This document shows positions 1-64,000 of a stretch of 64,000 nt of DNA, one piece after another (position 1 is the stretch's first letter; every line of letters begins with the position of its first letter). Below the pieces are notes generated by a model that made no database searches, was not told the DNA's origin, and saw nothing but the letters and a program-made list of their open reading frames with translations. The translations under genes and the position numbers were made by a program. Origin of the DNA: Rhodothermales bacterium (lineage in GTDB: Bacteria; Bacteroidota; Rhodothermia; Rhodothermales; JANQRZ01); NCBI GenBank assembly GCA_028284265.1, contig JANQRZ010000019.1, positions 372,001 through 436,000 on the forward strand. The letters run 5' to 3'.

Positions 1-197
1 ACGACGACCTGCCGGGCGTCGTGCTCGTAGGGGAGTCGATGGATCGACTCTTGACGGGCATCAGGCGGGAGGAACAAACCGACCTGGCCCTCAGGCCGGA
101 TGCCGTATTTCGCCATGTGGTCGAGCGACTGCTCGGTGTGGCGGAGGGCCTGCTCGCGTGCTTCGGCGAGGCGGTCGGCGATGTCAGAATCGTGCAT
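1..197 (-). CDS. Partial hypothetical protein (N-terminus only)
   Basis: An open frame on the minus strand begins with ATG at 195-197 and runs off the window edge after 65 codons. The protein starts MHDSDIADRLAEAREQALRH and continues with a hydrophilic, helical-looking stretch and then a segment rich in Gly, Pro and Leu. I do not recognise the family. It is divergent from queC, with 86 bases between the two starts, so the pair may share a control region. Codon use (GC-rich third positions) matches the neighbours, which supports it being a real gene. It does not look like QueD or QueF, the queuosine enzymes that could be expected here. Confidence 0.5.
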   Translation of the reverse strand, partial: MHDSDIADRLAEAREQALRHTEQSLDHMAKYGIRPEGQVGLFLPPDARQESIHRLPYEHDARQVV

Positions 198-283
198 CGT
201 ATCGTCAGTGGTTGAGAGCGCTGCAACCGGCAGGCCGGTGGCGGGTTCGCACAAGGCCTGGAAATTAGCACATCTTCCCTCCT

Positions 284-997
284 ATGCCCGACCGCACCGC
301 GCTCGTCCTCTTCTCCGGCGGACAGGACTCTACGACCTGCCTCTTCTGGGCGCTGCATCCCGACGCGAAGCGATTCGGTGGGTTCACCCGCGTCGAGGCC
401 CTCGGCTTTCGCTACGGGCAACGCCACGCGGTCGAGTTGGAACAGGCTCAACAAATCGCCGACCTCGCAGGCGTCCCCTTCACCGTGCTGGATCTCTCCG
501 GCTTGCTTTCCGGCAGCGCCCTCACTGAGCACGAAAAAGACGTGAGCGCGCCGCACGAGCTTGCCCCCGACCTCCCCGCTTCGTTCGTCCCCGGTCGCAA
601 CGCGCTCTTTCTCACCATCGCCGCAAGCCACGCCTATACGAAAGGCATTCGCGACCTCGTCGGCGGGATGTGCCAGACCGACTATTCGGGCTACCCCGAC
701 TGTCGCCGCGACTTCATTGACAGCCAGGAGAAAGCGCTCCGCCTCGCACTCGATGCACCCGTCACGATCCACACGCCGCTGATGTACTTGACGAAAGCCG
801 AGACCTGGAAGCTCGCTGCCGACCTCGGTACGGCGCGCGGAGTTGATGTGCTGGAAACGGTGCGCGACCTCAGCCACACCGACTACCACGGCGACCGCTC
901 CGAGCGCCACGCTTGGGGCTATGGCAAGCTCGACAACCCGGCATCGATTCTCCGAGCAAAGGGTTACGAAGAGGCAGAGGCAAAGGGATGGGTGTGA
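284..997 (+). CDS. queC: 7-cyano-7-deazaguanine synthase QueC, zinc ligands replaced
   Basis: QueC converts 7-carboxy-7-deazaguanine to preQ0 with ATP and ammonia, a cytoplasmic step of queuosine synthesis. The N-terminus carries the PP-loop ATP motif SGGQDS (residues 11-16), and the body has the family motifs VPGRN and CQTDYSGYPDCR. Length (237 residues) is normal. The C-terminal zinc site is odd: family members have a first Cys in a TCY-like motif and then CxxCxxC before an LRxxG motif. Here these positions are Asp200, Lys215, Asn218 and Ser221, while the surrounding HGD, GYG, PA and LRAKGYE residues remain. The stop overlaps the start of queE by ten bases, so the two are translationally coupled. 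Function is likely but the metal site must be absent or different. Confidence 0.93.
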   Translation: MPDRTALVLFSGGQDSTTCLFWALHPDAKRFGGFTRVEALGFRYGQRHAVELEQAQQIADLAGVPFTVLDLSGLLSGSALTEHEKDVSAPHELAPDLPASFVPGRNALFLTIAASHAYTKGIRDLVGGMCQTDYSGYPDCRRDFIDSQEKALRLALDAPVTIHTPLMYLTKAETWKLAADLGTARGVDVLETVRDLSHTDYHGDRSERHAWGYGKLDNPASILRAKGYEEAEAKGWV

Positions 998-1704
998 GCA
1001 CGCGCGTCAAGCAGTATGCGGTAAAGGCCGTGTGGCGAACGCTTCAGGGCGAGGGAGCATGGTCGGGGCGGGCCGCCGTGTTCGTCCGATTCGTGGGGTG
1101 CAACCTGTGGTCGGGGTATGAGGCCGATCGTACCCGCGACGCCGAGCGCTCTGGAGCCGACTGCCCGCTGTGGTGCGACACCGACTTCACAAAAGAGGGT
1201 GCCACACGCTTCACCGCCGAGGCCCTCGCCACAGAGATGCAGCGCGTCGGCGGGCCGATCCGGTTCTGCGTTCTCACCGGCGGCGAACCGCTCCTGCAAG
1301 CCGACGCCGCCCTCATCGACTCCCTCCATGCTGCCGGGTTTGAGGTTGCCGTCGAGACCAACGGGACGGTGACGCTCGCCGACGCCTTCACCGATGTCGA
1401 CGATACCCTCGTTCCGCCGGACTGGATCGTGTGTAGCCCGAAGCTGCCCGAAGACCGACTCGTGCTGGAGCACTGCGACGAACTCAAGCTCGTCGTACCG
1501 GACTACCGACCGGAGGATTACACCTCGTTTGCTGAGCGTGTCCGTCCTCACACCGTTGGCGGGCGCAAGCGGCAGTGGCTGTGGCTCCAACCGGAGGACG
1601 GGCCTCGACTCGCCGACGCTACGGCGCTCGCTGTCGAGACCACCCTCGCGCATCCCGCGTGGCGAGTCTCGGTGCAAACACACAAAGTGCTCGGCGTGGA
1701 GTGA
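988..1704 (+). CDS. queE: 7-carboxy-7-deazaguanine synthase QueE (radical SAM)
   Basis: QueE uses S-adenosylmethionine and a [4Fe-4S] cluster to contract 6-carboxy-tetrahydropterin into 7-carboxy-7-deazaguanine, the substrate of QueC. The ATG at 988 was chosen because it lies inside the end of queC, follows GAGG-rich sequence, and places the family motif TLQGEG near residue 20. Cluster cysteines appear to be Cys38, Cys59 and Cys63, spacing CX20CX3C, followed by the family signature CDTDF. LTGGEPLLQ is the SAM-binding GGE motif. Known QueE types have CX3CX2C or CX14CX2C, so the loop here is longer and the last pair is one residue further apart. The stop abuts the stop of the converging acyl-CoA dehydrogenase gene with no spacer. 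Confidence 0.92.
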   Translation: MGVSTRVKQYAVKAVWRTLQGEGAWSGRAAVFVRFVGCNLWSGYEADRTRDAERSGADCPLWCDTDFTKEGATRFTAEALATEMQRVGGPIRFCVLTGGEPLLQADAALIDSLHAAGFEVAVETNGTVTLADAFTDVDDTLVPPDWIVCSPKLPEDRLVLEHCDELKLVVPDYRPEDYTSFAERVRPHTVGGRKRQWLWLQPEDGPRLADATALAVETTLAHPAWRVSVQTHKVLGVE

Positions 1705-3252
1705 CTAGGCGAGCTTGGGCTTGACAAACCCGAGCCAGCCGCTCTCCTCCTTGTAGCCCTCGACCACCTCGGCGAGCTTGCTCTGGCGGACGGTCGTCAT
1801 GATGCTCTCCACGTCCTGCTTCAGCGTCGTGAGCGCATTCGAGACGAGGTCGCCCCGGAAGCCGCGCGTGCCGAGTTCGATGGTGAGGTCCATCGAGACG
1901 ACCCGGCTGAGGGCTTGGCCGAGTTCGACGAGCTTGCGCTGCGGAAGCTGCGTATCAAGGTCGAAGTCGAGCGCCTCGCGGACGTACTCGGCGGCGCGGG
2001 CCGTGAGGTCGTCTTGCTTGAGGTACCGGTAGAGGTTGGTCTCTTTGAGGCGGCGCATCCCCTTCATCACGGCCTCGGTGACCTGCTGATAGAGAATGTC
2101 GTTGGAGCCTTCGAAGATCTGGAACGGGCGGCTGTCCACGTAGCTGCGCCCGGCGATGTGGTCGAGCCGGTAACCCTTCGCCCCGGTGAGTTGGAGGAGC
2201 GAGTTCGCCGCGTTCTGCATCATGTCGGAGCAGATCGACTTGATGGCGTTGGCCTGCACGGCGTCCTTCGACATGTCGCGGTCAGTGCCCGCGTTCTCGC
2301 TTGCGTAGAGGCACATCGCCGAAGCGGTCGTGTACTGCATCTGCATCCGCGAAATCCGCGAACGGACTTGGTCGTAGTCGAAGAGCCGCTTGTTGCTGAC
2401 GAGGCGCTCCTTGCAGTGCGCGAGGGCCTCGTCGAGCATGCGCTTGATGAAACCCATGCCCATGCCCGGGAACTGCGTCCGGCTGCGGTGGAGCACGTCG
2501 AGCATCATCTTGATCCCGGTGGTGTGCGGCTCCAGCTTGTGCGTCTTCGGCACGCGGGCGTCGATCCGGTTGCGTCCGTAGCGGATCATGTAGAGGCCGA
2601 GGTTCTCGTAGAACTCCTCGACCGTGATCCCCTGCTCGGGGACGTTCTCATCACAGAGGAAAAAGTCGATGTCACGCCCTAGGTCGCCGTTCTCGTCGCG
2701 CTGGCGGGCGGTGACGAGCCAGAAGTCGGCCCAACCGGTGAGACCGGCCCAGTGCTTGGTGCCGCGGAGGTGGTAGCCGTCGGCGTACTCGGTGTAGGCC
2801 GTCTTCATGTTGAGCGCGTCCGAGCCGTAGGCCGGTTCGGTGATCATCAGTCCGCCGAGCGCCTTGTCGCGCAGGAAACGCTGGAAGACATAGGCCTTCG
2901 CTTCATCCTGCCCGTACTTGGCGAGCGGCTGGAGGAACAGCGCTCCGTTGATCCCGACCGTCAGGCCGAGACCGAGCGACTCATAGGAACTGGCTTCGAG
3001 GACGCTCTGGCCCTCGTGGACCTCGCCGCCACGCCCGCCATATTCCTTCGGGATAAAGACCGAGAGCGGGTCGCACGCGAACACTTCGCGCATGACGAAG
3101 GCCGGTAGCCCGCGGTCGAGGGCGAGTGCATCGGCGTCGGCGCGGTTGCGGAACATCCGCTGGAGCGCCTCGCGGTACCGCTCCATAAAGTCCGGGAGTG
3201 GTAGGCTGGCAGACACCTCAGCGGTGGCGGGGAGCGTCGTGGGAGCTTCCAT
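1705..3252 (-). CDS. Acyl-CoA dehydrogenase family protein
   Basis: A 515-residue flavoprotein of the acyl-CoA dehydrogenase superfamily, probably oxidising an acyl-CoA at C2-C3 with FAD in the cytoplasm. Visible family features are the middle-domain segment MITEPAYGSD followed by GTKHWAGLTG, and the C-terminal helical domain ending in the flavin-contact motif QIFEGSNDILY. It is longer than the usual 380-400 residue enzymes, with an extended N-terminus and about 100 extra residues after the dehydrogenase core. The substrate cannot be told from sequence. It is transcribed towards queE, stop to stop, and its promoter side faces the GH113-like lipoprotein gene across a region with two inverted repeats. 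Confidence 0.88.
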   Translation of the reverse strand: MEAPTTLPATAEVSASLPLPDFMERYREALQRMFRNRADADALALDRGLPAFVMREVFACDPLSVFIPKEYGGRGGEVHEGQSVLEASSYESLGLGLTVGINGALFLQPLAKYGQDEAKAYVFQRFLRDKALGGLMITEPAYGSDALNMKTAYTEYADGYHLRGTKHWAGLTGWADFWLVTARQRDENGDLGRDIDFFLCDENVPEQGITVEEFYENLGLYMIRYGRNRIDARVPKTHKLEPHTTGIKMMLDVLHRSRTQFPGMGMGFIKRMLDEALAHCKERLVSNKRLFDYDQVRSRISRMQMQYTTASAMCLYASENAGTDRDMSKDAVQANAIKSICSDMMQNAANSLLQLTGAKGYRLDHIAGRSYVDSRPFQIFEGSNDILYQQVTEAVMKGMRRLKETNLYRYLKQDDLTARAAEYVREALDFDLDTQLPQRKLVELGQALSRVVSMDLTIELGTRGFRGDLVSNALTTLKQDVESIMTTVRQSKLAEVVEGYKEESGWLGFVKPKLA

Positions 3253-3335
3253 ACGAGTAGTGGGGTCGGATCGTGGCGAAAAGGTACGGCAGAATCAGCC
3301 TTCCGTCCATGTGAGCACACGCAGTTGCAAGAAGC

Positions 3336-3370
3336 GATTTATGGCTAAAATGAGCATGCAGCCATAAATC
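3336..3370. promoter_or_regulatory. Perfect 11-bp inverted repeat between divergent genes
   Basis: GATTTATGGCT at 3336-3346 is matched exactly by its reverse complement AGCCATAAATC at 3360-3370, with a 13-base spacer. It lies between the starts of the divergent acyl-CoA dehydrogenase and glycosidase genes, so a terminator role is unlikely. The 24-bp centre-to-centre distance and the AT-rich arms suggest a dimeric repressor or activator site. No regulator gene is adjacent. Confidence 0.45.
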
Positions 3371-3422
3371 ACCCTCACATACCTATGCACCCGCAACCAG
3401 TTAACGCTGTTCCAGTCTCATT

Positions 3423-3461
3423 CGTATATCTGCATCTATCGCGCTGTGTGGCCGATATACG
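3423..3461. promoter_or_regulatory. 8-bp inverted repeat upstream of the glycosidase gene
   Basis: CGTATATC at 3423-3430 and its exact reverse complement GATATACG at 3454-3461, centres 31 bp apart (about three helical turns), end 30 bases before the start of the GH113-like lipoprotein gene. This is a possible operator or core-promoter neighbourhood; the arms are short enough that chance is a real alternative. Confidence 0.3.
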
Positions 3462-3491
3462 TAAACTCCCGTTACCGCCTTCCTTAGCGCT

Positions 3492-4559
3492 ATGCCTTTT
3501 CGCTTGCTCCTCTGGACGCTCCCGATTCTGCTTGCCGCCTGCGCCGATGCGCCAGCGGAGGCTCCGTTTTCCCACGAACTCCATCCCGTTTCGATGGAAG
3601 AAACGGACCGCATTCAAGGGGTCACGCTCGACGCCCGCCGTAAACCACCCGCCTCGACACTACCTGAACTCGCGGCCCTCGGCGTCACTCACGTCTCGGT
3701 CGTGCCCTTTGCCTTCCAGCGCCGCAACGACGACCCAGAGCTTCGGACGAACTACGACGCCGACTGGTACACCGAAGGGCAGGCAGGCATTCGCACCCTC
3801 GCCTGGCAGGCCGACTCGCTCGGGATGGACCTCATCCTCAAGCCCCAAATCTGGATTCGCGGTGGCTCCTCGCTCGACATCGACTTCGAGACAGAGGCTG
3901 ACTGGCAGCAGTGGGAAACAGCCTACCGTGAGTTTGCGCTGTTCTATGCCCGCCTCTCCGAAGAAATCGAGGCCCCACTCTTCGTCATCGGGGCCGAACT
4001 CGGAAAGGCAGGCACCACGCGCGAGGCATTCTGGCGCAGCCTCATTGCCGAGATACGCACGGTCTACGCTGGCGAGGTGACCTACGCCGCCAACTGGTAC
4101 GAGGACTTCGAGTATATCCCGTTCTGGGACGCACTGGATGTCGTCGCTATCCAAGCCTACTTTCCCCTCGCCGAGACACCTGCGCCAACCGTGGAGGAGC
4201 TATGCGCCGGGTGGGACCAGCACAAGCTCGCTATCGAAGCCGTCCACGAGCGCACGGGCAAGCCCGTCGTCTTCACCGAAATCGGATACCGCGATGTGCC
4301 ACACGCCGCCGCCCGACCGTGGGAGTGGCCGCCGCACCGGGAGCGCGTCGCAGAGACGGACGAAGACTTGCAAGCCCGGCTCTACACGGCGTTCTTTGAG
4401 GAAGTCTGGACCGAACCGTGGATGGCCGGAGCCATCGTCTGGAAGTGGTACCCGCCCTCGAATCGCTCGCACGCAGGCGACTTCACGCCGCAGGGCAAAC
4501 CCGCCGAAGCTGTGATCCGGCAGATGTTCGGCGCTGGAACGGCAACCGGTGCCCCGTAG
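3492..4559 (+). CDS. Lipoprotein, glycoside hydrolase family 113-like
   Basis: A 355-residue lipoprotein. The signal peptide MPFRLLLWTLPILLAAC ends in a lipobox (LAAC, Cys17), so it is probably anchored in the outer or inner membrane facing the periplasm. The remainder looks like the TIM barrel of GH113-type enzymes (endo-beta-mannanase-like): it opens with IQGVTLD, has an acid/base candidate Glu169 in IGAELG and a nucleophile candidate Glu263 in VFTEIGY, the two glutamates expected at the ends of strands 4 and 7. Substrate is not certain; mannan or mannose-containing oligosaccharides follow from the family. It stands alone on the plus strand, 37 bases before the CDGSH gene, and may be co-transcribed with it. 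Confidence 0.8.
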   Translation: MPFRLLLWTLPILLAACADAPAEAPFSHELHPVSMEETDRIQGVTLDARRKPPASTLPELAALGVTHVSVVPFAFQRRNDDPELRTNYDADWYTEGQAGIRTLAWQADSLGMDLILKPQIWIRGGSSLDIDFETEADWQQWETAYREFALFYARLSEEIEAPLFVIGAELGKAGTTREAFWRSLIAEIRTVYAGEVTYAANWYEDFEYIPFWDALDVVAIQAYFPLAETPAPTVEELCAGWDQHKLAIEAVHERTGKPVVFTEIGYRDVPHAAARPWEWPPHRERVAETDEDLQARLYTAFFEEVWTEPWMAGAIVWKWYPPSNRSHAGDFTPQGKPAEAVIRQMFGAGTATGAP

Positions 4560-4596
4560 TCCACACGCCAATCATCCTCTCACCTAAGCCACCGAC

Positions 4597-5253
4597 ATGG
4601 AAACCAAAACGCATGCCTACGAAGGCACCGACGCCACCGTCACTTGGGATAAGAAGCGCTGCATTCACTTCGAGGCGTGCGTCCACGGCTTGCCCGATGT
4701 GTTTGACCCGAACGGCCGCCCGTGGATCAAGCCAGACGAGGCCGATGACAACGCGCTCCTCAACGTCATCCAGCAGTGCCCGACCGGCGCACTCCACCTC
4801 CGCCTCGCCGACGGCACGAACCCCGAGCCGATGCCCACCGAGGCGAGTGTGACCGTCGATGCGGACGGGCCACTCTACGTCCGGGGCGATGTAACCATCG
4901 AGACACAGGACGGCGACGTGCTGCTTCGGGACACGCGGATCGCCCTCTGCCGATGCGGACTGTCGAAGAACAAGCCGCTCTGCGATGGGAGCCACGAGAA
5001 CCGCTTCACCGACCCCGGTGCCCTTCCCGATGCCGGTGCTTCCGATGGCGATGCCATCGAGATCGAGGGGGCAACGCTGACATTCACGGCTCGAACCAAC
5101 GGCCCGCTCGTCACGCAAGACGCACTCACCATCATCGGTGCTGACGGCGATGTGGTGACGAAACCGAAAGCCGCTCTCTGCCGCTGCGGGCACTCGAAGA
5201 ATAAGCCCTACTGCGACGGCAGCCACCGAGACGCCGGGTTCGCGGCTCCCTAA
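4597..5253 (+). CDS. Triple iron-sulfur protein: Fer4_19 plus two CDGSH domains
   Basis: A 218-residue cytoplasmic protein with three predicted clusters. Residues about 15-70 match the divergent mono-cluster ferredoxin type (Fer4_19): Cys22 and Cys28 in RCIHFEAC, then VFDPNGRPW and Cys61 in QQCPTGAL. Two CDGSH (mitoNEET-type) [2Fe-2S] motifs follow, CRCGLSKNKPLCDGSH and CRCGHSKNKPYCDGSH, each with the three Cys and one His ligands intact. Such proteins are thought to take part in electron transfer or cluster storage; no partner is encoded alongside. The TAA stop codon (5251-5253) is exactly the left target duplication of the small mobile element that follows, so the insertion lies right at the end of the gene without altering the product. 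Confidence 0.92.
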   Translation: METKTHAYEGTDATVTWDKKRCIHFEACVHGLPDVFDPNGRPWIKPDEADDNALLNVIQQCPTGALHLRLADGTNPEPMPTEASVTVDADGPLYVRGDVTIETQDGDVLLRDTRIALCRCGLSKNKPLCDGSHENRFTDPGALPDAGASDGDAIEIEGATLTFTARTNGPLVTQDALTIIGADGDVVTKPKAALCRCGHSKNKPYCDGSHRDAGFAAP

Positions 5254-5414
5254 GAGACTGTTTGGCAAGACGGATTCCGGGCTGCGAGCGGCTACGCAGG
5301 CGCGGCTGCGGCGTCGCCTTGCATCGCCGATGCTGGCGCATCGTCTGCTCCAGGCTTCTGGCAGCGCTCCTGCTCACGCACTCTCGCCTTCAGATACGCT
5401 CACCAAACAGTCTC
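5254..5414. mobile_element. 161-bp non-autonomous IS element (MITE), IS5-family-like ends
   Basis: Perfect 12-bp terminal inverted repeats GAGACTGTTTGG (5254-5265) and CCAAACAGTCTC (5403-5414) bound a 161-bp GC-rich segment, with similarity between the ends continuing a few bases. The element is flanked on both sides by TAA (5251-5253 and 5415-5417), a 3-bp direct repeat of the TNA type made by the IS1031 subgroup of IS5-like elements. No transposase is encoded, so it would need a related full-length IS elsewhere. It sits between two convergent genes and supplies part of each stop codon: TAA for the CDGSH gene and TAG for the metalloprotease-like gene. Confidence 0.8.
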
Positions 5415-6427
5415 TAAGTGGGTCGTGCGAACTGCTCGGCATAACCGCTTGCTTCGAGCAGCGCGGCCGGATCACGTAGCGCGATGATCTCAGCGAGGGC
5501 AGCCTCCCGATTGGCAGCGTTCTCGTAATAGTGCTCGCATACCTTGTAGCCCACGTAGTACCCCAAGTCAGCCGGACGGCCCGGCGGTGGGTTGCTGGCA
5601 TTGTAGAGCCACCGCGAGAAATCACGCCCGTTCATCTCCTCAGCGAAGTCGGCCCACAGTTCAGCCTCCAGCGTATCGGCAAACGCATGGAGGTGGGCGT
5701 TGAACATCGCACCCGAGGTCATCTCACCAATGAAGTCTGCGGCTCCCTCGCGGAGCGCTTGAGCGAGCAGCGTGCCATCACCCCCGGCCTGTTGGATGTG
5801 AACCAGTTCGTGCACCGCAATCGCCGGGATCAGCGAATCGGGACGAACAACGACTTGCTCCCATGGAGTCAGTTCCTCAAGCGGCGTGCCCTCGCCGAGT
5901 GCGAACAGTTCCGTTCCGATGAGTAGCCCTCGGTCACTGACCGTCCCGCCGGTCGTCATTCGCCCGACCAAGAAATAGACGTCGGCGAACACGGCATCGG
6001 GGTAGAGCCTATCGAGTGCGTTGAAACTTGCTCGGACCTCGGCATCCCAAGCCCCGTCAGCGACGCCGAGCACCTGAGGCCGAATCGCGTCGAAGTACGC
6101 CTGCCGGGCAAACACCGCATCGCGGAGGTTGGCCGCCGAACCGATGCGCTTCCTGATGAGGTCGTTCAGACCGGGTGTAGCGGGGTCGATGTACTCGGTC
6201 TGAAAAGCCGCAACCTGCGCGGCCCGACTTGAGGCGCGGAGGGCTTCGTCATAGGCCGTCCAGAAGCGCCCGATGTCCTCCGAAATAATGCGCGTCGCCG
6301 CCGGGTCGTCGAAGAAGCTGCTCTCCGACGCATCGCTGTCACAACCAACAACGAGGGCACCCAAGAGGAAGAACACGATGCCCCTCGACCACCCTCGAAT
6401 AGGTCTGCGCCTCTCCTTCGCTAGCAT
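5414..6427 (-). CDS. Lipoprotein, gluzincin-type metallopeptidase-like (DUF2268-like)
   Basis: A 337-residue lipoprotein. The ATG at 6425-6427 was chosen because it places a basic n-region and hydrophobic stretch directly before the lipobox LVVGC; upstream codons in the frame are not protein-like. The mature part has a zinc-binding motif HELVHIQQ and, about 20 residues later, REGAADFIGE, the Glu-containing third-ligand motif seen in DUF2268-type predicted peptidases. It resembles the family's layout of an N-terminal helical region followed by the HExxH domain. It may process or scavenge peptides in the envelope; the substrate is unknown. The C-terminus runs to the edge of the MITE, and the last base of the element is part of the TAG stop codon. 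Confidence 0.75.
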   Translation of the reverse strand: MLAKERRRPIRGWSRGIVFFLLGALVVGCDSDASESSFFDDPAATRIISEDIGRFWTAYDEALRASSRAAQVAAFQTEYIDPATPGLNDLIRKRIGSAANLRDAVFARQAYFDAIRPQVLGVADGAWDAEVRASFNALDRLYPDAVFADVYFLVGRMTTGGTVSDRGLLIGTELFALGEGTPLEELTPWEQVVVRPDSLIPAIAVHELVHIQQAGGDGTLLAQALREGAADFIGEMTSGAMFNAHLHAFADTLEAELWADFAEEMNGRDFSRWLYNASNPPPGRPADLGYYVGYKVCEHYYENAANREAALAEIIALRDPAALLEASGYAEQFARPT

Positions 6428-6495
6428 CTCAGCCTCCTCAGCGTGTTGACGGGAAACTCGGCGAGAAGATAAGGTCAGGGATTGCCGAGGCACTG

Positions 6496-6533
6496 AAAAA
6501 GAGCGGGCCGAGCACCTCCGGCTCGGCCCGCTC
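6496..6533 (-). terminator. Rho-independent terminator of the vWA gene
   Basis: A perfect 13-bp GC-rich stem (GAGCGGGCCGAGC at 6501-6513 with its complement at 6521-6533, 7-base loop) is followed, reading the minus strand, by five T residues (6500-6496). It lies 18 bases beyond the stop of the vWA protein gene and before the next minus-strand gene. Confidence 0.85.
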
Positions 6534-6551
6534 TCTCCTTCCCCTTCCCCC

Positions 6552-8552
6552 TCATCGGGTAGCGAGTTCCGAGTTCGAGAGCACCTCGGCGGTTTCGAGG
6601 AGGCGGACGAACTCGGCGCGGTAGCCGTGCGGGTCGGCCCCGCGGGCGGACTGCGCGAGCATCTGTGCGTTCTCGAAGCTCGCCCGGCCTTTGTGCTCAG
6701 AGTCGCGGAGCAACAGGCCAAACTCGGCGACGGCGGCAGCGAAGCGGAACGACTCAGAGGTCGCGTCGAGCGCTACGTCCCGGTCGATGAGCACGGTATC
6801 GAGCAGGCGGCTCGTGTCCCCATCCGGCTGCTTGTAGCGGAGCTTGACCGTCAGCAGTTCGAGGTTCGACCCGGCGGAGGGCCGGACGACCTGCTGCTGG
6901 TACTTCAACTCATCGACGTTGCTCATCGGAATCTCGACGCCCACGGGGACGATCTCATAGAGCGCGGTGACCGAATGACCCGCGCCGAGTTCGCCCGCGT
7001 CCTTGGTGTCGTCGTTGAAGTCTTCGTCGTTGAGGAGGCGGTTTTCGTAGCCGATCAGCCGGTAGGCCGCGACGTGCGCCGGGTTGAACTCGACCTGAAT
7101 CTTGACGTCTTTGGCGATGGCGACGAGCGTGCCGCCCATCTCGTTGACGAGCACCTTGCGCGCCTCGTGGATCGAGTCGATGTAGGCATAGTGCCCGTTG
7201 CCGTGGTTGGCGATGGTCTCCATCTTGGAGTCCTGGAGGTTGCCAGTCCCGAACCCGAGGACGGAGAGGAAGACACCGCTCTCGCGCTCTTCTTCGATCA
7301 GCCGCATCATCTCGGCGTCCGACGAGGGGCCGACGTTGAAGTCGCCGTCGGTGGCGAGGATGACACGGTTGTTCTTCTCGGCATCGAAGTGCTCGCGGGC
7401 GAGGTTGTAGGCGAGCTTCAGCCCGGCTCCGCCTGCCGTCGAGCCACCGGCTTGGAGCCGGTCGAGGGCTTCGAGGATGGCGTGCTTGTCATTCGTCGGT
7501 TCGAGGACGACACCCGCTGCCCCGGCGTAGACGACGATCCCGACGCGGTCCTGCTCGCGGAGGTTCGAGGCGAGGAGCCGGAATGCCTGCTTGAGGAGCG
7601 GCAGCTTGTCCGGGCGGTTCATCGACCCCGACACGTCGAGCAGGAAGACGAGGTTGCTCGGCGGGAGGTCGTCGGTGTCGATCCGCTCGCCTTGCAGCCC
7701 GATGTGGACGAGGCGGTGGTCCGGTGCCCACGGCGCTTCCGACACCTCGGTGACGACGGCGAACGGATGCTCGCCCTCCGGGTCGGGGTAGTCGTACTCG
7801 AAGTAGTTGACCAGTTCCTCGATGCGAACCGCATCCGTGACGGGCATCATCCCGTCGTCGAGGAAGCGGCGGACGTTCGCGTAGCTCGCGGCATCCACGT
7901 CGATGGAGAACGTTGAGAGCGGCGCGTCCGTCGGACGGCGGAAGTCGTTCTCGACGATGGCGCTGTACCCCTCGCGGTCGGTCGGCGGCGGGTTGTTTAC
8001 CTGCACCTTCTGCCCATCCACGAAATGCTGAACTTCCTGATTGCGCCCGCCTCGGATGCGGAGGTCATCACCTTGGCTGTCACCGACGACGCCTTTCAGG
8101 GTAGCCGCGACATCATAAACACCACGGACTGGGAGGTTCTCGATCTCCTCGCGCGAAATAATCTCCGGCGCACCAGCGGCATCTTTCTGGATGATCGGGC
8201 GCTCATACTCGACGACGACTTCGTCAAGCGTCAGAGCGCTACTAAGCTCGAAGTTTAGTGGCGTCGTTTCGCCTTGTCGCAACGGCACTTTCTCAATCGT
8301 CTGAGACTGAAAGCCGACGAACGATGCCGTGACGGTGTACGTCCCGACCGGCACGCCGATGATGAAGTAGTTGCCGTCGCTGTCGGTGGATGCGCCGAGT
8401 CGGGTGCCTTCGATGATGACGTTCGCGCCGGGCAGTGGATCGCCGAGATCATCGACCACTTTACCAGCGAGTTTGCCGGTATCCGGGTTGGGATAGGCGA
8501 ACAGTCCAACGAGCAGTAGAGCGAGCGGGAGCAGGACGAAATGAATCCGCAT
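6552..8552 (-). CDS. vWA-domain protein with carboxypeptidase-regulatory and TonB-plug-like N-terminus
   Basis: A 666-residue exported protein. The ATG at 8550-8552 is preceded by GGAGG at a good distance and starts the signal peptide MRIHFVLLPLALLLVGLFAY. Residues about 25-110 form a carboxypeptidase-regulatory-like beta domain (GKLAGKVVDDLGDPLPGANV), followed by a stretch resembling the plug of TonB-dependent receptors (EEIENLPVRG, then LRIRGGR), but no receptor barrel follows. Instead a YfbK-like region leads into a von Willebrand factor A domain with an intact MIDAS (DVSGSMN, later ATDGDFN) and a C-terminal DUF3520-like part. The architecture suggests a calcium- or magnesium-dependent surface or periplasmic binding protein. 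It is followed by a strong terminator. Confidence 0.88.
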   Translation of the reverse strand: MRIHFVLLPLALLLVGLFAYPNPDTGKLAGKVVDDLGDPLPGANVIIEGTRLGASTDSDGNYFIIGVPVGTYTVTASFVGFQSQTIEKVPLRQGETTPLNFELSSALTLDEVVVEYERPIIQKDAAGAPEIISREEIENLPVRGVYDVAATLKGVVGDSQGDDLRIRGGRNQEVQHFVDGQKVQVNNPPPTDREGYSAIVENDFRRPTDAPLSTFSIDVDAASYANVRRFLDDGMMPVTDAVRIEELVNYFEYDYPDPEGEHPFAVVTEVSEAPWAPDHRLVHIGLQGERIDTDDLPPSNLVFLLDVSGSMNRPDKLPLLKQAFRLLASNLREQDRVGIVVYAGAAGVVLEPTNDKHAILEALDRLQAGGSTAGGAGLKLAYNLAREHFDAEKNNRVILATDGDFNVGPSSDAEMMRLIEEERESGVFLSVLGFGTGNLQDSKMETIANHGNGHYAYIDSIHEARKVLVNEMGGTLVAIAKDVKIQVEFNPAHVAAYRLIGYENRLLNDEDFNDDTKDAGELGAGHSVTALYEIVPVGVEIPMSNVDELKYQQQVVRPSAGSNLELLTVKLRYKQPDGDTSRLLDTVLIDRDVALDATSESFRFAAAVAEFGLLLRDSEHKGRASFENAQMLAQSARGADPHGYRAEFVRLLETAEVLSNSELATR

Positions 8553-8759
8553 GGGTACCTCCGTGTGTGGGTTGGTGTGAGCAAGAGAGACACGGGGGAG
8601 AAAGGTTGCCCTAATCAAGCCAAGCCACGCGAGAACAGAAAGCCCAATCGCGCCCCCGGCAGTCCCCAGTGCCCCGCACCCTCGTCACACCTCCACAACG
8701 GAGGCCGACCCTGCTTATTGCAAGACCGGCCCCCACGCGCTGCAATCGACGTTTTTCTG

Positions 8760-11576
8760 TTACCTCATTCGCACGATGGTCTGCGTCGCGCGCACATCTT
8801 CGCCGACGAGCCGGACGTGGTAGACCCCGCTCGGCAGGTCGCGCCCGTCGAGCGTGACGGTCTGCTCCGACCCCGCGGCGGGCGTGGCATCGTAGAGCAC
8901 CCGGACGCGGCGACCGAGGCTGTCGTACAACTCCACCCGCACCGCCTGCGCGGTCGGCACGACGAACCGGAGCGTGGCCTCGGCCCCGAACGGATTCGGG
9001 TAGGCTGGCTCGAAGCGGAAGCGCTCGGGCGAGGCGGTCGAAGCCACCGGCTCGGTCTCGCCGAAGCTCAGGGTTCCGCCGTTGGCATTGGTGGCAATCC
9101 AGCCCACGACGACGGGCGAGCCGGGTCGCGCTGCACCGGACTTGGTGAACGGGAAACTGTCGGACGCGATGACGGTGCTGGGGTACGTCCCGGCGTAGGC
9201 ACGGTAGACGTAGGCTCCCGCCGGAGCCGCACCGGGCACGCTCTGCGTGATCGTCTGCCCACCGCCCGCGTTCGCAGGCAGCGTCACGGGAGTCGCCGCG
9301 ATCACTGGACCGAACGGGTTGCCGTTCGGCAGTAGCACATCGGTCCACACCTCGAAGCTTTGCGAGGTGCCGGTGAGGTTCTGAAGGTCAATGTCGAACG
9401 AGACTGAGCCACCGGAAGCTGGGACCGTGATCGGTGCCCCGAGCGGGGTGAGGCTGAGCGCGACGGCGCTGCCGCCTGCGCTGAAGCTCGTCACGCGGGA
9501 AAGGCCGCTGACGCTGAACGCCCCGTCGTCGTCGTTGACGGTGGAAGTGAAGCCCCCGCCACGCGAGGCCGGTCGGTCGGGGTTGAACGTGAACGTCGAG
9601 CCAGACGTGGCCCAGTCGAGCGTCGCGGCCTCGACCGTCGTACCGGCGCTCTGGTCGTAGACGACGAGCCGAAGCTGGTCGCCGACCTTGAGCCTGCCAT
9701 TTGCGTTCGTGCCGTCGTCGTTGCCGAGGGCTTCGATGAGGAGGTCGTGCTCGCCATCCCACCGGAGGCGTTGCCCGATGCGGCCTAGCCCCGCTGCTCC
9801 GCTACCCGTCGGGCCGAGGATCGCCACCTCGTCGCCGGGCTGGATCGGCGCGCCGTTGACGAGGAACTGGTTGGCATCGGCGGCACGGAGCACGACGAAG
9901 TGCAGCTTGCCACCCGGCTCCGACTCCATCGCGAAGGACGAGGCCGGTTCGTCGAGCGGGATCGGATAGAGGCCCGTCGGTGCAAACCACGCATAGTTGC
10001 CCGGCTGCGCCTTGATGAACATCCGCCCGTCGGCGAACGCCTGCGTGGTCTCGAAGAGGTAGGCGTCGGAGTAGTCCCGAAGCTCGTAGCTCGCGTGCGG
10101 CGTATCGACGAAGCCGGTCTCCTCGCCCGCGTTGCTGTCGTTGATGGCGAGCACCATCCCGTAGCGCGGATTCCCGAGGCCCTGCCGACTCAGTGCCCAG
10201 AAGTCGCCCTGATCGATCTCGACGTTCGGGTTCAGCCCGCTCATCGGCGTCGACTCGCCCTGGGCGGTCCAGCGGCGGAGGTTCATCAGCCAGCGGATTT
10301 CCTCGTCGAGGCCGAACCAGAAGTAGTCTTTCCACCAGACGGTCGGGCGGCCCTCAGCGGCCATGAGGTAGGCATAGCCGAGGTGCTTCCGGCTGACGAC
10401 TGGGCTGTGACCGCTGTCGGTCGTCAGTTTGACGCAGGTGGTGCCGAAGGGCACCGCGTCGGGATCGCCGCAACTCGTCGCCGACCAGCCGATCCGGTCG
10501 AAGTCGTGGTTCTCGACGAACGTGACGGCGCTCGCGGCGTCGAGGCCGCTGAAGTGAAGCCCGGCTCCATTGAGGTTCCGCATATCGAAGAACCCGCCGC
10601 CATCGGCCATGTCCTTGAGTGCGAACCGGAGGCCGAAGTCGAAGAGCGAGAAGGCGGGGTCCGCGCTGCCCGCCCCGAAGGTCGTGTTGAACGCCTCGAC
10701 CTCGTTGTGGTAGTCGATGATTTCTCCTGTCCCACCGAAAAACTCGCCAACGGCGAAGGGCTGCGCGCCGGGCGACATTTCGACCAGCCACGGCGCGAGG
10801 AAGCCCGGCTCGATGTGCTTCACCGCGTCGATCCGCACCTCGTCAATCCCGATCTCATCCATCAGCCACCGCCCCCACACGACGAGCGAGTCGCCGACGT
10901 GCCCGAGGTTGTGCGGGCCGCGATACCACCCATTGTTCGGCGCACCTGCGTCGAGGACGTTGTTGGTGTTATCGAAGTAGCAGATGTCCTGTCCGAAGAT
11001 GTTGTTGTGATACGGCGCGTCGAGGTCGCAATGGGTGTCGTTGGCGTGGAAGGACGAGGCCGTCGCCGGGAAGCGCCCGCTGGCGGGGTTGAAGACGTTG
11101 AACCGCTGGAACGGCGAGCCGCCGCCGGGCACGCACGCCACGTCCGACTGCGCGTCGCCGCCGTCGCGGTGGTTGAGCACCACGTCCGCCATCGTCTTCA
11201 GGCCGACCCGGTCGAACTCGTTGAGCATCTGGTCCAGTTCGGCGCGGGTCCCGAAGCGTGTCCGCCGGGTGAACTTCTGGTCGATGGAGCCGAGGTCGTA
11301 GTAGTCGTAGAGGTCGTACCCCATCGAGAAGCGTCCCCCCTGTCCCTTCGCGGGCGACGGAATCCACACCGTCTCGAAGCCAGCGTCGGAAATCTCCTCG
11401 GCGACGACGCGGAGCGAGTCCCACCACAGGCCGTTCAGGTTCTGCGAGTGATCGCCGGGGTGAGCGTTCCAATGGAAACCTTGCAGGAGCACGTCGGGCT
11501 GGCCTGCGGGCTGTGCGTAAGCGCTTACATGAGCGAGGCAACAAAAAGCGGCAAGGAGCCGCAGCGAGGTCTTCAT
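8760..11576 (-). CDS. Secreted alpha-amylase (GH13) with T9SS sorting domain
   Basis: A 938-residue secreted enzyme hydrolysing alpha-1,4-glucans. A signal peptide (MKTSLRLLAAFCCLAHVSAYAQ) precedes a GH13 catalytic barrel showing the four conserved regions: ADVVLNH (region I), VRIDAVKH with nucleophile Asp near residue 247, AVGEFFG with acid Glu near 277, and FVENHDFD with Asp near 356. After the barrel come beta-rich domains (about 500-860) of unclear type, then a T9SS type A C-terminal domain with AYPNPF, VELYDSLGRRV and PSGVYHVRL, ending in RMR. The enzyme is therefore expected to cross the outer membrane by the Por system and be attached to or released from the cell surface. It is monocistronic, with over 170 bases free on both sides. 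Confidence 0.95.
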   Translation of the reverse strand: MKTSLRLLAAFCCLAHVSAYAQPAGQPDVLLQGFHWNAHPGDHSQNLNGLWWDSLRVVAEEISDAGFETVWIPSPAKGQGGRFSMGYDLYDYYDLGSIDQKFTRRTRFGTRAELDQMLNEFDRVGLKTMADVVLNHRDGGDAQSDVACVPGGGSPFQRFNVFNPASGRFPATASSFHANDTHCDLDAPYHNNIFGQDICYFDNTNNVLDAGAPNNGWYRGPHNLGHVGDSLVVWGRWLMDEIGIDEVRIDAVKHIEPGFLAPWLVEMSPGAQPFAVGEFFGGTGEIIDYHNEVEAFNTTFGAGSADPAFSLFDFGLRFALKDMADGGGFFDMRNLNGAGLHFSGLDAASAVTFVENHDFDRIGWSATSCGDPDAVPFGTTCVKLTTDSGHSPVVSRKHLGYAYLMAAEGRPTVWWKDYFWFGLDEEIRWLMNLRRWTAQGESTPMSGLNPNVEIDQGDFWALSRQGLGNPRYGMVLAINDSNAGEETGFVDTPHASYELRDYSDAYLFETTQAFADGRMFIKAQPGNYAWFAPTGLYPIPLDEPASSFAMESEPGGKLHFVVLRAADANQFLVNGAPIQPGDEVAILGPTGSGAAGLGRIGQRLRWDGEHDLLIEALGNDDGTNANGRLKVGDQLRLVVYDQSAGTTVEAATLDWATSGSTFTFNPDRPASRGGGFTSTVNDDDGAFSVSGLSRVTSFSAGGSAVALSLTPLGAPITVPASGGSVSFDIDLQNLTGTSQSFEVWTDVLLPNGNPFGPVIAATPVTLPANAGGGQTITQSVPGAAPAGAYVYRAYAGTYPSTVIASDSFPFTKSGAARPGSPVVVGWIATNANGGTLSFGETEPVASTASPERFRFEPAYPNPFGAEATLRFVVPTAQAVRVELYDSLGRRVRVLYDATPAAGSEQTVTLDGRDLPSGVYHVRLVGEDVRATQTIVRMR

Positions 11577-11698
11577 CGGAGCCGGAGGTTGAGTCTACCC
11601 CTAAGCTACGGCCTTGCTTCGCCTGTGTCTAGCACTTCCGGCGCATCGCACCCACGCCGATGGCGCACCCCCTATTTGCTCCACTAGCGCTACGCAAA

Positions 11699-11722
11699 CT
11701 GTCCCCCTCTGAAGGGGGACAG
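11699..11722. repeat. Palindromic hairpin, REP-like
   Basis: CTGTCCCCCT (11699-11708) and AGGGGGACAG (11713-11722) form a perfect 10-bp stem with a CTGA loop, 32 bases beyond the stop of the S9 peptidase. There is no convincing T-run in the minus direction, so it is more like an intergenic palindromic repeat, or a weak terminator, than a classical one. Confidence 0.5.
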
Positions 11723-11754
11723 CCGAGTGAGTGCCAATGAGCGAGGCAGGGGGT

Positions 11755-14067
11755 CTACAAGTTCTCTGTAACGAAATCCGTTATCATCGTGAACAGGTGC
11801 AGCCGGGTCGTGCCGCCGAAAATGCCGTGGTTGCGGCCGGGATAAATCATCAGATCGAACTGCTTGTTGGCAGCCTGAAGCGCGTCGGCCATGATGACCG
11901 TGTTCTGGACGTGGACGTTGTCGTCGGCGTCGCCGTGGACGATGAGGAGTTCCTGGTCGTCGCGGAGGTTCGCCGCGTAGGTGACGGGCGAGCCGAGGTC
12001 GTAGCCGTCCGGATTCTTCTGCGGGGTCGAGAGGTAGCGCTCGGTGTAGATCGTGTCGTAGAGCCGCCAGTTGGTGACCGGGGCGATGGACACACCGAGC
12101 TTAAACGTCTCGGGGCCGTCCTCGTAGAGCATCGCCAGCAGCGTCAGGTAGCCGCCGTAACTCCAGCCCCAGATACCGAGGCGGTCCTCATCCACCCAGT
12201 CCATCGCGCCGAAGTGCTGCGCAGCGGCGATCTGGTCCTCAGCTTCGAGCGGGCCGAGGCGCTTGTAGGTCTGCGCCTTGAAGCGCTTGCCACGCCCGCC
12301 CGTCCCCCGGTTGTCCACGCCTGCGACGAGGATGCCGTGTTCCTCAGCGAGCATGTAGTGCCAGAGCCGCTCGGTCCCGCCCCATGCGTTGCGGACCTCC
12401 TGCGACCCCGGCCCACCGTAGGTGTGAATCAGCATCGGGTATTCCTCACGCGGATCGAAGTCAGCAGGCGTGATGAGGTAGGCGTTGAGGTCGGTCCCGT
12501 CGGCGGCGGGCACGGTCATGAACTCGACCGGCGCGAGGCCGAGCGACTGCACCTTGGCGATCAGTTCTTCGTTCGCTTCGAGCACCTTGACGAGCGACCC
12601 ATCGATCCGGTAGAGCGAGGTCACGGGCGGTGTGCTGACATTCGAGTACGAGTCGATGTAGTAGCGCAGATCGCCCGAGGTGTTGACATTGTGCCAGCCG
12701 GACTCGTCGGTGATCTTCACCGGCTCGGTCGAGGCCCGGTTGGTCCCGCCGCCGAAGGGCACGCGGTAGAGGTGCCGCTCGATGGGGCTTTCCATCGTCG
12801 AGGTGATGTACAGCGTACCTGCCGCCTCATCGACCCCGTGGAACGTCGTCACGTCCCAATCGCCGCTGGTGAGTTGACGGACGAAGGTGCCGTCGTTGCG
12901 GTAGAGGTAGAGGTGGTTGTACCCGCTTCGGTCGCTGCGCCAGACGAAATGCTCGTCGTCATCGAGGTAGGTGAGCGTACCCGTATCGAGATCCGAGAAG
13001 CCGGTCTCCACGTCGATCCACGTATCAGAGGTCTCGGTGAGGATGGTCTGAAGCTCCATCGAGGCGGGGTTGCCGTAGAGCAAATCGAGGTCGTTCTGGT
13101 CGCGGTTCATGCGGGCCATCCAGACGTGGTGCCCGCCGTCAATGGCCGGTGTCCAGCCCATGAGCGAGAGGTACTCGGTTTCCTCCCCGCCCTCGTTCCA
13201 CGTATCGGTGTCAAAGAATCGCGTCTCGCCCATGTTCGCGCCCGCCATATCGATCACGCCGATACGGATTTCCGAGTTCACCTCACCCGCCTTCGGGTAC
13301 CGGAACTTGGTGTACTCGGGGTAGAGCGTGGTGAAGTCCGTCATCTGGAAGTCGCGCGTGTTCGTCTCGTCGAGTTGGAAGAACGCGAGGTGCTGCCCAT
13401 CGGGGCTCCAGTCGAACCCATCGCGGAGACCGAACTCTTCCTCGTAGACCCAGTCGAAGGTGCCGTTGATGATGCCGCCATCGCTCCCGTTGTCGGTCAA
13501 CTGCATCTCTTCGCCGCTCATCAGGTCCACCGCGAAGAGATTGCGGTCGCGGACGAACGCCACCTTGTCCCCCGCCGGATTAAACTTGGCGAACATCTGC
13601 AAGCCTTTCGCCCGGTCTGAGACGGGCATGACGGTTCCGGCTTCGAGGTCGTAGACGTAGTAGTAGCCTTTCGTGTTGAGCCGCCAGACGCGCTCGGAGT
13701 CGGCATAGAGCAGCACCTTGCTCCGGTCGGCGCTGTACTGGTAGCTCTCGATGTTGACCAAGCCATCGCCGTCGGGCTTCTGGAGACCGTTGCCGTCGAT
13801 GAGGACGGTGCGGGTGTCGGTCTCAAGGTTGTATTCCATCAGGTCGGTGGCCTCGCCGTCACGCTCCGTGTAGCGCACCACCGGTCCCGTCTCGGCCCAG
13901 CGGCCGCCTTGGAAGAACCGACCGCGGAACGTGGATGAGTTGTAGAGGCTTTCGAGCGATAGCTCGACGGTTTCGGTAGCGGGCTGTGCAGCAACAGGAG
14001 CCGAAAGCCCCCCTACGGTGAGCAGGAATAGGCCGGACAGAAGCGAGGCAAAGACGGAGCGTTTCAT
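11755..14067 (-). CDS. S9 family dipeptidyl peptidase IV
   Basis: A 770-residue exported serine peptidase that removes Xaa-Pro or similar dipeptides from peptide N-termini. The ATG at 14065-14067 begins a clean signal peptide (MKRSVFASLLSGLFLLTVGG...AQ); upstream codons give no plausible protein. The N-terminal two-thirds form the DPP4 beta-propeller. The C-terminal alpha/beta-hydrolase domain has the nucleophile motif GWSYGGY, an Asp in HGDADDNVH and the His in GRNHGI, a complete triad. In Bacteroidetes such enzymes work in the periplasm on peptides. The gene is followed by the 11699 hairpin and divergent from the large T9SS protein gene, with 460 bases between their starts. Confidence 0.93.
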   Translation of the reverse strand: MKRSVFASLLSGLFLLTVGGLSAPVAAQPATETVELSLESLYNSSTFRGRFFQGGRWAETGPVVRYTERDGEATDLMEYNLETDTRTVLIDGNGLQKPDGDGLVNIESYQYSADRSKVLLYADSERVWRLNTKGYYYVYDLEAGTVMPVSDRAKGLQMFAKFNPAGDKVAFVRDRNLFAVDLMSGEEMQLTDNGSDGGIINGTFDWVYEEEFGLRDGFDWSPDGQHLAFFQLDETNTRDFQMTDFTTLYPEYTKFRYPKAGEVNSEIRIGVIDMAGANMGETRFFDTDTWNEGGEETEYLSLMGWTPAIDGGHHVWMARMNRDQNDLDLLYGNPASMELQTILTETSDTWIDVETGFSDLDTGTLTYLDDDEHFVWRSDRSGYNHLYLYRNDGTFVRQLTSGDWDVTTFHGVDEAAGTLYITSTMESPIERHLYRVPFGGGTNRASTEPVKITDESGWHNVNTSGDLRYYIDSYSNVSTPPVTSLYRIDGSLVKVLEANEELIAKVQSLGLAPVEFMTVPAADGTDLNAYLITPADFDPREEYPMLIHTYGGPGSQEVRNAWGGTERLWHYMLAEEHGILVAGVDNRGTGGRGKRFKAQTYKRLGPLEAEDQIAAAQHFGAMDWVDEDRLGIWGWSYGGYLTLLAMLYEDGPETFKLGVSIAPVTNWRLYDTIYTERYLSTPQKNPDGYDLGSPVTYAANLRDDQELLIVHGDADDNVHVQNTVIMADALQAANKQFDLMIYPGRNHGIFGGTTRLHLFTMITDFVTENL

Positions 14068-14527
14068 GGGGCGCGTGGTCAGAATGGTTCGGTGGGGCGA
14101 CGAGCTTCGGGCATGAGCCATCAACGTAGCATCAAGGTACGCCGAGGATGCGAAGAACAGCGAAGTACGCCGCCCTCATCCCGTTGCCGGAAAATCTGAA
14201 TGGAGCATTTAACATGGAAAAAAGGGGCGCCGATATGACAGGTGGGCTTGCTATTTTGCCCCCTTGATACGTAAATCGTAGCGTATTGCTTGCAGAAACC
14301 TCGGCTCTTTACCAAGACACCGGAGCCGCCTGCATGCGACAGGGAGCACCCCAGAAGCTCTTACCACCCGCGCTTCTACCACCCCACTTGGCTCTATCCG
14401 CTCTCCTCTACGTGTTTGCGTCACCGAACACCCGCGTGGCCTGTTGGCCGTGGTGTGCTCCGCACGTCCGCCATCGACTCTCGCCCGATTCTCACCCCTC
14501 CATCCACTCACTCCACAGGAGGCTCTC
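14068..14527. other. 460-bp divergent intergenic region without a gene
   Basis: This stretch separates the starts of the S9 peptidase (minus) and the large T9SS-sorted protein (plus). Its middle part (about 14190-14290) is noticeably more AT-rich than the surroundings, as expected of a two-way promoter region. I see no convincing small gene, repeat or structured RNA. An AGGAGG ribosome-binding site at about 14517-14522 precedes the ATG at 14528. Confidence 0.5.
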
Positions 14528-17500
14528 ATGAGACCTGCTACTCTGTTACGTTTCACCTTTGCGTTTGCGCTTATGCTGGCCGGTACCGGCTGGATGAGCA
14601 GCGCCCACGCCCAAAGCCTTTCCGCTGGCGTCGCGCTGGACGCTCCCGTCTACCCCGACACCCGCGGCGGCGAAGACATCGTCATCACGCAGTCCGAAGC
14701 CGACTTCATCACGATCGGCGGCGTCTCCTGCGCTAACCAAGACGGCGGCTATACCACCGACAACAACTACTTCCGCGCCTTCGACCTCGCCGAGTTCACC
14801 GAGGACACCGACGACATCATGGTGACGAGCGTGGACTTGGGTATCGGCGGCATCGTGCTCAACGGCAACGCTCCCGTCACCACGACGCTCCGCTTTCACT
14901 CCGTATCGGCGCTCAACCCCGACGGCTCATTCCTGATCAGCAATGCCACGCTCATTGGTGAGCAAGAGTACGTTGTCAGCGAAACGGAAGCCAACTCGCT
15001 CCAGAACATCCCGATCACGGCAGACATCACGCTGGAACAAGACGCCATCTTCGCCTTCGAGTGGTTCGTGCCGAGCGGCAATCCGGCTGATACCGGCAAC
15101 CCGAACCCCTTTGACATCCGTTACGGATCGAACGCCGCCGGCGAGACGGGTCCGACCCTCCTCGCCGCCGAGCCATGCGGGATCACAGACCCGACCTACG
15201 TCGGTGACTTGGGTGACTTTGCCAGCTTGCAATGGGTGCTCTTCATCAACGGCATCGAAGCAGGCGGTGGGGGCGGACCCGAGCTATCGCTCACCCCGAC
15301 GGAGATCAATGCGACCGTCATCACTGACGACATGACGACGGTGTCGCTCACCATCTCGAACACCGGTGACGAAGACCTCACGTTCGCATTCTCCGACCTC
15401 CGCGGCGTCGATCTCGTCGAGAGCGTTATGCCGGAGTCCGGCACCGTGTCTGCCGACGGCTCGCAGAGCGTCTCCGTCGTGCTAACAGCCGATGGTCTTT
15501 CGCCCGACACCTATACCGACTTCATCACTCTCACAACGAATGATGCAGACGAAGGCACGGTCAACATCCCGATCACGCTCGAAGTGACCGATACGCCCGC
15601 CATCTCCTTTAACCCGAATCCGCTCGTCGAGATGCTCGAAACGGACATGACCGGGACGGAAGTAGTGGCTGTCCGCAACAACACAGACGGTCCGGTGACC
15701 GTCACCTTCCCGCAGTTCGCCGAAGACCGACGCGCGGTCACGCCGCAGTTCCCCTCGCTCGACCTTGCCAAGGGGGAGGCCGATCCGCGCCAAGGCACGG
15801 CTCAACTTCGCGGTGCCGGTGGGCCGGATAACTTCGGCTATACGTGGATCGACTCGAACGAGCCGGGCGGCCCGCCTGCCAATGCGTTCGTGGATATCTC
15901 CGACACAGGCACAGCCGTTACGTGGACTCTTTCTGACAGCGAGCCGGGCTTCCCACCGGAAGACGAAGGCTACGCCGACGTGGCCCTGCCGTTCACCTTC
16001 TCGTTCTACGGCCAAGACTACAACGGCATCCGCCTCTTCACGAACGGCTTCGCCACCTTCGACCAGACGTATGGCGACCCGGACTTCAACTCGTTCGGCA
16101 ACGATCCCATCCCGGACCCGCCAACCCCGAACGCAACACTCTATCCGTTCTGGGACGACCTCACGCTCGAAGACCCAACGGCTGATACCTACGTCCTCGA
16201 AGAGCCGGGCCGGGTCATCATCCAGTATGAGGCCGGTCGCTTCCAAGCAGCAGCGCCGACCTACTTCTTCCAGATCGTACTCAACGCCAACGGCAGCATC
16301 GAGTACCGCTACGGCAGCATGAGCAACACGCTCGACTCGGCCACGATTGGCATCGAAAACGAGGATGGTACCGACGGCCTCCAGATCGCGTTCAACGAGA
16401 CCTATATCGAGAGCGGCCTCACGATCCTGATCTCGGCAGCGCCTTCGTTCATCACGGGCGTCACCCCGGCTTCGGGTACGATTCCGGCGGGTATCGGGGG
16501 ACCGGTCACTGTCTCCTTTGATGCAACGGGTCTGCTCGCTGGAACCTATGAGGCCAACCTGATCCTCGAGGCCGACATCGATGGTGAAGTGTCCACGTTC
16601 GAGCTTCCGGTCGTCCTCATGGTCGGCGGTGAGTCGGCCTGCGTAATCGCACCCGACCCGCTTGACTTTGGTGATGTCACCGTCGGCGAGTCAGCCACGG
16701 ATGCGGTCACGGTCAGCAACGGCGGGACGGCTGCCTGTTCGCTCACCGACGCCTCGTTCGATGACAGCGCCTTCTCAACCGACTTCAGCGGTCCCGTGGA
16801 TGTGGCACCGGGCGGTAGCGCGGACATCAACGTCACCTTCACACCGGACGTGGCAGGTGCTGCCAGCGCAACGCTCACAGTCGGGGTGGCGGATGACGAT
16901 GACCTCACCTCCACGGTGCAGGGCAACGGCGGTTCTCCCGCAGATTTCAGCGTCGATCCGGACGAACTGGACTTCACCGTAATCGCGGGCAACGTCTCCG
17001 ACGCACAGACAATCACGCTGTCCAACAATGGCTCGGGCGAGGGCACCTACTCGGTCTCCGCAGTCATCGTAACGAACCGTCCCGACGGCGAGGTACCCAC
17101 CCGCGCGGAAGGGCCGGTCGAGCGTCAGTCTGAGATCGTCCTCGACCCCGAGGTGCTCCCGCAGACGACCGAGCCGTCTCGTGGCGGCGATATCGTCGGC
17201 GATGGCAGCTTCGAGACCGGCACTCCGAACGCGGCGTGGAGCGAGTTCTCCTCCAACTTCGGCACGCCCATCTGTGACGAAGCCAGCTGCGGCCTCGGCG
17301 GTGGCTCCGGCCCCTTCGACGGTGTCTTCTGGACGTGGTTCGGCGGTATCGGCGGGGCCGAGGAGATCGGCTCGGTCGAGCAGGATGTCACGATCCCGGC
17401 AGGCGCGGCTACCCTCTCGTTCTGGCACGAGATTCCGGCCGTCGGCACGACGGGCTTCATGAGCGTCACGATGGACGGCGACGAGATCTTCCGCAGCACC

Positions 17501-18139
17501 GACGCTGACGCGATCAAGTACGGGGTCTACACGCAGGTGATGGTGGACGTCTCGGCCTACGCTGACGGCGGAACGCACACGCTGCGCTTCGAGTCTACGA
17601 CGGATGCAGGCGACGGCGCGACGAACTTCTTCGTTGACCTCGTCGAGATCACGTCCGAAGCCGGGCTGGTGATTACCGTCGATCCCGAAAGCGGCACCGT
17701 CGATGCCGGTGGCTCTGCTGACATCTCGGTCGTCGCCGACGCCTCCACCGCTGAAGTCGGAAGCTACTCGGCAGAGGTCATCTTCACGACCAACGACCCG
17801 GACAACGAGACCTTCACGGTCCCGGTGAGCATCGAGGTCGTAGGGACACCGAACACCGAAGACGAAGGCATCCCGACGGAGTTTGCCCTCCAGCAAAACT
17901 ATCCGAACCCGTTCGCTGACTTGACCACGATCAAGTACGCCCTGCCCGAAGCGGCGCGCGTCACGGTCACGGTCTACGACGCGGTCGGACGCCGGGTGGC
18001 CACACTGGTGGACGAAGACCGCACGGCAGGCTACCACGAAGCCCAGTGGGTGACGCGCGGCCTTGCCAGCGGGGTCTACTTCTACACCATCGAAGCGGGC
18101 ACCTTCAGCCGCACCATGAAGATGTCCCTCGTGCGCTAA
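14528..18139 (+). CDS. Large secreted repeat protein with choice-of-anchor and T9SS sorting domains
   Basis: A 1203-residue cell-surface protein. AGGAGG at a six-base spacing identifies ATG 14528, which starts a signal peptide ending in SSAHAQ. Several immunoglobulin-like beta domains follow, marked by repeated ISNTGDEDL- and LSNNGSGEG-like segments. Residues about 430-635 form a domain with YTWIDSNEPGGP and PFTFSFYG, often found with bacterial surface proteases and adhesins, though no protease domain is present. Residues about 700-805 look like a choice-of-anchor D (ASPM/SPD2/Hydin-type) repeat, LDFGDVTVGESA. The end is a T9SS type A sorting domain (QNYPNPF, VYDAVGRRVATL, ASGVYFYTI, ending SLVR). 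Highly acidic composition fits a marine or saline surface protein. Role is likely structural or adhesive. Confidence 0.85.
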   Translation: MRPATLLRFTFAFALMLAGTGWMSSAHAQSLSAGVALDAPVYPDTRGGEDIVITQSEADFITIGGVSCANQDGGYTTDNNYFRAFDLAEFTEDTDDIMVTSVDLGIGGIVLNGNAPVTTTLRFHSVSALNPDGSFLISNATLIGEQEYVVSETEANSLQNIPITADITLEQDAIFAFEWFVPSGNPADTGNPNPFDIRYGSNAAGETGPTLLAAEPCGITDPTYVGDLGDFASLQWVLFINGIEAGGGGGPELSLTPTEINATVITDDMTTVSLTISNTGDEDLTFAFSDLRGVDLVESVMPESGTVSADGSQSVSVVLTADGLSPDTYTDFITLTTNDADEGTVNIPITLEVTDTPAISFNPNPLVEMLETDMTGTEVVAVRNNTDGPVTVTFPQFAEDRRAVTPQFPSLDLAKGEADPRQGTAQLRGAGGPDNFGYTWIDSNEPGGPPANAFVDISDTGTAVTWTLSDSEPGFPPEDEGYADVALPFTFSFYGQDYNGIRLFTNGFATFDQTYGDPDFNSFGNDPIPDPPTPNATLYPFWDDLTLEDPTADTYVLEEPGRVIIQYEAGRFQAAAPTYFFQIVLNANGSIEYRYGSMSNTLDSATIGIENEDGTDGLQIAFNETYIESGLTILISAAPSFITGVTPASGTIPAGIGGPVTVSFDATGLLAGTYEANLILEADIDGEVSTFELPVVLMVGGESACVIAPDPLDFGDVTVGESATDAVTVSNGGTAACSLTDASFDDSAFSTDFSGPVDVAPGGSADINVTFTPDVAGAASATLTVGVADDDDLTSTVQGNGGSPADFSVDPDELDFTVIAGNVSDAQTITLSNNGSGEGTYSVSAVIVTNRPDGEVPTRAEGPVERQSEIVLDPEVLPQTTEPSRGGDIVGDGSFETGTPNAAWSEFSSNFGTPICDEASCGLGGGSGPFDGVFWTWFGGIGGAEEIGSVEQDVTIPAGAATLSFWHEIPAVGTTGFMSVTMDGDEIFRSTDADAIKYGVYTQVMVDVSAYADGGTHTLRFESTTDAGDGATNFFVDLVEITSEAGLVITVDPESGTVDAGGSADISVVADASTAEVGSYSAEVIFTTNDPDNETFTVPVSIEVVGTPNTEDEGIPTEFALQQNYPNPFADLTTIKYALPEAARVTVTVYDAVGRRVATLVDEDRTAGYHEAQWVTRGLASGVYFYTIEAGTFSRTMKMSLVR

Positions 18140-18180
18140 CCCGCACGATGTAGCATACTCGGCGCTCCGGTGCCGAGACA

Positions 18181-18212
18181 CAGCGCCTCCGTCCGCTCGG
18201 GCGGGGGCGCTG
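18181..18212 (+). terminator. Hairpin downstream of the large T9SS protein gene
   Basis: A 14-bp stem (18181-18194 with 18199-18212, two G-U wobble pairs, GCTC loop) begins 41 bases after the stop. The T-rich tail is weak (TGCGTTT), so termination is likely but perhaps incomplete. Confidence 0.6.
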
Positions 18213-18328
18213 CTGCGTTTCGGTGGCCCATTTGACCTTTTGGCGAAGAGCCAGCGAGAGCGGCAGCAGCGGGGTCTCTGGCCTGCGCTTTGCGTAGAAC
18301 AGCATGCCATCAACCACCAGTTATACCT

Positions 18329-19090
18329 ATGCGCTTCCTCCTCCGCTTCTCCGCCTTTCTGCTCATCACCCTGCCGCTCACCGCGCACGCGCAGACCTCC
18401 GCCTCCGACGTGTTCGAGGAAGTCGAGCGGCGACAGGACCTCGTCGATACCGAATCGGCCTCGATCCAGATGGAGATCGTAGACGAGCGTGGACGCACGC
18501 GAACCCGCTCGCTCGATGTCCGCTCCAAAACCGACGGCGACCGACTCAAGTCAATCCTCATTTTCACCGGCCCGGCGGACATCCGGGGCACCGGCCTGTT
18601 AACGGTCGAGACCGACGACGGGGACGACCAGAAGCTCTACCTCCCGGCGCTCGGTCGCGTGCAGCGCATCGCCGGGTCGAAGCGCGGCGAGCGCTTCGCC
18701 GGAAGCGACTTCACCTATGAAGACCTCGGCACCCGCGACCCCGACGCCTACGACGTGACGATGGCCGAGACCACCGACGCCGCCTTTGTCCTCGACGCCC
18801 GCCCCACCGATGGCGACTCGAAGTACAGCCGGATCGTGCTCACCGTGGACCGCGCGCGCTACGTCGTCCTCCGCGCTGAGCACTACGACCGGGGCGGCGC
18901 GCTCGCTAAAGTGCTCACCGCCGACGACTTCACCGAGGTCGCCCCCGGCGCGTGGCGCGCCGACACGCTCATGATGGAGGACGTGCAGGCAGGCCGTCGC
19001 ACCGTCCTCACCTTCACCGAGCGCGCTACCGGCACCACCCTCCGCGACGATCTCTTCTCCGAGCGCCAGCTTCAGCGCGGCCTACGATAA
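18329..19090 (+). CDS. Outer membrane lipoprotein-sorting (LolA-like) protein
   Basis: A 253-residue periplasmic protein of the LolA-like superfamily used in lipid or lipoprotein handling. ATG 18329 starts the signal peptide MRFLLRFSAFLLITLPLTAHA. The half-barrel fold is suggested by alternating beta segments and by the family-type stretch QKLYLPALGRVQRIAG followed by FAGSDFTYEDLG, characteristic of the proteins annotated as outer membrane lipoprotein-sorting protein that accompany RND-type exporters and barrel proteins. No exporter is encoded here. The small membrane protein at 19137 and the outer-membrane barrel at 19375 follow on the same strand within short gaps, suggesting a three-gene unit. 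Confidence 0.8.
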   Translation: MRFLLRFSAFLLITLPLTAHAQTSASDVFEEVERRQDLVDTESASIQMEIVDERGRTRTRSLDVRSKTDGDRLKSILIFTGPADIRGTGLLTVETDDGDDQKLYLPALGRVQRIAGSKRGERFAGSDFTYEDLGTRDPDAYDVTMAETTDAAFVLDARPTDGDSKYSRIVLTVDRARYVVLRAEHYDRGGALAKVLTADDFTEVAPGAWRADTLMMEDVQAGRRTVLTFTERATGTTLRDDLFSERQLQRGLR

Positions 19091-19136
19091 GCCACGCTGT
19101 GCTCTATCTTGCCGGATCACCTGCCCTCACGACGCC

Positions 19137-19361
19137 ATGACGCCTGAGCACGACGACGAGCCTGACCTGACGCCTGAGTCGGTGACGACGATCCGCAAGG
19201 TGGCCGACGTAATGGGCGTACTGGCAGGCCTGCTGTTTCTCATCGCTTTCGGTATCGGGCTGTCACAGGATGGCGAGGCTCGCTTTCTCTTCCTCGGCTT
19301 GGGCGTGCTCTTCTTGCTCTTCCCGCTGTTCATGAGAAAGATGATTCCGGCAGACCACTAA
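19137..19361 (+). CDS. Small two-helix membrane protein, unknown
   Basis: A 74-residue protein with an acidic N-terminus (MTPEHDDEPDLTPE) and two predicted membrane helices, about residues 25-42 and 50-66, joined by a short hydrophilic loop (LSQDGEAR). It ends in a basic segment. I do not recognise a family. It lies 46 bases after the LolA-like gene and 13 bases before the barrel gene, whose ribosome-binding site directly follows its stop codon, so it is most likely part of the same transcript. Confidence 0.65.
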   Translation: MTPEHDDEPDLTPESVTTIRKVADVMGVLAGLLFLIAFGIGLSQDGEARFLFLGLGVLFLLFPLFMRKMIPADH

Positions 19362-19374
19362 GGAGGTCAAGAGG

Positions 19375-20793
19375 ATGAGAGTATGGGGGTATAGGAGCAG
19401 GGCGACCTCAGTTCAACCTATCCTTTCACACGCTCACACACCCATTCGCCACCTCGCGAAGCGCTGCCTTCTGGTTCTGGCGTTCGCCGCCCTCACGGCC
19501 CCCTCGGCGACAGCGCAACTCGACGACCGCCTCCGCCTCGGCGGATCGTACCAGCTTTATGCGGGGCTTCGACTCGCCGATGCGCCGGGCTTTCTTACAG
19601 TCCGCAACCGTGCCGAGGTACTGCTCGCGTTCGACTACGAGCAGGGCCGGATCGTGCTGCGACCCCGGCTGGACTACGATGCACTCGGCGAGCGGCTCGG
19701 CGGTGATCTCCGCGAGGCGTTTATCGATGTCTACTTCAGTCGCGTTGATCTTCGTCTGGGGCGGCAACTCATCGTCTGGGGCAAGACCGATGGCACGTTC
19801 GTCACCGACCTGCTCGCCCCGCTCGACCTGACGGAGTTTCTGGCTCAACCGTTCGACGACCTCCGACTCGGCGTGACGGCGGCGAACGCGACCCTCTACG
19901 CAGGGGACTTCCGCGTGACAGGTATCGCCATCCCGCGCCGTCCGACGACACGGCTCCCTGACGATGGCTCACCGTGGGACCCGCTCCCCGCCGATGTATT
20001 CGGCGTGCCCATCGAGATCACCGAACCGGCGGCACAAGACTCAACCTTGCGAGGCGCGGAGACGGCGCTCCGCGTGACGTGGACCGGGCTGGAGCGCACT
20101 GACATCGCGCTGCTCTGGATCAATGGGTTCAACCGGCTGCCTGCCTTCCGCAAAGACGTCGAGGTCTCGTTTCTCCCGCCGAGCGCTCGCATCGCCATCA
20201 CCCCCACCTATGAGCGGCGGCAGGTGGTCGGCCTGACGTTCGAGACGCTCGCGCTCGATCCGCTCGTGGTGCGCGGCGAGGCGGCGTACCACACGCGCTA
20301 TCTCCTCGACCAGCCCATTGAGGTTCCGCAGTCACCGATTGATTTGCTCGACCCCGCGTTGCCCGATGCTATCGAGCGCGGGTTCCTGATCGAGAAGCCG
20401 CTGGGGCAGGCGGCGCTTGGATTGGAGCGGGCGTTCGGAGCGCAACTCTTCCGCGTCCAGGCACTCGGCACGCTCGTGTTCGACTGGGACGAGCGCGTGG
20501 CGCAGGACCGATTCGAGCCATCGGTGACGGGGTTCTGGAACGGGCGCTTCCGGCGCGAGACGCTCACGGCGCAGGCCTTCGTCTTCTACAACCTCGGCGC
20601 AGACTACTGGCTCAACCCGTCGCTGACCTACGCCGTCCGCGATGCCCTCAACGCCACGGTCGGCGCGCATCTCTTCGGCGGGCCGGGCGGCGATGTGGCT
20701 GACCTCGCTGGACTGCTCCGCGAACCTGCGTTCTCGTTCGCCACCTATGACCGCAACGACTTCGTCTACCTCCGGGTCGCCTACAGCTTCTGA
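19375..20793 (+). CDS. Outer-membrane beta-barrel protein, DUF1302-like
   Basis: A 472-residue predicted outer-membrane protein. A strong ribosome-binding site (AAGGAGG, starting near 19361) points to ATG 19375. This gives an unusually long, 30-residue n-region before the hydrophobic core LVLAFAALTAPSATAQ. The mature part is made of alternating amphipathic strands, with LRLGRQLIVWGKTDG resembling the GRQ-WG motif of DUF1302-type barrels, and ends in aromatic VAYSF, a typical last-strand signature for BAM recognition. Together with the LolA-like gene it resembles lipid or hydrophobic-compound export loci. The n-region is encoded by DNA that resembles a repeat found near 46160-46245. Confidence 0.75.
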   Translation: MRVWGYRSRATSVQPILSHAHTPIRHLAKRCLLVLAFAALTAPSATAQLDDRLRLGGSYQLYAGLRLADAPGFLTVRNRAEVLLAFDYEQGRIVLRPRLDYDALGERLGGDLREAFIDVYFSRVDLRLGRQLIVWGKTDGTFVTDLLAPLDLTEFLAQPFDDLRLGVTAANATLYAGDFRVTGIAIPRRPTTRLPDDGSPWDPLPADVFGVPIEITEPAAQDSTLRGAETALRVTWTGLERTDIALLWINGFNRLPAFRKDVEVSFLPPSARIAITPTYERRQVVGLTFETLALDPLVVRGEAAYHTRYLLDQPIEVPQSPIDLLDPALPDAIERGFLIEKPLGQAALGLERAFGAQLFRVQALGTLVFDWDERVAQDRFEPSVTGFWNGRFRRETLTAQAFVFYNLGADYWLNPSLTYAVRDALNATVGAHLFGGPGGDVADLAGLLREPAFSFATYDRNDFVYLRVAYSF

Positions 20794-20808
20794 CCACCCC
20801 AACGCAGC

Positions 20809-20839
20809 GGGGGCAGGCGTCGCGTTGACCCCTGCCCCC
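20809..20839. terminator. Bidirectional hairpin between convergent genes
   Basis: GGGGGCAGG (20809-20817) pairs exactly with CCTGCCCCC (20831-20839), with a 13-base loop, in the 71-bp space between the convergent barrel and T9SS-cargo genes. There are no strong T-runs, so it may slow or end transcription from either side. Confidence 0.5.
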
Positions 20840-20864
20840 TGTGTCTAGCTGAATCCGACGTGGC

Positions 20865-21635
20865 CTAGCGCACGAGCGTCATCTGGCCCGAAGCCACCTG
20901 CGCGCCCGCCTCGACGCGGTACAGGTAGACCCCTGCCGGGAGGTTCGCTCCCTCGAAGCTCACGCCGTGCGTGCCCGCCTCGCGCTGCTCGTCGGCCAGC
21001 ACCGCCACCTGACGGCCCAGCGTGTCGAAGACCAGCACCCGAACGTGCGCCGCTTCGGGCAGGTCGAACTGCACGACCGTCCCGGCGGCGAACGGGTTGG
21101 GCGCCGCCACGACCTCGAAGGCCTCCGGCGCAGCCTGAACCTCAGCCTCGCCGATCTCATTCGCCGCGCTTCCGGCATCGCCGTTGTCGATCCGTGCCGG
21201 GCGGGCTGCCGGGCAACTGCCGATGAAGATCACGCCCGTCCGATTGGCGGGAGCGAACTCGCAGCTATTCTCGAAGGTGCCGGACCAGATGTAACCGCTG
21301 CCCGCACCACCACCGACGATCCGACCGTTGTAGGTCAGCCAGTCAACGAGGCCATCGCCCCCATTACAGCCGGGATCGCCACCGGGGTTGGAATTGATGA
21401 AGGTAAAGGCGTGGTGCCGGATCTCGGCGCTATTCGTGCCACGGACAGCCGTACCAATAGGGAGGCCCGCATTGATCGTGGACGAGGCGATGGCGACATC
21501 TGTATCCGTGTACATGGTGCCTTCCATGGCGAAGCCATTCTGATCGACGACGAAGCAGAAGTCGATCTGCGCGTAGGTCGCGGGCACAGCGGCGAAGAGT
21601 GCCACCGCAGCGATGAGAGAGAAGAAACGGTTCAT
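20865..21635 (-). CDS. Secreted protein of unknown function with T9SS sorting domain
   Basis: A 256-residue exported protein. The start at 21633-21635 follows GAGG and opens the signal peptide MNRFFSLIAAVALFAAVPATYA. The central region (about 22-165) has several Cys and Gly residues and no recognisable family. A low-complexity linker leads into a T9SS type A C-terminal domain (APNPFAAGT, VLVFDTLGRQVAVL, PAGVYLYRV, ending MTLVR). It is therefore a small surface-attached or released cargo. It faces the barrel gene and stands alone on the minus strand. Confidence 0.75.
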   Translation of the reverse strand: MNRFFSLIAAVALFAAVPATYAQIDFCFVVDQNGFAMEGTMYTDTDVAIASSTINAGLPIGTAVRGTNSAEIRHHAFTFINSNPGGDPGCNGGDGLVDWLTYNGRIVGGGAGSGYIWSGTFENSCEFAPANRTGVIFIGSCPAARPARIDNGDAGSAANEIGEAEVQAAPEAFEVVAAPNPFAAGTVVQFDLPEAAHVRVLVFDTLGRQVAVLADEQREAGTHGVSFEGANLPAGVYLYRVEAGAQVASGQMTLVR

Positions 21636-21854
21636 GAGAACCTCACAGGTTGAGTGAAGGAAAGGGCAGAGGCCAGCGTGCAACCTCCGCAAAACGCAGG
21701 GAGCGTTTCTATCACTTACGACTTTTCCCACCGCCGCAGGTCAACGCTGCCCTTTCCGATTCCAGACCAACATCCTTGCTATCCAGAGGTCAGGGCCTAG
21801 CTGCCGCTTTATCAAACTCATGACAGGTACTACCTGGCGCATTCGCGGTGCGCC

Positions 21855-22454
21855 TCACCCAGCGAGACGATGCAACCAGCGCGGGTAGCTCATTGAGCAC
21901 TCGCTCGGCAACGCGGGCGGCTCGGCGGCGGCGAAGACATGCCCCGCCGTCTGGCGGAGCAACGCGACCAACGCCGCCTCTGGCCCGAAGGCCTCGAAGC
22001 TGATGCTCCACCACGTCCGCCCCACGGCCCCCACCTCGGCGATTTCCAGCGAACACCCTTGGCCGGCCTGTTCCATGCGCGGTACAGGCGCTACCGCTCC
22101 GTCACGAACCGCGAAGCTCGCCTTCTGTCGCCGCTTGCCCACAGGCACCCAGTCTCCGCCTCCGTTGCGGAGCCGGGCCGAGCGGTCGAGCGGGAAACTC
22201 CACTTTCGCCAGCGCTCGATGCGCCCCGTGACCCGCTCGTGGAACACATCTTCCCCAACGACCTCGGCAAGTCGCTTGACCTCCATGTTGCCCGTGCGCG
22301 CCTTGACGCCTAATCCGTCTACCATCGCAGGACGCACGTAGTGGTCCCTCCGCACCTCCCAAGGCGACGACCCGGCTACCCCCTCAAACCAGCGCTCGAC
22401 ATCCTCGGGGAGCGCCCCGTCGAGAAACCAGCGAACTTCGGCAGTGGGATACAT
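21855..22454 (-). CDS. CYTH-like hypothetical protein
   Basis: A 199-residue cytoplasmic protein. ATG 22452-22454 is preferred because the upstream codons only translate a 7-bp tandem repeat. The sequence begins EVRWFLDG, has alternating charged and hydrophobic residues including DHYVRPA, LGVKARTGNMEVKRL and WRKWSF, a pattern that could be a CYTH (triphosphate tunnel) fold, in which Lys and Arg side chains bind polyphosphate. The characteristic ExExK motif is not clear, so this remains a guess. It follows marC on the same strand with 81 bases between, and its leader contains the GCAGAGG repeat, which could influence translation. Confidence 0.55.
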   Translation of the reverse strand: MYPTAEVRWFLDGALPEDVERWFEGVAGSSPWEVRRDHYVRPAMVDGLGVKARTGNMEVKRLAEVVGEDVFHERVTGRIERWRKWSFPLDRSARLRNGGGDWVPVGKRRQKASFAVRDGAVAPVPRMEQAGQGCSLEIAEVGAVGRTWWSISFEAFGPEAALVALLRQTAGHVFAAAEPPALPSECSMSYPRWLHRLAG

Positions 22455-22456
22455 CG

Positions 22457-22489
22457 GCAGAGGGCAGAGGGCAGAGGGCAGAGGGCAGA
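22457..22489. repeat. Heptanucleotide tandem repeat (GCAGAGG x 4.7)
   Basis: Four full and one partial perfect copies of GCAGAGG (minus strand CCTCTGC) lie two bases before the start codon at 22454, where the ribosome-binding site would be. The unit is not a multiple of three, so copy changes would shift spacing and frame. Confidence 0.8.
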
Positions 22490-22535
22490 AATTAACGGCC
22501 TCGGCACGCTCTTGGGGTCTCCCCCACTCAGCCAC

Positions 22536-23177
22536 TCAGTTGTAGACGCCGAGTTGGACGAGCATCCCGATGATCCCCGCTCGAATCATCGCTACGGCAA
22601 TGGCGGCGAGGAACAGGCTGGCGATCTTGGCAACCGCCTTCGAGAAGCCCGCGCCGAAGAGTGCCAGCAAGCGCGGACCAAACGCGAAGGCCAAGTAGAC
22701 GAGCAGCATGTTGACGAGGATTGAGGCCAACGTCAGCACGAATCCCGACTGCCCCTGCGACACGAGAATCGTGGTGATAGCTGCCGGTCCGATGATGAGC
22801 GGGATGCCGAGCGGGACAACCGCCATCTCGGTCGAGTCTTCATCGGTGGCGACTTTGCGGTCCTTCTTGGTGCCGCCACGCCTTTTCTTGAGATCGCCAA
22901 AGACGAGGTCCGTGATCGAGAGTACGAGTAGGATCAACCCACCGCCGACGCGAAGGTCGTGGACGGTGATGCCGAGCGTCTCGAAGATGACCTGTCCCGC
23001 GAACAGCATCAGCAGCGCGACAGCCACCGCGACGGTCATTGCACGGAGCAGCAGCGTGCGGCGCGCACGCGCCTCGAACGACTCCGTCATCCCGATGTAG
23101 AGCGGGAGCACACCGGGGATGTTGAGCGCCACGAAGAGCGGCAGGAAGGCGGAGATAAAAGCGTCGAGCGTGAACAC
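22536..23177 (-). CDS. MarC family integral membrane protein
   Basis: A 213-residue inner-membrane protein with about six hydrophobic helices, matching the MarC family in length and pattern: N-terminal LFVALNIPGVLPLYIGMT, central VPLGIPLIIGPAAITTILV and glycine-rich C-terminal helices. The family is widespread but has no proven transport substrate; the old link to multiple antibiotic resistance was not upheld. A hydrophilic, basic loop (KKRRGGTKKDRK) between helices 3 and 4 is longer than in short family members. It leads a likely two-gene unit with the CYTH-like gene. Confidence 0.92.
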   Translation of the reverse strand: MFTLDAFISAFLPLFVALNIPGVLPLYIGMTESFEARARRTLLLRAMTVAVAVALLMLFAGQVIFETLGITVHDLRVGGGLILLVLSITDLVFGDLKKRRGGTKKDRKVATDEDSTEMAVVPLGIPLIIGPAAITTILVSQGQSGFVLTLASILVNMLLVYLAFAFGPRLLALFGAGFSKAVAKIASLFLAAIAVAMIRAGIIGMLVQLGVYN

Positions 23178-23302
23178 GGGAGCAGGGGCAGAGGGTACGG
23201 AGCGAAGGCCAGAAACTAGGGACGGCCTACCATGTCGGGCCGCTTATTCGCCCGCTCCCCTCGCCGGTTTCACCGCCGATGCGCCTCGCTAAACCTTCAC
23301 CG

Positions 23303-24619
23303 CTACGCGAGCGCGGCGATGGCAGCGACCGTCCGCTCGACCTCGCCTTCGTTGTTGATGAGGCTCGGGGCAATGCGGGCGTAAGACACCGGGTACGGAC
23401 TCGTGCTACCCGTGATGCCCTGCGCGTGCAGATGCTCCACCACCTCGGCGGGTGCATGACCGTTCACGTCGAAGCAGATGATCCCGGCGGAGAGTGCCGG
23501 ACTGATCGGCGTGTAGAGGCGGACGTGCGGCATCGCGGCGAGCGCCTCCTTCGCCATCGAGTTCAGCTCGTGGATGCGCTGTTGTATCCGCGCCTTCCCG
23601 AGGTCAAGGTGGAAGCGAAACGCCTCGCCGAGCGCCCACCGGTGCTCGAAGGAGTGGAAGCCGCCGGGCGTGTGGTAGCTACCCGGCGTCACGAACGGCG
23701 TATCAGGCGGCAGCACGCCGAGCCAGACGCCCACGCTCGGCCCGAAGCTCGGGATGATGGGATCGAGCGCGTCCCATGCCTCGCGGCGGCCCCAGATGAT
23801 GCCCGTCCCACGCGGGCCGAACATCCACTTGTGCGCCCCCGCCATGAGGAAGTCGCAGCCGAGGCTGTCCACGGTCTCATCCTCAATGCCGAAGGCATGA
23901 ACCCCGTCCACGCAGAACAGCACGCGGTCGGCTTCGTCGCGTCCGGCGTTGATATCGCGTAGCGCCTCAGCCATCGCCGCGATCGGCAGCTTCACGCCCG
24001 TCGAAGAGTGCGCCCACGTCACGGCGAGCACCCGCGTCTGGTCGGTGATGGCCGCCTTCATCCGACTCACGACCTGATCCACGGAGGTCTCGGCGGGATC
24101 ATCGTAGAGCGCGACCTCGCGGACCGTCGCGCCCGTCCGCTTGGCCCGGAGTTGGAGCGACTTGATCGTGGCGTAGTGGTCGTGCGGCGTTGTGAGAATC
24201 TCTTGGTCCGGGCGGAGCCGGAGCGCACCGTAGACCAGGCCAAGACCCATCGTCGTGCTATCGGTAAGCGCGATCAGGCCGGGATCGGTGTCGAGGTACT
24301 CGGCAATGATCGCCTGCACCTTCGGCTCCGCCGTCATGAAGTGCTCCTCCCAGTACGACGCCGGGTCCGCATCGAATCCTCGTCGGTGCCGCTCGATGGC
24401 GTCGGCCACAGAGCGCGGATGACTGGCGAGCAGGAACGTCGACATATGAATGCGATCCCGCGTCAGCGGAAACTGGTCGCGCACCGCACGCCAGTCCATC
24501 GGATCGAACGAGCGCGGGATGTCAGACGGCGTAGATGTGGAAGCCAAGGACGCACTGCCCAGAGCAGGGATTGCCCCAATAGCGAGGCCTGTGCGTGCGA
24601 CGAAGTCTCTGCGTTTCAT
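23303..24619 (-). CDS. Tat-exported aminotransferase class V-fold PLP enzyme
   Basis: A 438-residue PLP-dependent enzyme of aminotransferase class V (isopenicillin-N epimerase/cysteine desulfurase-like). ATG 24617-24619 starts a likely twin-arginine signal: MKRRDFVARTGLAIGAIPALG, with the RRxF motif and a hydrophobic stretch, implying export of the folded, cofactor-loaded protein. The PLP-binding Lys is in MAGAHKWMFGPRG, and the cofactor-binding Asp lies in FCVDGVHAFG. The reaction is unknown; family members act as epimerases, desulfurases or lyases. It is flanked by gaps of about 100 bases and appears monocistronic. Confidence 0.87.
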   Translation of the reverse strand: MKRRDFVARTGLAIGAIPALGSASLASTSTPSDIPRSFDPMDWRAVRDQFPLTRDRIHMSTFLLASHPRSVADAIERHRRGFDADPASYWEEHFMTAEPKVQAIIAEYLDTDPGLIALTDSTTMGLGLVYGALRLRPDQEILTTPHDHYATIKSLQLRAKRTGATVREVALYDDPAETSVDQVVSRMKAAITDQTRVLAVTWAHSSTGVKLPIAAMAEALRDINAGRDEADRVLFCVDGVHAFGIEDETVDSLGCDFLMAGAHKWMFGPRGTGIIWGRREAWDALDPIIPSFGPSVGVWLGVLPPDTPFVTPGSYHTPGGFHSFEHRWALGEAFRFHLDLGKARIQQRIHELNSMAKEALAAMPHVRLYTPISPALSAGIICFDVNGHAPAEVVEHLHAQGITGSTSPYPVSYARIAPSLINNEGEVERTVAAIAALA

Positions 24620-24725
24620 AGCGGTAGTAGGGATGGATGTACGACCGGGCAAGATAGGGCCATTCGGAACACTCTCACCCCCTACCAAACGACAGACCGA
24701 TCTGCGGTGTGCCAGCAGACGCCTT

Positions 24726-25223
24726 TCAGGCAACCATCTGCTCCCACGCTACGGCTCGCCGCCTGAGTAGCATGGCCCCGACGAGCGGCGGAATTCCCCA
24801 TAGCACGAACGCCGTCACCACGCTGCTCGCCCCACCCGGCAAACCGACATCGCGCAGGAAGAACAGGAAGACTGGACGGAAGACGTGCGAACCGGTCGCC
24901 ATGACGAGGCCGATGTACGACCACACCATCAACTGGTAGTGCCACCCGAACCACCCCTGAAAACGAAGCCTTGCCGGAATGATTCCTGCGAGGAGCGTCA
25001 CTAGGCTCACGGTTGCCATGACGTGGAACATCCCGAAGCCTTGAAAGAAGGGCGTCGAGTCCTGAATCCAGAACGATTCGATGCAGAGGATAGCGAGCGA
25101 GACCGCGTAGACCCGCCCGATCCACTGATGCCACTGATCCCCTTTTTTACGAAGTAGCACGACGGCCCCTGCCGCCAGCGCGACCACCCCGAACGCCGTA
25201 TGGCTGGCGATGAGCGGACTCAC
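24726..25223 (-). CDS. DUF2306-like four-helix membrane protein
   Basis: A 165-residue membrane protein with four or five hydrophobic helices. [18 protein letters not shown] followed by [17 protein letters not shown] matches the DUF2306 pattern, in which conserved His residues next to the helices could ligate haem or metal. Function is not established. Its start overlaps the stop of the ABC ATPase gene by four bases (ATGA), so it is translationally coupled to the efflux genes. Confidence 0.8.
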
Positions 25224-25957
25224 GCCGCCTCCAGCGCCTCAACCTCCAGCCCGGCTAGGGTCGGGTTGGCTACCCGCTCGTCGCGCTCGATGTCACCGTC
25301 GCGGAGACGGACGATGCGGCGGGCGTGCTCGGCGATGTCTTCTTCGTGGGTGACCACAAGGAGGGTGTTGCCGCGCCGGTAGAGCATCTCGAAGAGGCGC
25401 ATGATCTCCTCGCTTGTCGCCGTATCGAGGTTGCCTGTCGGTTCATCGGCGAGGAGGATGGCGGGACGGTTGACGAGGGCGCGGGCGACGGCCACGCGCT
25501 GGCGCTGCCCGCCGGAGAGTTCGTTCGGCTTGTGGTCCATCCGGTCGCCGAGGCCGACGTTGACGAGGGCCTCAGAGGCGCGCTCCCGCCGCTCGCGCTT
25601 GCTCATCCCAGAATAGATCAGTGGAAGTTCGACGTTCTGCACACAGTTGACACGCGGCAACAGGTTGAACGTCTGGAAGACGAATCCGATCTCGCGGTTA
25701 CGCACGGCGGCGAGGTCGTCATCGGAGAGCGTCGAGACATCGCGGTCGTTGAGCACGTAGCTGCCGCTCGTCGGGATGTCGAGGCAGCCGATGATGTTCA
25801 TCAGGGTGGACTTCCCCGACCCGCTCGGCCCCATGATGGCGACGTACTCGTTCGGGTATACATCGAGCGACAGCCCGCGCAAGGCGTGGACCTGCTCGAC
25901 ACCCATCTGGTAGGTTTTCCAGACGTCACTGATGTTGATGATGGGATCGGTTTGCAT
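25220..25957 (-). CDS. ABC transporter ATP-binding protein (MacB/LolD type)
   Basis: A 245-residue ATPase driving a type VII (MacB/LolCDE-like) transporter at the inner membrane. It has a Walker A motif GPSGSGKST, the signature [15 protein letters not shown], Walker [13 protein letters not shown] and the switch His in VVTHEED. The Q-loop segment [12 protein letters not shown] is typical of LolD/MacB ATPases. It is the third gene of a tolC-macA-ATPase-DUF2306 run, 48 bases after the adaptor gene. The usual separate permease with a large periplasmic domain is missing from the run and the window. Confidence 0.93.
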
Positions 25958-26005
25958 CGAGATATAGGCAGTGAGCAGGGTTTAGAAAGCGCGGCGAGCG
26001 AGGCT

Positions 26006-27373
26006 CTAGCTCCTCGGCGGCCCGCGGCGCTCATCATTCTCGCTCACATAAACGGCATCGTCAGCCTCTAGCTCCGTGCGGAGCGTGCGGAACGGCCCGA
26101 TGATGACGGTCTCACTCCCCGTCAGCCCGCGCGTGATCTCGATGTGGGTGTCGTCCGAAATCCCGGTCTCGACCTCCATCATCTTCGCCTTGCCATCCTC
26201 CATCAGAAAGACGACGCGGCGGAGGTCTTCCTCCATCATGGGCGCAGGCCGGTCGTTGCCACCGTCCTCTTCATCGCCCTCTTCCTCATCCTTGTCCTCG
26301 TTCAGCCGGTTGAAGTCGCGCACGGTGACGGCCTGGATCGGGACGACGATGGCGCTGGCGACGGTCTCGGTGAAGATGTCCACGGTACCACTCATGCCGG
26401 GGCGCAGCGTGCGCAGGCGCGACGGCATCTCCTGCAAATTGGTGGTCGATACGGGGCGCGTGATGGAGGTCAGATCGTCGGCATCGCTGCGAATCTGAAT
26501 CTTGACGGGGAAGTTGGTGGCCTCTTCCTGGGTGCCCGCCGCCGACACTCGCGCCGAGTTGGCGATCTGAGTCACGACCCCGCGAAACGGCTCCTCGGGA
26601 TAGGCGTCCACTTCGATCCGCGCCGAGTCGCCGGTGACCACGTCCACGATGTCGTTCTCGTTGATGTCTACCTCCAGTTCCATCCGGTCCAGCTCGGCGA
26701 TCCGCATGATCTCGGTCCCTGTCATCTGGATCATCCCGACGACGCGCTCGCCGAGTTCGACGTTGAGTTGGGAGACGGTCCCGCTCATCGGGGCATAGAT
26801 CGAGGTCTTGCGAAGCTGGTCGGCGGCTTGGCTGAGTGAGGCTTGGGCACTGCTGACGCGGTACTCCGCCGCCTCGGTGTTCGCCGTCGCCACGTCGAAA
26901 GCGGTCTGTGCCGTCTCCAGTTCCATCTGTGCGATCACGCCCCGCTCGGCGAGCATCTTCTTCCGGTCGAGATCGTCCTTGGCCCGGATCATCTCAGCCT
27001 GAGCGCGCGAGACATCGGCCTGCGCTTGGAGGAGACCGGCGCGGGCCTGCTCCCGCTGTGCGGCGTACACGTCGGCCTGAATCTGTACGAGTAACTGGCC
27101 TTGCTCCACCCGGTCGCCTTCCTCCAACTCCAGAAAGACGATCTCGCCGGAGACATCGGAAGAGATTTTGACCTCGACTTCGGGACGCACCTTGCCGGAT
27201 GCCGTCACCCGCTGCGTGACCGTGCGAACCTCGACGGGTGCGACCTCGACTTCGATGCCCTCCTCTCCATTTCCACCGCCGAAGATGGCGAGGGCCGCGA
27301 TGAGCACGACGAGCGCACCACCCAAACCGAAAAGCAGTCGCTTCGTGTTGTTTTTCTTAGCAGGAGCAGACAT
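26006..27373 (-). CDS. Periplasmic adaptor subunit (MacA/HlyD family)
   Basis: A 455-residue membrane-fusion protein linking an inner-membrane pump to TolC. It begins with a short basic segment and one membrane anchor (residues about 13-32), followed by the barrel-sandwich lipoyl half motifs, an alpha-helical hairpin rich in Gln and Ala (about 95-200) that would touch TolC, and the beta-barrel with GTVSQLNVELGERV. An acidic loop, NEDKDEEEGDEEDGGND, interrupts the beta-barrel and may mark a salt-adapted protein. It is flanked by tolC upstream and the ABC ATPase downstream, as in MacAB-TolC systems. Confidence 0.9.
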   Translation of the reverse strand: MSAPAKKNNTKRLLFGLGGALVVLIAALAIFGGGNGEEGIEVEVAPVEVRTVTQRVTASGKVRPEVEVKISSDVSGEIVFLELEEGDRVEQGQLLVQIQADVYAAQREQARAGLLQAQADVSRAQAEMIRAKDDLDRKKMLAERGVIAQMELETAQTAFDVATANTEAAEYRVSSAQASLSQAADQLRKTSIYAPMSGTVSQLNVELGERVVGMIQMTGTEIMRIAELDRMELEVDINENDIVDVVTGDSARIEVDAYPEEPFRGVVTQIANSARVSAAGTQEEATNFPVKIQIRSDADDLTSITRPVSTTNLQEMPSRLRTLRPGMSGTVDIFTETVASAIVVPIQAVTVRDFNRLNEDKDEEEGDEEDGGNDRPAPMMEEDLRRVVFLMEDGKAKMMEVETGISDDTHIEITRGLTGSETVIIGPFRTLRTELEADDAVYVSENDERRGPPRS

Positions 27374-27419
27374 AAGGCGAGTCGGGAGTCTGGAGTCGGG
27401 GATCGAAAAGTGGGGGGCC

Positions 27420-28883
27420 TCAGTCGAAGAGGCGAGCCGACGGGTCGAGGGTGCCGACGGCGTAGTCGAGGAGCTTACTCTGGAAGACGAATTGGGCGAC
27501 GGCCTGTGCCCGCGAACTTTGCGCTTCGACGAACGCGGCGCGCGCCTGCGTCAGTTCGGTCAACGTCGAGACGCCGAGGTCGTAGCGCTCCTGCTCAGCG
27601 TCGAGCGCGGCTTGGGCGGCCGCCACCTGCCGGGCCGTCACGTCGAGCCGCTTGGCGGCGTTCTGGTAGTCGAGCCAGCCCTGCCGGACTTGGAGAGCCA
27701 CGTCTTGCCGCAGGTTGTCGAGGGCGATGCGCTGGTTCTCGGCGCGGAGCCGGGCCTGCTGGACTTGCGAGCGCGTCACGAACCGGTCGAAGATCGGAAT
27801 GTTGACGTTCAGCCCAATCGAGCCGCCCCGGTTGTCGGTGAAGAACTGATCGCTGAAGGGCGTGTTCTCGCGGGCAAGCGGACTGTCGAAGGTGAGCGGC
27901 TCGCCGCCAACGAGGATTGCCTCTCCACCCTCTGTCGTCACCGGAATCTCAAACGATTCGCCGATGGACCGGGTGGCAAGGCTGGAATAGCCCGAGCCGT
28001 AGCTCCCGAACAGGTTGACGGTTGGATAGTATCCACTCCGTGCTACGCGAACGTCTTCTTCTGCCGCCTCAATCTGAAGCTCCTGCGCCCGGAGATCTTC
28101 GCGTCGGTCAAGCGCCGACGTGAGAAGCATTTCGAGATCGTACCCCTCGGGCTGGAGTGAAAACGACTCCAAAGACGGAGCCACAAAGGTGTAGTTGCCA
28201 AACGGATCGAGTTGGAGCACCTGGACGAGGCGGGTCTTGGCAAGCTCAAGTTCCGCCTCGGCCTGGAGCACTTGCAATTCGCGCTGAGCAACGAGTGCCT
28301 CCTGCTGCAACGCATCGGCCCGCGCCCGGACGCCACCTTCGACGAGTTGCTCGATGCGGTCGCGCTGGACGCGGTCGGCTTCTAGATTTTGCTCCTGAAT
28401 GGCGACGAGTTCTTGGTTGAGCAAGACTTGGAGGAACTGGTTCGCCACGTTGAACAGCACGTCCTGCCGGGCGCGACCGAGGGAGAACTCGCTGGCCTCG
28501 CGCTGGACCCGCGCCTGCCGGAGGGACGCCTGATCCCGAAATCCATTGAAGAGGTTCAGATTGGCAGAGACGGAAGCGTTGAGTTGCTCGGTCGTCTCCT
28601 GCTCTAGCTGGCCGGTCGTCTGGTCAAACGTGAGGCCATAATTCTGGACCGGGCGAACCGACGCACTGAGGCTGGGAAGAAACGCCGAGCGGTTGAGCGA
28701 TACGTCGAGCGACCGTGCCTCGGCAGCCGTCGTGGCCTGCCGGAGTGTCGTGTTTTGCTCCAACCCGATCCGCAGGGCTTCATCGAAGGTGATCTCCCGC
28801 GGGGCCTGCTGGGCGACAGCCGTTCCGGCGACGAGAAGTCCAAGAATCAGAAACGTGCCAAGGCGGCGAGAGCGGGAGCGCAT
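27420..28883 (-). CDS. TolC family outer-membrane efflux channel
   Basis: A 487-residue outer-membrane channel protein. A signal peptide (ending GTAVAQQ) is followed by the two long, Gln- and Ala-rich helical hairpin repeats of the TolC/OEP family: AREITFDEALRIGLEQNTTL opens the first, and the second half repeats LRAENQRIALDNLRQDV. It lies 46 bases before the adaptor gene and probably leads the operon. It should provide the exit duct for the tripartite pump. The 185 bases upstream contain the tRNA-Ser fragment and no recognisable promoter. Confidence 0.93.
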   Translation of the reverse strand: MRSRSRRLGTFLILGLLVAGTAVAQQAPREITFDEALRIGLEQNTTLRQATTAAEARSLDVSLNRSAFLPSLSASVRPVQNYGLTFDQTTGQLEQETTEQLNASVSANLNLFNGFRDQASLRQARVQREASEFSLGRARQDVLFNVANQFLQVLLNQELVAIQEQNLEADRVQRDRIEQLVEGGVRARADALQQEALVAQRELQVLQAEAELELAKTRLVQVLQLDPFGNYTFVAPSLESFSLQPEGYDLEMLLTSALDRREDLRAQELQIEAAEEDVRVARSGYYPTVNLFGSYGSGYSSLATRSIGESFEIPVTTEGGEAILVGGEPLTFDSPLARENTPFSDQFFTDNRGGSIGLNVNIPIFDRFVTRSQVQQARLRAENQRIALDNLRQDVALQVRQGWLDYQNAAKRLDVTARQVAAAQAALDAEQERYDLGVSTLTELTQARAAFVEAQSSRAQAVAQFVFQSKLLDYAVGTLDPSARLFD

Positions 28884-29030
28884 GGGTCGGGGCGGAAGCG
28901 AGGAAATGGAACTGCGCCCTTTGACGGAAGCGCCCGCCGCTTTGTTACACCTTCACCACACAACACATTGACGGTGTGCTGACACCCCTATATACAGGGC
29001 GGGACAGCCTGCAGCGAGGCTTTGTGTCGC

Positions 29031-29063
29031 ACCCACGGTACCTTGCGGCGCGCTGGTTTTCAA
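29031..29063 (-). repeat. Partial duplicate of tRNA-Ser (33 bp)
   Basis: Bases 29031-29063 match 29088-29120 inside the adjacent tRNA-Ser(TGA) gene with one mismatch (32 of 33). The copied part spans the anticodon loop end, the variable arm and the start of the T arm. It cannot fold as a tRNA and lies downstream of the intact gene. Confidence 0.85.
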
Positions 29064-29068
29064 CAGAG

Positions 29069-29153
29069 CGGAGGGGGTGGGATTCGAACCCACGGTACCT
29101 TGCGGCACGCTGGTTTTCAAGACCAGTACATTCGACCACTCTGTCACCCCTCC
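29069..29153 (-). tRNA. tRNA-Ser (anticodon TGA)
   Basis: On the minus strand a complete class II tRNA: acceptor arms GGAGGGG (29153-29147) and CCCCTCC (29076-29070), anticodon stem-loop CTGGTCTTGAAAACCAG with anticodon TGA, a long variable arm (CGTGCCGCAAGGTACCG region) and T arm GTGGGTTCGAATCCCAC, with G as discriminator base. CCA is not encoded. Reads UCN serine codons. Confidence 0.97.
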
Positions 29154-29220
29154 GTGAGACGCAAGGTACCAACGCAGGCGAGGATCGGACTGTTCGCTTT
29201 CTGTGTGCTATGCTTGGGGA

Positions 29221-30552
29221 CTACATCGTCCCGTAGGCCATCAGCGCATCCGCGACTTTGACGAAGCCACCGACGTTCGCGCCCTGCACGTAGTTCACCC
29301 GGTCGCCATCACTACCGTACTCGACGCAGGTCGCATGGATGCTCTGCATGATGCTCTGGAGGCGCTGGTCCACCTCCTCGCGCGACCACGATATCCGCAT
29401 CGAGTTCTGGGTCATCTCCAGCCCGGAGATCGCCACCCCGCCTGCATTGGCTGCTTTGCCGGGACCATACATGATACCTGCCTGCTCGAAGCGGTGTGCG
29501 GCATCTGGCGAACTCGGCATGTTAGCTCCCTCGCAGACGACCGTGCAGCCATTGTCGAGCAGGGTCTTGGCATCCACGTCCTGAATCTCGTTCTGGGTCG
29601 CCGAGGGGAAGGCCGCGTCACATTCGATACCCCACGGCTTGATCCCTTCGTGGAATTCCAGCCCATCGCGGTCGGCTAGCTCTTCGAGGTTGCCACGGCG
29701 GTTGTTTTTGAGGTCCATCGCCGCGCTGAGGTCGTCGCGCGTCAGCCCGTCCGGGGCATGGATCGTACCGGAGCGGTCGGAGAGGGTGAGCACGGTCGCA
29801 CCGAGTTCGAGGAGCTTCTCGGCGGTGAACTGAGCGACGTTGCCCGAACCGGAGACGAGGCACCGCTTGCCCGCGATCTCTTCACCCCGGTGCGCGAGCA
29901 TCTCACGGGCGAAGTAGACACTGCCGTAGCCCGTCGCCTCGGGGCGAATAAGGCTGCCGCCCCACTTCGCACCTTTGCCCGTCATCGCGCCGGTGAAGGC
30001 GTTGCGGAGGCGCTTGTATTGCCCGAAGAGGTAGCCGATCTCGCGTCCGCCGACCCCGATGTCGCCTGCGGGCACATCCGTGTCCTTGCCGATGTGACGT
30101 TGAAGTTCGGTCATAAAGGCTTGGCAGAAGCGCATCACCTCGCGGTCGGACTTGCCTTTCGGATCAAAGTCGCTGCCACCTTTGCCGCCACCCATCGGGA
30201 GAGTGGTCAGGCTGTTCTTGAAGACCTGCTCGAAGGCGAGGAACTTGAGGATGCCGAGGTTGACCGACGGGTCGAACCGGAGGCCGCCTTTGTACGGACC
30301 GATGGCGTTGCTCTGCTGCACCCGGTAGCCCCGGTTGACGTGGATCCCGCCTTCATCATCTTCCCACGTCACGCGGAACATCAGCACCCGGTCCGGCTCG
30401 GCCAAGCGTTCCAGCACCCGCGCCTCCTCGTACTCCGGGTGCGCATTGATGTACGGGATGACCTTCTCAGCGACCTCGCGGACGGCCTGGAGAAATTCGG
30501 GCTGGCTGTGGTTGCGGCGCTCCAGCCCCGCCATGAACGTGTCGAGCTGCAT
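29221..30552 (-). CDS. gdhA: NADP-type glutamate dehydrogenase
   Basis: A 443-residue cytoplasmic enzyme interconverting glutamate with 2-oxoglutarate and ammonia; the length fits the hexameric small family. Visible motifs are the substrate-binding KGGLRFDPSV, the glycine-rich catalytic segment MGGGKGGSDFDPKG with the active-site Lys, and the nucleotide-binding loop VSGSGNVAQF. SDRSGT following the second beta strand, rather than an acidic residue, fits NADP preference and thus ammonia assimilation. It is followed 67 bases later by the tRNA-Ser gene. The upstream small membrane-protein gene (30635-30808) is separated by 82 bases. Confidence 0.95.
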   Translation of the reverse strand: MQLDTFMAGLERRNHSQPEFLQAVREVAEKVIPYINAHPEYEEARVLERLAEPDRVLMFRVTWEDDEGGIHVNRGYRVQQSNAIGPYKGGLRFDPSVNLGILKFLAFEQVFKNSLTTLPMGGGKGGSDFDPKGKSDREVMRFCQAFMTELQRHIGKDTDVPAGDIGVGGREIGYLFGQYKRLRNAFTGAMTGKGAKWGGSLIRPEATGYGSVYFAREMLAHRGEEIAGKRCLVSGSGNVAQFTAEKLLELGATVLTLSDRSGTIHAPDGLTRDDLSAAMDLKNNRRGNLEELADRDGLEFHEGIKPWGIECDAAFPSATQNEIQDVDAKTLLDNGCTVVCEGANMPSSPDAAHRFEQAGIMYGPGKAANAGGVAISGLEMTQNSMRISWSREEVDQRLQSIMQSIHATCVEYGSDGDRVNYVQGANVGGFVKVADALMAYGTM

Positions 30553-30634
30553 GATGCCTCCTCGCCTAAGTGGATGAAAGGCACAGGATACAACCCGGAC
30601 TACAAAAAAGCGCTACCAATGCAGACGCCGGAGC

Positions 30635-30808
30635 CTACCACGCCACGACCAGCAGCAACACGATGAGCACCGCAAATCCGAAACCCATCGCGCCGAGGAT
30701 CAGCGCCGTCTGCTTGCTGTCATAGAACGTGTCGTCCCAGAGCGAGAGCGGGGCCGGCTCGGCTCCATGATGGTGCTCGGCTTCGTGAGACACAGAAGAT
30801 TCGGACAT
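30635..30808 (-). CDS. Small tail-anchored membrane protein, unknown
   Basis: A 57-residue protein: a His- and acidic-rich N-terminal half (MSESSVSHEAEHHHGAEPAP) and a single hydrophobic helix at the C-terminus (LIVLLLVVAW). The start at 30806-30808 gives a sensible protein; the longer frame upstream is Ser-rich and unlike it. It could be a small subunit or stabiliser of a membrane complex, but there is no evidence for a partner. It lies between sigma factor 1 and glutamate dehydrogenase. Confidence 0.55.
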   Translation of the reverse strand: MSESSVSHEAEHHHGAEPAPLSLWDDTFYDSKQTALILGAMGFGFAVLIVLLLVVAW

Positions 30809-30879
30809 CGGTTCAGAGAGGGACGCTAGTGGAATTGAACCAAAGGTACAGACCGTATTGGCACTGGAACCTAGAAAAG

Positions 30880-30916
30880 AAAGAGGAGAGAGCGACCGCG
30901 TCACCCTCTCCCCTTT
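30880..30916 (-). terminator. Terminator hairpin after sigma factor 1
   Basis: On the minus strand, AAAGGGGAGAGG (30916-30905) pairs with TCTCTCCTCTTT (30891-30880) using G-U wobbles and is followed by CTTTTCT. It begins 19 bases beyond the sigma gene stop. Confidence 0.6.
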
Positions 30917-30934
30917 AATAAACCTCTGTGCCGC

Positions 30935-31774
30935 TTAGTTCAGATGCGCCCGGATGTCAGCGTGGGCGTGGTGGCGACGGAGCTTGCGGAGGGCTTTCTC
31001 CTTGATCTGCCGCACGCGCTCGCGCGTCAGCCCGATCTGCTCGCCGATGGCCCCCAGCGTGAGCGGGCGCTCGCGCCCGATGCCGAAGTAGAGGCGCGTG
31101 ATCTCGGCCTCGCGCGGCTGAAGCTGGCAGAGGATGCGCTCCACGTCAATCTTGATCGACTCCGCCGTGATCGGCTCGTCGGGCGAGACGAGTTCTTCAT
31201 CGGCGACGACATCAAGGAGGCTCTGGGTTCCGTCCTCTGAGAACGGCGCGTCCATCGAGAGCGAGCGGCGACCGTGACGAAAGCCTTCTTCCACCTTGTG
31301 CGGCTTCATCTCCAACTCGCCTGCGAGTTCGTCCACCGTCGGGGCGCGACCGTGCTCTTGGGCGAGGCGAGCGCTGGCCTTCCGCATCTTCGAGAGCGTC
31401 CCGATCCGGTTTTGCGGGAGACGGACTGTCCGCGCCTGATCCGAGAGCGCCTTGAGGATCGACTGGCGAATCCACCACACGGCGTAGGAGATAAACTTGA
31501 ACCCGCGCGTCTCATCGAAGCGCTGGGCGGCTTTCACCAACCCGTAGTTGCCCTCACTAATGAGGTCGGAGAGCGTGAGGCCTTGGCCTTGGTACTTCTT
31601 GGCGACCGAGACGACGAAGCGGAGGTTGGCCCGGACGAGCTTGTGCAGCGCCTCTTGGTCTCCCTGCTTAATCCTCTGCGCCAAATCAACCTCTTCATCG
31701 GGAGTGAGCAGCTCAACCTGGCTGATTTCATCCAGGTACTGATCCAGCATGCGCTGCTGACGGGGAACGTACAT
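30935..31774 (-). CDS. Primary-type sigma-70 factor, copy 1 (RpoD/SigA family)
   Basis: A 279-residue RNA polymerase sigma factor with regions 1.2, 2, 3 and 4 but no region 1.1, the short form usual for Bacteroidetes primary sigma factors. Region 2 is nearly invariant: [20 protein letters not shown], then [16 protein letters not shown]. Region 4.2 ends with [18 protein letters not shown]. The protein starts [14 protein letters not shown], the same as the second copy at 42617-43456. Differences concentrate in region 3, the 3-4 linker and the C-terminal tail (RRHHAHADIRAHLN), so the two may serve different promoters or conditions. Which one is the housekeeping factor cannot be decided here. Confidence 0.93.
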   Translation of the reverse strand: MYVPRQQRMLDQYLDEISQVELLTPDEEVDLAQRIKQGDQEALHKLVRANLRFVVSVAKKYQGQGLTLSDLISEGNYGLVKAAQRFDETRGFKFISYAVWWIRQSILKALSDQARTVRLPQNRIGTLSKMRKASARLAQEHGRAPTVDELAGELEMKPHKVEEGFRHGRRSLSMDAPFSEDGTQSLLDVVADEELVSPDEPITAESIKIDVERILCQLQPREAEITRLYFGIGRERPLTLGAIGEQIGLTRERVRQIKEKALRKLRRHHAHADIRAHLN

Positions 31775-31979
31775 ACTCGTCGCGTTTAGTCTAAAAGTGG
31801 GAGGACCGAAGGTGGCGTAGCCCTCCTTCCTATGGTGAAAACCCTGATCCGTTTCCGAAACGGCAAGATCGGGGCACTTTTTTTTTACTCTTCGCCGTTC
31901 CTTCGCCTTTTTGACCGATCTGGTCAGTATCTGTTATGATTTGCCGCACGCGCATCATTCCGCTGGGTACGAGCAACCA

Positions 31980-32016
31980 AAAAGCCCGCAGCCGAAGCAC
32001 TCGGCAGCGGGCTTTT
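31980..32016. terminator. Terminator after tRNA-Ser(GCT)
   Basis: AAAAGCCCGC (31980-31989) and GCGGGCTTTT (32007-32016) form a 10-bp stem, extended after an A-A mismatch by GCCGA/TCGGC, with loop AGCAC. T-runs lie on both sides. It begins 20 bases beyond the 3' end of the minus-strand tRNA. Confidence 0.88.
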
Positions 32017-32035
32017 GCGACGCTGAGGGTCGCGG

Positions 32036-32125
32036 CGGAGAGGGAGGGATTCGAACCCTCGATAGAGCTATAAACCCTATACTCCCTTAGCAGGGGAGCG
32101 CCTTCAGCCACTCGGCCACCTCTCC
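32036..32125 (-). tRNA. tRNA-Ser (anticodon GCT)
   Basis: A complete class II tRNA on the minus strand: acceptor GGAGAGG (32125-32119) with CCTCTCC (32043-32037), D arm GCCGAGTGGCTGAAGGC, anticodon stem-loop CTCCCCTGCTAAGGGAG with anticodon GCT, long variable arm, T arm GAGGGTTCGAATCCCTC, discriminator G. CCA is not encoded. Reads AGU and AGC. Confidence 0.97.
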
Positions 32126-32208
32126 GGCTGTTAGTATGGTACGCCGATCCGGGATCTGCAGGACCGGAAGATAAATCCGAAACCCCGAATCCAAAAGCGA
32201 AGATCGCG

Positions 32209-33132
32209 CTATCCAGCTTGGAGCGCCTCGGCGCCGGACGAGATCTCGATAATCTCCGTCGTGATGGCGGCTTGGCGAGCGCGGTTGTAGGTCAGTTTGA
32301 GCTGGTCAAGCAGTTCACCGGCGTTGCTCGTCGCGCTGTCCATCGCCACCATCCGAGCGCCCTGCTCGGCAGCATTGCTTTCGAGCACAACGCGCCAGAG
32401 TTGGTAGCTGAGATACTGCGGGATGAGTTGCTTGAGGATCGTCTCGGCGTCCGGCTCGAAGATGTAATCCACATCGCGCCCCAAGTCCTCGTCGGCGTGA
32501 TAGCCTTCATCGGCTTCCATGACCGGCGTGGAGAACGTGCCCTGCGGCACCGGGAGGAACGGCTCGACGATCCGGTTCTGCGAGATCGTGTTCTTGAACT
32601 CGTTGTAGACCACTACCACCTCATCCCACTCGCTGTCGAGCCAGCCTTCGACGGCGCGGTCGGCGATGGCGTCGGTGCGGGCGAATGAGAGGTCGTTGAA
32701 GAAGCCTCGATAGTCGCCCACCATCGTGAAGCCGCGCTTGCTGAAGTAGTCGTGCGCCTTGCGTCCGACCGCAAGAATCTTCAGCCGCTCGGTCCCGCGC
32801 AAGTCGGCGAACTGCTCGTCAATGGCGGCTTCGGCGCGCTTGAGGATGTTCGTGTTGAACGCCCCGGCAAGGCCACGGTCGCTCGTGACGACGATCATCA
32901 GCACCGTACCCACTTCCTCGCGCGGCTGGAAGAGCGGGTGGCTCGTCGGGTCCACGAACTCGCGGAGGTGGCCGATCATTTCGCGGATCTTGAAGGCGTA
33001 GGGGCGAGCCTGGAAAATCTGCTCCTGCGCCCGGCGCAGCTTAGCCGCCGCCACCATCTTCATGGCGCGAGTGATCTGCTGCGTATTCTTAACCGTCCCA
33101 ATACGGGTGCGGATGTCGCGAAGTGAAGCCAT
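32209..33132 (-). CDS. atpG: ATP synthase F1 gamma subunit
   Basis: A 307-residue central-stalk subunit of F-type ATP synthase. It starts MASLRDIRTRIGTVKNTQQI, ideal for the family's N-terminal helix, and contains TSDRGLAGAFN and, near the C-terminus, DSATSNAGELLDQLKLTYNR, followed by the long C-terminal helix with ITTEIIEI. Near residue 200-225 there is an acidic insert (MEADEGYHADEDLGRD), in keeping with other acidic inserts in this genome. It is the last atp gene of the run; beta and epsilon are not present downstream. Confidence 0.95.
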   Translation of the reverse strand: MASLRDIRTRIGTVKNTQQITRAMKMVAAAKLRRAQEQIFQARPYAFKIREMIGHLREFVDPTSHPLFQPREEVGTVLMIVVTSDRGLAGAFNTNILKRAEAAIDEQFADLRGTERLKILAVGRKAHDYFSKRGFTMVGDYRGFFNDLSFARTDAIADRAVEGWLDSEWDEVVVVYNEFKNTISQNRIVEPFLPVPQGTFSTPVMEADEGYHADEDLGRDVDYIFEPDAETILKQLIPQYLSYQLWRVVLESNAAEQGARMVAMDSATSNAGELLDQLKLTYNRARQAAITTEIIEISSGAEALQAG

Positions 33133-33145
33133 CGGGGTTCAGGTT

Positions 33146-33173
33146 GTAGGGGCGACTCATGAATCGCCCCTAC
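33146..33173. repeat. Palindrome between atpA and atpG
   Basis: GTAGGGGCGA (33146-33155) and TCGCCCCTAC (33164-33173) are exact reverse complements around an imperfect CTCATGAA centre. A close relative lies at 34792-34811. Similar GTAGGGGCG...CGCCCCTAC palindromes are dispersed in many bacterial genomes. It sits in the 50-base space after atpA. Confidence 0.85.
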
Positions 33174-33182
33174 GGGTTTCAG

Positions 33183-34775
33183 TTACGACGTGTAAACGCT
33201 GGCAAGGTCTTCAGTCTCCTTGCGAAGTGCACCGGCGACCTCGTCAGACATCACGCCGGTGCTGCGGATCGAGGCGAGGCCATCGGCGTGCTTGGTGCGG
33301 AGCCGCTCGCGGAAGTCCTTCTCGAAGGCGCGAATCTTATCAACCGGCACCTTGTCGAGGAGGCCCTGACCGGCCACGTAGATGACGGCGACCTGCTCCT
33401 CAACCGGGATCGGGACGTACTGCCCTTGCTTGAGGATCTCGACGAGGCGAGCGCCTCGGCTAAGTTGGCGCTGCGTGGCCGGGTCGAGGTCGGAGCCGAA
33501 CTTGGCGAAGGCTTCGAGTTCGCGGTACTGGGCGAGGTCGAGGCGGAGCGTACCGGAGACTTTCTTCATCGCCTTGATCTGGGCGTTCCCACCCACACGC
33601 GAAACGGAGATACCGACGTTGATAGCGGGGCGCACACCAGCGTTGAAGAGGTCCGGCTCCAGATAAATCTGTCCGTCGGTGATCGAGATCACGTTCGTCG
33701 GGATGTAAGCCGACACGTCACCGGCTTGCGTCTCGATCACGGGGAGCGCCGTCAGCGAACCGCCGCCCTTGACCTTGCCTTGGAGCGAGGCCGGGAGGTC
33801 GTTCATGCCGCGTGCGATCTCATCGTCCTCAGTGATCTTGGCGGCGCGCTCCAGAAGGCGTGAGTGGAGGTAGAACACGTCACCGGGGTAGGCTTCGCGG
33901 CCCGGCGGGCGGCGGAGCAGGAGCGACACCTGGCGGTAGGCGACGGCCTGCTTCGAGAGGTCGTCGTAGATGGCGAGGGCGTGACGGCCCGTGTCGCGGA
34001 AGTACTCACCGATGCACGCGCCCGCGAACGGGGCGATGAACTGCATCGGGGCCGGGGCCGACGCCGGGGCGTTGACGATGACGGTGTATTCGAGCGCACC
34101 TTCCTCTTCGAGCGTCCGCATCACCTGCGCCACCGTCGAGGCTTTCTGGCCGACCGCGACATAAACACAGTAGACGGGGCTGTCGCCTGCCTCGTGCGTC
34201 CGCTTCTGGTTGATGATGGTGTCGATCAGCACGGCGGTCTTGCCCGTCTGCCGGTCGCCGATGACCAGCTCACGCTGGCCGCGCCCGATCGGGATCATCG
34301 CGTCGATGGGCTTGATGCCGGTCTGGAGCGGCTCGGTCACCGGCTCGCGGTAGATCACGCCCGGCGCTTTGCGCTCCAGCGGCATCTCCAGCTTGTCGCC
34401 GCCAATCGGGCCTTTGCCGTCGATGGGGTTGCCGAGCGGATCGATGACGCGGCCCAGCATTTCCTCAGAGACTTGGATCGAGGCGATGCGCCCGGTGCGT
34501 CGAGCTTCGTCACCCTCCTTCACCTCGTCGACTTCGCCGAAGAGCACCGCCCCAACGTTGTCCTCTTCGAGGTTGAGCGCCATGCCCGTCACGCCGGAGC
34601 CGGGGAAGTCGATCAACTCACCGGCCTGAATGTTCGAGAGGCCGTAGAGCCGGGCGATACCATCGCCGACTTGGAGGACCGTGCCGACCTCGTAGATGTC
34701 GGTCTCGGTGGAGAACCCGCCAAGCTCGCTGCGGAGCACGGAGGTGACTTCATCGGGGCGAATTGCCGTTGCCAT
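33183..34775 (-). CDS. atpA: ATP synthase F1 alpha subunit
   Basis: A 530-residue regulatory nucleotide-binding subunit of F1. The start [10 protein letters not shown] at 34773-34775 is preferred to an in-frame ATG nine codons earlier, which lies in the palindromic spacer. The Walker A motif is [10 protein letters not shown], and the arginine-finger region near the C-terminus is in [14 protein letters not shown]. Length and motifs match the family. It is unusual in being separated from both neighbours by palindromic repeats (33146-33173 and 34792-34811), which could stabilise its own message segment and adjust the alpha to delta/gamma ratio. Confidence 0.96.
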
Positions 34776-34791
34776 ATCCTTATGATGGTTG

Positions 34792-34811
34792 GGGCGATTC
34801 ATGAATCGCCC
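34792..34811. repeat. Perfect 20-bp palindrome between atpH and atpA
   Basis: GGGCGATTCATGAATCGCCC is self-complementary over all 20 bases and shares its core (GGGGCGAxTCATGAATCGCCC) with the element at 33146-33173. It lies 16 bases before the atpA start and 12 bases after the atpH stop. Confidence 0.88.
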
Positions 34812-34823
34812 GTACAGGGAGTA

Positions 34824-35378
34824 TCAGTTGCTGAGGTAGGCGCGCTCCTCGAACTGGTCGCGGAGCGTGGAAAGCTGGTGGCGGGCGCTGCCGTCGTAGA
34901 CCCGGTCGCCGATGCGAACCACGACGCCGCCGAGGAGCGCTCGGTCGACTTCGATCTTGAGGCGGACCTTCTTGCCGGTGCGCGCTTCGAGGGCCTTGCG
35001 GAGCGACTCGGTCTCGTCGTATTCCATCGGCATCGCTGTCTTGACGGTCGCCTCGACCAAGCCGAGGCGTTCGTCGCGCAGTTCGCCGTACTGACGGACC
35101 ACGCCGGGCAGGATGTCCTCGCGTCCTTTCTGGACGAGCATCCGCATCAGCCGGACGATGAGCGGATCGACCTTGCCGTCGAAGAGGCTGCCGATGACGG
35201 CTTCCTTCTTCTCCCGCGAGATGACGGGGCTACGGAAAAACTGGTCGAGTTCGCGCGAGGCATCGAGGCTCTCTTGGAGGCTCTGCATCCCCTCGTCGAT
35301 CTGGTCGGCCTTGTTTGCCGCCGCGCCCTCTTGGTAGAGTGCTTGGGCGTAGCGGCGGGCAACAATCGAGTCGCTCAT
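34824..35378 (-). CDS. atpH: ATP synthase F1 delta subunit
   Basis: A 184-residue peripheral-stalk subunit joining F1 to the b subunits. The N-terminal helical bundle begins VARRYAQALYQEGAA, and the conserved C-terminal stretch is IEVDRALLGGVVVRIGDRVYDGSARHQL, here cited only by its ALLGGVVVRIGDRVYDGS core. Length fits the family. It starts nine bases after the atpF stop and ends 12 bases before the palindrome that precedes atpA. Confidence 0.94.
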   Translation of the reverse strand: MSDSIVARRYAQALYQEGAAANKADQIDEGMQSLQESLDASRELDQFFRSPVISREKKEAVIGSLFDGKVDPLIVRLMRMLVQKGREDILPGVVRQYGELRDERLGLVEATVKTAMPMEYDETESLRKALEARTGKKVRLKIEVDRALLGGVVVRIGDRVYDGSARHQLSTLRDQFEERAYLSN

Positions 35379-35387
35379 AGGTCCGCG

Positions 35388-35897
35388 CTAGTTCTTCGGG
35401 AGGTCAGAGATGAACGCCTCGACGAGTTTCTTCTGACGCGGGGCGTCGAGGTTCTCGTGGAGGATTTTCTCGGCGGCCTGAATGGCGAGGTCGGCGACTT
35501 CGGTGCGAAGCTCGGCGAGGGCCTGCTGCTTCTCGCGCTCGATCTCGGCCTGGGCCTGATCTTGCATCGTGCGGATCTGAGCGCGGGTCTTCTCGACCTG
35601 CTCGGCGCGGAGCGCCTCGGCCGCTTCGCGGGCCTCGCGCATAATCTGCTGCGCTTGCGCCTCACCCTCGCGCCGGGCCTTCTCGTTGTCGGCGGACAAC
35701 TGCTTGGCTTCAGCGAGGGCTTTCTGGGCGCTCGTCAGCGAGTCTTCGATGGTCTGCTCACGCTCGGCGAGCGCGGAAGTGATCGGTCCCCACGCATACT
35801 TGCTCAACAGGAACAGCAGCGTCAGGAAGGCCAGCGCCATCCAGAAGATCAGCCCGACGTTGGGCGAGAGCAGGCCAGCAGCGAGAAAGAGGGTCAT
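35388..35897 (-). CDS. atpF: ATP synthase F0 b subunit
   Basis: A 169-residue stalk protein with one membrane helix near the N-terminus (NVGLIFWMALAFLTLLFLL) followed by a long charged coiled coil rich in Glu, Ala, Lys and Gln, the standard b-subunit layout. The start at 35895-35897 places the helix at residues about 12-32; the frame upstream is Pro- and Arg-rich spacer. It is one copy; no b-prime paralogue is seen. The 146-base gap to atpE holds no other gene. Confidence 0.94.
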   Translation of the reverse strand: MTLFLAAGLLSPNVGLIFWMALAFLTLLFLLSKYAWGPITSALAEREQTIEDSLTSAQKALAEAKQLSADNEKARREGEAQAQQIMREAREAAEALRAEQVEKTRAQIRTMQDQAQAEIEREKQQALAELRTEVADLAIQAAEKILHENLDAPRQKKLVEAFISDLPKN

Positions 35898-36043
35898 AGG
35901 TCGGAACGGCAGGGGCGGTTGTCCCGAGGCAAAAGCCGCAGGGCGCACCACCGGGGAAGTCCGGCAAACGGGAGAGGGCGGTCAGGGCAACCAGCGACGC
36001 ATCGCCGGTTGCCCTTCACCCACGGAGTTCACGTCGGCGGCGA

Positions 36044-36280
36044 CTAAGCCACCGTCTTCAGCGTGAGGAGGATGCAGACCACGAGGCCGAAGAACGCCAC
36101 ACCCTCGATAAGGGCGGCGGCGATAATCATCGTGGTCCGAAGGTCGCCACCGGCTTCGGGCTGGCGGGCCGAACCTTCGAGCGCGCTTGCGGCGAGGCGT
36201 CCGATGCCCATGCCGGTACCGATAGCGACGAGGCCGGCACCGATGCCAGCGCTGAGCCATGCGAGAGAAACTGGGTCCAT
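36044..36280 (-). CDS. atpE: ATP synthase F0 c subunit
   Basis: A 78-residue ring subunit with two membrane helices and the polar loop EGSARQPEAGGDL between them. The ion-binding carboxylate is Glu59 in AALIEGVAFFG. The residues of the sodium-binding signature (Gln in helix 1, Glu-Ser-Thr in helix 2) are absent, so protons are the likely coupling ion. ATG 36278-36280 begins the usual short N-terminus MDPVSLAWLSAGIG. Confidence 0.95.
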   Translation of the reverse strand: MDPVSLAWLSAGIGAGLVAIGTGMGIGRLAASALEGSARQPEAGGDLRTTMIIAAALIEGVAFFGLVVCILLTLKTVA

Positions 36281-36386
36281 GATAGAAACTCGTGTTGGGT
36301 GTAGGGGGGTGTTTTCAGGGAGACGAGCGTGAAGCCCGCGGGTTGTCAAGCGGTGTAGAACGGCAGGCGAAGCCGCCGCGAAGATG

Positions 36387-37598
36387 TTAGATCACGGCCT
36401 CTGTGCCGACCGTCTGCTCGTGAGCGTGCGGCTCGTGGCCGTGGTGCTCATGCTCTGCCGCCGCCATGCCGATGAAGAGGGCGCTCAGGATCGTAAAGAC
36501 GTAGGCCTGAATGAACGCGACCAGCACTTCGAGGCCGTAGATAAAGACGGTCAGGAAGTAGCTCGGGACCGCCGTGCCCCACCCGGCTCCGTCGCCGAGG
36601 ATGGCGCGGATGGCGAAGATGAGGCCGATCAGGTTGAGAATCACGAGGTGGCCCGCCGTCATGTTCGCAAACAGACGGATGGCGAGCGCGAACGGCTTGA
36701 TGAACAGGCCGAGGAACTCGATCGGGATCATGATCGGCTTGACGAACCACGGGATGCCAGGCGGATTGAAGACGTGCATCCAATAGTCCTTCGTACCAGC
36801 GAACTGCGTCACGATGAACGTGAAGATCGCCAGCACGGCGGTCGTCGTGATGTTGGCCGTGGCGGTCGCGCCGAAGGGGATCAGGCCGAGCAGGTTACAG
36901 GTGAGGATGAAGAAGAAGATGGTCAGCAGGTACGGCAGAAACTTGTCCGTCTTCTCGCCGAGGTTCGGGCGGGCGACCTCGTCGCGGATGTAGAGCACGA
37001 GGGTCTCCAGCATGTTCATCTTCTTGCCGCGCGGGGCCTCGGTCCGCCCGATGCCTTGCTTGTACTTCCCGGCCATCGGGATGAAGAGGAGGCACAGGAT
37101 GAGGATGGCGAGCCACGCGAAGAGGAGGTGCCGCGTGATCGAGAAGTCAACGATCACGTCGCCCTTGGCACGGGTCAGTCCGCCATAGAGATGCTTGCCC
37201 TTGCTGATCGCCTCCTGCGTGGCGGTCGCCTCGTCAGCAGGCGCATCGCCGTATCCGGCCTCGCCATACGCACTCTCCTCAGCATCGCCGTATCCATCTT
37301 CGGCGTGGGCTTCGTCGGCATAGCTGGAGGCCATGACGTAGTCACCGGTCAGCAGCGCCTGCTTGGTGCTGCCATAGACGTCGAGGCCGATGCTGCCATC
37401 GGCCTTGCGGACGAGGAAGATGCGGGGCAGCTCGACCTTGCCGAAGGGCGAGAAGTCGAGGTAGTTGCCGTCCATCGTGTGGCCGATGGCGTCGAACTCA
37501 CCGTCTTCTCCGGCGGCGTGAGCGGGGGCGATGGTGCCCACCATCACCAGAGCGAGGAGTGCGCCGAAGAGCGGAGCGCGGAAGAACCGATTCGTCAC
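36387..37598 (-). CDS. atpB: ATP synthase F0 a subunit with signal peptide and long N-terminal domain
   Basis: A 403-residue stator protein, about 150 residues longer than the E. coli type. It opens with a cleavable-looking signal peptide (MTNRFFRAPLFGALLALVMVGTIAPAHA) followed by a periplasmic domain of roughly 130 residues containing an acidic Gly/Tyr-rich repeat (EDGYGDAEESAYGEAGYGDA). The membrane part begins near residue 160. The essential Arg is Arg308 in LAIRLFANMTAGH. The C-terminus is His-rich (HEHHGHEPHAHEQ), which may bind metal. Long, signal-bearing AtpB proteins are known in Bacteroidetes. Its start overlaps the preceding AtpI-like gene by four bases. Confidence 0.95.
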   Translation of the reverse strand: MTNRFFRAPLFGALLALVMVGTIAPAHAAGEDGEFDAIGHTMDGNYLDFSPFGKVELPRIFLVRKADGSIGLDVYGSTKQALLTGDYVMASSYADEAHAEDGYGDAEESAYGEAGYGDAPADEATATQEAISKGKHLYGGLTRAKGDVIVDFSITRHLLFAWLAILILCLLFIPMAGKYKQGIGRTEAPRGKKMNMLETLVLYIRDEVARPNLGEKTDKFLPYLLTIFFFILTCNLLGLIPFGATATANITTTAVLAIFTFIVTQFAGTKDYWMHVFNPPGIPWFVKPIMIPIEFLGLFIKPFALAIRLFANMTAGHLVILNLIGLIFAIRAILGDGAGWGTAVPSYFLTVFIYGLEVLVAFIQAYVFTILSALFIGMAAAEHEHHGHEPHAHEQTVGTEAVI

Positions 37599-37948
37599 AG
37601 CGAAGTCTGGGGTGAAGGAGTCTGAGAAACGGGTGGACCGCTGGCGGTATCGGTCGTGCGCTGCATCTGGCCCCGGTAGATCAGCGTGGTCTCGACGACG
37701 AGGCCGAGCGCTACACTGACGAGGAGAGCACCGACAAACGCATACGTGTGGACCGGCGCGAGGAGCAGTACAAGCGCCACGAGGACGAGGGCCACACCCA
37801 ACCGGCCAACGAGGCCCAGCAGCACCACCGAGTAGAACACCTGATCCGACCGGTCGCGGGCAATGCGGTACAGACCGTAGCTCGCTGCCGCGTTTGCTAA
37901 CCCGATACCACCGCCCAGCGTCAGACCCAGCAGGATGTCAGGCGTCAT
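37595..37948 (-). CDS. AtpI-like ATP synthase-associated membrane protein
   Basis: A 117-residue hydrophobic protein with three or four membrane helices (LGLTLGGGIGLANAAASYGL, VVLLGLVGRLGVALVLVALV, VGALLVSVALGLVVET) and a short Thr/Pro/Ser-rich tail. Position directly before atpB, with a four-base overlap, and size suggest the AtpI role of assisting c-ring assembly or magnesium delivery, but similarity is mainly in hydrophobicity. The start 37946-37948 was chosen because the upstream frame reads as non-coding. Confidence 0.7.
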   Translation of the reverse strand: MTPDILLGLTLGGGIGLANAAASYGLYRIARDRSDQVFYSVVLLGLVGRLGVALVLVALVLLLAPVHTYAFVGALLVSVALGLVVETTLIYRGQMQRTTDTASGPPVSQTPSPQTSL

Positions 37949-38186
37949 GGCAAGGGGGAAGAATCGGGTGACAGGAAGCGCTCCGGGGCGCAGGGCGGTC
38001 AAACTACGAGAGGGGCGTTTGCAGAGGCCGGGGAGAGGCAATGAAATCTGGTCTAAGAGGACGAGCAGGGACATAACCCCCGCTGTCCTATCCCAACCTA
38101 GCACACCCTTGTAGAGCCTTATGATTTGAGTTTGCCAGTCGATATATATTCCGTCCGGCTACTCTATAGGTGCCCTCCTCCATCGC

Positions 38187-42599
<4,413 letters not shown>

Positions 42600-42616
42600 C
42601 TGATCCGGCTCGGGCA

Positions 42617-43456
42617 CTACCCGACGTGCATCCGTAGGTCTTCGCGGCGGTGCTTCTGGCGGAGCTTGCGGAGGGCCTTCTCCTTGATCTGCCGGACCCG
42701 CTCGCGCGTCAGGTTGAACCGCTGCCCGATCTCTTCCAGCGTCAGCGGATGCTCGCGCCCAATCCCGAAGTAGAGCCGGGTGATCTCTGCCTCGCGCGCG
42801 TGCAACGTACCGAGTGCCCGCTCAATATCAATCTTGAGACTCTCGTCCACGAGGTACTCGTCGGGCGGGACCTCCTGCTCACTCGGGAGCACGTCGAGGA
42901 GCGAGTTGTCATCGTCCTCGCCGAACGGGGCATCCACCGAGAGATGGCGGCCCGAGTGCTTGAGCGCATCACGGACTTTCTCGGGATCGATCTCCAGTTC
43001 GGCAGCGAGTTCGTCGATGTTGGGGTCGCGGTCGTGCCGCTGGGCGAGGAGCGCACTCGTCTTGCGGATCTTCGAGATGGTCCCGATCCGGTTGAGCGGA
43101 AGCCGGACGACGCGGCTCTGCTCGGCGAGGGCTTGGAGGATCGCTTGGCGAATCCACCACACAGCGTAGGAGATAAACTTGAACCCGCGCGTCTCGTCGA
43201 AGCGCTGGGCCGCCTTGATGAGGCCGTAGTTGCCCTCATTGATGAGGTCGGAGAGGGTGAGCCCCTGTCCCTGATACTTCTTCGCCACCGAGACGACGAA
43301 GCGGAGGTTCGCCCGGACGAGGCTGTGCAGCGCATCAGCATCGCCCTCCTTGATCTGCTGGGCCAGCTCGACCTCCTGCTCGGGCTTTAGGAGCGGAATC
43401 TGCCCGATCTCCTGGAGGTACTGGTCCAGCATCCGCTGCTGGCGGGGGACGTACAT
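42617..43456 (-). CDS. Primary-type sigma-70 factor, copy 2 (RpoD/SigA family)
   Basis: A 279-residue sigma factor, the same length as the copy at 30935-31774 and starting with the same [17 protein letters not shown] 43454-43456 was chosen by that match. Region 2 ([31 protein letters not shown]) and region 4.2 ([18 protein letters not shown]) are almost identical to copy 1. Region 3 and the following linker diverge: [20 protein letters not shown] here against LAQEHGRAPTVDELAGELEM. The tail [14 protein letters not shown] also differs. It converges on the hybrid kinase gene with only 17 bases between the stops and is divergent from folP. Confidence 0.93.
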
Positions 43457-43693
43457 AAGAGCAGCCGGGTGAGTATCAACGAGGAACCGTAGGCACAGAA
43501 GGTAAAAGCCGGTCGGGAAAAGAAGGTCGGCACACGCACACAAATCGGTCTCTGCTTCTGGCTCGGCACAAGGGCATTGTGTGCGACCGGCTGGTTAGAC
43601 GAGAAAGCCGGTGCTTCAGGTTCCCCGCCGCCAAGCCTAGACCGTGCGGCACGGCGCTCCGCTTCGTAGATTTCGCCTCCCTCTCTCGCTGTC

Positions 43694-44620
43694 ATGCCCT
43701 CTCCCCTTTCCGACCCGTTCATCCTCGACTGTCGCGGTCGCGCCCTCGACTGCCGGGCGGGGCGAGTACACGTCATGGGCATCCTCAACGTGACCCCGGA
43801 CTCCTTCTCCGACGGTGGAGACTTTCTCGATTTGGACGATGCGCTCCGCCGCGCCGAGGCGATGCTGGAGGAAGGGGCCGTGCTGATCGACATCGGCGGC
43901 GAGTCGTCACGGCCACGCGGTGCGGTCTATGGCGATGGCGCAGAGCCGGTTGGCCTGGACGAAGAGTTGCGGCGCGTCCTGCCGGTCGTCGAAGCGCTCG
44001 CCGTGCGGCTTCCTGAGGCGCTGCTCTCGTTAGACACCTACAAGCCGGAGGTCGCCGAGGCCACGCTCGATGCCGGTGCTCATCTCATCAACGACATCAC
44101 GGGCCTCCGCTACGGCGACGGCACGGCACGGGCGGCGGCGCGAGCCGGCGCACCGCTCGTCGTGATGCACTCGCTCGGACAGCCCGGCTCGATGCCGCAC
44201 GACCACACCTATACCGATGTCGTCGCCGAGGTCGCCGCATCACTCACCGACTCCGTGCGAACGGCGGAGGCGGCCGGCGTTCGGGACGTGGTCGTCGATC
44301 CGGGCTTCGGGTTCGGCAAGTCAGTGGCGGAGAACCTGCGGCTGATCGGGCGGGTGGATGCGCTGCTGCCGGTCGGACGCCCGGTACTGGTCGGCATCTC
44401 GCGCAAGAGCACGGTCGGCGCGGTGCTCGGTAGCCCGGCGCACCCTACCCCGGTGGACGAGCGGCTCTTCGGAACGCTCGGCATGACCGCCGCTGCTGTC
44501 CTCGGCGGCGCGTCCATCGTGCGAACCCACGACGTGCGGGCGACGGTCGAGATGCTTCGCGGCCTGGCCGCTGTGACCGAAGCGGCAGGCACGGACGCGC
44601 TTCGGGAGGCGACGCCATGA
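43694..44620 (+). CDS. folP: Dihydropteroate synthase
   Basis: A 308-residue TIM-barrel enzyme of folate synthesis, joining p-aminobenzoate to the pterin diphosphate. The N-terminal signature is MGILNVTPDSFSDGG, followed by VLIDIGGESSRP, with later strands LLSLDTYKPEVAEATLDAG, INDITGL, LVVMHSLGQPGSMP and VVDPGFGFGKS, all normal. The C-terminus carries RKSTVGAVLG and VRTHDV. The stop overlaps the start of cdaA by four bases (ATGA), so folate and cyclic-di-AMP genes are translationally coupled, an arrangement seen in Bacteroidetes. Confidence 0.95.
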   Translation: MPSPLSDPFILDCRGRALDCRAGRVHVMGILNVTPDSFSDGGDFLDLDDALRRAEAMLEEGAVLIDIGGESSRPRGAVYGDGAEPVGLDEELRRVLPVVEALAVRLPEALLSLDTYKPEVAEATLDAGAHLINDITGLRYGDGTARAAARAGAPLVVMHSLGQPGSMPHDHTYTDVVAEVAASLTDSVRTAEAAGVRDVVVDPGFGFGKSVAENLRLIGRVDALLPVGRPVLVGISRKSTVGAVLGSPAHPTPVDERLFGTLGMTAAAVLGGASIVRTHDVRATVEMLRGLAAVTEAAGTDALREATP

Positions 44621-45432
44621 CGCTGGCCTTCGAGATTTTCTTCGTCCCGTTCGAGCTGAAAGATGTGCTCGACATCCTCATCGTCTCGTTCCTCGTCTAC
44701 CAGCTCTACCGGCTGATCCGAGGGACCATCGCGGTGCAGGTCTCGCTTCTGCTGCTCGTGATCTTCGGCCTCAACGTGCTCGTCCGCTTCCTCGGGCTGA
44801 CGACGCTGCAGGTGCTCTTCGGCGCGGTGAGCGAGGTATTTGTGATCGTGGTCATCATCCTCTTCCAGCCCGAGATCCGGCGGCTCCTGTTTATGCTGGG
44901 CCGCAACCCGCTCGTCCGGCGCTTCGTGGCGACGCCCGCACGCGAGAAGGCTATCGAAGAGATGGTGGCGGCGGCACGCGAGATGTCCGAAAACAGGATC
45001 GGGTCACTCACCGTCTTCGCCCGGTCGTCGGGCCTGCGCAACTACATCGAGAGCGGGACCGCCATCAATGCCAACGTCGAGCGCGACCTGCTGACGAGCG
45101 TGTTCTTCCCGAACTCGCCACTCCACGATGGCGCGGTCATCATCGAAGACCAAAAGGTGGCCGCCGCCCGCTGCATCCTCCCCGTCTCCGACGCACGCCG
45201 CCTCGACCCGCACCTCGGTCTGCGCCACCGTGCTGCCGTCGGCCTGACCGAGCGGACCGACGCCTTCGTCGTTGTGACAAGCGAAGAGACCGGGCGCATC
45301 TCGGTCGCCGAGGACGGCGTCATCCACACCGACCTCTCACCGGAGGAACTGCACGAGCGCCTCACCGAAGCTCTGGTGCAACGCCGCGCCGAAGACCCGC
45401 CGCCCGCCGAGGACGAATTCGCTCAGGCTTAG
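44617..45432 (+). CDS. cdaA: Diadenylate cyclase CdaA
   Basis: A 271-residue membrane-bound enzyme making cyclic di-AMP from two ATP, a second messenger for osmotic and potassium control. Three N-terminal hydrophobic helices (about residues 10-75) precede the DAC domain, which has the catalytic DGAVIIEDQKVAAARCILP stretch and the RHR motif in LGLRHRAAVGLTE. The C-terminal tail is acidic (AEDPPPAEDEFAQA). In Firmicutes the gene is followed by ybbR and glmM; here it follows folP and precedes pcm, with no ybbR-like regulator in view. Confidence 0.95.
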   Translation: MTLAFEIFFVPFELKDVLDILIVSFLVYQLYRLIRGTIAVQVSLLLLVIFGLNVLVRFLGLTTLQVLFGAVSEVFVIVVIILFQPEIRRLLFMLGRNPLVRRFVATPAREKAIEEMVAAAREMSENRIGSLTVFARSSGLRNYIESGTAINANVERDLLTSVFFPNSPLHDGAVIIEDQKVAAARCILPVSDARRLDPHLGLRHRAAVGLTERTDAFVVVTSEETGRISVAEDGVIHTDLSPEELHERLTEALVQRRAEDPPPAEDEFAQA

Positions 45433-45501
45433 GCACGCTGGACCAAAGAGCGTAAGCGCCGGACAGTATTTTATACTCTCGCTCGCTACTGCTCCCGCTT
45501 C

Positions 45502-46155
45502 ATGGCTCATCCCTCCTACGACCGCCAGCGCCACGCCCTCGTCGATCTGCTCCGCGAAAAAGGAATCGCCGACGAGCGCGTGCTCGAAGCCATCGCCGCC
45601 GTACCCCGCCACGAGTTTGTGGACGAGGCGCTGCGGCACCGCGCCTACAAAGACGAGGCGTTGCCCATCGGGCTGAAGCAGACGATCTCGCAGCCGTTCA
45701 CGGTCGCCTACCAGACCAGCCTGCTTGAGGTCCAGCCGGGCCACCGGATTCTGGAGATCGGGACCGGCAGCGGCTACCAGGCGGCGATCCTCTGCGAACT
45801 CGGTGCCCGTGTGCTCTCCATTGAGCGCCACGAGCCGCTCCTCAAACGGACCCGCGACCTGCTGAAGGACCTCGGCTACCGCGTCCTCGCTCGGCATGGC
45901 GACGGCACGCTCGGCTGGCCTGCCTCGGCTCCGTTCGATGGCATCGTGGTGACGGCAGGCGGTGCCGTGGTTCCCGACCCACTCCTAGAGCAACTTCGAG
46001 CACCCGACGCCGATCGGCCGGGCGGTCGCCTCATCATTCCCATCGGCGAGGCCGATAAGCAGATCATGCTTCGCATCACTCGCACCGGCCCCGACTCATT
46101 CGAGCGCGAGGAGTTGATGGACTGCCTCTTCGTCCCCCTCATCGCCGATCACTAG
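45502..46155 (+). CDS. pcm: Protein-L-isoaspartate O-methyltransferase
   Basis: A 217-residue cytoplasmic repair enzyme that methylates isoaspartyl residues with SAM. The family motifs are present: VPRHEFVDEALRHRAYKDEA, LPIGLKQTISQPFTVA, the SAM-binding loop ILEIGTGSGYQAAIL and APFDGIVVTAGG. Length fits. The gene stands 69 bases after cdaA and may be read from the same promoter, though the AT-rich stretch at about 45465-45480 could hold its own. Confidence 0.94.
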   Translation: MAHPSYDRQRHALVDLLREKGIADERVLEAIAAVPRHEFVDEALRHRAYKDEALPIGLKQTISQPFTVAYQTSLLEVQPGHRILEIGTGSGYQAAILCELGARVLSIERHEPLLKRTRDLLKDLGYRVLARHGDGTLGWPASAPFDGIVVTAGGAVVPDPLLEQLRAPDADRPGGRLIIPIGEADKQIMLRITRTGPDSFEREELMDCLFVPLIADH

Positions 46156-46266
46156 ATCGTGTGAGTGTGCGCGGGTGAGGGTATGAGGGTGAAGAGACTC
46201 TAGTTCAACACCCCGAAGCCGCACACACGCTCACACGCTCAATCTTTCCCCCTCTTCCTTTCCCGC

Positions 46267-47244
46267 ATGGCTTTCCCCCCCCGGCGTCCACGCGCCCTGT
46301 TCACGCACTTTAGCCAGGGCCTGCTGATGGGGTCCGCCGACATCATCCCCGGCGTGAGCGGCGGCACGATGGCGCTGATCATCGGCATCTACAAGAACCT
46401 GATCGACGCTATCGGCGAGGCGGTGACGGCGGTGCTGCTCCTCGTGCGGGGCCGCTGGCGCGAGGCGTGGGCGGCAGTCCTCGCGCTGGAGTGGAGCCTC
46501 CTCCTCCCGCTCGCGGCAGGCATTTTCCTCGCCATCGGGATCGGCTCGCTCTTTATCCCGGAGTTGCTGGACCGCTACCCGGTGCAGTGCCGGGCGCTGT
46601 TCTTCGGCCTCGTCGCCGGATCGCTCGTGATCCCATGGCAGGAGCGGCGCACGCACCGAGGCTGGCACTACGCGATCGCCGCGCTTGGGGCCACCGTGGC
46701 GTTCCTGCTCGTCGGCCTCCCGCGCAGCCCCGACCTCGCCGACCCATCGGCGCTGCGGATCGGGTTGACGGCGGCGGTGGCAATCAACGCGATGATCCTG
46801 CCCGGCGTGAGCGGGGCGTTCCTGCTCGAAGTCCTCGGCCTCTACCGGACGACGCTCGAAGCGCTACGCGATCTCGATATCGGCTACGTCGCCGTCTTCG
46901 CCCTCGGTGCGGGTCTCGGCCTCGGAGCCGTGGCGAAGCTTCTCTCGTGGCTCCTCGACAAGCACCACGACCTCACGATGGCCGTCCTCGTCGGCCTCCT
47001 CGCCGGGTCGCTGCGGGCGCTCTGGCCCTGGGTTGGATTCGTCGAGCACACGAGTTCGGACGGCGCGATTGAGGCGGTTCCCGATCCGTCGCAGCTACTC
47101 ACGCCGGGGCCGGAGTGGCCGGTCACCCTCGTGCTCGCCCTCGGCGGCTTTGCGTTCGTGACGGCGCTCTCATGGCTAGGCCGCCGCCGCATCGCCGCGG
47201 GCAATGAAGTGCTGGCCGAGGAACACAAAGACGCGCGGGTTTAG
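46267..47244 (+). CDS. DUF368 family undecaprenyl-phosphate translocase (PopT-like)
   Basis: A 325-residue inner-membrane protein with eight or more helices. The family signature is the N-terminal SADIIPGVSGGTMALIIGIY, and a second internal copy of the motif, AMILPGVSGAFLLEVLGLY, shows the inverted-repeat build of the family. DUF368 proteins have been reported as translocases that return undecaprenyl phosphate to the cytoplasmic face for wall and glycan synthesis. The gene's TAG stop overlaps the TAA stop of the converging BMC-P gene (bases 47241-47244 read TTAG). Confidence 0.9.
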   Translation: MAFPPRRPRALFTHFSQGLLMGSADIIPGVSGGTMALIIGIYKNLIDAIGEAVTAVLLLVRGRWREAWAAVLALEWSLLLPLAAGIFLAIGIGSLFIPELLDRYPVQCRALFFGLVAGSLVIPWQERRTHRGWHYAIAALGATVAFLLVGLPRSPDLADPSALRIGLTAAVAINAMILPGVSGAFLLEVLGLYRTTLEALRDLDIGYVAVFALGAGLGLGAVAKLLSWLLDKHHDLTMAVLVGLLAGSLRALWPWVGFVEHTSSDGAIEAVPDPSQLLTPGPEWPVTLVLALGGFAFVTALSWLGRRRIAAGNEVLAEEHKDARV

Positions 47245-47516
47245 CCAGAGAGGTTCACCTCATCTACAACGCCGACAATCGTGGCGTCGGTAGCGGTGAC
47301 ATCATTCGGGGGGCGAAAGGGGATGGCAGCTTCGGCGCTGGTGACGTAGATCACCCGATCGCCGGGTCCGGCATCCACGGTATCGAGCGCGGCGATGGCT
47401 CCGCCCTTCGGTGTGCCGTCGAAGCAGAGCGGCTGGACGAGCAACATCCGCTTGCCTTCGAGCGACGGGTCCTTCCGCGTCGCCCACACGCTCCCAATGA
47501 CGTGACCTAGGTTCAT
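47241..47516 (-). CDS. EutN/CcmL family microcompartment vertex protein, copy 1
   Basis: A 91-residue pentameric BMC-P protein, the type that caps the vertices of bacterial microcompartments. It starts MNLGHVIGSVWATRKDPSLE, the canonical first strand (VxGxVxATxK), and has the AGPGDRVIYVTSAEA segment that forms the pore-side turn, ending with ATIVGVVDEVNL. It follows a second BMC-P gene on the same strand. No hexamer (BMC-H) or signature enzyme is encoded in the window, so whether a shell is built is open. Confidence 0.88.
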   Translation of the reverse strand: MNLGHVIGSVWATRKDPSLEGKRMLLVQPLCFDGTPKGGAIAALDTVDAGPGDRVIYVTSAEAAIPFRPPNDVTATDATIVGVVDEVNLSG

Positions 47517-47579
47517 TGGCTGATTAGCTGATTAACTGATTGGGAAAGGAAAGGAGAAATCAGCCACTCACCAAATCAC

Positions 47580-47873
47580 TCATTCACCCAATGACGCAAC
47601 CGCGTCCTCGTCCACGTCGAGCCGGTCGACAATCGCCATAATCACGGCATCGACGGGTTTGCCTTTCGTCAGTTCGGTCTGCCGCCCGCTCGACCCCTGC
47701 GCCACCAGCACGACCTCACCGACGCCCGCCCCGACCGAGTCCACTGCCACGACGAAGTTCGCCTTGTCCTCCAAGTCCAGCCCGACCTCGCGCACGATCT
47801 GGAACGTCATGCCGACGGTCTGCTCGTCCTTGCGCGTGGCCCAGACAGTGCCGATGACTTTACCGAGGATCAT
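47580..47873 (-). CDS. EutN/CcmL family microcompartment vertex protein, copy 2
   Basis: A 97-residue BMC-P protein, starting MILGKVIGTVWATRKDEQTV and containing VGAGVGEVVLVAQGSSGRQ, then AVIMAIVDRLDVDED. It is clearly related to copy 1 but differs in the central loop and has a longer C-terminus. It lies 12 bases after the thioesterase gene and 63 bases before copy 1, so the three minus-strand genes probably form an operon. Two different vertex proteins in one operon are known from microcompartment loci, where they may mix or occupy different vertices. Confidence 0.88.
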   Translation of the reverse strand: MILGKVIGTVWATRKDEQTVGMTFQIVREVGLDLEDKANFVVAVDSVGAGVGEVVLVAQGSSGRQTELTKGKPVDAVIMAIVDRLDVDEDAVASLGE

Positions 47874-47885
47874 AGATTGAGAATG

Positions 47886-48290
47886 TTAGCGCTCGCCCGC
47901 GGGGACGAGGGCGAGGGTGCAGCGGCTGATGCAAATCAGCTTGTCGTTCTCATCAACGATGCGGACTTGCCAGACCTGTGTGGTGCGACCCGCGTGGAGG
48001 CGTTCGCCGATGGCGCGGAGTGTGCCGGTCTGTACGGGGCGGATGTGGTTAGCATTGATCTCCAACCCGAAGGCCACCTTCTCCGGTAAGGCGCTCGCCG
48101 TGCCGCCGACACTCGCCACGGTCTCAGCGAGGACGACGCTCGCCCCGCCATGGAGGTAGCCGAGCGGCTGGTGGTGCTCCGGCGTCACAGGCATCGTCGC
48201 CACGACCCGCTCGTCTTCGAGTGACTCGAAAGCAATGCCGAGAAGATCGGCGAGACCGGCGGTGCCAGAGAACGAATCGGGGAGCGGCAT
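47886..48290 (-). CDS. Hotdog-fold acyl-CoA thioesterase (YdiI/PaaI-like)
   Basis: A 134-residue thioesterase of the hotdog superfamily, hydrolysing aromatic or short acyl-CoA. The family motif PLGYLHGGASVVLAETVAS contains the catalytic Glu (AET), and the second conserved segment ANHIRPVQTGTLRA follows. It most resembles YdiI/EntH/MenI enzymes, so DHNA-CoA hydrolysis in menaquinone synthesis is one option. It is first in a likely operon with the two BMC-P genes, leaving open that its substrate is tied to a microcompartment pathway. Confidence 0.88.
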   Translation of the reverse strand: MPLPDSFSGTAGLADLLGIAFESLEDERVVATMPVTPEHHQPLGYLHGGASVVLAETVASVGGTASALPEKVAFGLEINANHIRPVQTGTLRAIGERLHAGRTTQVWQVRIVDENDKLICISRCTLALVPAGER

Positions 48291-48332
48291 GGGCGAGGTG
48301 TTAGCGAACCTCGGAAGGTACGCCGACTCCGC

Positions 48333-50273
48333 CTAGACCGGCTCCTCCAGTTCTTCGATATCTACCACTCGCGGACCAGCCAGCGCATCCGTCCGTGGCA
48401 GGCGCACGGTGAATGTCGAACCTATGCCCTTGGTGCTCTCAACCTCGATGGTCCCGCCCATCAGTTCGACGAGCCGCTTGGTGATGGACAGGCCGAGGCC
48501 GGTGCCCTCGTGCGAGCGCTCCATGCCCGTGGACTCCTGCTTGAAGTTGTCGAACAGGTACGGCAGGAAGTCCTCGCTGATGCCGATGCCCGTGTCGCGA
48601 ACCCGGAGCACGGCCGCGTCCGGCTCGACGTCGATCTCGGCGACCACCTCGCCCTCCTTGGTGAACTTGATGGCGTTGCCGATCAGGTTGACGCAGACGC
48701 GGTGCAGACAGTCCGGGTCGGCGGAGGCCCACACCTCCGGCGTGACTTCGTGGAGCGCGAGGCGAAGGCCCTTGCCGAGCGAAAGAGGTCTTAGTACGCT
48801 GATGGCATCGGCGACTTCGTCGGCCACCTCGACCGGCTCGGGCTGCGGGTGCAATGCCCCGGCCTCGATCCGCGCCATGTCGAGCACGGAGTTGATCGTG
48901 CCGAGCAGGCGAATGCCCGCGCGGCCCATCGTCTCGACCATCTCAAGGTGCTCGCCATCGAGTTCGCCTGTGAGCACCTGCGCCGAGCCGATGATGCCGG
49001 TGAGCGGCGTGCGGATCTCGTGGCTCATGTTGGCGAGGAAGTTGGACTTCAAGCGGCTCACCTCCTCGGCCTGTTCCTTGGCCCGGATCAACTCGGCCTC
49101 GAAGAGTTTTTGCTGCGTCACGTCCTTCGCCACACACACGATGCCCTGCACCTCGCCCTCATCCCCTGTCATCACCGCGGCGGAGAAGGCAACGGGCAAC
49201 TCAGCCCCTTCGCGCTGCTGCAACGTCGTCTCCCGGTTGCCCGAGTAGCCACGCCGGAGCACGTTGGCGAGTAGGTCGTCGGTCTCGATCATCCCACCGG
49301 TAAAGACGAAACCGAGCGGCCGTCCGATGAGCATGTCTTTCTCGTAACCCAGTGTATCGACCACCGCATCGTTCACCATCTCGATGGTACCCTGCTCAGT
49401 AATCACAAAGAGGGGATCGGCCATCGAGTGGAGAATGGTGTCGAGGTAGTGCTTCGAGACCGTGGTGTGACTGAGGGCCTCGGCCATCGTGTTGAAGGCC
49501 CCGGTCAGCGCACCGACCTCATCGTCCGAGCGCACATCGAGGCGGAAGTTGAGTTCGCCGCGCCCGATCCGTTCGGTCGCCTTCATCAGCGAGAGGATGG
49601 GCGTGGAGATCGAGTTGGCGATGAGGATGCCCAGCACGAGGGTCATGCCGATGGCGAGAAGTACCGCTACGAACAGCATCCGGTCGGCGCGGGCGAGGTG
49701 GGCACGAACGGCCTCGGTCTCGGTGCTGAAGGCGAGGTCCACGCGGTTCCGGTACTGCGTGAGTGGCGGCAACATGGCTTTCTGGACATGCGGCGTGACC
49801 GTCTCGGCGAGGAATGCTCGGGCCTCCCCTGGTCGCCGGACTGACAGGTCGATGAGCCGCTCGACGTGCTGCTGGTAGGTACTGAAGCCGAGCGCCAGTT
49901 CATCGACCCATGCCAGCCGATCACTGGCCTCGGCGAGGTCTTCTTCCCGTCCCCACGCCTCGGCACGAGCACGGGTACCGGCAACCACCGAGCGCCCTTG
50001 GGCAAGCTGCTGTTCGAACCGGATGAGCGTATTGCGAAGCGCCTCCGCCGAGGCCGCGCCCCGGCGCGCCACGAGATCTTGCGCCAGCGACTGGCTCTCT
50101 CGCAGCGCCAGCGTCATCTCGATGGCGTGGTTCGTCTCCAGCGCGGCCCCTTCGCTGAGTTGGAGAACGCCGTACTCCACCCGGCTATTCATCACTTGCG
50201 CCACGTAGCCCACACACCCAACGAGCAGGGCGACGAGCGCGAATCCGAGAAGCAGCTTCTGGTAGAGTTTCAT
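48333..50273 (-). CDS. Membrane sensor histidine kinase (HAMP-PAS-HisKA-HATPase)
   Basis: A 646-residue sensor. Two membrane helices (about 7-27 and 198-218) enclose a helical periplasmic sensor of the four-helix type. A HAMP domain follows ([20 protein letters not shown]), then a PAS domain (about 275-390, containing [20 protein letters not shown]), HisKA with His418 in [11 protein letters not shown], and the ATPase domain with [23 protein letters not shown] and [14 protein letters not shown]. No receiver is fused, and no response regulator lies next to it, so it is an orphan kinase. Confidence 0.93.
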
Positions 50274-50453
50274 CAGCGGAGACTTGGCCGCGCACTAGGC
50301 GCTTTGTCGGTGATAGAACCCCTGTCCGTCTTGCCCGATTCTCGACGGCCTTTGGTCAAACCGGCACGACCACTTACAGAGGGTATTAAAGAACCGGGCG
50401 TGAGGTAGGATCGAACCAAGCGGTGGTAAAATTTGCCTCCGGCGGCAGGTCGT

Positions 50454-50693
50454 TCAGTCGCTCATCCGGCGGTCCCACCACACGAGCATCCCCTCTTCCG
50501 TTCGGCCAAGGGGAGCACCGGCATCGCAGTACTCACTCCACAGCATCGTGCGGATCTGAGCGGTATAGGCCGGTTCGCCATCAGTAAGGCGCAGAATTCG
50601 GCTGATCATACGGACCCGGCTGGACTCGGCCGTGGCAGGCCCGAAGGAAGAAATAGCAGTGGACTGAGACATGAGCTTGGAGAGTTGGTTCAT
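50454..50693 (-). CDS. Small hypothetical protein
   Basis: A 79-residue open frame starting MNQLSKLMSQSTAISSFGPA and ending WWDRRMSD. Composition is protein-like, with a helical, Arg-rich centre (RVRMISRILRLTDGEPAYTA). I do not recognise it. It lies alone between the sensor kinase and the AT-rich control region, whose divergent position could make it co-regulated with the oxoamine synthase. An earlier in-frame ATG at 50720 is possible. Confidence 0.4.
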   Translation of the reverse strand: MNQLSKLMSQSTAISSFGPATAESSRVRMISRILRLTDGEPAYTAQIRTMLWSEYCDAGAPLGRTEEGMLVWWDRRMSD

Positions 50694-50738
50694 CGTGAGA
50701 GCACGGCTCCCTAATTCCATGCCACCCACTTGGCCCAT

Positions 50739-51065
50739 GGCACTCGCCCGACGAACACCTACTCAACTTCGACCAAATAGCAAAATATTTAGACGAAATG
50801 CTATTTTGGATCGACGAAATACTGAGAGCCAATACACCAAAGGTTCTCATCTCCTTGTGAATTAAAGTTTTTTACTTCAAGCCATCCACCTTGCTCCAAG
50901 CTGCTGCTTACTCACATCTTAACAAGGAAAGGCGCATTAATTATTTCATATGGGTTTCTTTTGCACCGCAATGTGCGTTTATTTAAGACACGCGCTTTCC
51001 TCTAGGTCGCTTTGAAGGATTCCCCCAGGGCTTGGGGTGTCCTCGCCTACCCCACCCCCGGTCCT
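50739..51065. promoter_or_regulatory. AT-rich control region upstream of the oxoamine synthase gene
   Basis: This stretch is much richer in A and T than the rest of the window and codes for nothing convincing. It holds three direct repeats at 21-bp spacing (separate entry) and, at about 50960-50987, a TTTG followed 16 bases later by TATTTAAG, a weak match to the Bacteroidetes promoter (TTTG near -33, TAnnTTTG near -7). Composition suggests a strongly regulated promoter or a xenogeneic segment. Confidence 0.5.
50771..50820. promoter_or_regulatory. Three phased direct repeats GAC(C/G)AAAT, 21-bp period
   Basis: GACCAAAT at 50771, GACGAAAT at 50792 and GACGAAAT at 50813 are spaced exactly 21 bp apart, two helical turns, so all three face the same side of the DNA. 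An inverted pair AAATAGCA/TGCTATTT overlaps the first two. This is the layout of sites for a cooperatively binding activator or response regulator. No regulator gene is adjacent. Confidence 0.55.
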
Positions 51066-52445
51066 ATGAGTAACCCGAGCACTGCGGACGGCAGCATACC
51101 GTTCGAGCACGAAGCCATTGAGCATCTTGACCTGAACGAGATGATGCAACGGGCCAAGCCGATGCGGCTTGCCGAACGCACGCAGTTTTTCTCTACGTGG
51201 ATTCGAGGGCTTCACCAACGTGGGGGCAGCCTGCACCTCCGCCCCATCGGCTCTGTCACGGACCGCGTCACGGCGGTCGGCAACCACAACACGGACGAAA
51301 TGCGTCCGATGTTGATGTTCGGCTCGAACTCGTACCTCGGCCTGATGTCGCATCCCTACGTGCGGCAGAAAATGAAAGAGGCGATCGACGAGTATGGCGT
51401 GGGCCTGAGCGGATCGCCGCTGCTCAATGGGCGTGGCGTCTTGCATGTTGAGCTTGAAGAGCGAATCGCGGCACTCAAAGGGAAAGAAGACGCCCTCGTC
51501 TTTCAGAGCGGCTACGGGGCCAACGTCGGGATGCTTTCGCTTCTGGCAAGCCGTCATGACTATATCCTGTGCGACAAACTCAGTCATGCCTCGTTCCGGG
51601 ACGGGATGCGAATGAGTGATGCCCGCACCCGCACCTTCCGGCATAACGACACGAGTGACCTTGAACAGGTTCTCGACCGCCTCGCAGACAGCACAGGCGA
51701 AGCGTTCGTCGGTGTCGAAGGCGTCTATTCGATGGACGGCGACTTGGCTCCGCTCGACGAGATCGCGCCGATCTGCCGCAAGCACGGAGCCTACCTCATC
51801 GTGGACGATGCCCACGGCACCGGCGTCACCGGGCCGGGCGGCACCGGCACGGCCTCGCACTTTGGGGTCACCGATGAGGTGGACCTCATTATGAGCACGT
51901 TCTCGAAATCATTTGGTGTAACAGGCGCTGCGATTGCCACCACGCGGGCTATCGCTGACTTCATGCGCTACTATGCGCGCAGCTACGTCTTCTCCTCGTC
52001 GCTCCCTCCATCCTCAGTGGCGGCTGTCCTGGCGGGCCTGGACGTGCTGGAGCGCGAGCCGGGACGCGTCGAGCTGCTTCGCCACCTGATGGCCTACACC
52101 GCCCGCGGACTGCGGCAAATTGGCTTCGAGTTGCCCGAACCAGAGTCGGCAATCATCGCGCTGCGGACACCGGAGGGCATGCCGATCCGCGAAGCCATCG
52201 TCGAGCTAAACCAGAACGGCGTGTTCCTCAACTCCATCGAGTATCCGGCGGTGCCCCCCCACGAGGAGCGCTTCCGCATCAGCCTGATGGCGACCCATAC
52301 CGAGGACGACATCAACCGCTTCCTAGAAATCTTCGCCGAGGTGTGGGATAAGTACGCTCCGGAGGAGCACCGCCTGAGCCGCTCCGGTCCCCTCAACCTC
52401 CCGCTATCCGGCGACGGCCAGGTGGGGTCCGAGCCTGAACTCTAA
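51066..52445 (+). CDS. Alpha-oxoamine synthase (serine/cysteate acyltransferase type)
   Basis: A 459-residue PLP enzyme condensing an amino acid with an acyl-CoA with loss of CO2. Family motifs: MFGSNSYLGLMSHPYVRQ, FQSGYGANVGML, VDDAHGTGVTGPGG and the PLP Lys281 in STFSKSFGVTGAA. The extended N-terminus (about 75 residues before FGSNSYLG) and C-terminal tail are longer than in bacterial biotin (BioF) enzymes and resemble serine palmitoyltransferases; in Salinibacter-type bacteria related enzymes use cysteate for sulfonolipids. The amino-acid substrate cannot be read from sequence. ATG 51066 was chosen over an upstream in-frame ATG (51012) in Pro-rich leader sequence. Confidence 0.85.
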   Translation: MSNPSTADGSIPFEHEAIEHLDLNEMMQRAKPMRLAERTQFFSTWIRGLHQRGGSLHLRPIGSVTDRVTAVGNHNTDEMRPMLMFGSNSYLGLMSHPYVRQKMKEAIDEYGVGLSGSPLLNGRGVLHVELEERIAALKGKEDALVFQSGYGANVGMLSLLASRHDYILCDKLSHASFRDGMRMSDARTRTFRHNDTSDLEQVLDRLADSTGEAFVGVEGVYSMDGDLAPLDEIAPICRKHGAYLIVDDAHGTGVTGPGGTGTASHFGVTDEVDLIMSTFSKSFGVTGAAIATTRAIADFMRYYARSYVFSSSLPPSSVAAVLAGLDVLEREPGRVELLRHLMAYTARGLRQIGFELPEPESAIIALRTPEGMPIREAIVELNQNGVFLNSIEYPAVPPHEERFRISLMATHTEDDINRFLEIFAEVWDKYAPEEHRLSRSGPLNLPLSGDGQVGSEPEL

Positions 52446-52449
52446 GCGC

Positions 52450-53607
52450 TCAGAGAAACGAACGGCCCGAGCAGGGAAACGACACGCCGAAATGGGCAGC
52501 CACACTCGCTGCGTGGTCAGCGAAGGTTGCACGGAATCCGAGGTCGCGGCCCGGACGAGCTTCTTTCTCCCAGAGCAAGAGGGGGACGTGCTCGCGGGTG
52601 TGGTCCGTGCCGGGGTAACAGGGGTCGTTGCCGTGGTCGGCGGTAAGGACGAGACGGGCATCGTCGGGTAGGGCGTCCATCAGCGCAGGCAGCGCGGCGT
52701 CAAAGGCTTCGAGGGCGCGGGCGAACCCATCGGGGTCGTTTCGATGGCCGTAGTGCTGATCGAAGTCCACGAGGTTTGTCCAGATGAAGGTCTCTCCATC
52801 GCCTGAGCGAATCGCATTGAGTGTGCGAGCCACACCCTCCTCGTTGCCCTTGGTCTTGACGACCTCGTCGAACCCGACGTTGTCGAACAGGTCGCCGATC
52901 TTGCCAACGGCGACCGTGCGAACGCCGTCTTCTTGCACGGCCTCCTGCACGGTGCGCGCCGGGGGCGAGAGCGAGAAATCCTTGCGCTCGGCGGAAACGC
53001 GCTCCCACTCGCCTGCCTCGCCGACGAACGGCCGGGCGATGACACGTCCGACCGCGTGCTCGCCGACGCAGACCTCGGTGCGCGCTGTGTGGCACAGCGC
53101 GTACAGTCGCTCCAGCGGGATCACGTCTTTGTGCGCGGCGACTTGAAAGACACTGTCTGCCGAAGTGTAGAGAATCGGGTGGCCCGTGCGCATGTGCTCC
53201 TCACCGAACGCCTCAATGACGCCCGTGCCAGAGGCCGGCTCATTCGCCAGCACGCCCTCGAAGCCCGTTGCCTCCAGAAAGCGATAGACAAGGTCGAGCG
53301 GGAAGCCGTCGGGATAGGTCGGAAATGGTTCGGCGAGATGCAGGCCCGCGAGTTCCCAGTGGCCGGTGGTCGAGTCTTTCCCGGCGGACACTTCGGTCAT
53401 CCGCCCGAACGAGGCGAGCGGTTCGGCCACCGGCGGCACGCCTTCGAGCGGCGCGATGCAGCCCAGACCGAGCCGGGCGAGGTTCGGCAACGCAGGGCGA
53501 GCAGTAGCACAGACGTGACCGAGGGTATGGCTCCCGGCATCGCCGTAGCGGTCTGCGTCCGGCAGTGCGCCGATGCCTACGCCGTCAAGCACAATCGTGA
53601 CGAACAT
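52450..53607 (-). CDS. deoB: Phosphopentomutase
   Basis: A 385-residue metalloenzyme of the alkaline phosphatase superfamily, moving phosphate between C1 and C5 of (deoxy)ribose in nucleoside salvage. ATG 53605-53607 starts MFVTIVLDGVGIGALPDADRYGD, the family's metal-binding N-terminus; upstream codons lie in another gene's reading area. The C-terminal metal motif LVLTADHGNDPCYPGTDHTREH is present; its DHGND and DHTREH cores bind manganese. The start follows the preceding gene (53612-54904) after four bases, suggesting co-transcription. Confidence 0.95.
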   Translation of the reverse strand: MFVTIVLDGVGIGALPDADRYGDAGSHTLGHVCATARPALPNLARLGLGCIAPLEGVPPVAEPLASFGRMTEVSAGKDSTTGHWELAGLHLAEPFPTYPDGFPLDLVYRFLEATGFEGVLANEPASGTGVIEAFGEEHMRTGHPILYTSADSVFQVAAHKDVIPLERLYALCHTARTEVCVGEHAVGRVIARPFVGEAGEWERVSAERKDFSLSPPARTVQEAVQEDGVRTVAVGKIGDLFDNVGFDEVVKTKGNEEGVARTLNAIRSGDGETFIWTNLVDFDQHYGHRNDPDGFARALEAFDAALPALMDALPDDARLVLTADHGNDPCYPGTDHTREHVPLLLWEKEARPGRDLGFRATFADHAASVAAHFGVSFPCSGRSFL

Positions 53608-53611
53608 CCGG

Positions 53612-54904
53612 TCAGCCGATGACGTAGTGCTCCTGTGCGGCAAGGGCCTCTTGGAGCGCATTCGCTGCGTCGGCGCGGAGCGCGTCGGCATCGCGGTGCT
53701 GCGGCATGAGACGTGCGATACCCGTAACGAAGGGCAATCCCTCGGCATCAGCACGGGCTTGGACGCGAGCCGCCCATGCCTCGATGCCCGCTTCTTCCTC
53801 GGAGAGGAACACGCCGACCATCAGCTCGCCAAAGCGTTCGACGCGCCCATCGCGGCTCACATCTTCGAGGTGGCGCTTCAGCACACGCTCGGCCTCGGCC
53901 ACCGCCTCATCTCCAAGCTGGTCGATGTGCTCGGCGTCAGACTGGTAGACGAGCGCAAGGGCGAGGGGACGGTCGGCGGCGCGGGCACGTTCCATCTCCT
54001 CGGTGATGATCGAGCGGCGCGTCGGCACCGCAGACGGTGCGGCCTCCTCCGGCTCGGAGAGCATCGCCCCAAGCAAACCGGCGTACTGCGTAAGCAACCC
54101 GCGCTGCCGCTCGGTGAAGCCGTCTTGGTCGGGTCCGAGATCGGCGACGAGATAGACTGGCCCCTCGTCGAGTTCGCAGACCGGCAGCACCGCGCTGCCG
54201 CCGAGCGGCACCGGCCGCTTGTAGTGGGGCATCGAGCGGAGCAGCGGGTCCTCAGGGTCGAGTACGGTCAGTGACGATGAGGTCAAGATGGCATCGAGAA
54301 ACGCATTACCTGCCGGGAAACGCCCGTCGCGCCGAGCGGCTGGGTTGTGCGAGAGGGCGGCTTCGAGCGTTGTGCCAGAGGCGTCGGTCGAGAACAGGGC
54401 GACGGTCTGCACGTCAGTGGCCGCCCAGAGAGCACGGAGGAGCGACGTGACGGCGGTCGGCGAATGGGTCCGCCAGAACGGCGAGTCGTCGCGCGCATCA
54501 AGTACAGGCAGCGCCGCCGCAACCTCGGAGGAAGCGGACTTGGTAGACGCCGCATGACGCTCCGGAAGGGGGCCGTCTTCCGGCGTCGCCGCAGCCCCAC
54601 CGGAAACCTCAACCACCGGTTCATCCACTCGCTCGTCCTCGGCGTCCGCGACCACTGGAGCCTGACCTTTCGGGCGGATGTCCGAGATGCCGAGCGAGCG
54701 TAGTTCCTCCTCACGAGTGGGCATGGAGGCAATGCGCGCCTCGGAGGCGGCCCGACGGCGGCGGCGGCGCGCCGCGAGGAAAAGAAGAGAGAGGAGCGCA
54801 AGAGCGAGGAGGGCTGCGCCGATGCCCAGAAGCCAAACGTTATCCATCAGGTACCCCAACGTGGCCGCGATCACAGCGAGCGCAGGGATAAATACCCGGG
54901 CCAT
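53612..54904 (-). CDS. Membrane-anchored GAF protein with degenerate GGDEF domain
   Basis: A 430-residue protein with two N-terminal hydrophobic helices (about 5-18 and 25-45), a basic stop-transfer run (ARRRRRRAAS) and an acidic linker. Residues about 145-290 look like a GAF sensor domain (VQTVALFSTDASGTTLEA, then VYLVADLGPDQDGF). The C-terminal 120 residues have the shape of a diguanylate cyclase domain, but the active-site GGDEF position reads RFGELMV (from residue 357), so synthesis of cyclic di-GMP is unlikely; a nucleotide-sensing or purely structural role is possible. It is upstream of and close to deoB. Confidence 0.6.
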   Translation of the reverse strand: MARVFIPALAVIAATLGYLMDNVWLLGIGAALLALALLSLLFLAARRRRRRAASEARIASMPTREEELRSLGISDIRPKGQAPVVADAEDERVDEPVVEVSGGAAATPEDGPLPERHAASTKSASSEVAAALPVLDARDDSPFWRTHSPTAVTSLLRALWAATDVQTVALFSTDASGTTLEAALSHNPAARRDGRFPAGNAFLDAILTSSSLTVLDPEDPLLRSMPHYKRPVPLGGSAVLPVCELDEGPVYLVADLGPDQDGFTERQRGLLTQYAGLLGAMLSEPEEAAPSAVPTRRSIITEEMERARAADRPLALALVYQSDAEHIDQLGDEAVAEAERVLKRHLEDVSRDGRVERFGELMVGVFLSEEEAGIEAWAARVQARADAEGLPFVTGIARLMPQHRDADALRADAANALQEALAAQEHYVIG

Positions 54905-54995
54905 AGTGCGTTGCGCCGACCGCGCATGGAAAGAGAAAAGACCACCGGAATCTACCGGTGCCCCCGGCCAATGTCAACCAATGGCCTGCTCTAGC

Positions 54996-56186
54996 TCACG
55001 CCGTCTCGGTATACCCTTCGGCTACCGGCACAAACGTCGGCGCGCCGGTAGGTAGAGTGGCGATGCCCGGCGGCAAGTCGACCTCGGGCAAGATGAGCGG
55101 CGGGGTTTCGTCGCCGAGCGGGTTCGGCTCGGCCCAGAGGTCACCGCGTGTGCTTTCGAGCACGACATGGTCGCCTGCTCGCCCGCGCACATAGTCCATC
55201 GTCAGGGGCACCTTACCGAACGGCGTGTCGAGGACATAGCTCGGCACGGCAAAGCCAGAGGTGTGACCGCGCAGCCCGCGCATGAGCGCCATGCCCGTCT
55301 CGATAGACGTGCGGAAGTGGGCCGTCCCACCGATCAGTTGGGCCTGGTAGAGATAGTAGGGCCACACCCGCATCGCCACGAGGCCCTCGACGAGCGCCTT
55401 CATCGTGGCGAGGTCATCGTTGATGCCACGCATGAGGACGGTCTGGTTGCCGACGGGCACGCCTGCCTCGGCGAGCTTCGCGCAGGCTGCCGCCGCTTCG
55501 GGCGTCAATTCCTTCGGATGGTTGAAGTGGGTGTTCAACCAGACCGGATGGTGCGCCCGCAGCAAATTGCACAGGTCGTCGGTGATCCGGTAGGGCAACG
55601 TCACCGGCAACCGCGAGCCGAGGCGAATGACCTCGATGTGGGGGATTGCCCGAAGGCGTTCGAGCAGCCAGCTGAGGTTGGCCTCATTGAAGACGAGCGG
55701 ATCGCCACCCGTCAGGAGCACATCGCGGATCTCCGGATGCGCCGCGAGGTAGTCGAGCGCCTCGCCGAGCTCGTCCTTCCGCATCATGAAGTCGGCGTCG
55801 CCGACCATCCGCTTGCGGAGGCAGTAGCGGCAGTAGATCGCGCACTCGGCGGTGACGCAGAACGCCACGCGGTCGCGGTAGTTGTGGATCAGGTTCTTGA
55901 CCGGCGAGTGCCCCACTTCGTCGAGCGGGTCCACGACACCGACAATGTCCGGGGCCATCTCGCTCATCCGAGGGACAACCTGCCGCCGCACGGGGCAGTC
56001 GGGATCGTCCGGGTCCATCAGGCTCGCGTAGTACGGCGTGATGTTCCAGCGGAAGATGTCCCGCGTCGCCTCGATGGCGGCTAGTTCGTCGTCGGTCGGG
56101 GTGACGTACTCCCGGAGGGTCGCTTCGTCGTGGACGCGGTGGCGCATCTGCCAGCGCCAGTCAGACCAGTGCGGATCGCGGGTCAT
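54996..56186 (-). CDS. KamA family radical SAM aminomutase
   Basis: A 396-residue PLP- and SAM-dependent enzyme of the lysine 2,3-aminomutase family. The cluster motif is Cys115, Cys119, Cys122 (ECAIYCRYCLRKR), with LLTGGDPL as the SAM motif and Lys325 in DTPFGKVPL as the likely PLP Lys. In lysine 2,3-aminomutase two Asp residues 37 apart (Asp293 and Asp330) hold the lysine side chain. Here the same spacing gives Gln283 and Asp320, so the substrate may not be lysine. The start overlaps the stop of the zinc-ribbon gene by four bases, and the gene closes a compact six-gene run that includes an ATP-grasp ligase and an R2lox-like oxidase. Confidence 0.9.
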   Translation of the reverse strand: MTRDPHWSDWRWQMRHRVHDEATLREYVTPTDDELAAIEATRDIFRWNITPYYASLMDPDDPDCPVRRQVVPRMSEMAPDIVGVVDPLDEVGHSPVKNLIHNYRDRVAFCVTAECAIYCRYCLRKRMVGDADFMMRKDELGEALDYLAAHPEIRDVLLTGGDPLVFNEANLSWLLERLRAIPHIEVIRLGSRLPVTLPYRITDDLCNLLRAHHPVWLNTHFNHPKELTPEAAAACAKLAEAGVPVGNQTVLMRGINDDLATMKALVEGLVAMRVWPYYLYQAQLIGGTAHFRTSIETGMALMRGLRGHTSGFAVPSYVLDTPFGKVPLTMDYVRGRAGDHVVLESTRGDLWAEPNPLGDETPPLILPEVDLPPGIATLPTGAPTFVPVAEGYTETA

Positions 56187-56425
56187 GGCTGACCGTCCAT
56201 GTTGGGGTAGCGCCGGAAGGCGCGCATCACGGCGGGGTCGCGGGTCGTCTCGAATGCCTCGCCGCAGCGCCCGCAGCGGAAGATGATCTCCTTCGGCTGG
56301 GCCGAGATGCCGTTGAAGAAGTTCAGCCAGCCGCCGACGCCGTAGCGCATATCAGGCCGGGCGAAGTGGTGGTAGCGGTCGTGCCCGCACGAGCAGGTGG
56401 GGCGTTGGGTAGCGGTCGTGCTCAT
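56183..56425 (-). CDS. Small zinc-ribbon-like protein
   Basis: An 80-residue cytoplasmic protein with paired cysteines, Cys11/Cys13 (TCSCGHDRYHHF) and Cys51/Cys54 (RCGRCGEAF), and three His residues near the first pair, suggesting one structural zinc. The middle (GVGGWLNFFNGISAQPK) is hydrophobic and aromatic. I do not recognise a named family. It is translationally coupled to the KamA gene and follows the ATP-grasp gene by 34 bases, so it may bring the two enzymes together or carry an intermediate, but this is inference. Confidence 0.7.
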   Translation of the reverse strand: MSTTATQRPTCSCGHDRYHHFARPDMRYGVGGWLNFFNGISAQPKEIIFRCGRCGEAFETTRDPAVMRAFRRYPNMDGQP

Positions 56426-56459
56426 GGGAATACCCTACGCGGCAAAGTCCCTCGGGATT

Positions 56460-57455
56460 CTAGCTGAGGCCGAGTCGTCGGAGGCCGCGGGCGAGGACAT
56501 CGGCGAGGAAATCGGGGTAGGCTTGACCGGCGAGTTCGGCGATGATGGCGAAGGTGCCATCCGGGGCGAACGTCGGCAGCGGGTTGATCTCGATGAACCA
56601 CGGCTGCCCGTCGGCATCGATCCGAAAATCGAGGCGGGCGAAGTCGAGGCATTCGAGTTTCCCGTAGACCTGGAGCGACAAGGCATGCAGCGTCGCTTCG
56701 AGGTCCGCATCGAGCGCACCGGACAGATCGTAGGCAAAGGGTGCGTCAGGGTTCTCGTACCGCTCCAGCGCGTGCAGGCCGATACCGGTCTGCTGCTCCG
56801 TCGCCCGCTGTAACACCGGCAGCGCCTCGCCCGGATTGCCGATGACGGCGACCGTAAACTCGCTGCCCTCGACGAAGTGCTCCACCAATATATCCTGCTG
56901 GTAGAGCCGCGCCTGCCGCTCGACCTCGGCGCGAAGCGCGCTCGCATCATCACACCGGCTCGACGGCGCGATGCCCTTGGCCGTGCCCTCGTAGCGCGGC
57001 TTGACGAACAGTGGAAACGGCGGGAGGCTGGCCTCATCAATGCTGGTAGCACTCTTAATCACCACCCACTCCGGCGTCGGGACACTGGCCGCACGGGCGA
57101 GTGTTTTCGTGAGGGCCTTGTCGAGCGATAGCGACAGGGTGAGCGCGTCCGATCCGAGACAGGGTACGTCAGCGAGTTCGAGCAGCACCAGCGCGTGCGC
57201 CTCGCGGTTGCGACCTCCGTAGCTCTCGGCGATGTTGATCGCCGCATCCAAGCCGAGCGAGCCGGTACCCATCTTCTCCAGCAGCGCCTGCGCCGACCCG
57301 ATGCGTACCGGCTCGTGGCCGAGCGCCCGCACGGCGGCTTCAAGTGCCGCGATAGTCTCTTCCGGTTCGTACTCTGCGTCCCAATCGGGCGGAGCACCCG
57401 GCGGCGGAGCTGCATCTCCGAAGCGGTCATAGACGAGGCCGATCTGCAAGCTCAC
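56460..57455 (-). CDS. ATP-grasp ligase of the D-Ala-D-Ala ligase family
   Basis: A 331-residue ATP-dependent carboxylate-amine ligase. N-terminal fold region MSLQIGLVYDRFGD, ATP-binding PLFVKPRYEGTAKGI and the metal-binding end DFARLDFRIDADGQPWF, IEINPLPTF mark the D-Ala-D-Ala ligase-like group. It lacks the fine motifs that would confirm D-alanine as substrate, and its company with an aminomutase suggests a ligase for an unusual amino acid. The start overlaps the stop of the upstream membrane-protein gene by four bases. Confidence 0.85.
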   Translation of the reverse strand: MSLQIGLVYDRFGDAAPPPGAPPDWDAEYEPEETIAALEAAVRALGHEPVRIGSAQALLEKMGTGSLGLDAAINIAESYGGRNREAHALVLLELADVPCLGSDALTLSLSLDKALTKTLARAASVPTPEWVVIKSATSIDEASLPPFPLFVKPRYEGTAKGIAPSSRCDDASALRAEVERQARLYQQDILVEHFVEGSEFTVAVIGNPGEALPVLQRATEQQTGIGLHALERYENPDAPFAYDLSGALDADLEATLHALSLQVYGKLECLDFARLDFRIDADGQPWFIEINPLPTFAPDGTFAIIAELAGQAYPDFLADVLARGLRRLGLS

Positions 57456-58327
57456 GACCGTGTGCGGTTGCGCTGCGACGGGGCGGTCTCGCTGCGCTCG
57501 TCTGCTTCTAGGTCTAGATCGATGCGAGGGGTAGCCTCCCGCTCGGCTAGCGAGGCTTCCTCGGTGTGCGCCGACTCCTCGCTTGGAGGCGCAGCGGCCT
57601 GAAACGCCTGAGCGACTTCAGCGGCGAGGTCTTTCAGCTTGGTATGTTTCTTCTCGCGCCACCGCTCGTCAAGCCGGGTAATAATCGGTGCCGAGATGAC
57701 GGTCGTGACGAGCACCAGCGCCAGAAGCATGACCAGCAACGGCATTGGACCGCTTAGCGCCTCTCCTATACCAGCCCCAACGAGGCCGACCATGAGACCG
57801 AGAAACGCCCCATAGCTCCAGCCTTCCACCTTCGGCGAGGCCTGCCCAACGCGCTGTGAAAGAATCAGCCGCGTCTTCCCCTCCCGCTCGCTCGCCGAGA
57901 CCCGCGTCTCCACGCCCATCTGGCTCGTGTGCGACCATTCATGCGCGTTGCCGATCTGCTCGACACGCCCCTCGCCGGTGCCACCGTACCACATCCCCAT
58001 CCCGACACCGAATCGCTGCCGTAGGAGCGCCACTGTGTCTTCCCAGCCTTCCGGCGTGAACGGCCCATCCACCCAGCACTCGACGATGACGTGGGTATCC
58101 GTCGTGGTCTCCGCTTGGACGGCTGTGCGGTGCCCGGTTCGCACTTCGTCGGCGGCCGCGCGGAGGTGCTTCGGGTCGAGGCCAACCTCCGCGCCTAGCT
58201 CTTCGAGATCGGCGAGGGTGAGGCCGTGCTCGCGGGCTTCCTGCCGCTCGGCTTCTTCTTCCTGCCGCGCCGAGGCACGGCGGATAATGTCCTTGACTTC
58301 CTCTTCCGAAAAGACGCGGTCGGGCAT
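57452..58327 (-). CDS. Two-helix membrane protein, paralogue A
   Basis: A 291-residue protein beginning with a charged helix FSEEEVKDIIRRASARQEEE and a segment LTLADLEELGAEVGLDPKHL that recurs in paralogue B. About residues 60-160 form a beta-rich domain. Two membrane helices (about 168-190 and 194-214) follow, then an acidic, Ser-rich tail ending in NRTRS. Family unknown. The gene is coupled by a four-base overlap to the ATP-grasp gene and starts 12 bases after paralogue B, so it belongs to the run, probably as its membrane anchor or sensor. Confidence 0.7.
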   Translation of the reverse strand: MPDRVFSEEEVKDIIRRASARQEEEAERQEAREHGLTLADLEELGAEVGLDPKHLRAAADEVRTGHRTAVQAETTTDTHVIVECWVDGPFTPEGWEDTVALLRQRFGVGMGMWYGGTGEGRVEQIGNAHEWSHTSQMGVETRVSASEREGKTRLILSQRVGQASPKVEGWSYGAFLGLMVGLVGAGIGEALSGPMPLLVMLLALVLVTTVISAPIITRLDERWREKKHTKLKDLAAEVAQAFQAAAPPSEESAHTEEASLAEREATPRIDLDLEADERSETAPSQRNRTRS

Positions 58328-58339
58328 AGGACTAGCGCG

Positions 58340-59185
58340 TCAGGAGCGCGTGCGGTTGCGCTCGGTGGTACCGGCCTCATCGCCCGCGTCCGGCAGGACG
58401 TCGAGGTCGATACGCCCGTCGGCTTCGGAGGAAACAGCCTGTAGGGAGTCCGTGCTGGACGTAGTGTGAGTCGGGTTGGCGCTTCGGGCGATGAGTTCGA
58501 GCCGGTCGAGGACGCTGTTGAACTTCTCCTCCTGCTGCCCGCCCCAGTAGCCGAGCCACCCGCGCGTGACGCCTGCGAAGGCGAGGGCCATGCCGCCCAT
58601 CATCACGGCAGGAACCCACAGGTCGGGGTCCGCCCCCCCGAGGAAGAGCACGAGGAAGATGAGGGCCATTGCCGCGTTGATCATGGCCGCGATGGAGAAC
58701 CCCTTGGTGGTATCGCGGACAGACTGCCGGAGCGTGGCACGGGTCTGCCCATCCTCCGTCGGTTCGAGGCCGAGCCGCATCGCCGTGCCGGTGTTGCTGT
58801 TCATGCGCTTGACGGCGGTCCACTCACGCATCTGCCCGATCTGACCGATGCTCCCGTCATCGTCGAAGGTCCGGCGGACTTCGGCGACCATCTGCGCCCA
58901 CGCCGTATCCGAGACGGTGCCGGGCAGCACGCGCGTGCGCTCGACCTCCGTGGGCGCGCCGAGAAACGTGTGTACGTCTTTGGGCGGGTCGATGGTGAGG
59001 TCCCGCGCTGCGGCGGCGATGTGGGCCGGGTCGATGCCAGAGGCGGCTCCGATCTCCTGCAACTCAGCGAGGGTGAGCTGGCCCCGGCTCGCAGCCTCGG
59101 CACGATGGGCCTCTTCCTGCCGCTTCGCTGCCCGCTCGAAGATGGCGTGCAACTCGGCCTCGCTGTAGCGTCGTTCGTCCGTCAT
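58340..59185 (-). CDS. Two-helix membrane protein, paralogue B
   Basis: A 281-residue protein with the same plan as paralogue A: N-terminal YSEAELHAIFERAAKRQEE and LTLAELQEIGAASGIDPAHI, a beta-rich middle, two membrane helices (about 173-190 and 196-215), and an acidic tail ending ERNRTRS. The last five residues, NRTRS, are the same in both paralogues although the tails differ, which suggests a common function such as interaction or membrane localisation. ATG 59183-59185 was chosen because it aligns the two N-termini. Confidence 0.7.
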   Translation of the reverse strand: MTDERRYSEAELHAIFERAAKRQEEAHRAEAASRGQLTLAELQEIGAASGIDPAHIAAAARDLTIDPPKDVHTFLGAPTEVERTRVLPGTVSDTAWAQMVAEVRRTFDDDGSIGQIGQMREWTAVKRMNSNTGTAMRLGLEPTEDGQTRATLRQSVRDTTKGFSIAAMINAAMALIFLVLFLGGADPDLWVPAVMMGGMALAFAGVTRGWLGYWGGQQEEKFNSVLDRLELIARSANPTHTTSSTDSLQAVSSEADGRIDLDVLPDAGDEAGTTERNRTRS

Positions 59186-59225
59186 AGCCTGTGTGCTGAA
59201 CCGCGCCAATCTACGAACGGATACG

Positions 59226-60035
59226 TCAGGCTGCCGTCCGTTCCAACGCGGCCTGACGCTTGCCGAACTGGGCCGAGGCGAACATCAGCAACTCGGTCGC
59301 CGTCAACCCAAACGGGTCCTGCTCCCCGCCGTAGGGCGCGAAGTAGTCCCCGAGCACGCCGACCACGAGCGGAAAGAGCATCTCGGCTTCTACCTCCAGC
59401 ACATCGCGGAGATCGCCGTCTTGCTCGAACGCTTCGCGGAGCATATCAATGCCGAAGGCGACGTGGCGCGCCTCGTCCCGCTGCACAAGCCGGATGCCTT
59501 CGACGAGGCCGGGCAGGATGCCGCGCCGCTCGAAGATCTCGTAGAAACCGTGATAGCCCGTCTCGGCAAGCGTCCCCTCGACGAAGAGGTGGTAGGTCGT
59601 GACAGCCCGGACGAGCGCTTCGTCGGAAGCATCAGTTAGGACGGTATCTAGGCGATCGGGCAGGACGCGGTCGAAGAGTTCGGTGTGCGACGGGCCGGTG
59701 TAGGCGTCGAGGTCCACGTCGCCCGCGATTTCGGCGAGCCAGCGGCGGAAGAACTCGGCGTGCTTGGTCTCCTCCCAGATTTGCGAGGCGAGGAACGCAC
59801 ACGCGGCGTCCTGCCCCTCGCGGCGGCGGAGCGCGACGAGCAGCGGCGCGAGGTCCGAGGCCACCGCCTCTTCTCCCCCGAGAAAAAGCGCGCACGCCCG
59901 AATCGTGGCGTCGCGTTCTTCCTCATTGAGGGCGGCCCAATCGCGGTGGTCTTGGTCGAGGTCGATGGCCTGCGGGTCCCACGCGAGCTTCTTGGCCTTG
60001 TGGTAGCGCGCCCAGTGTGCGTCGTCGAAGTGCAT
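59226..60035 (-). CDS. R2-like ligand-binding oxidase (R2lox-like)
   Basis: A 269-residue ferritin-fold protein with a dinuclear metal site of the ribonucleotide-reductase R2-like type. The four ligand helices are visible: GGEEAVASD, WEETKHAEFF, GTLAETGYHGF with the Glu-containing ERRGILPG region, and RDEARHVAFG. YHKAKKLAWDP followed by LDQDHRDW matches the R2lox N-terminus. R2lox proteins assemble a Mn/Fe site and form a Val-Tyr crosslink; the Val in GGEEAV and a Tyr in ETGYHG are both present. Physiological substrate is unknown. It is the likely first gene of the run down to KamA. Confidence 0.85.
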   Translation of the reverse strand: MHFDDAHWARYHKAKKLAWDPQAIDLDQDHRDWAALNEEERDATIRACALFLGGEEAVASDLAPLLVALRRREGQDAACAFLASQIWEETKHAEFFRRWLAEIAGDVDLDAYTGPSHTELFDRVLPDRLDTVLTDASDEALVRAVTTYHLFVEGTLAETGYHGFYEIFERRGILPGLVEGIRLVQRDEARHVAFGIDMLREAFEQDGDLRDVLEVEAEMLFPLVVGVLGDYFAPYGGEQDPFGLTATELLMFASAQFGKRQAALERTAA

Positions 60036-60144
60036 CGGAGTCAGAGGGTCAGTCGAACAGGGCCGCAACATACCACCGTGCCCGAGCAAAGCGGCGGCGA
60101 CCCCGAAGAATCGCCGCCGTGTATCGCTTCACCTGCAGGCTCGT

Positions 60145-62394
60145 CTACTTCAGCATCGTGATCCGCTGCGTCTGTACCTGAGCGCCCACCTCCAAGCGCA
60201 CAAGGTAGACGCCGCCCGCGAGGTTCGATCCGTCGAAGGCGACCTCGTGATGACCTGCTTCCGCGATGCCGTCGGCGAGCACAGCCACCTCACGCCCGAG
60301 CACGTCATAGACCGCGAGCCGCACGTCCGCGACCTCCGGCAGCGCGAAGCCGATCATCGTCGAGCGAGCGAAGGGATTGGGGTAGGCCGGTGCAAGCGAT
60401 ACCGCTTCGGGCAGTGCCGTCGAGGCTGGGGCTTCAGGCGACATGGCCTCGATGAGCGGTGCCAGCCCGGCGTCGGTGTGCCAGTCGGCGAGCGCCGTCA
60501 CGCCCTCCCGTGCCGGGGCGGCCTTGGTGAACCCGAACGCGCCCTGCGCTACGATGGTGTCCGGGAACGTGCCGAGCCGGACGAGCGCCGTGTAACTTCC
60601 CGCCGGAGCCAGCGCTGGGACCACGCCCTGAAGCGATACCGGCCCGACGTTCGCCCCCACCGGAAGCGTGATTGCGCGCGGCCCCTCGACCGGCCCAATC
60701 GTGTTGCCGCTCGGCAGGACCACGTTCACCCACGCATCGAGCGGCTGCACCGCGCCACTCTCGTTGGCCAGCCGGACCTGATAGGTAAACGAGTCGCCTC
60801 CCGCCGCGACCGTAAGCGGCTCACCCGGCACGCCGACGCGCGCTTCGAGACCGTCCAAGACGCGCTCATAGGCTCCGATGTCCACGCCGAGGCCATCGAC
60901 ACGCGGGTTTCCGGCGAGGTCGAGCGGGAGCGTCTCGCTCGTGTTGCCGTCGTCGTCGAGGTCGGCGGTGTCGTCGGGGAGCACCGTCCGGTCGCCCTCG
61001 TCCACGGCGGGCGAGGCCGGGAGGAGCGTCAGGTCGTCGTCCGGCGTGCCTGCGATGTCATCTACCCCATCGGCATCCGCGAAGAGTGGGTCCGCGACGA
61101 AGTTGCCTCCGATGTCGATGATGTCGCCCTCCCGAATCCCGACGCCGGTTTCGACACCCTGCATAAGGCTGTGACGGAAAGTACCGAATGCCCCTCGGTC
61201 GGCGAGATAGACCCCGGCCCCTCGGCTTGCTTCATTGCCCCAGAAGATGACGTTGTCGTAGAAGGACTCTGTCGAACTGTCGATGATGTTCCCGTTTGCA
61301 TAGACTCCGCCGCCGTCTGTGGCTACGTTGCCAGCAAACGTCACATTCGTGAACGAGGCCTCCGCTCCACCGCTACCCGGAACTGCCAGATGAACTCCAC
61401 CGCCCTGCGATGCCTCATTCGCAGAGAAAACGGAATTTATGAACATAGGACGTAAGTCGAACTTACTCGCCACGTAGATTGCACCGCCTTGATCTGCACT
61501 GTTTCCGTAGAACCTCACATTCGTAAAGGGTGGACCGCTGGGCTCATCACCTCGTTCCTCATCCCGAAGTCCACCCACGAGGTCTTCCAGATTGATGGCT
61601 CCACCAGCACTCGCTGCCGTGTTTTCCCGAAACACAACATCGGTAAAGGTGAGACAGTAAGGTGCTCCTAGTTCAGCTTTGATAGCCCCTCCTCCCTCAT
61701 CGAAGCGACCAGCTAGCGCTCTATTTCCTATGAAGGACACCTTGTCCAAGACCAGCCGCTCAAAAGAGTTTATGCTAATGGCGAAGGCGGCCCCACCTCC
61801 CTCATCAGCACTATTGCTGACAAACACGAGTTGACGTAACCGAACTATACAAGTCTGCGTGTCCGAAAACGTCTCGTACAGGAGCCCACCTCCTGATCTA
61901 CCTTCCGCGTTGCCTCCTCGTATAGTGAAGCCATCGAACGTCAATGGGGGCTGAGGCTTCCCAAATATGCAACCTGTTACCTCGTTGCTCATTCGTACGA
62001 CGTGGTAGCTGTTCTCCTCGTTGCCCGCGAAGTCCGGCCCGTCGTTTCCGGCGAGGTCGCCCGATAGAATCGTCTCATACAGTTCAGGGTCGCGTTGGGC
62101 AGGCGTGCCGCCACCAGCGGGAAAGCCACCGTAGACATCGACCCGGCTCGGGATAACAAAGGACGCCTCGCGGTCGCCGGTGCTGCTCGGCGTGTAGGTG
62201 CCTTCGGCGACGGCAACCTCATCGCCACTACTGGCAGCAGCGAGGGCATCCTGAAGGTCGGTGAAGGCATTCGCCCACGAGGAGCCGTCGTTGGCCCCAG
62301 TCGCGGACTGGTCCACGTAGTGTACGGTTTGCGCCAGCGCAGGCGTGGCGAGGAGGCCGAGCAGGCATAGGCTGGACAGTAGAAGTCGATACAT
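60145..62394 (-). CDS. Secreted right-handed beta-helix protein with T9SS sorting domain
   Basis: A 749-residue secreted protein. ATG 62392-62394 opens the signal peptide MYRLLLSSLCLLGLLATPALAQ. Residues about 25-470 have the short, Asn-, Gly- and Thr-rich rungs of a right-handed parallel beta-helix (VHYVDQSATGANDGSSW, then FVSNSADEGGGAA-type and FRENTAASAGGAI-type turns). A choice-of-anchor-like part ends VDIGAYERVLDG, as in many polysaccharide lyase- or adhesin-like beta-helix proteins, but no catalytic motif is clear. A T9SS type A domain closes the protein (AYPNPF, VYDVLGREVAVL, AGGVYLVRL, ending MLK). Confidence 0.85.
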   Translation of the reverse strand: MYRLLLSSLCLLGLLATPALAQTVHYVDQSATGANDGSSWANAFTDLQDALAAASSGDEVAVAEGTYTPSSTGDREASFVIPSRVDVYGGFPAGGGTPAQRDPELYETILSGDLAGNDGPDFAGNEENSYHVVRMSNEVTGCIFGKPQPPLTFDGFTIRGGNAEGRSGGGLLYETFSDTQTCIVRLRQLVFVSNSADEGGGAAFAISINSFERLVLDKVSFIGNRALAGRFDEGGGAIKAELGAPYCLTFTDVVFRENTAASAGGAINLEDLVGGLRDEERGDEPSGPPFTNVRFYGNSADQGGAIYVASKFDLRPMFINSVFSANEASQGGGVHLAVPGSGGAEASFTNVTFAGNVATDGGGVYANGNIIDSSTESFYDNVIFWGNEASRGAGVYLADRGAFGTFRHSLMQGVETGVGIREGDIIDIGGNFVADPLFADADGVDDIAGTPDDDLTLLPASPAVDEGDRTVLPDDTADLDDDGNTSETLPLDLAGNPRVDGLGVDIGAYERVLDGLEARVGVPGEPLTVAAGGDSFTYQVRLANESGAVQPLDAWVNVVLPSGNTIGPVEGPRAITLPVGANVGPVSLQGVVPALAPAGSYTALVRLGTFPDTIVAQGAFGFTKAAPAREGVTALADWHTDAGLAPLIEAMSPEAPASTALPEAVSLAPAYPNPFARSTMIGFALPEVADVRLAVYDVLGREVAVLADGIAEAGHHEVAFDGSNLAGGVYLVRLEVGAQVQTQRITMLK

Positions 62395-62560
62395 GGTGCC
62401 GGAAGAATGGATAAGAAGAAGCCCCGTGCGCCACGGAGGCACACAGGGTTATGATACGGGCACGCGACCCGCCGTCAAAGGAGAACCGGCGTCACCGTAT
62501 GGTTATCTCTGGCGCATCCAGCGCGCTACGCTTCGCGAGAGGCTGTCCCCATAAATCCAG

Positions 62561-62683
62561 CTTGTCATTGCGAGGAGCCGATAGGCGACGAAGCAATCTC
62601 CTGACCTTGTCTCTGACTTTCGGAGATTGGCTGCGCCGAGCCTTCGGGTTGCCACGTCGGTGCTACGCACCTCCTCGCAATGA
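62561..62683. repeat. Dispersed 123-bp palindromic repeat (GTCATTGCGAGGAG type)
   Basis: TGTCATTGCGAGGA (62561-62574) and TCCTCGCAATGACA (62670-62683) are exact reverse complements. Inside, AATCTCC and GGAGATT form a second stem. The words GTCATTGCGAGGAGC and GACGAAGCAATCTC belong to a repeat found scattered in unrelated bacterial genomes. It lies between two minus-strand genes and codes for nothing. Confidence 0.85.
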
Positions 62684-62713
62684 CAGCCTTTTTGGAGGCG
62701 ACTTCACTTCTAT

Positions 62714-63571
62714 TCACTCTCCGCGCAAGTGCTCGCCGAAAAAGGCAAGGGTCTTGGTCCATGCGTCCTCGGCGGCTTCGGCGTTGTAGCGCTGGCCCGA
62801 CGGGTTGGCGAAGCCGTGGCCCGCGCCGTCGTAGATGTTGATCTCGGCGTTCTTGCCGAGGTCGGCGAGCGCAGTCTCAAACGCGCGCACACCCTCGACT
62901 GGAATGCCTTGGTCTTCGGCCCCGAAGATGCCGAGGATCGGCATATCGAGCGTGGCGAGTTGGTCGCGGTCGGTGATGAGTTGGCCGTAGTAGATGACCG
63001 TGGCGTCAATCGACTCCGGCATTGCAAGCGCCGTGCGGAGCGACCACGCCCCGCCGAAGCACCACCCGATCACGCCGACCTCACCGACCCCTTCCTGCGT
63101 GACGAGGTAATCATAGGCCTGCCGCAGATTGTCGGTCAGCATTGCCTCCTGCTCCATCGCCGCGCTCATCAGGCGGCGGGCATCGTCGGGCGTCTCGGCG
63201 ATCTCGCCGCCGTAGAGGTCCACGGCGAGGGCGACGTAGCCTTCATCGGCGAAGCGGGTCGCCATGGTCTGGATGTTGTCGTTCAGGCCCCACCACTCTT
63301 GGATCACGATGAGGCCGGGCAACGGCTCTTCGGCGTCGGTGGTTTTGTTGGTATCGGGCCGGGCGAGGAAGCCGGTGACGGACTCGCCACCGACCGTCGC
63401 ATAGACCGGGCGGCCGGTGATGACATCGTCGCCTATGGCGTTGGCGATGGGCGTAGCGACGGGCGACTCGCCCGCGTGCTCGCGGGACATCGCATCGCCG
63501 TAGTCGTCATTGGAATCGGTGCAACCGGTGAATAGCAGGAGGCCGAGAGATAGCAGAGTGAAGAAGCGCAT
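62714..63571 (-). CDS. Dienelactone hydrolase family lipoprotein
   Basis: A 285-residue lipoprotein with lipobox LFTGC (Cys16) and an acidic linker (TDSNDDYGDAM), so the enzyme is tethered in the envelope. The alpha/beta-hydrolase core has the Cys nucleophile in GWCFGGAW, Asp in GAEDQGIPV and His in GAGHGF, the complete Cys-Asp-His triad of dienelactone hydrolases, and the N-terminal EWWGLND motif. It probably hydrolyses an ester or lactone; the substrate is unknown. Cytoplasmic versions are usual, so the lipid anchor is a notable difference. Confidence 0.9.
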   Translation of the reverse strand: MRFFTLLSLGLLLFTGCTDSNDDYGDAMSREHAGESPVATPIANAIGDDVITGRPVYATVGGESVTGFLARPDTNKTTDAEEPLPGLIVIQEWWGLNDNIQTMATRFADEGYVALAVDLYGGEIAETPDDARRLMSAAMEQEAMLTDNLRQAYDYLVTQEGVGEVGVIGWCFGGAWSLRTALAMPESIDATVIYYGQLITDRDQLATLDMPILGIFGAEDQGIPVEGVRAFETALADLGKNAEINIYDGAGHGFANPSGQRYNAEAAEDAWTKTLAFFGEHLRGE

Positions 63572-63651
63572 GGCGTAGGCGGGTGAGGTGGCGGAGTGGG
63601 CCTAGAACCCCGTAGCTTCGCATAGGCTCCCCCGCTCTCCCCCTTCCTCCC

Positions 63652-64000
63652 GTGAGCGACCCGTCTCTTACGATTTCCTATTCCGCCGAGCTGAAGCGCA
63701 AGGCGATCCACCTCGGCGCACTCGTGCTCCCGGCGGGCATCCTCGTGCTCGGGCGAACGGTGGCGCTGTGGATCCTCGGCCCGCTCGCGGTCTTCGCGCT
63801 CGTGTGCGACGTGCTGCGGGTCCGCGTCAACGCCGTACACCGCTTCATCACGTGGCTCTTCGCGCCGATCATGCGGCCCGAGGAACAGCCCCCGTTCGGC
63901 GGTCCGGTCGTCATCAACGGGGCGACGTGGATGTGCGTCTCGGCGGCTCTCTGCACCTTCTTTTTTCCCGAACCCATAGCGGCGGCGGCGCTGGCGATGC
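63652..64000 (+). CDS. Partial dolichol-kinase/VTE5-like CTP-dependent kinase
   Basis: A GTG-started frame (63652-63654) read to the window end, 116 residues. It starts with SYSAELKRKAIHLGAL, the ExxRKxxH-like motif at the N-terminus of SEC59/DGK1/VTE5 kinases and phosphatidate cytidylyltransferase relatives, and continues as hydrophobic helices with polar loops (NAVHRFITWLFAP, FGGPVVINGATW). Such proteins phosphorylate polyprenols, phytol or diacylglycerol using CTP. The GTG start is supported by the motif position, since no ATG occurs in a suitable place. The rest lies outside the window. Confidence 0.75.
   Translation, partial: MSDPSLTISYSAELKRKAIHLGALVLPAGILVLGRTVALWILGPLAVFALVCDVLRVRVNAVHRFITWLFAPIMRPEEQPPFGGPVVINGATWMCVSAALCTFFFPEPIAAAALAM

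Follow-up and report, generated by a model that had tools for sequence, protein, structure and literature searches.

A 21-bp phased repeat array in a Rhodothermales bacterium is a probable operator for a LytTR response regulator

The DNA analysed here, referred to as the window, is a 64,000-nucleotide stretch from a Rhodothermales bacterium. Among the proteins read, a T9SS-type tail domain and a serine palmitoyltransferase match point to the Bacteroidota/Rhodothermota side. An intergenic segment of the window contains short direct repeats spaced by exactly 21 bp. Our comparisons make it probable that this array is the operator of a LytTR response regulator, encoded at C20:15687-16454 of the same genome, which would activate a gene for a 79-aa protein, a wecB operon and a flagellar NtrC-type regulator. 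The site is of a known kind; the regulon is one not described before, and a literature search found no LytTR study for this bacterial order. Coordinates are listed in Table 1.

The GC content of the region from 50739 to 51065 is 46.2%, and that of the window as a whole 64.1%. Over 400 kb of the contig, just 3 places are equally AT-rich across 327 bp. Another AT-richer stretch of the window (61201-62100, ~55% GC) is the first part of a minus-strand gene (60145-62442) for a repeat-rich secreted protein that has a sorting-like tail at its C terminus. A sequence-only reading of the window had noted the sharp contrast in composition, together with three GAC(C/G)AAAT motifs at exactly 21 bp. Both observations hold, and the second was understated. 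Thus, GACCAAAT is found at 50771-50778 and GACGAAAT at 50792-50799 and 50813-50820, and a fourth, degenerate GAC repeat occurs at 50750, within CCGACGAACA, one period upstream in the same register. Set in 21-bp rows, the full repeat unit approximates to TCGACGAAAT. None of 2000 dinucleotide shuffles yielded an 8-mer triple of equal quality, whatever the pitch between 10 and 40. Similarly, a weight matrix of the unit, built partly from the window's own copies, scored 43.6 for three copies here at 21 bp, and with other pitches never exceeded 24.6 in 400 kb of contig. The array was missed by a tandem-repeat finder, and an Rfam scan of this region of the window gave no match above chance.

Table 1. 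Positions of the repeats, neighbouring features and sister arrays. Coordinates are those of the window unless a contig is named.
Feature	Position	Strand	Remarks
Repeat copy 1, degenerate CCGACGAACA, proximal to minus-strand gene	50748..50757	+	21-bp register; edge 30 bp upstream of predicted -10 hexamer
Repeat copy 2, TCGACCAAAT	50769..50778	+	21-bp register
Repeat copy 3, TAGACGAAAT	50790..50799	+	21-bp register
Repeat copy 4, TCGACGAAAT	50811..50820	+	21-bp register
79-aa gene, predicted target	50454..50693	-	ATG 50693; no Pfam or NCBIfam match; three-helix AlphaFold model
Block TGGCATGGAATTAGGGA	50708..50724	-	17 bp identical in G001 (pairwise alignment of orthologous gap); probable core promoter of 79-aa gene
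Predicted -10 hexamer GAATTA	50712..50717	-	Inferred; offset 30 from copy 1; without usual last T
Possible terminator after 79-aa gene, GCCGCCGGAGGC then AAATTTT	50426..50447	-	Read from sequence
Alpha-oxoamine synthase, serine palmitoyltransferase/BioF/KBL type	51066..52445	+	Pfam Aminotran_1_2; NCBIfam best match serine palmitoyltransferase, below its cut-off
Conserved block TTTTGCACCGCAATGTGCGTTTAT, probable oxoamine synthase promoter region, separate from array	50959..50982	+	Alignment with G001
Array (a), the window's array	50748..50820		Orthologous pair with G001 gap
Array (b)	G000 C20:6956 / G001 C18:45490		Upstream of wecB operon
Array (c)	G000 C5:43122 / G001 C14:44253		Upstream of flagellar NtrC-type regulator

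We compared the window's own genome (G000) with a relative from the same genus (G001) and one from another genus of the family (G002). In the orthologous gap of G001, TCGAC occurs three times at exactly 21 bp (L003 1184, 1205 and 1226); the pitch is kept, and the intervening and most surrounding DNA has diverged. In a blastn comparison with G001 the flanks of the window align and the repeat zone does not, so the conserved spacing was recognised only by reading registers. The oxoamine synthase leader of G001 also has a perfect TTATCCACA, a DnaA-box sequence, at L003 ~1406-1414 that is absent from the window; a DnaA-box explanation was dropped because this sequence is not conserved. Both flanking genes are present in G002 and the array is absent.

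A degenerate triple search of the three genomes ranked highest, at 2 mismatches or fewer, exactly three arrays each in G000 and G001, and found nothing comparable in G002. Reversed-pattern controls gave 0-1 matches. The remaining matches were the same arrays in shifted register, or GC-rich coding-like coincidences. The three arrays form orthologous, syntenic pairs. The search for the motif elsewhere in the genome, which the sequence-only reading had proposed, yielded two further arrays in G000, both syntenic in G001. There are 3-4 copies in the window and 3 in the syntenic arrays, at a pitch of exactly 21 bp in both genomes of the genus and 20-22 bp in other families. A scan of a contig database with the degenerate triple was uninformative (at least 119 matches scattered over many phyla), and a 10-mer pair search returned mainly coding coincidences.

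The operon downstream of array (b) has all its genes on one strand, in an arrangement kept in G001. In order, it encodes WecB (UDP-GlcNAc 2-epimerase), a YaiO-like outer-membrane protein, a protein of unassigned family, a secreted DUF11 protein, a hybrid kinase (HisKA-HATPase-REC-Hpt) and, as the last gene, the LytTR response regulator. Just upstream of array (b), L087 1501-3782 encodes a PgaC/IcaA-like glycosyltransferase, then a weak bactofilin-like protein. Directly downstream of array (c), and adjoining a kinase, is the gene for an NtrC-type σ54 response regulator with a Fis-type HTH. It lies in a flagellar cluster, the genes of which were recognised by reading proteins.

LytTR proteins were searched for because of the array pitch; other regulator families were screened unevenly. 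A LytTR regulator is proposed because two-turn direct repeats mark the sites of such proteins, which bind 8-13-bp direct repeats ~12 bp apart (PMC4064291). The window array consists of imperfect direct repeats, and agrees in copy number and spacing with LytTR-type sites, which have two or three copies, spacers of 10-13 bp and an approximately two-turn pitch. There are 4 LytTR proteins in G000, 6 in G001 and 3 in G002. The C20/C18 protein (80% identical) is the only one common to G000 and G001 that has no orthologue in G002. Thus, the two genomes with the array have this regulator, and the array-free genome is without it.

Orthologues of the C20 protein occur in several other families of the order (49-54% identity, weaker ones 43-45%). 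We searched 60 genomes for exact TCGACGAA pairs at a 20-22 bp pitch; the reversed-pattern control gave 0 matches. In genomes with a C20 orthologue, 14/16 array sites are within 35 kb of it (binomial 3e-23), or 6/7 when counted per genome (1.4e-7), with the proviso that matches from related genomes are not independent. One of the 14 near sites, G045 C4:61542, lacks the features of a promoter and is probably a chance match in coding DNA. In four families the LytTR gene is the arrays' common partner. Genes downstream of sites in other families encode OEP polysaccharide export proteins, Wzz/GNVR chain-length proteins, glycosyltransferases and epimerases; the G045 cluster includes Wzx- and Wzy-like proteins. 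The association is incomplete in both directions. No array could be recognised near the close LytTR orthologues of G012, G023, G005 and G019, and for the arrays of G058, G099, G100, G076 and G109 the stretch read contained no LytTR orthologue. In G099, G100 and G058 (L276, L277 and L282-L283), the gene preceded by the same array and -10 layout is conserved and encodes a porin-like protein of the outer membrane. G024 also has a perfect array of three TCGACGAA copies at 21 bp (L267, C1:2104628), far from any LytTR gene; this array is without the usual -10 T, and could be coding or a separate target.

The arrays have a defined relationship to promoters. Every array tied to a gene is read by that gene as (G)TTCGTCGA, in one orientation throughout. 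With arrays aligned on the gene-proximal repeat, an A occurs at offset 31 and a T at offset 35, corresponding to the -11 A and -7 T of a -10 hexamer. In 16 of 18 promoters, mostly from other families, the distance from the end of the array to a downstream ANNNT -10 hexamer is exactly 30 bp (offset 31), and no other offset reaches 4. In held-out arrays ANNNT was at offset 31 in 6/7 cases, compared to 1/9 for coding chance matches (Fisher 0.006). A compound-pattern search of the order found 18 sites in 11/114 genomes, with 1 control match; most sites had already been seen, and four genomes were new. Since the -10 offset is fixed, the predicted end of the array is immediately 5' of the -35 region, the position expected of an activator that contacts RNA polymerase. 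For the other arrays in the window's genus, the distance from the proximal repeat to the putative -10, assigned by eye, is about 17-21 bp, or approximately one turn less than 30. The window array lies directly upstream of a probable core promoter, at the 30-bp offset, only by virtue of the weak copy 1 and of a predicted hexamer, GAATTA, that is without the final T. This hexamer sits inside the 17-bp block identical in G001. A σ70 consensus scan found no promoter.

On the basis of orientation and distance, the window array probably serves the minus-strand 79-aa gene. This gene occurs in all three genomes of the family. Its product matches no Pfam or NCBIfam entry; the AlphaFold model has a confident three-helix core, and a fold search with the model found no structural match. 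A terminator scan of the window did not detect the possible terminator in Table 1. In G001 the corresponding position does have a terminator-like site, and the 79-aa gene may therefore be a single-gene unit that need not include the kinase gene beyond. That kinase gene (48333-50273, minus strand) encodes a HAMP-PAS histidine kinase, and we noticed no adjacent response regulator. Further along the same strand, two side-by-side EutN/CcmL microcompartment vertex proteins (47241-47516 and 47580-47873) adjoin a 4HBT thioesterase.

The sequence-only reading suggested a strongly controlled promoter for lipid head-group synthesis, or a bound architectural protein. A controlled promoter, with protein on one DNA face, is well supported by the recurrence of the arrays, their kept pitch and their fixed place relative to the -10 element in relatives. 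The lipid gene is probably the wrong target. Control of the plus-strand oxoamine synthase by the array, whether of this gene only or of both genes through a divergent promoter, is improbable in our view. The array does lie in the gap between the two divergent genes, and operators can work in both directions, but in all gene-linked relatives the orientation points to the minus strand, and on this ground control of the synthase was set aside. Moreover, a conserved block of the synthase's own lies 140 bp beyond the array, and G002 retains both genes without the array. No related array was found upstream of an oxoamine synthase outside this locus, and a contig-database scan for relatives of the enzyme returned nothing. 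The AT-rich region, with A/T runs near helical phase, could suggest intrinsically curved DNA bound by an HU/IHF-like protein, with no sequence-specific regulator. Such a purely architectural explanation is very hard to credit. The arrays of other families are GC-rich, yet have the same 8-mer and pitch, so AT-richness is incidental, and the conserved part is TCGACGAA rather than an A-tract. Replication-origin iterons or a decaying tandem repeat have the least claim, and we give them almost no weight. There are ~21-bp direct repeats beside AT-rich DNA, with TTATCCACA nearby in G001, but the window does not share that sequence. Rather than one place per replicon beside a Rep gene, each genome has arrays at three distinct chromosomal sites, all of them preceding a gene; we noticed no Rep gene beside the arrays, and the flanking genes read were metabolic, signalling or structural. 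Sequence between the repeats is not conserved, unlike in a tandem duplication, and recurrence and promoter phasing argue against both explanations.

A more serious competitor, though still an unlikely one, retains the promoter role (as an activator or repressor site) and assigns it to another DNA-binding family: an OmpR-like or NtrC-like regulator, or the flagellar σ54 activator acting on its own promoter. Consistent with this, one of the three arrays is directly upstream of the NtrC-type regulator, and some arrays occur in genomes with no LytTR orthologue close by. Conversely, both the two-turn direct repeats and the CGTTCGTC core are as expected for LytTR sites. Arrays in four families share the LytTR gene as partner, and the genes scanned in the G045 cluster include no regulator other than the LytTR protein and its kinase.

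Known LytTR systems provide close parallels. CoxC and RcoM bind repeat triplets two turns apart, and their operators resemble the window array in that three short direct repeats occupy a single face at intervals of 18-21 bp (PMC11347149). The RcoM/CoxC repeats differ in sequence (TTCNNGCA / TTNNNGCN), and these proteins are one-component sensors, of which CoxC represses; the window's genus has 3-4 copies and probable activation by a response regulator. AgrA sites lie directly upstream of the promoter (PMC4227749). AgrA/ComE-type sites share the ~9-bp direct repeats, the 12-bp spacer and the position just upstream of the core promoter, but are usually pairs, and serve Gram-positive regulators. 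Proximal AgrA repeats are centred near -60, whereas the proximal repeat here is predicted nearer -47. The AlgR consensus is CCGTTCGTC (PMC4064291). This core is common to AlgR boxes of Pseudomonas and to GCGTTCGTCGA of related arrays, which shares 8/9 positions with it; the window's ATTTCGTCGA shares only TTCGTC, and the motif of the window's genome (TTTCGTCGA) resembles the LytTR consensus less closely than does that of other families. AlgR is likewise a response regulator of an exopolysaccharide, alginate; its sites differ in being mostly single and scattered, not phased arrays (PMC4064291).

Taken together, we infer binding by the LytTR protein, activation rather than repression, a phosphorelay and a role for the 79-aa protein. 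The window array would be a head-to-tail operator of four ~9-10-bp sites, one per two helical turns. Activated by phosphorelay through the hybrid histidine kinase, the LytTR regulator would line up cooperatively on one DNA face. The subunit nearest the promoter would lie immediately 5' of the -35 region, and RNA polymerase would be recruited to the -10 box downstream. Here, the bound array would drive the minus-strand 79-aa gene. Through the two further arrays, the same regulator would control its own wecB operon and the flagellar NtrC-type regulator, so tying surface polysaccharide to motility. More tentatively, and with rather less than even confidence, we suggest an order-wide promoter class. 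In this class, a head-to-tail LytTR oligomer on 2-4 sites, ending at a constant distance of 30 bp (or one turn less) from the -10 element, would act as one switch over exopolysaccharide synthesis, the flagellar σ54 hierarchy and a previously unknown three-helix small protein.

One odd intergenic repeat has thus led to a predicted regulator, DNA code, target list and promoter geometry for a bacterial order. LytTR proteins are known mainly from paired sites, and the three- and four-site arrays would help in studying their assembly. The proposal is a testable one that connects surface polysaccharide and motility with a gene to which no function is assigned.
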